Assembly (NCBI GenBank): GCA_023250585.1
Contig: JAHFAK010000079.1
Coordinates: 1 to 11,403 of the forward strand
Reading direction: 5' to 3'
DNA: 11,403 bases
DNA from: Deltaproteobacteria bacterium
Lineage (GTDB): Bacteria > Bdellovibrionota_F > JAHFAK01
Of this stretch, positions 1 through 11,403 are shown one piece after another (the first letter of the stretch is position 1; each line of letters begins with the position of its first letter). Below the pieces are notes generated by a model, which was not told the origin of the DNA, ran no database searches, and saw only the letters and a program-made list of their open reading frames with translations. A program made the position numbers and the translations under genes.

Positions 1-1
1 C

Positions 2-892
2 CACGTAAAAATAACACATTCAGATGGATCAAGCGAAACTTCCACATGGTATCATCCTGCTGTTTTTCCTTTTAATCTTAAGATATATGATAAAGATATC
101 GCTTCAAAACTTATGGTTCCCGTTCCTCAAATAACTCCTCATGTTGATGTATTAAAAGATTCTTATGGAAATCTTCCACAAGCAGTAAACAATTCATTAG
201 ATCTCAAGTATAGTATTATGCCATTAGATACATGGCAAAATCCTGCTGAAACAGCATCAGAAGAATTCACGATTAAACTCGATCTCAGTTATGCGCAAAA
301 TCCTGAATATGAAAAACCCCAAAAAGACGAGAAGCCTTTCAGTGTTGTCGATGACCCAAGTCGTTATATCCAAATTCAAAGTACCGTCACGTATAATGTC
401 TGTATTAGCGGAATAAACGCACTTGTAATCAATGAATATGGAATGAGTTATATGATGAGTTTATCGCATGTTGGGATTATGCGTGAACTCCTTGCATTTG
501 ATATTGCAGCATATGATCTTGGCGGAAATTTTGATAGTAATAATTCTTCAAGTTGTCTCAATACATCATCTATCACTATTGAAGAAAAAGATATCACGAA
601 TGAAGGCAATCCAGAGCTTACTCCGCAAAGTAGTACTCGTTCGTGGATGTATCCGGGAATTCTGCCGTATAATCTTTTGCCACTGACAAATCCACAGGCA
701 AAGCCATCTATCACTTCTGTCGAAAGTTGTACTGATTCAGATAATACGGGAATAGAATACTATTCAGGTAAACGCGGTGATAACAATTTTGATCAGAAAA
801 ATTATTTGTATCTTTTGAGCAATATCAATGAAGAGGAACCAAAGTCATTTCAGCTTCGGTGCGATGTGAGATTTTATATAAGTAAGGAATAA
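2..892 (+). CDS. Unrecognised protein, 5'-truncated by the window edge
   Basis: The frame is open from base 2 to the TAA at 890-892, giving at least 296 residues. An ATG occurs at 113, but the 37 codons before it are also open and read like normal protein (for example TWYHPAVFPFNLKIYDKD), so the real start lies upstream of the window. I do not recognise a family. The visible part has no membrane segment. It is rich in Asn, Ser, Thr and Tyr, alternates short hydrophobic stretches with polar loops in a beta-like pattern, and contains four cysteines (in NVCISG, SSSCLN, VESCTD and QLRCDV). That composition suits a secreted or periplasmic protein with disulfides, but this is inference, and a signal peptide would be outside the window. 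It converges on ompH with a 16-base gap, so it belongs to a different transcription unit. No function is assigned. Confidence that it is a real gene is high. Confidence 0.8.
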   Translation, partial: HVKITHSDGSSETSTWYHPAVFPFNLKIYDKDIASKLMVPVPQITPHVDVLKDSYGNLPQAVNNSLDLKYSIMPLDTWQNPAETASEEFTIKLDLSYAQNPEYEKPQKDEKPFSVVDDPSRYIQIQSTVTYNVCISGINALVINEYGMSYMMSLSHVGIMRELLAFDIAAYDLGGNFDSNNSSSCLNTSSITIEEKDITNEGNPELTPQSSTRSWMYPGILPYNLLPLTNPQAKPSITSVESCTDSDNTGIEYYSGKRGDNNFDQKNYLYLLSNINEEEPKSFQLRCDVRFYISKE

Positions 893-908
893 AAAAGTAA
901 AAACCCTG

Positions 909-1481
909 TCATTCCTTTGATTGAGGGACTTCTGTTTTCTTTTCATCAGTGGCTTTTGTATCTTTTGTGGCTTTTTGATCTTTTGGTTTTCGTTCATTAA
1001 AAATTTTAATTACTCGAGCAGTGAGATCATATTGCGGTTTAAAAGCTATAACAGTAGACTTCTCTAAAATGAAATCATAGTTTTCTTTTTCCTGGATCTC
1101 ACTGACAATTTTAGCAAGTGTTGCGAGAATAGTATTGGTATACTCAGCCTCTTTTGTTTGCATGCTTTGAGTATACTCATTTAAGAGCTTTTGTAATTCA
1201 AAAGCTTTCTTATCAAATTCTGCTCCTTTTTGTGTGAGTGCTTCCCGACTTAAAAGTCCATCACGAACGTCTCCTTCAATTTTTTTTCGCTCTTTTTCCA
1301 AAGTTTTTTTGCGATCCTCAAGTTCCTTTGCTTTTTTGTCACGCTCTTTAAGAAGTTTTTTCTTTGCATCTTTTCCTTCTTCAACAGAATTGAGCGCTCG
1401 TTGAAAATCTGCAACGCCAATTTTCACATCAGCAAATGCTGTTGCTGAAATGAAAATACAAATAATAAATAATTTTTTCAT
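909..1481 (-). CDS. skp: OmpH/Skp-family periplasmic chaperone
   Basis: A 190-residue protein. Residues 1-17 are a clear signal peptide (MKKLF, a hydrophobic core, then ATAFA before DVKIG). The mature protein starts with the short strand typical of the family (KIGVADFQRAL). A long Lys/Glu-rich helical region follows at about 35-120, and a C-terminal return strand (YDFILEKSTVIAF, about 135-147) closes the domain. This is the Skp plan: a trimer whose coiled-coil arms hold unfolded outer-membrane proteins in the periplasm. From about residue 165 there is an extra low-complexity tail rich in Lys, Asp, Glu and Thr, beyond the usual family end. The start is supported by GGAGG four bases upstream. 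It lies 19 bases after bamA on the same strand, so it is the last gene of the lolC-lolD-bamA-ompH operon. The lpxD and fabZ genes that follow in many genomes are absent here; the next gene is convergent. Confidence 0.9.
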   Translation of the reverse strand: MKKLFIICIFISATAFADVKIGVADFQRALNSVEEGKDAKKKLLKERDKKAKELEDRKKTLEKERKKIEGDVRDGLLSREALTQKGAEFDKKAFELQKLLNEYTQSMQTKEAEYTNTILATLAKIVSEIQEKENYDFILEKSTVIAFKPQYDLTARVIKIFNERKPKDQKATKDTKATDEKKTEVPQSKE

Positions 1482-1485
1482 AGTA

Positions 1486-1490
1486 CCTCC
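1486..1490 (-). promoter_or_regulatory. Shine-Dalgarno site of ompH
   Basis: On the minus strand GGAGG lies four bases before the ATG at 1479-1481, inside the 19-base bamA-ompH gap. It fixes the ompH start and is one of only two strong Shine-Dalgarno sequences in the window. Confidence 0.75.
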
Positions 1491-1500
1491 ATAAATAAAT

Positions 1501-3999
1501 CTAAAATGGTGTTCCTAGCATAAAGTTGAATACAAAGCTATCCTCTCCTGCACGTCGATCAAGTGGGAAACCCCATTCAAACGTTAATGGAGCAATTGGG
1601 GTAAACCAACGAATACCAAAACCTATATCGGATCGTAAATCACGAGGATCAATGATTTCGCCATTATTGTAGGCATTTCCCGTATCAAAAAAAGTGACAA
1701 ACTTAAGTCCCTGTTCTTTTAAAATGGGAACAATATATTCAAAGTTAAATAATACTTCTTTGTTTCCACCGATAACAAAGCGTTCATCGGTTAAAACATC
1801 GGGATCAGAACTTGTAGCAACTTGAATGCTCGGTCCAATGGAACTGATTTCATATCCACGCAGAGAAAATAATCCGCCTTGGAAAAATCGTTCAAAAATG
1901 GGAATTGTTTCACCAGTCACCGACGTAATATATCCAAGCCGCCCTCTAAATTGAAAATTAGAGTCAGAAATCAACGGGAGAGTACTATCCTTAAAAAGTT
2001 GAAAAAACTGGCGATGCTCAAAGCTTAGCTTCAAGAATGAATTATCGCCACCGAAAACGTGACTGCCCGCTAGTTCTGATTGCGCCGTAGTTAACGCACC
2101 ATCGGTTGTTTCAAAAAATGATATTTTATTTCGAGTATCACGAGAAATTCCAGCCGTTGAGCTACTGGTAACTCCATCTTTAAAAAGCAATGCGCGTGTT
2201 TCATTAAAATCAGCAACTCCGACATCTTCGAATTTATATCCCAAACTTGCTCGGTAGATTTTTTTATAAATCGGATAACCTAACACCAGTGAAGATCCCA
2301 ACTTCCGCTCAGAAAAATTGAGTCGTCTATTAAAAGTGTTATATCCACTCACCGACATTGAAACATTCGTGTCCAAGAAATATGGATCAACAAAATTTAA
2401 ACTAAAAACTTTACTGCGAGATCCGAGTTGGGTATAGAAATTAATACTCCATCCATAGCCAAATAAATTCGTTTTCTGTATCTGGCCTTGAAACATAAAG
2501 CTATCAACTGAGTTAAAAGCAGCACCGACTTGGAACGTTCCGCGCGATTGTTCTTCAAGTGCAAAATTCAAAATTATGGTATCAGATTTACTGCCGGGTG
2601 ATTCCGTTACTTTTACATCTTTAATATAACTAAAACGTCGAATATAAAATTCACTCTCTTTTATTTTGGTAATACTGTAGAGATCCTGTTCAATAATTTG
2701 TAATTCACGCCGGATAACTTTATCTCGAGTAAAATCATTGCCCGTAATATTAATTTTTTCTATATACACGAGTGGACCTTTTTCGATGGTGAATGTTAGA
2801 TCAACCAATAGATGCTCGTTATCTACTTTATTTTTTGGGATTACGTTAACATATGCATATCCTGCATCTTGGTAGAATACAGTCAAGCGCTGAATATCTT
2901 TTTGAATATCCTCATAATTAAACGTTTGATTAGTTTTACTCTTGATTAACTCACGAATTTCTTCTTTGGGCTTAATGAAATTCCCATCGACATCGATTGA
3001 TTTTAAATCGTATTGATCGCCTTCAACTATGTTTATATCAATAAAAATCCATCGTTTATCAGGCGATAAAGCCAGCTGAGGTTCTTTTACATCGATATTA
3101 ATATATCCATTATTTAAATATTTTCGCGTAACAAGTTCTTTATCGATAATGAAATCATCTTCTTTATAGGAATTGAAGTTAGTAAAACTCGAACTCGATA
3201 ATCCACTAAAAAGCCAGCCCTCTTTGGTTTTAATAATTGCCTTGAGCTCATCATCAGTAAAACGGGTATTGCCAATAAAATTAATTTTTTTTAATTCAGC
3301 TTTTTCGCCTTCATAGATATTAAAAATGACATTCACTTCATCATCTGAAATCGGTTCTACCTTGGGTGTAACTTCTACTAAAAAATATCCCTTTTCATTA
3401 TAGAGTCCTTCGATAGTTTTGGCGTCCTTCATCAGCTTTGCTCTACTCAGATATTCATATGCTTTTGTCTCAATTTTTTCCTGAATGTCTTCTTCTTTAA
3501 TGGAAGATTTAGTCTCAAACTTTTTTTTGCTGGTTACTTTATAGGTGTAACGCGTATCTTCAGGATCTCCCGGCTTCCAATCTTTTCTTTCTTCCTTCTC
3601 AAGCTTTACGCCCTCTTCTTCTTTATTTTTTGTGTCTTTTTTTTCTTCAGAAGACTTTGTTCCTTCAAAAATGACGGCTTTAATGCGGGGTTTTTCTGTT
3701 AACTGATACATGAGCGCGATACCTTCCGAAGTTTCTTCCTGATATACCACAATATTATCAAAAAAACCCATTGCATAGAGTGATTTGATATCTTTTGAAA
3801 CAGTGGTTGTATCAAGTTGATCACCCACAGCAATTGCTATATGGTTACGAATAGCCTTTGTATCAATGCGTTTATTTCCGTGAATTTCAATCGCAGTAAT
3901 GGCTGAACTATCAGCAAACACCGCTCGACTGAATATAAAAAGCAGAAAAGCGACAGAGAGAAAAAAATTATTTTTAATTAATGTGATAGACGGTTCCAT
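1501..3999 (-). CDS. bamA: Outer-membrane protein assembly factor BamA
   Basis: The central beta-barrel insertase of the outer membrane (Omp85 family). With the start used here it has 832 residues: a signal peptide at about 1-29 (hydrophobic core, then AVFA before DSS), five POTRA domains at roughly 34-104, 106-232, 233-329, 330-409 and 410-484, and a barrel at 485-832. POTRA hallmarks such as EIHGNKRID, NFIGNTRFTDD and NITGNDFTRDKV recur. The conserved loop-6 arginine motif appears as LRGY (713-716), and the protein ends in phenylalanine (FNFMLGTPF), as expected for a beta-signal. POTRA2 carries a charged insertion at about 114-166. An ATG at 4044 is in frame but would put some 30 polar residues before the signal core and has no Shine-Dalgarno; the ATG at 3999 gives a normal signal peptide with GAGTGG upstream, so I prefer it. 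Either start overlaps the end of lolD (26 or 71 bases), implying coupled translation. Confidence 0.95.
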   Translation of the reverse strand: MEPSITLIKNNFFLSVAFLLFIFSRAVFADSSAITAIEIHGNKRIDTKAIRNHIAIAVGDQLDTTTVSKDIKSLYAMGFFDNIVVYQEETSEGIALMYQLTEKPRIKAVIFEGTKSSEEKKDTKNKEEEGVKLEKEERKDWKPGDPEDTRYTYKVTSKKKFETKSSIKEEDIQEKIETKAYEYLSRAKLMKDAKTIEGLYNEKGYFLVEVTPKVEPISDDEVNVIFNIYEGEKAELKKINFIGNTRFTDDELKAIIKTKEGWLFSGLSSSSFTNFNSYKEDDFIIDKELVTRKYLNNGYINIDVKEPQLALSPDKRWIFIDINIVEGDQYDLKSIDVDGNFIKPKEEIRELIKSKTNQTFNYEDIQKDIQRLTVFYQDAGYAYVNVIPKNKVDNEHLLVDLTFTIEKGPLVYIEKINITGNDFTRDKVIRRELQIIEQDLYSITKIKESEFYIRRFSYIKDVKVTESPGSKSDTIILNFALEEQSRGTFQVGAAFNSVDSFMFQGQIQKTNLFGYGWSINFYTQLGSRSKVFSLNFVDPYFLDTNVSMSVSGYNTFNRRLNFSERKLGSSLVLGYPIYKKIYRASLGYKFEDVGVADFNETRALLFKDGVTSSSTAGISRDTRNKISFFETTDGALTTAQSELAGSHVFGGDNSFLKLSFEHRQFFQLFKDSTLPLISDSNFQFRGRLGYITSVTGETIPIFERFFQGGLFSLRGYEISSIGPSIQVATSSDPDVLTDERFVIGGNKEVLFNFEYIVPILKEQGLKFVTFFDTGNAYNNGEIIDPRDLRSDIGFGIRWFTPIAPLTFEWGFPLDRRAGEDSFVFNFMLGTPF

Positions 4000-4663
4000 C
4001 TTCAAGTTTAACCACTCGGTGTAGTTTTTTTGCAAAAGGTTCATTATGAGTTACAATGAGAGTAGTTATCTTTTTTGTTTCATTGAGCATAATAAAAAGA
4101 TCCTGTACCTCTCGTGCAGTTTTTGTATCCAAATTTCCCGTTGGTTCATCAGCTAAAATAATTTCAGGTTCATTAATAAGTGCCCGAGCAATTGCAACAC
4201 GCTGTTGTTCCCCGCCAGAAAGCTCGCCGGGTTTATGCTGTAAGCGATTGCCGAGCTTTAATTCATCAAGAAGCGTTTTTGCTTTTTCTTCGGCTTCTGC
4301 TCGAGGCATGCCTTGCACAAGAGCAGGCATCATAGCATTTTCGAGCGCTGTAAATTCATTCATCAAATAATGAAATTGAAATACAAAACCAATTTTTTTA
4401 TTTCGAAAAGTATTCAAAAATGAATTTCGTTTTTTACTAAAAATATCTTCTCCTGAAAATAATACTGTTCCTTTAGTTGGATGATCAAGGGTTCCGATGA
4501 TATGTAACAAACTGCTCTTTCCTACTCCTGATGCTCCAACAATAGCAAAAATCTCACCTCTTTTGATTTCCAAATTTAATCCCCGTAATACTTCTATTTT
4601 TTGATGAGCTTTATAGTAATCCTTATAGAGATTTTTTATCTCAATAAATATTTCGTTATTCAT
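3974..4663 (-). CDS. lolD: Lipoprotein-releasing ABC transporter ATPase LolD
   Basis: A 229-residue ABC ATPase, the energy-supplying subunit of the inner-membrane complex that releases lipoproteins for transfer to the outer membrane. The motifs are complete: Walker A GASGVGKS (43-50), the Q-loop glutamine at about 96 (GFVFQFHYL), signature LSGGEQQR (148-155), Walker B IILADE with catalytic Glu173, the D-loop (GNLD) and the switch His206 (IVTHNE). The [15 protein letters not shown] stretch resembles the LolD/MacB/FtsE branch, and adjacency to a LolC/E permease makes LolD the best call. The start at 4663 is chosen because the family begins just before [10 protein letters not shown], and GAAGG lies about 8 bases upstream. 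A longer in-frame version would run about 90 bases back into lolC. The first bases overlap the end of lolC (ATGAATAA), and its 3' end overlaps the start of bamA. Confidence 0.95.
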
Positions 4664-5900
4664 ATCGTAAACCTTCAACGGGATCGAGTTTAGCCGCTCG
4701 ATATGATGGATAGAGCGTTGCAATATAACATATAAGAAGAGAACACACCGCAATCATAATGAAATTGATTGGATCAACTTTAACCGGCAATGTATCGGTG
4801 AGATATACTTCGGGATTAAGCGGATAGCGGATATAATTTTGAAGCAGGAAACACAATGTATAACCAAGAACTAACCCAATTGTTGTGCCCACAATACCAA
4901 TAAACATTCCCGCTGTTTTAAAAATGAGCATTATACTTTTTGTAGTAACTCCCATTGATTTGAGAATAGAAATATCCCGTCCTTTTTCTATAACAATCAT
5001 AATCAGCATTGCTACAATATTAAACGCAGCAACAAGAATGATCATGGTGAGAATAACAAACATCGTCGTTTTCTCTAATTTTAAAGCGCTAAAAAGGCTT
5101 TTGTGTGTTTGTGTCCAATCGCGTGCGAAGAATTCATCGCCTAAAAGCGTGGTAATTTTATTAGTAATTCGAAAAGTCTCATCTAAATTATCAACGCTCA
5201 CTTCAATTACATTGGCAAGATTGCCAATAGCAAAGAGTCTCTGGACTGAACTAATGTGGGCAAAAATAAATTTAGAATCAAATTCCCAAAAACCCGACGT
5301 AAAAATTCCTTCGACTCGAAATTTCCTAATTTTTGGAAGGCTTCCAAATGGCGTGATCTCACCTTCTGGCGACAAAACACTGATGAGCTCACCTGGTTCA
5401 ACTAACAAATCATTTGCCAATTCTTTGCCGATAATAACTGGAGGATATATGTCATCTTTATTAATTAAAGCTTCTTGAATAGAAATTGTTTTATTTTCCC
5501 CCTTAATATTTTGAGAAAATCGTAAGAGCTTTTCAGTAGATTCTGGAATAATGCCTTTAATGAGAACACCACCGGTGAGCCCTGCTTCAGAAATGACCAT
5601 ACCTTCGCGGTAGAGTGTCGGAGAAATGTCATTTACGCCTCTAACATTTCGAATCTTTCCCACAACTTTTTCATAATCAGGAATTCCAGGACCTCCAAAC
5701 TTTAATATTCTAATATGCGGACTGTTACCTAAAATTTTATCTTTCAAGTCATATTCAAATCCTTGCATAACCGATACAACAACCGTAAGCGCAGTCACGC
5801 CTAAAATAATTCCTAAAATGGATATTGCGGTAATCAAAGACAAGAAGGCATTCTTTTTACTAAGTAAGTACCTGAAACCTATGAAATATTCGAAACGCAT
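4656..5900 (-). CDS. lolC: Lipoprotein-releasing ABC transporter permease LolC/LolE
   Basis: A 414-residue inner-membrane permease that, with LolD, extracts mature lipoproteins from the inner membrane and hands them to a periplasmic carrier. The layout is the family's: the N-terminal motif MRFEYFIGFRYL, one membrane segment at about 21-47, a large periplasmic domain at about 48-275, and three further membrane segments at about 279-304, 323-353 and 379-398. It ends with the conserved [18 protein letters not shown]. The cytoplasmic loop EKGRDISILKSMGV is the coupling motif typical of this FtsX/MacB superfamily. The start is fixed by the N-terminal motif although no Shine-Dalgarno precedes it. 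Only one LolC/E-type gene is present, so the complex may use two copies of it, as in bacteria with a single such permease; LolC versus LolE cannot be decided from sequence. It is the first gene of the operon and is divergent from the toxin-antitoxin locus. Confidence 0.93.
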   Translation of the reverse strand: MRFEYFIGFRYLLSKKNAFLSLITAISILGIILGVTALTVVVSVMQGFEYDLKDKILGNSPHIRILKFGGPGIPDYEKVVGKIRNVRGVNDISPTLYREGMVISEAGLTGGVLIKGIIPESTEKLLRFSQNIKGENKTISIQEALINKDDIYPPVIIGKELANDLLVEPGELISVLSPEGEITPFGSLPKIRKFRVEGIFTSGFWEFDSKFIFAHISSVQRLFAIGNLANVIEVSVDNLDETFRITNKITTLLGDEFFARDWTQTHKSLFSALKLEKTTMFVILTMIILVAAFNIVAMLIMIVIEKGRDISILKSMGVTTKSIMLIFKTAGMFIGIVGTTIGLVLGYTLCFLLQNYIRYPLNPEVYLTDTLPVKVDPINFIMIAVCSLLICYIATLYPSYRAAKLDPVEGLRYE

Positions 5901-5918
5901 GGAGGGTAAAACTAAATG

Positions 5919-5924
5919 GTTATA
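5919..5924 (-). promoter_or_regulatory. Candidate -10 box for the lolC-lolD-bamA-ompH operon
   Basis: The minus strand reads TATAAC here, matching 5 of 6 consensus bases, and would place the transcript start about 10 bases before the lolC ATG. No convincing -35 box sits 16-18 bases upstream (a TTGACT occurs, but too close). This is a weak candidate only. Confidence 0.25.
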
Positions 5925-5977
5925 GTCCGCGAGTCAAGGTATTTGGTCATCGTTAAACAGGGAAAAGAAATTAAATA

Positions 5978-6007
5978 TTGACATAATACTTAATAATATT
6001 TAATAAT
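5978..6007 (+). promoter_or_regulatory. Promoter of the toxin-antitoxin locus
   Basis: TTGACA (5978-5983, perfect -35) is followed after 18 bases by AATAAT (6002-6007, 5 of 6 to the -10 consensus). The predicted transcript start is about 6014, shortly before the antitoxin start codons. The surrounding 40 bases are almost pure A/T with repeated TAATA/TATTA steps, including TTAATA and TATTAA in inverted orientation about 18 bases apart. That could serve as the operator where the ribbon-helix-helix antitoxin represses its own promoter; this part is inference. Confidence 0.5.
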
Positions 6008-6037
6008 AATTTATATTAACTATAGATGAGACATACG

Positions 6038-6271
6038 ATGAAAAGCACAAAAAATATTTCTATTTCCTTACCATTACCCATGTGTAAATTTGTAGAAAAA
6101 TTGGCTAAAGAAGAATCGAGAACGATTAGTGAACTCGTAAGAGAAGCATTACGTCAATATCAAAGTAAAACCGAGTGGCAAAAAATAAGATTATGGGGTT
6201 CTCACTTAGCAAAACAAAAGAAGCTATCTCCTAAAGATATTGAAAATTTGATTGATGAAATCCGGAAATAA
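6038..6271 (+). CDS. CopG/ribbon-helix-helix antitoxin
   Basis: A small basic protein, 77 residues from the ATG at 6038. It begins with the ribbon strand (STKNISISLPLPM), followed by two helices (CKFVEKLAKEESRTISELVREALRQYQ), which is the CopG/Arc-type DNA-binding fold. The C-terminal half (SPKDIENLIDEIRK) would be the toxin-binding tail. Antitoxins of this type pair with PIN-domain toxins: they neutralise the nuclease and repress their shared promoter. An ATG at 6026 would add four residues (MRHT); I prefer 6038 because the family usually starts two or three residues before the strand and a GAG-containing stretch lies upstream at usual spacing. The toxin start follows the stop with only two bases between. 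The antitoxin frame is intact while its partner is broken. Confidence 0.8.
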   Translation: MKSTKNISISLPLPMCKFVEKLAKEESRTISELVREALRQYQSKTEWQKIRLWGSHLAKQKKLSPKDIENLIDEIRK

Positions 6272-6273
6272 GA

Positions 6274-6689
6274 GTGAAAGTTGTCTGCGATACTAATATA
6301 TTCATTTCTGCCATCCTTTTTGGTGGTAAACCTGAAGAAATAATTAAACGTGGGAAAGAAGGCTCTTTTGAAATTGTCATTTCAAATTTTATACTTCACG
6401 AAATTATTAAAGTTCTTACAGAAAAATTTAATGCTCCTTTTGAAATAATTCAAAATGTTATCATGGATTTACGAAGTTACGTTACCTTAATATCACCTCA
6501 AAAATATCACCTCAAAATAAAATTACTGTTCTCAAAGAAGATGATTCCGACAATCGGATACTCGAATGTGGGGTGTCAGCAAATGCTCACTATATAATAA
6601 CTGGAGACAAAAAGCATTTATTACCACTGAAAGTGTATCATGGAATTAAGATAGTGAACGCCGAAACATTCTTGAAGCTATTTTCTTAA
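6274..6689 (+). pseudogene. PIN-domain toxin, frame broken by a 14-bp duplication
   Basis: It starts with GTG two bases after the antitoxin stop. The first part (VCDTNIFISAILFGG, then FEIVISNFILHEIIKVL) is the N-terminal half of a COG1569-type PIN-family ribonuclease toxin, with acidic residues Asp6 and Glu43. The original frame then runs into non-homologous sequence from about residue 78 and stops at 6595-6597, giving 107 residues. The missing C-terminal half is present in another frame from about 6519 to the TAA at 6687-6689: EDDSDNRILECGVSANAHYI, then ITGDKKHLLPL and IKIVNAETFLKLF. These supply the remaining metal-binding acids (the DD-D cluster and Asp of TGD). The shift coincides with two exact copies of a 14-bp unit at 6490-6517; deleting one copy gives a continuous 133-residue protein of normal family length. 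The toxin is probably inactive as written, unless this is a sequencing error or a switchable repeat. Confidence 0.85.
6490..6517. repeat. Exact 14-bp tandem duplication inside the PIN toxin gene
   Basis: ATATCACCTCAAAA occurs at 6490-6503 and again at 6504-6517 with no mismatch. As 14 is not a multiple of three, the extra copy shifts the reading frame, and removing it restores the toxin frame exactly. Confidence 0.95.
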
Positions 6690-6777
6690 TATATCTTCAG
6701 TTCAAAACATATGTGGTAAGATTCAGTGTTTGAGACTTTAAGAATTTTAATCAAGTCTTCTTTACTCTAGACTGCTC

Positions 6778-6783
6778 TATAAT
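6778..6783 (+). promoter_or_regulatory. Consensus -10 box upstream of lipB
   Basis: A perfect TATAAT ends 19 bases before the lipB ATG, predicting transcript starts near 6790 and a leader of only about a dozen bases. No good -35 hexamer is visible at 16-18 bases (GTCTTC at 17). A weak stem (GAGACTT 6732-6738 with AAGTCTT 6753-6759) lies just upstream; its role is unknown. Confidence 0.5.
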
Positions 6784-6802
6784 CTTACGATACAAGCATC
6801 AC

Positions 6803-7450
6803 ATGAAATTCGATCATTTTTATTTACCGGATTGCAGCTATACTAAAGCGTATGCTATTCAAAAAGAAATTCATCATGATGTCCTAAATTCCACCAAAAA
6901 TAATACGCTTTTTTTTACCACACATGAGCATGTAATTACGTGCGGAGCGGCATCTGACAAGGCTGATTTTAAATTTCCTGCTGATTATTATACCCAAAAA
7001 GGCATTTCAATTGTCGACACTAATCGTGGGGGAAAGCTTACCTATCATGGCCCTGGCCAACTCGTGTGCTATCCCATTATTCGCCTTGATGACTACAAAC
7101 TCAAAGTTAAAGAGTATATTTATAGCTTAGAAGAAATCATTATCGACCTGCTTGCCCGCTATACTATACAAGGTAAGCGTAATACTGAATTTCCCATTGG
7201 AATTTGGGTAGATGATGCAAAGATTTGTTCAATTGGTGTCCATGTAGAAAAACGTGTTACCTATCATGGTTTTGCCCTCAATGTTACGACAGATCTTAAC
7301 TATTTCTACACATTTACTCCCTGTGGGATTCCTGATTGTAAAGTGACTTCCATGGAAAAGATTTTAAACAAACAAATTTCTTTAATCACACTTATCCATA
7401 AGATTACTGACATTTTTACACAAAAATTTTGTACCAACTCATTTATTTAA
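6803..7450 (+). CDS. lipB: Octanoyltransferase LipB
   Basis: A 215-residue enzyme that moves the octanoyl group from octanoyl-ACP to lipoyl domains of 2-oxoacid dehydrogenases and the glycine cleavage H protein, the first step of endogenous lipoate synthesis. Family motifs appear in order: THEHVITCG (40-48), RGGKLTYHGPGQLVCYPI (75-92), GIWVDDAKICSIGVHVEKR (133-151) and HGFALNVTTDL (155-165), then FTPCGIPDCKVTSM (171-184). The catalytic Cys/Lys pair is Cys174 and Lys140. Length and motif spacing are normal, so the enzyme should be active in the cytoplasm. The ATG at 6803 is chosen because the family begins close to this point and a consensus -10 lies 19 bases upstream; there is no obvious Shine-Dalgarno. 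LipA is not in the window, and the neighbours are functionally unrelated, so it looks like a single-gene unit. Confidence 0.95.
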   Translation: MKFDHFYLPDCSYTKAYAIQKEIHHDVLNSTKNNTLFFTTHEHVITCGAASDKADFKFPADYYTQKGISIVDTNRGGKLTYHGPGQLVCYPIIRLDDYKLKVKEYIYSLEEIIIDLLARYTIQGKRNTEFPIGIWVDDAKICSIGVHVEKRVTYHGFALNVTTDLNYFYTFTPCGIPDCKVTSMEKILNKQISLITLIHKITDIFTQKFCTNSFI

Positions 7451-7480
7451 TGGGGGAGTTAGGTAATTTCTCTATGGAAC

Positions 7481-7560
7481 TGGATCCCGCGGTCAAGCCG
7501 CGGGATGACAATTTGAGAGTGTTTCCCGTTTGTCATCCCGTGGCTTGACCACGGGATCCA
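7481..7560. repeat. Paired palindromic repeat (REP/BIME-like)
   Basis: Two 30-base units at 7481-7510 and 7531-7560 lie in inverted orientation, separated by 20 bases. Each unit is itself a hairpin with a 9-bp stem and a 5-base loop: ATCCCGCGG (7484-7492) with CCGCGGGAT (7498-7506), and ATCCCGTGG (7535-7543) with CCACGGGAT (7549-7557). Reverse-complementing the second unit gives the first with only two differences, and those two bases pair with each other within each stem, so the hairpin is kept. The GC content is far above the surroundings. It lies between lipB and serB and could also end lipB transcription, though no T-run follows. From memory, similar palindromes are dispersed in Rickettsiales and other alphaproteobacterial genomes; copy number here cannot be judged. 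Confidence 0.9.
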
Positions 7561-7587
7561 TCTTCATTTTTCCCATTTACTGAGCTG

Positions 7588-7616
7588 TTAACATTCATTG
7601 CTTTTTATTGTTTATT
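7588..7616 (+). promoter_or_regulatory. Candidate promoter for serB-serA
   Basis: TTAACA (7588-7593, 5 of 6 to the -35 consensus) is followed after 17 bases by TTTATT (7611-7616, 4 of 6 to the -10 consensus). It would start transcripts near 7622, about a dozen bases before the serB ATG. The AT-rich context makes chance matches likely. Confidence 0.3.
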
Positions 7617-7633
7617 TGTTACCTTTATTACCT

Positions 7634-8299
7634 ATGTCTAAAATTAAAATAGATAATCTTATTCTCGATTTTGATTCAACCATTGTTGGATTAGAAACAC
7701 TTGAAGTGATGGTAGAGCTTTCACTTGCAGACCGTAAAGATTCTAAACAAATTATGGCCCGCATTAAAGACATTACCGAAAAAGCAATGAATGGTACTAT
7801 ACCGATTGAGGATTCATTGAGACTGCGCTTTTCTGAATTACCAATTGCACAAAGCATTTTGGATGAAGTTATTATTGCAGCAAAGGAAACTATCAGTAAA
7901 ACATTAATCCAAAATATTGATTTTTTTCGAAAGAAAAATCTTTTTATTGTCTCTAATGGATTTTGCGAAATTATTAATCCTGTAGCTGAGAAACTTGGCA
8001 TACCGCTCAAAAACGTATATGCTAATCACCTCATTTTTAATGAATATGGATTTTGCACAGGAATTAATAGCGAGAATCCTCTATCGCAAAAACAAGGCAA
8101 AGTAAAAATTGTTCGCTCATTGAATCTTTCAGGAACAACACTTGTTATTGGTGATGGATATACAGATTTTGAAATAAAAAAAGAAGGTGCGGCTCAGTAC
8201 TTTTTTTATTATGCTGAATTTATAAAACGCGATAAAGTGTACCCCTATGCAGATAAAGTTTGCTATAATTTTAATGACGTTGTAGAGGCACTTTCATGA
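7634..8299 (+). CDS. serB: Phosphoserine phosphatase (HAD superfamily)
   Basis: A 221-residue cytoplasmic HAD hydrolase predicted to dephosphorylate phosphoserine, the last step of serine synthesis. Motif I is DFDST (nucleophile Asp12, acid/base Asp14), motif II is SNG (107-109), the motif III lysine is probably Lys156 (QGKVKIV), and motif IV is GDGYTD (173-178). The cap region includes EDSLRLRFSEL, matching the substrate-binding helix of SerB enzymes, and Glu21 sits where they have a conserved glutamate. Thr177 replaces the commoner Asn of GDGxND; the GDGxTD form also occurs in other phosphoserine phosphatases. The ATG at 7634 gives a normal SerB start just before the motif I strand. A TTG at 7598 is in frame but would add 12 hydrophobic residues with no Shine-Dalgarno. 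It overlaps the phosphoglycerate dehydrogenase gene by four bases (ATGA), which strongly supports the serine assignment. Confidence 0.88.
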   Translation: MSKIKIDNLILDFDSTIVGLETLEVMVELSLADRKDSKQIMARIKDITEKAMNGTIPIEDSLRLRFSELPIAQSILDEVIIAAKETISKTLIQNIDFFRKKNLFIVSNGFCEIINPVAEKLGIPLKNVYANHLIFNEYGFCTGINSENPLSQKQGKVKIVRSLNLSGTTLVIGDGYTDFEIKKEGAAQYFFYYAEFIKRDKVYPYADKVCYNFNDVVEALS

Positions 8300-9522
8300 T
8301 GCTTATTAATCAACCACGAAATAAAATGAACGTTTTGCTTCTCGAGGGAGTTCATCCCATTGCGTTCAAAATTTTACAAAACGAACAGTTTAATGTGGAG
8401 TACTTTAAAAAATCTCTTCCCGAGAAACTGCTCAAAGAAAAAATTCGCACCATACATGTATTGGGAATGCGCTCGAAAACAACTATTTCGCAAGAGGTGC
8501 TCGACTGCGCTGAAAACTTAATCGCGATTGGATCCTTCTGCATTGGCACCAATACAATTGATAAGAAATGCGCAACAGAAAAGGCAGTAGTACTTTTCAA
8601 TGAGCCCTATTCTAACACGCGAAGTGTTTCAGAATTGGTGATCTGTCTAATTATTGATCTTTTCCGCAGCATTACTCGTCAGTCAATGAAACTGCATAAT
8701 AAAATCTGGGAAAAAACTACAGCGCATAGCTTCGAAATTAGAGGTAAAACCCTTGGTATTGTTGGTTATGGACACATTGGCTCGCAAGTTTCAGTTATGG
8801 CAGAATCGCTGGGCATGAATATTATTTATTACGATGTTCAAGATAAACTTCCGCTTGGCAATGCGCGTCCGGTTTCAACAATGAAAGACCTTTTGAAAAA
8901 AGCTGATATAGTTTCTCTCCATGTTCCTGAAAATAAATCGACCAAGCTAATGATCGGCAAAAAAGAATTGGATTGTATGAAACGCGGATCATATCTTATT
9001 AATACAAGCCGTGGATCAGTTGTTATCATTCCTGATCTGGCAGAAGCTTTGGAAAAGAAACATCTTGGAGGTGCAGCTCTTGATGTTTACCCCGAAGAAC
9101 CTCATACCCAACGAGCAGTTTTTGAAACAGAATTACAACAATTTGATAATGTGATTCTCACTCCTCATATTGCAGGTAGTACGCTTGAAGCACAACGAAT
9201 GATCGCAGAAAAAATGAGTAAGAAACTAGTTACATTTATTACGACTGGCTCAACGGGCAGAAGTATTAATTTTCCAGAGGTTGAACTTCCCGTCATGATG
9301 AATAAACATCGGATTATTCATATTCATAAAAATATTCCTGGTGTACTATCAAAGCTCAATAGCGTTTACTCAAAAAACAAAATCAATATCGAAGGCCAAT
9401 ATCTTAAAACAAATGAAACCCTCGGATATGTCGTCACCGACGTCGATCAAAAGCTTGATTCCTCGATGACCGAAGCCCTTGTGAAAGTCCCGGGAACTAT
9501 ACGTGTGAGAATACTCTATTAG
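8296..9522 (+). CDS. serA: D-3-phosphoglycerate dehydrogenase, ACT-domain type
   Basis: A 408-residue NAD-dependent enzyme for the first committed step of serine synthesis, 3-phosphoglycerate to 3-phosphohydroxypyruvate. It resembles the Escherichia coli enzyme along its whole length: IGSFCIGTN, PYSNTRSVSELV, SFEIRGKTLGIVGYGHIG, LPLGNA, VSLHVPEN and TPHIAGST, and it ends VPGTIRVRILY. The NAD site is GYGHIG (157-162) with Asp180 after the second strand; the catalytic trio is Arg239, Glu268 and His291. The C-terminal ACT domain (about 338-408) keeps His344, Asn346 and Asn364, which bind the feedback inhibitor serine in E. coli, so allosteric inhibition is likely. The ATG at 8296 overlaps the serB stop by four bases, indicating coupled translation; a later ATG at 8326 would also spare all motifs. 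The aminotransferase SerC needed between the two enzymes is not in the window. Confidence 0.96.
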   Translation: MMLINQPRNKMNVLLLEGVHPIAFKILQNEQFNVEYFKKSLPEKLLKEKIRTIHVLGMRSKTTISQEVLDCAENLIAIGSFCIGTNTIDKKCATEKAVVLFNEPYSNTRSVSELVICLIIDLFRSITRQSMKLHNKIWEKTTAHSFEIRGKTLGIVGYGHIGSQVSVMAESLGMNIIYYDVQDKLPLGNARPVSTMKDLLKKADIVSLHVPENKSTKLMIGKKELDCMKRGSYLINTSRGSVVIIPDLAEALEKKHLGGAALDVYPEEPHTQRAVFETELQQFDNVILTPHIAGSTLEAQRMIAEKMSKKLVTFITTGSTGRSINFPEVELPVMMNKHRIIHIHKNIPGVLSKLNSVYSKNKINIEGQYLKTNETLGYVVTDVDQKLDSSMTEALVKVPGTIRVRILY

Positions 9523-9546
9523 TAAACTGATATTTTCAATAATTTT

Positions 9547-9575
9547 TTGACATCCAATTTTTCATCTGCTAATCT
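9547..9575 (+). promoter_or_regulatory. Promoter of the exbB-exbD-exbD operon
   Basis: A perfect TTGACA (9547-9552) is followed by a 17-base spacer and TAATCT (9570-9575), preceded by TG plus one base (TGC at 9567-9569), forming an extended -10 element. The predicted start is near 9582, about 35 bases before the first gene. Serine genes end at 9522, so this marks a new transcription unit. Confidence 0.55.
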
Positions 9576-9604
9576 TCCCCACATTATCAAGAATTAACGT
9601 TTTT

Positions 9605-9609
9605 GGAGG
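9605..9609 (+). promoter_or_regulatory. Shine-Dalgarno site of the ExbB/TolQ gene
   Basis: GGAGG lies seven bases before the ATG at 9617, the best ribosome-binding site on the plus strand in this window, and decides the start codon. Confidence 0.8.
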
Positions 9610-9616
9610 TCCACCT

Positions 9617-10282
9617 ATGGCTAATATAGCAAGTTATTTCTACAAAGGCGGCGATTTTATGTATGTCATTGCAGTTATTTTAATTTTCGCAGTGGCGATC
9701 ATGATTGAACGATTCATCTTTATTATGTTTCGTTACAACACCAATGGAAAAGCCTTAATGGACCAAATCGAAAAGTTTATTCAACAAGATAGCATTGATC
9801 GCGCTATTAAGCTTTGCAATGCTGATCAACAAGCAGCTTTATGCAAAGTTATAAAGACTGGTCTTTTAAAAGCAAATAAATCTGAAGAAGAAATTCAAAA
9901 CGCTGTCTATGAAAAAACACTTGAAGTATTACCTGAACTTCAAAAAAGAACTCCGTATCTTGCAATGATTGCAAACGTTGCAATGCTTTTGGGTCTTTTA
10001 GGAACGGTTCAAGGTCTTATCATTGCATTCCATTCTATCAATTTAGAAGAAGCCTCAAGTCGTGCTGATGCCCTTGCTCAAGGTATCTCTATCAATATGT
10101 TTAACACTGCTTTTGGTCTTATAGTCGCTATTCCGTGTATGCTTACCCATAGTATATTACAAAATAAAACAACAAAAATTATCGATGATATTGATTTCTA
10201 TTCGGTAAAGCTCATTAACCTTCTCACCGTTCGCAAGCATTCAATGAAAAATCAAGGTGAAACAACAGGCATCGTAAAATAA
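9617..10282 (+). CDS. MotA/TolQ/ExbB-family proton-channel protein
   Basis: A 221-residue inner-membrane protein that forms the stator channel of proton-driven envelope motors together with ExbD/TolR-type partners. There are three membrane segments: about 14-36 (FMYVIAVILIFAVAIMIERF), 114-137 and 157-181. A cytoplasmic domain lies between the first two, and the signature GLLGTVQGLI (126-135) falls within the second. The short N-terminal amphipathic piece (ANIASYFYKGGDFMYVI) and the IERF motif after the first segment are typical. Start choice is set by the strong Shine-Dalgarno. Two ExbD-like genes follow at 24- and 8-base gaps on the same strand, making one operon. Sequence alone does not separate ExbB (TonB energisation), TolQ (outer-membrane constriction) or gliding-motor (AglR-like) roles. 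The one-plus-two arrangement recalls the AglR-AglQ-AglS set of myxobacteria, but that is only a comparison of layout. Confidence 0.92.
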   Translation: MANIASYFYKGGDFMYVIAVILIFAVAIMIERFIFIMFRYNTNGKALMDQIEKFIQQDSIDRAIKLCNADQQAALCKVIKTGLLKANKSEEEIQNAVYEKTLEVLPELQKRTPYLAMIANVAMLLGLLGTVQGLIIAFHSINLEEASSRADALAQGISINMFNTAFGLIVAIPCMLTHSILQNKTTKIIDDIDFYSVKLINLLTVRKHSMKNQGETTGIVK

Positions 10283-10306
10283 CCTTATCATAAAAGAGCG
10301 GCTAAA

Positions 10307-10879
10307 ATGGCATTAAAACCATCTCAAAGAAGGCTTAGAATGACAAGTGAACACGATGAAGAATTAAATCTTGTTCCTGTCATGGACATATTTCTTCTCT
10401 TAATCACGTTCTTGCTTGTATCAACAGTTTTTGTACAAATAGGTACTATTGATACGTCTCTTCCTCTCATCGGTAATGAGGACAAAGATAAGGTAGCTGA
10501 ATTAAAGCAAGGGATAGCCCTGACAGTAACAATCGTTCCTCATGGTTTTATCATTAAGGGTAAATTAAAAGATACTCCTCTCGCAGCTCCTACAATAAAT
10601 GACTCTCTTAAAAATTATCTCAGTGTAAAAGGTGAGCTCATTCCCAAAGGAATGAACGGACAATATGACTTTGAAGAATTGAGTAAAGCTCTTTTAAGTA
10701 TTAAAAAACAATTTCCTGATGAAGATACCGTTTTTATTATTCCAGAATCTGAAATTCTGTATGATAATATTATTAAAACTATGGATGCAGCTCGTTTAAC
10801 GACCCTAATTTCAGAGGATGGAATGAGAAAACAAACCAAACTTTTTGAAAATGCGGTAATTGCTACCGTAACGGACTAA
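10307..10879 (+). CDS. ExbD/TolR-family protein (first copy)
   Basis: A 190-residue single-pass inner-membrane protein. After a short basic cytoplasmic N-terminus, the segment LNLVPVMDIFLLLITFLLVSTVF (about 20-42) carries Asp27, the membrane aspartate that takes the proton in ExbD/TolR proteins. The rest is periplasmic, ends with DAARLTTLISEDGMRKQTKLF near the C-terminus, and includes FIIPESEILYDNIIKTMDAAR, a family-typical strand-helix unit. It is longer than ExbD of about 140 residues because of an inserted loop (KDTPLAAPTINDSLKNYL and following). It sits 24 bases downstream of the ExbB-like gene with a weak AAGAG ribosome-binding site. It probably assembles as a dimer, or with the second ExbD-like protein, inside the ExbB-like pentamer. 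Confidence 0.9.
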   Translation: MALKPSQRRLRMTSEHDEELNLVPVMDIFLLLITFLLVSTVFVQIGTIDTSLPLIGNEDKDKVAELKQGIALTVTIVPHGFIIKGKLKDTPLAAPTINDSLKNYLSVKGELIPKGMNGQYDFEELSKALLSIKKQFPDEDTVFIIPESEILYDNIIKTMDAARLTTLISEDGMRKQTKLFENAVIATVTD

Positions 10880-10887
10880 TTAAAAGC

Positions 10888-11400
10888 ATGAGAAAATTAA
10901 AAGAATTAAGACTGAGAAATGCCAAAAGAAAGACTCACTTCACGTTAACTCTTACATCTATGATTGACGTATTTACTATCGTCTTAATTGTTCTGCTCCA
11001 GAATTATTCAGTAAGCGAATTTAAGCTCACTCCACCAAAAGATATTCAGCTTCCTAAATCAACGAGCCAAAAAGATCCTGTTGTCTCTATTGTTATTATT
11101 GCAACGAAAGAAGCAATTACGATTGATGGAAAAAGAATCGTATCAATTATTGATAACACTATAAATAAAAATGACCTTAAAGAAGAAATTATTGTCTCAT
11201 TGTTTAATGAACTCAAAGAAAAGAAAAAGGTAACTCAATATAAAGAAGCGCTTCAAGCTCAATATACCCCAGGACCCCAAAATGTGATACTTCAGGCTGA
11301 TAAAAGCCTACCTTTCTCTCTTATACGGAAAATAATGTATACAGCCACAACCGTCGGATACCCCCTGTTCCAGTTTGCCGTTTTAAAGGTAGCTGGCTAA
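10888..11400 (+). CDS. ExbD/TolR-family protein (second copy)
   Basis: A 170-residue protein that ends with TAA three bases before the window end. It has a strongly basic N-terminus (RKLKELRLRNAKRK), then one membrane segment at about 18-40 (LTLTSMIDVFTIVLIVLLQN) with the proton-accepting aspartate again at position 27. The periplasmic domain ends with VILQADKSLPFSLIRKIMYTATTVGYPLFQFAVLK, the family's conserved DK..P(F/Y)..I..(V)M..A...G(F/Y) pattern. It is clearly different in sequence from the first copy, so this is not a recent duplication; the two probably form distinct subunits of one motor. It starts 8 bases after the first copy, with only AAAAG before it. The downstream partner that would receive the force (a TonB- or TolA-like protein) is expected just past the window. 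Confidence 0.9.
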   Translation: MRKLKELRLRNAKRKTHFTLTLTSMIDVFTIVLIVLLQNYSVSEFKLTPPKDIQLPKSTSQKDPVVSIVIIATKEAITIDGKRIVSIIDNTINKNDLKEEIIVSLFNELKEKKKVTQYKEALQAQYTPGPQNVILQADKSLPFSLIRKIMYTATTVGYPLFQFAVLKVAG

Positions 11401-11403
11401 GCT

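Follow-up and report, generated by a model that had tools for sequence, protein, structure and literature searches.

A perfect 14-bp tandem duplication splits a PIN toxin gene downstream of an intact antitoxin gene

A toxin gene interrupted by a perfect tandem repeat can be read in two ways, as a gene that has just begun to decay or as one that gains and loses a repeat copy and is switched off and on. The initial annotation had proposed both readings for a PIN toxin gene from a genome of the Bdellovibrionota_F, and here we ask which of them fits the locus better. The window analysed is a whole contig (C154) of 11,403 bp; the source genome amounts to 2.24 Mb in 164 contigs, is rated 97% complete and has a GC content of 35%, and a 16S rRNA gene was not found in its assembly. 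The comparison set includes two genomes of the host phylum, the nearest relative belonging to another genus of the same class.

A PIN toxin in two reading frames

Judged by its sequence, the locus is a type II toxin-antitoxin module, in which a ribbon-helix-helix (RHH) antitoxin is followed by a PIN toxin of the TIGR00305/COG1569 family, a predicted ribonuclease (Table 1). The small DNA-binding antitoxin gene lies directly upstream, with 2 nt between its end and the start of the toxin gene. A 10-bp-period repeat of 2.6 copies at 5978-6008 (bounds also given as 5983-6008) coincides in part with the promoter-like site that precedes the antitoxin gene and is possibly an RHH operator, which we list as a candidate. 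Promoter-like matches in the window are no more numerous than in shuffles.

Table 1. Coordinates of the features of the toxin-antitoxin locus in the window.
Feature	Position	Strand	Description
Sigma-70-like promoter match upstream of the antitoxin	5978..6007	+	TTGACA-18-AATAAT; consensus match only
RHH antitoxin gene	6026..6271	+	ribbon-helix-helix, CopG-type, RHH_1; 81 aa, intact; PF01402 E=1.3e-7
PIN toxin gene as written	6274..6597	+	starts with GTG; 107 aa, of which the final ~31 are out of frame
14-bp tandem unit ATATCACCTCAAAA, copy 1	6490..6503	+	
14-bp tandem unit ATATCACCTCAAAA, copy 2	6504..6517	+	perfect, directly adjoins the first
C-terminal half of the PIN toxin, shifted frame	6504..6689	+	open to TAA at 6687-6689; DD..DN and TGD motifs

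The family match of the toxin as written ends at the repeat, and the rest of the profile is matched by the shifted frame. For TIGR00305, the N-terminal piece matches positions 1-80 (34.7 bits against a cut-off of 29.15, with E=1.8e-8 over these positions only), and the C-terminal piece gives a separate match to positions 86-111, which at 20.1 bits is alone below the cut-off, yet covers the remaining profile. The PF13470 (PIN_3) profile is divided in the same manner, with positions 1-66 in the N-terminal piece and 83-115 in the C-terminal piece (E=4.5e-5). The split over two frames recurs when the genome is searched in all six frames, and neither half of the toxin has a further stop or frameshift. 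The conserved C-terminal half is thus open in the other frame to 6689, as the initial annotation had it, and its count of 133 residues for the restored protein is borne out by adding the 76 residues that run through the first copy to the 57 that follow. Alignment to the paralog and homologs described below likewise confirms that the 107-residue product lacks the DD-D and TGD acids; it keeps D6 (the aspartate of DTN) and E43, and loses the acids of DD..DN and TGD. The full set of PIN acidic residues is not found in any one reading frame, and we file the toxin as a broken TIGR00305/COG1569 member.

For the structure we turn to the closest intact paralog, on contig C126, whose model (pLDDT 91, pTM 0.84) has a PIN/VapC-like fold. 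In this model a strand (70-72) and a helix (86-97) are joined by a long loop (residues ~73-85), and the duplication site falls where that loop begins. Since that helix and the strands that follow it are removed with the C-terminal half, we can safely infer that the 107-residue toxin is inactive, its nuclease activity being predicted to be lost.

The duplication and its single-copy relatives

The two copies of ATATCACCTCAAAA stand head to tail and are perfect, just as had been claimed. An extra matching base at 6489 extends the repeat tract to 29 bp, or 2.07 copies, and these two are the only exact copies of ATATCACCTCAAAA in the genome. Such pairs are rare by chance: 1000 shuffles of the window under a dinucleotide model yield three tandem pairs with a unit of at least 12 bp, and one with a unit of at least 14.

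A six-frame search finds three intact TIGR00305 members elsewhere in the genome, on contigs C127, C113 and C126. The closest is the C126 paralog (L005), which aligns without gaps to both pieces of the broken toxin, at 41% identity over its residues 1-76 for the first piece and again at 41% over its residues 68-130 (63 residues) for the second. The residues of the paralog where these two alignments overlap are those encoded by both repeat copies. The antitoxins of the window and of the intact C126 module share 34% identity. Three homologs from other phyla (L012-L014), found in Woesebacteria, Gottesmanbacteria and Lentisphaerae assemblies, form uninterrupted proteins of 135-137 residues with one copy of the sequence, and each has a small antitoxin-like ORF directly upstream. 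Because the two repeat copies align to one and the same set of paralog residues and the homologs have a single copy, we take one copy to be ancestral and the second to be an insertion, so that the two-copy form is the derived one. A repeat at the duplication site is absent from all three intact paralogs and from all homologs compared. In other searches, the TIGR00305 family was not found in the nearest compared genome, no relative was found among viral contigs, a plasmid search gives only distant full-length PIN toxins, matched by the C-terminal piece alone, and a sequence search of the PDB gives no real match.

To place the duplication among others in the same genome, we scanned 1,375,119 bases (61% of the genome, sampled in stretches) and find 24 perfect tandem duplications whose units measure 10-100 bp. 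Eight have units of at least 12 bp: six are of 12 or 15 bp, multiples of three, one is of 17 bp, and one is that of the window. The 17-bp duplication starts at a gene's stop codon and covers it, and the window case is the only one of the eight, in 1.375 Mb, that splits a gene. Four other candidates for frame breaks were rejected, as none is a broken gene: the one in stretch L083 lies at a gene junction, that in L092 where a gene starts, that in L113 where a gene ends, and that in L022 at the ends of a mobile element. A sole gene-splitting duplication in this sample fits the purging of frame-breaking duplications except where the loss is tolerated.

Several repeats of other kinds were also noticed. 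In L083 (82-1807), two adjacent ORFs of 270 and 302 aa resemble in appearance a pair of the AbiEi/AbiEii type, and a 10-bp tandem repeat lies where the two genes meet. A dispersed element with inverted ends GACCGAAACGTGCCCGGCAA is found at L021:5780-7046, where the ends are ~1.27 kb apart, and at L022:4038-4161, where they are ~0.1 kb apart (MITE-like); the tips of the L022 copy are tandem-duplicated over 10-11 bp. In the window itself, a GC-rich imperfect palindrome with 38-nt arms lies at 7474-7567 between lipB and serB. Copies of its core CCCGnGGnCAAGCCnCGGGATGAC number 34, counting both strands, and are spread over 20 of the 121 sampled stretches, which makes the palindrome a member of a dispersed palindromic repeat family.

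Decay, switching or residual toxin

We consider it probable that the locus is a redundant toxin-antitoxin module whose toxin was recently inactivated by the 14-bp microduplication, the antitoxin being kept. The duplication would have arisen by replication slippage or a similar end-joining event, and slippage appears the likely origin; the resulting +14 shift would stop the protein after 107 residues, before the second half of the catalytic core, and the toxin would thereby be lost first while the antitoxin is retained. The loss of the toxin before the antitoxin is the expected order in the decay of type II modules. The genome has three further TIGR00305 genes, all intact, which makes the redundancy plausible, and loss of the toxin was presumably neutral or beneficial. 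The sequence around the repeat offers an alternative origin for the duplication. Exact microhomology flanking the 14-bp period is about 1 bp, and AATA is found again 13 bp away; slippage at this AATA microhomology, together with one extra A at the junction, might also give the repeat. We rejected a mutator as the explanation, MutS being present in the genome; 14-base loops are not usual MutS substrates.

The decay reading of the initial annotation also called the event fresh, and here the locus agrees: the repeat copies are perfect, and both halves of the toxin are otherwise open. The 137 codons without further lesions give, under a neutral model with assumed indel/substitution ratios of 0.05-0.15, an upper bound of roughly 0.04-0.08 substitutions per site since inactivation. 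The inactivation therefore appears to be recent, at under about 4-8% neutral divergence, an age that rests on this rough bound since the nearest compared genome is of another genus and does not have the family. That the repeat copies are identical also agrees with a recent age, though it tells less than the lesion-free codons.

The other half of the earlier proposal, a phase-switch-like repeat, is not supported. A locus in which the gain or loss of one 14-bp copy turns the toxin off and on, kept because this is useful, could work in principle, since slippage or recombination is able to remove one of two perfect tandem copies, and there are precedents in the reversible duplications of fission yeast and the repeat phase variation of M. 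tuberculosis promoters. In principle, reversal is open to every perfect tandem duplication. Those two cases rest on observed changes of copy number, whereas here there is one consensus sequence with only two copies of the unit, and neither the homologs nor any of the three intact paralogs has a repeat at the site; for these reasons we do not accept a switch and regard it as very improbable. A small amount of toxin might instead be made from the two-copy form if the ribosome or the polymerase slipped by -1 on the A5 run where the two repeat copies meet (CAA AAA TAT). By frame arithmetic the product would be open, with 138 residues and a five-residue repeat, and on the paralog model the insertion would sit in the predicted loop (~73-85), in the gap between strand and helix. 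InDel bypass has been documented at homopolymers of 3-8 bases and rises with run length (PMC3812077), although five A make a weak slip site. An in-frame X_XXY_YYZ heptamer was not found at the shift, where 6499-6507 reads CAA AAA TAT and allows a single-codon AAA slip only, and the arrangement is not conserved, the homologs being uninterrupted; bypass seems to us a shade more doubtful even than the switch. A broader version, in which the two-copy duplication tunes the module either through a low-rate on/off state or through trace toxin from -1 slippage at the A5 junction, is improbable too, if slightly less so than either mechanism alone.

It is also conceivable that the two-copy state is an artefact of assembly, of consensus calling or of a strain mixture, with a population that is mostly one-copy and has its toxin intact. 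The genome is in 164 contigs and the two-copy state is known from one consensus contig, and the window case is exceptional, with almost no other frame-breaking duplication in the sampled genome. Against this, the eight perfect duplications with units of at least 12 bp are mostly in frame and look biological. A tract of 29 bp fits within ordinary read and k-mer lengths, and an error of 14 bases is unusual, which also counts against an artefact; we think it unlikely, while giving it more weight than the switch or bypass. Either bypass or a mixed population could leave some full-length toxin. That the 107-residue form is itself functional, for instance binding the antitoxin without catalysis, we hold to be scarcely credible: its N-terminal half is in place, with two acids of the set, but its last ~31 residues are out of frame and without homology, half of the PIN core is missing, and the short form is not seen in any homolog compared.

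Recent inactivation of the toxin thus remains our preferred reading, by which the locus is one more case of toxin loss in a redundant module with the antitoxin remaining, and the duplication an ordinary gene-breaking mutation. The locus would matter more if two-copy microduplications prove reversible in natural populations, and it is a clean place for counting one-copy and two-copy molecules.

Comparison with known systems

Pseudogenes formed by short tandem duplication resemble this locus in that a small, perfect, head-to-tail duplication breaks a reading frame. The locus is also, in principle, as reversible as the short tandem duplications of fission yeast, which a review describes as reversible, microhomology-mediated and disrupting coding frames (PMC13207564), but the exact microhomology next to the 14-bp period amounts here to only ~1 bp. 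Phase-variable tandem-repeat loci share a unit that is not a multiple of three and lies inside a coding frame; in contrast to these, the window has two copies only, and the repeat tract is not maintained in the paralogs and homologs. Repeat copy number in M. tuberculosis promoters varies at 1e-2 to 1e-3 per chromosome (PMC12817950). In Xenorhabdus, duplications of 26-116 bp in lrp are among the mutations found, and the variants were judged not to be phase variants (PMC6786866). Programmed -1 frameshift genes combine a slippery heptamer with conservation of the arrangement in homologs, and the toxin gene has neither.

Among toxin-antitoxin systems, the locus belongs with the TIGR00305/COG1569/PF13470 toxins that accompany RHH antitoxins, as both pieces match this family, and the operon order and small intergenic distance are as in the C126 paralog and the three homologs. 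It differs from them in that the frame is split by the 14-bp duplication and the written product is without its C-terminal half. With the VapC PIN ribonucleases, such as VapBC2 of Rickettsia felis (3zvk) and VapC of Shigella (5ecw), the model of the intact paralog has the overall fold in common (Foldseek E of about 1e-4 to 2e-3, TM 0.6-0.7), while the identity is 13-19%, so that the paralog represents a distinct family inside the PIN fold and is not a VapC by sequence.
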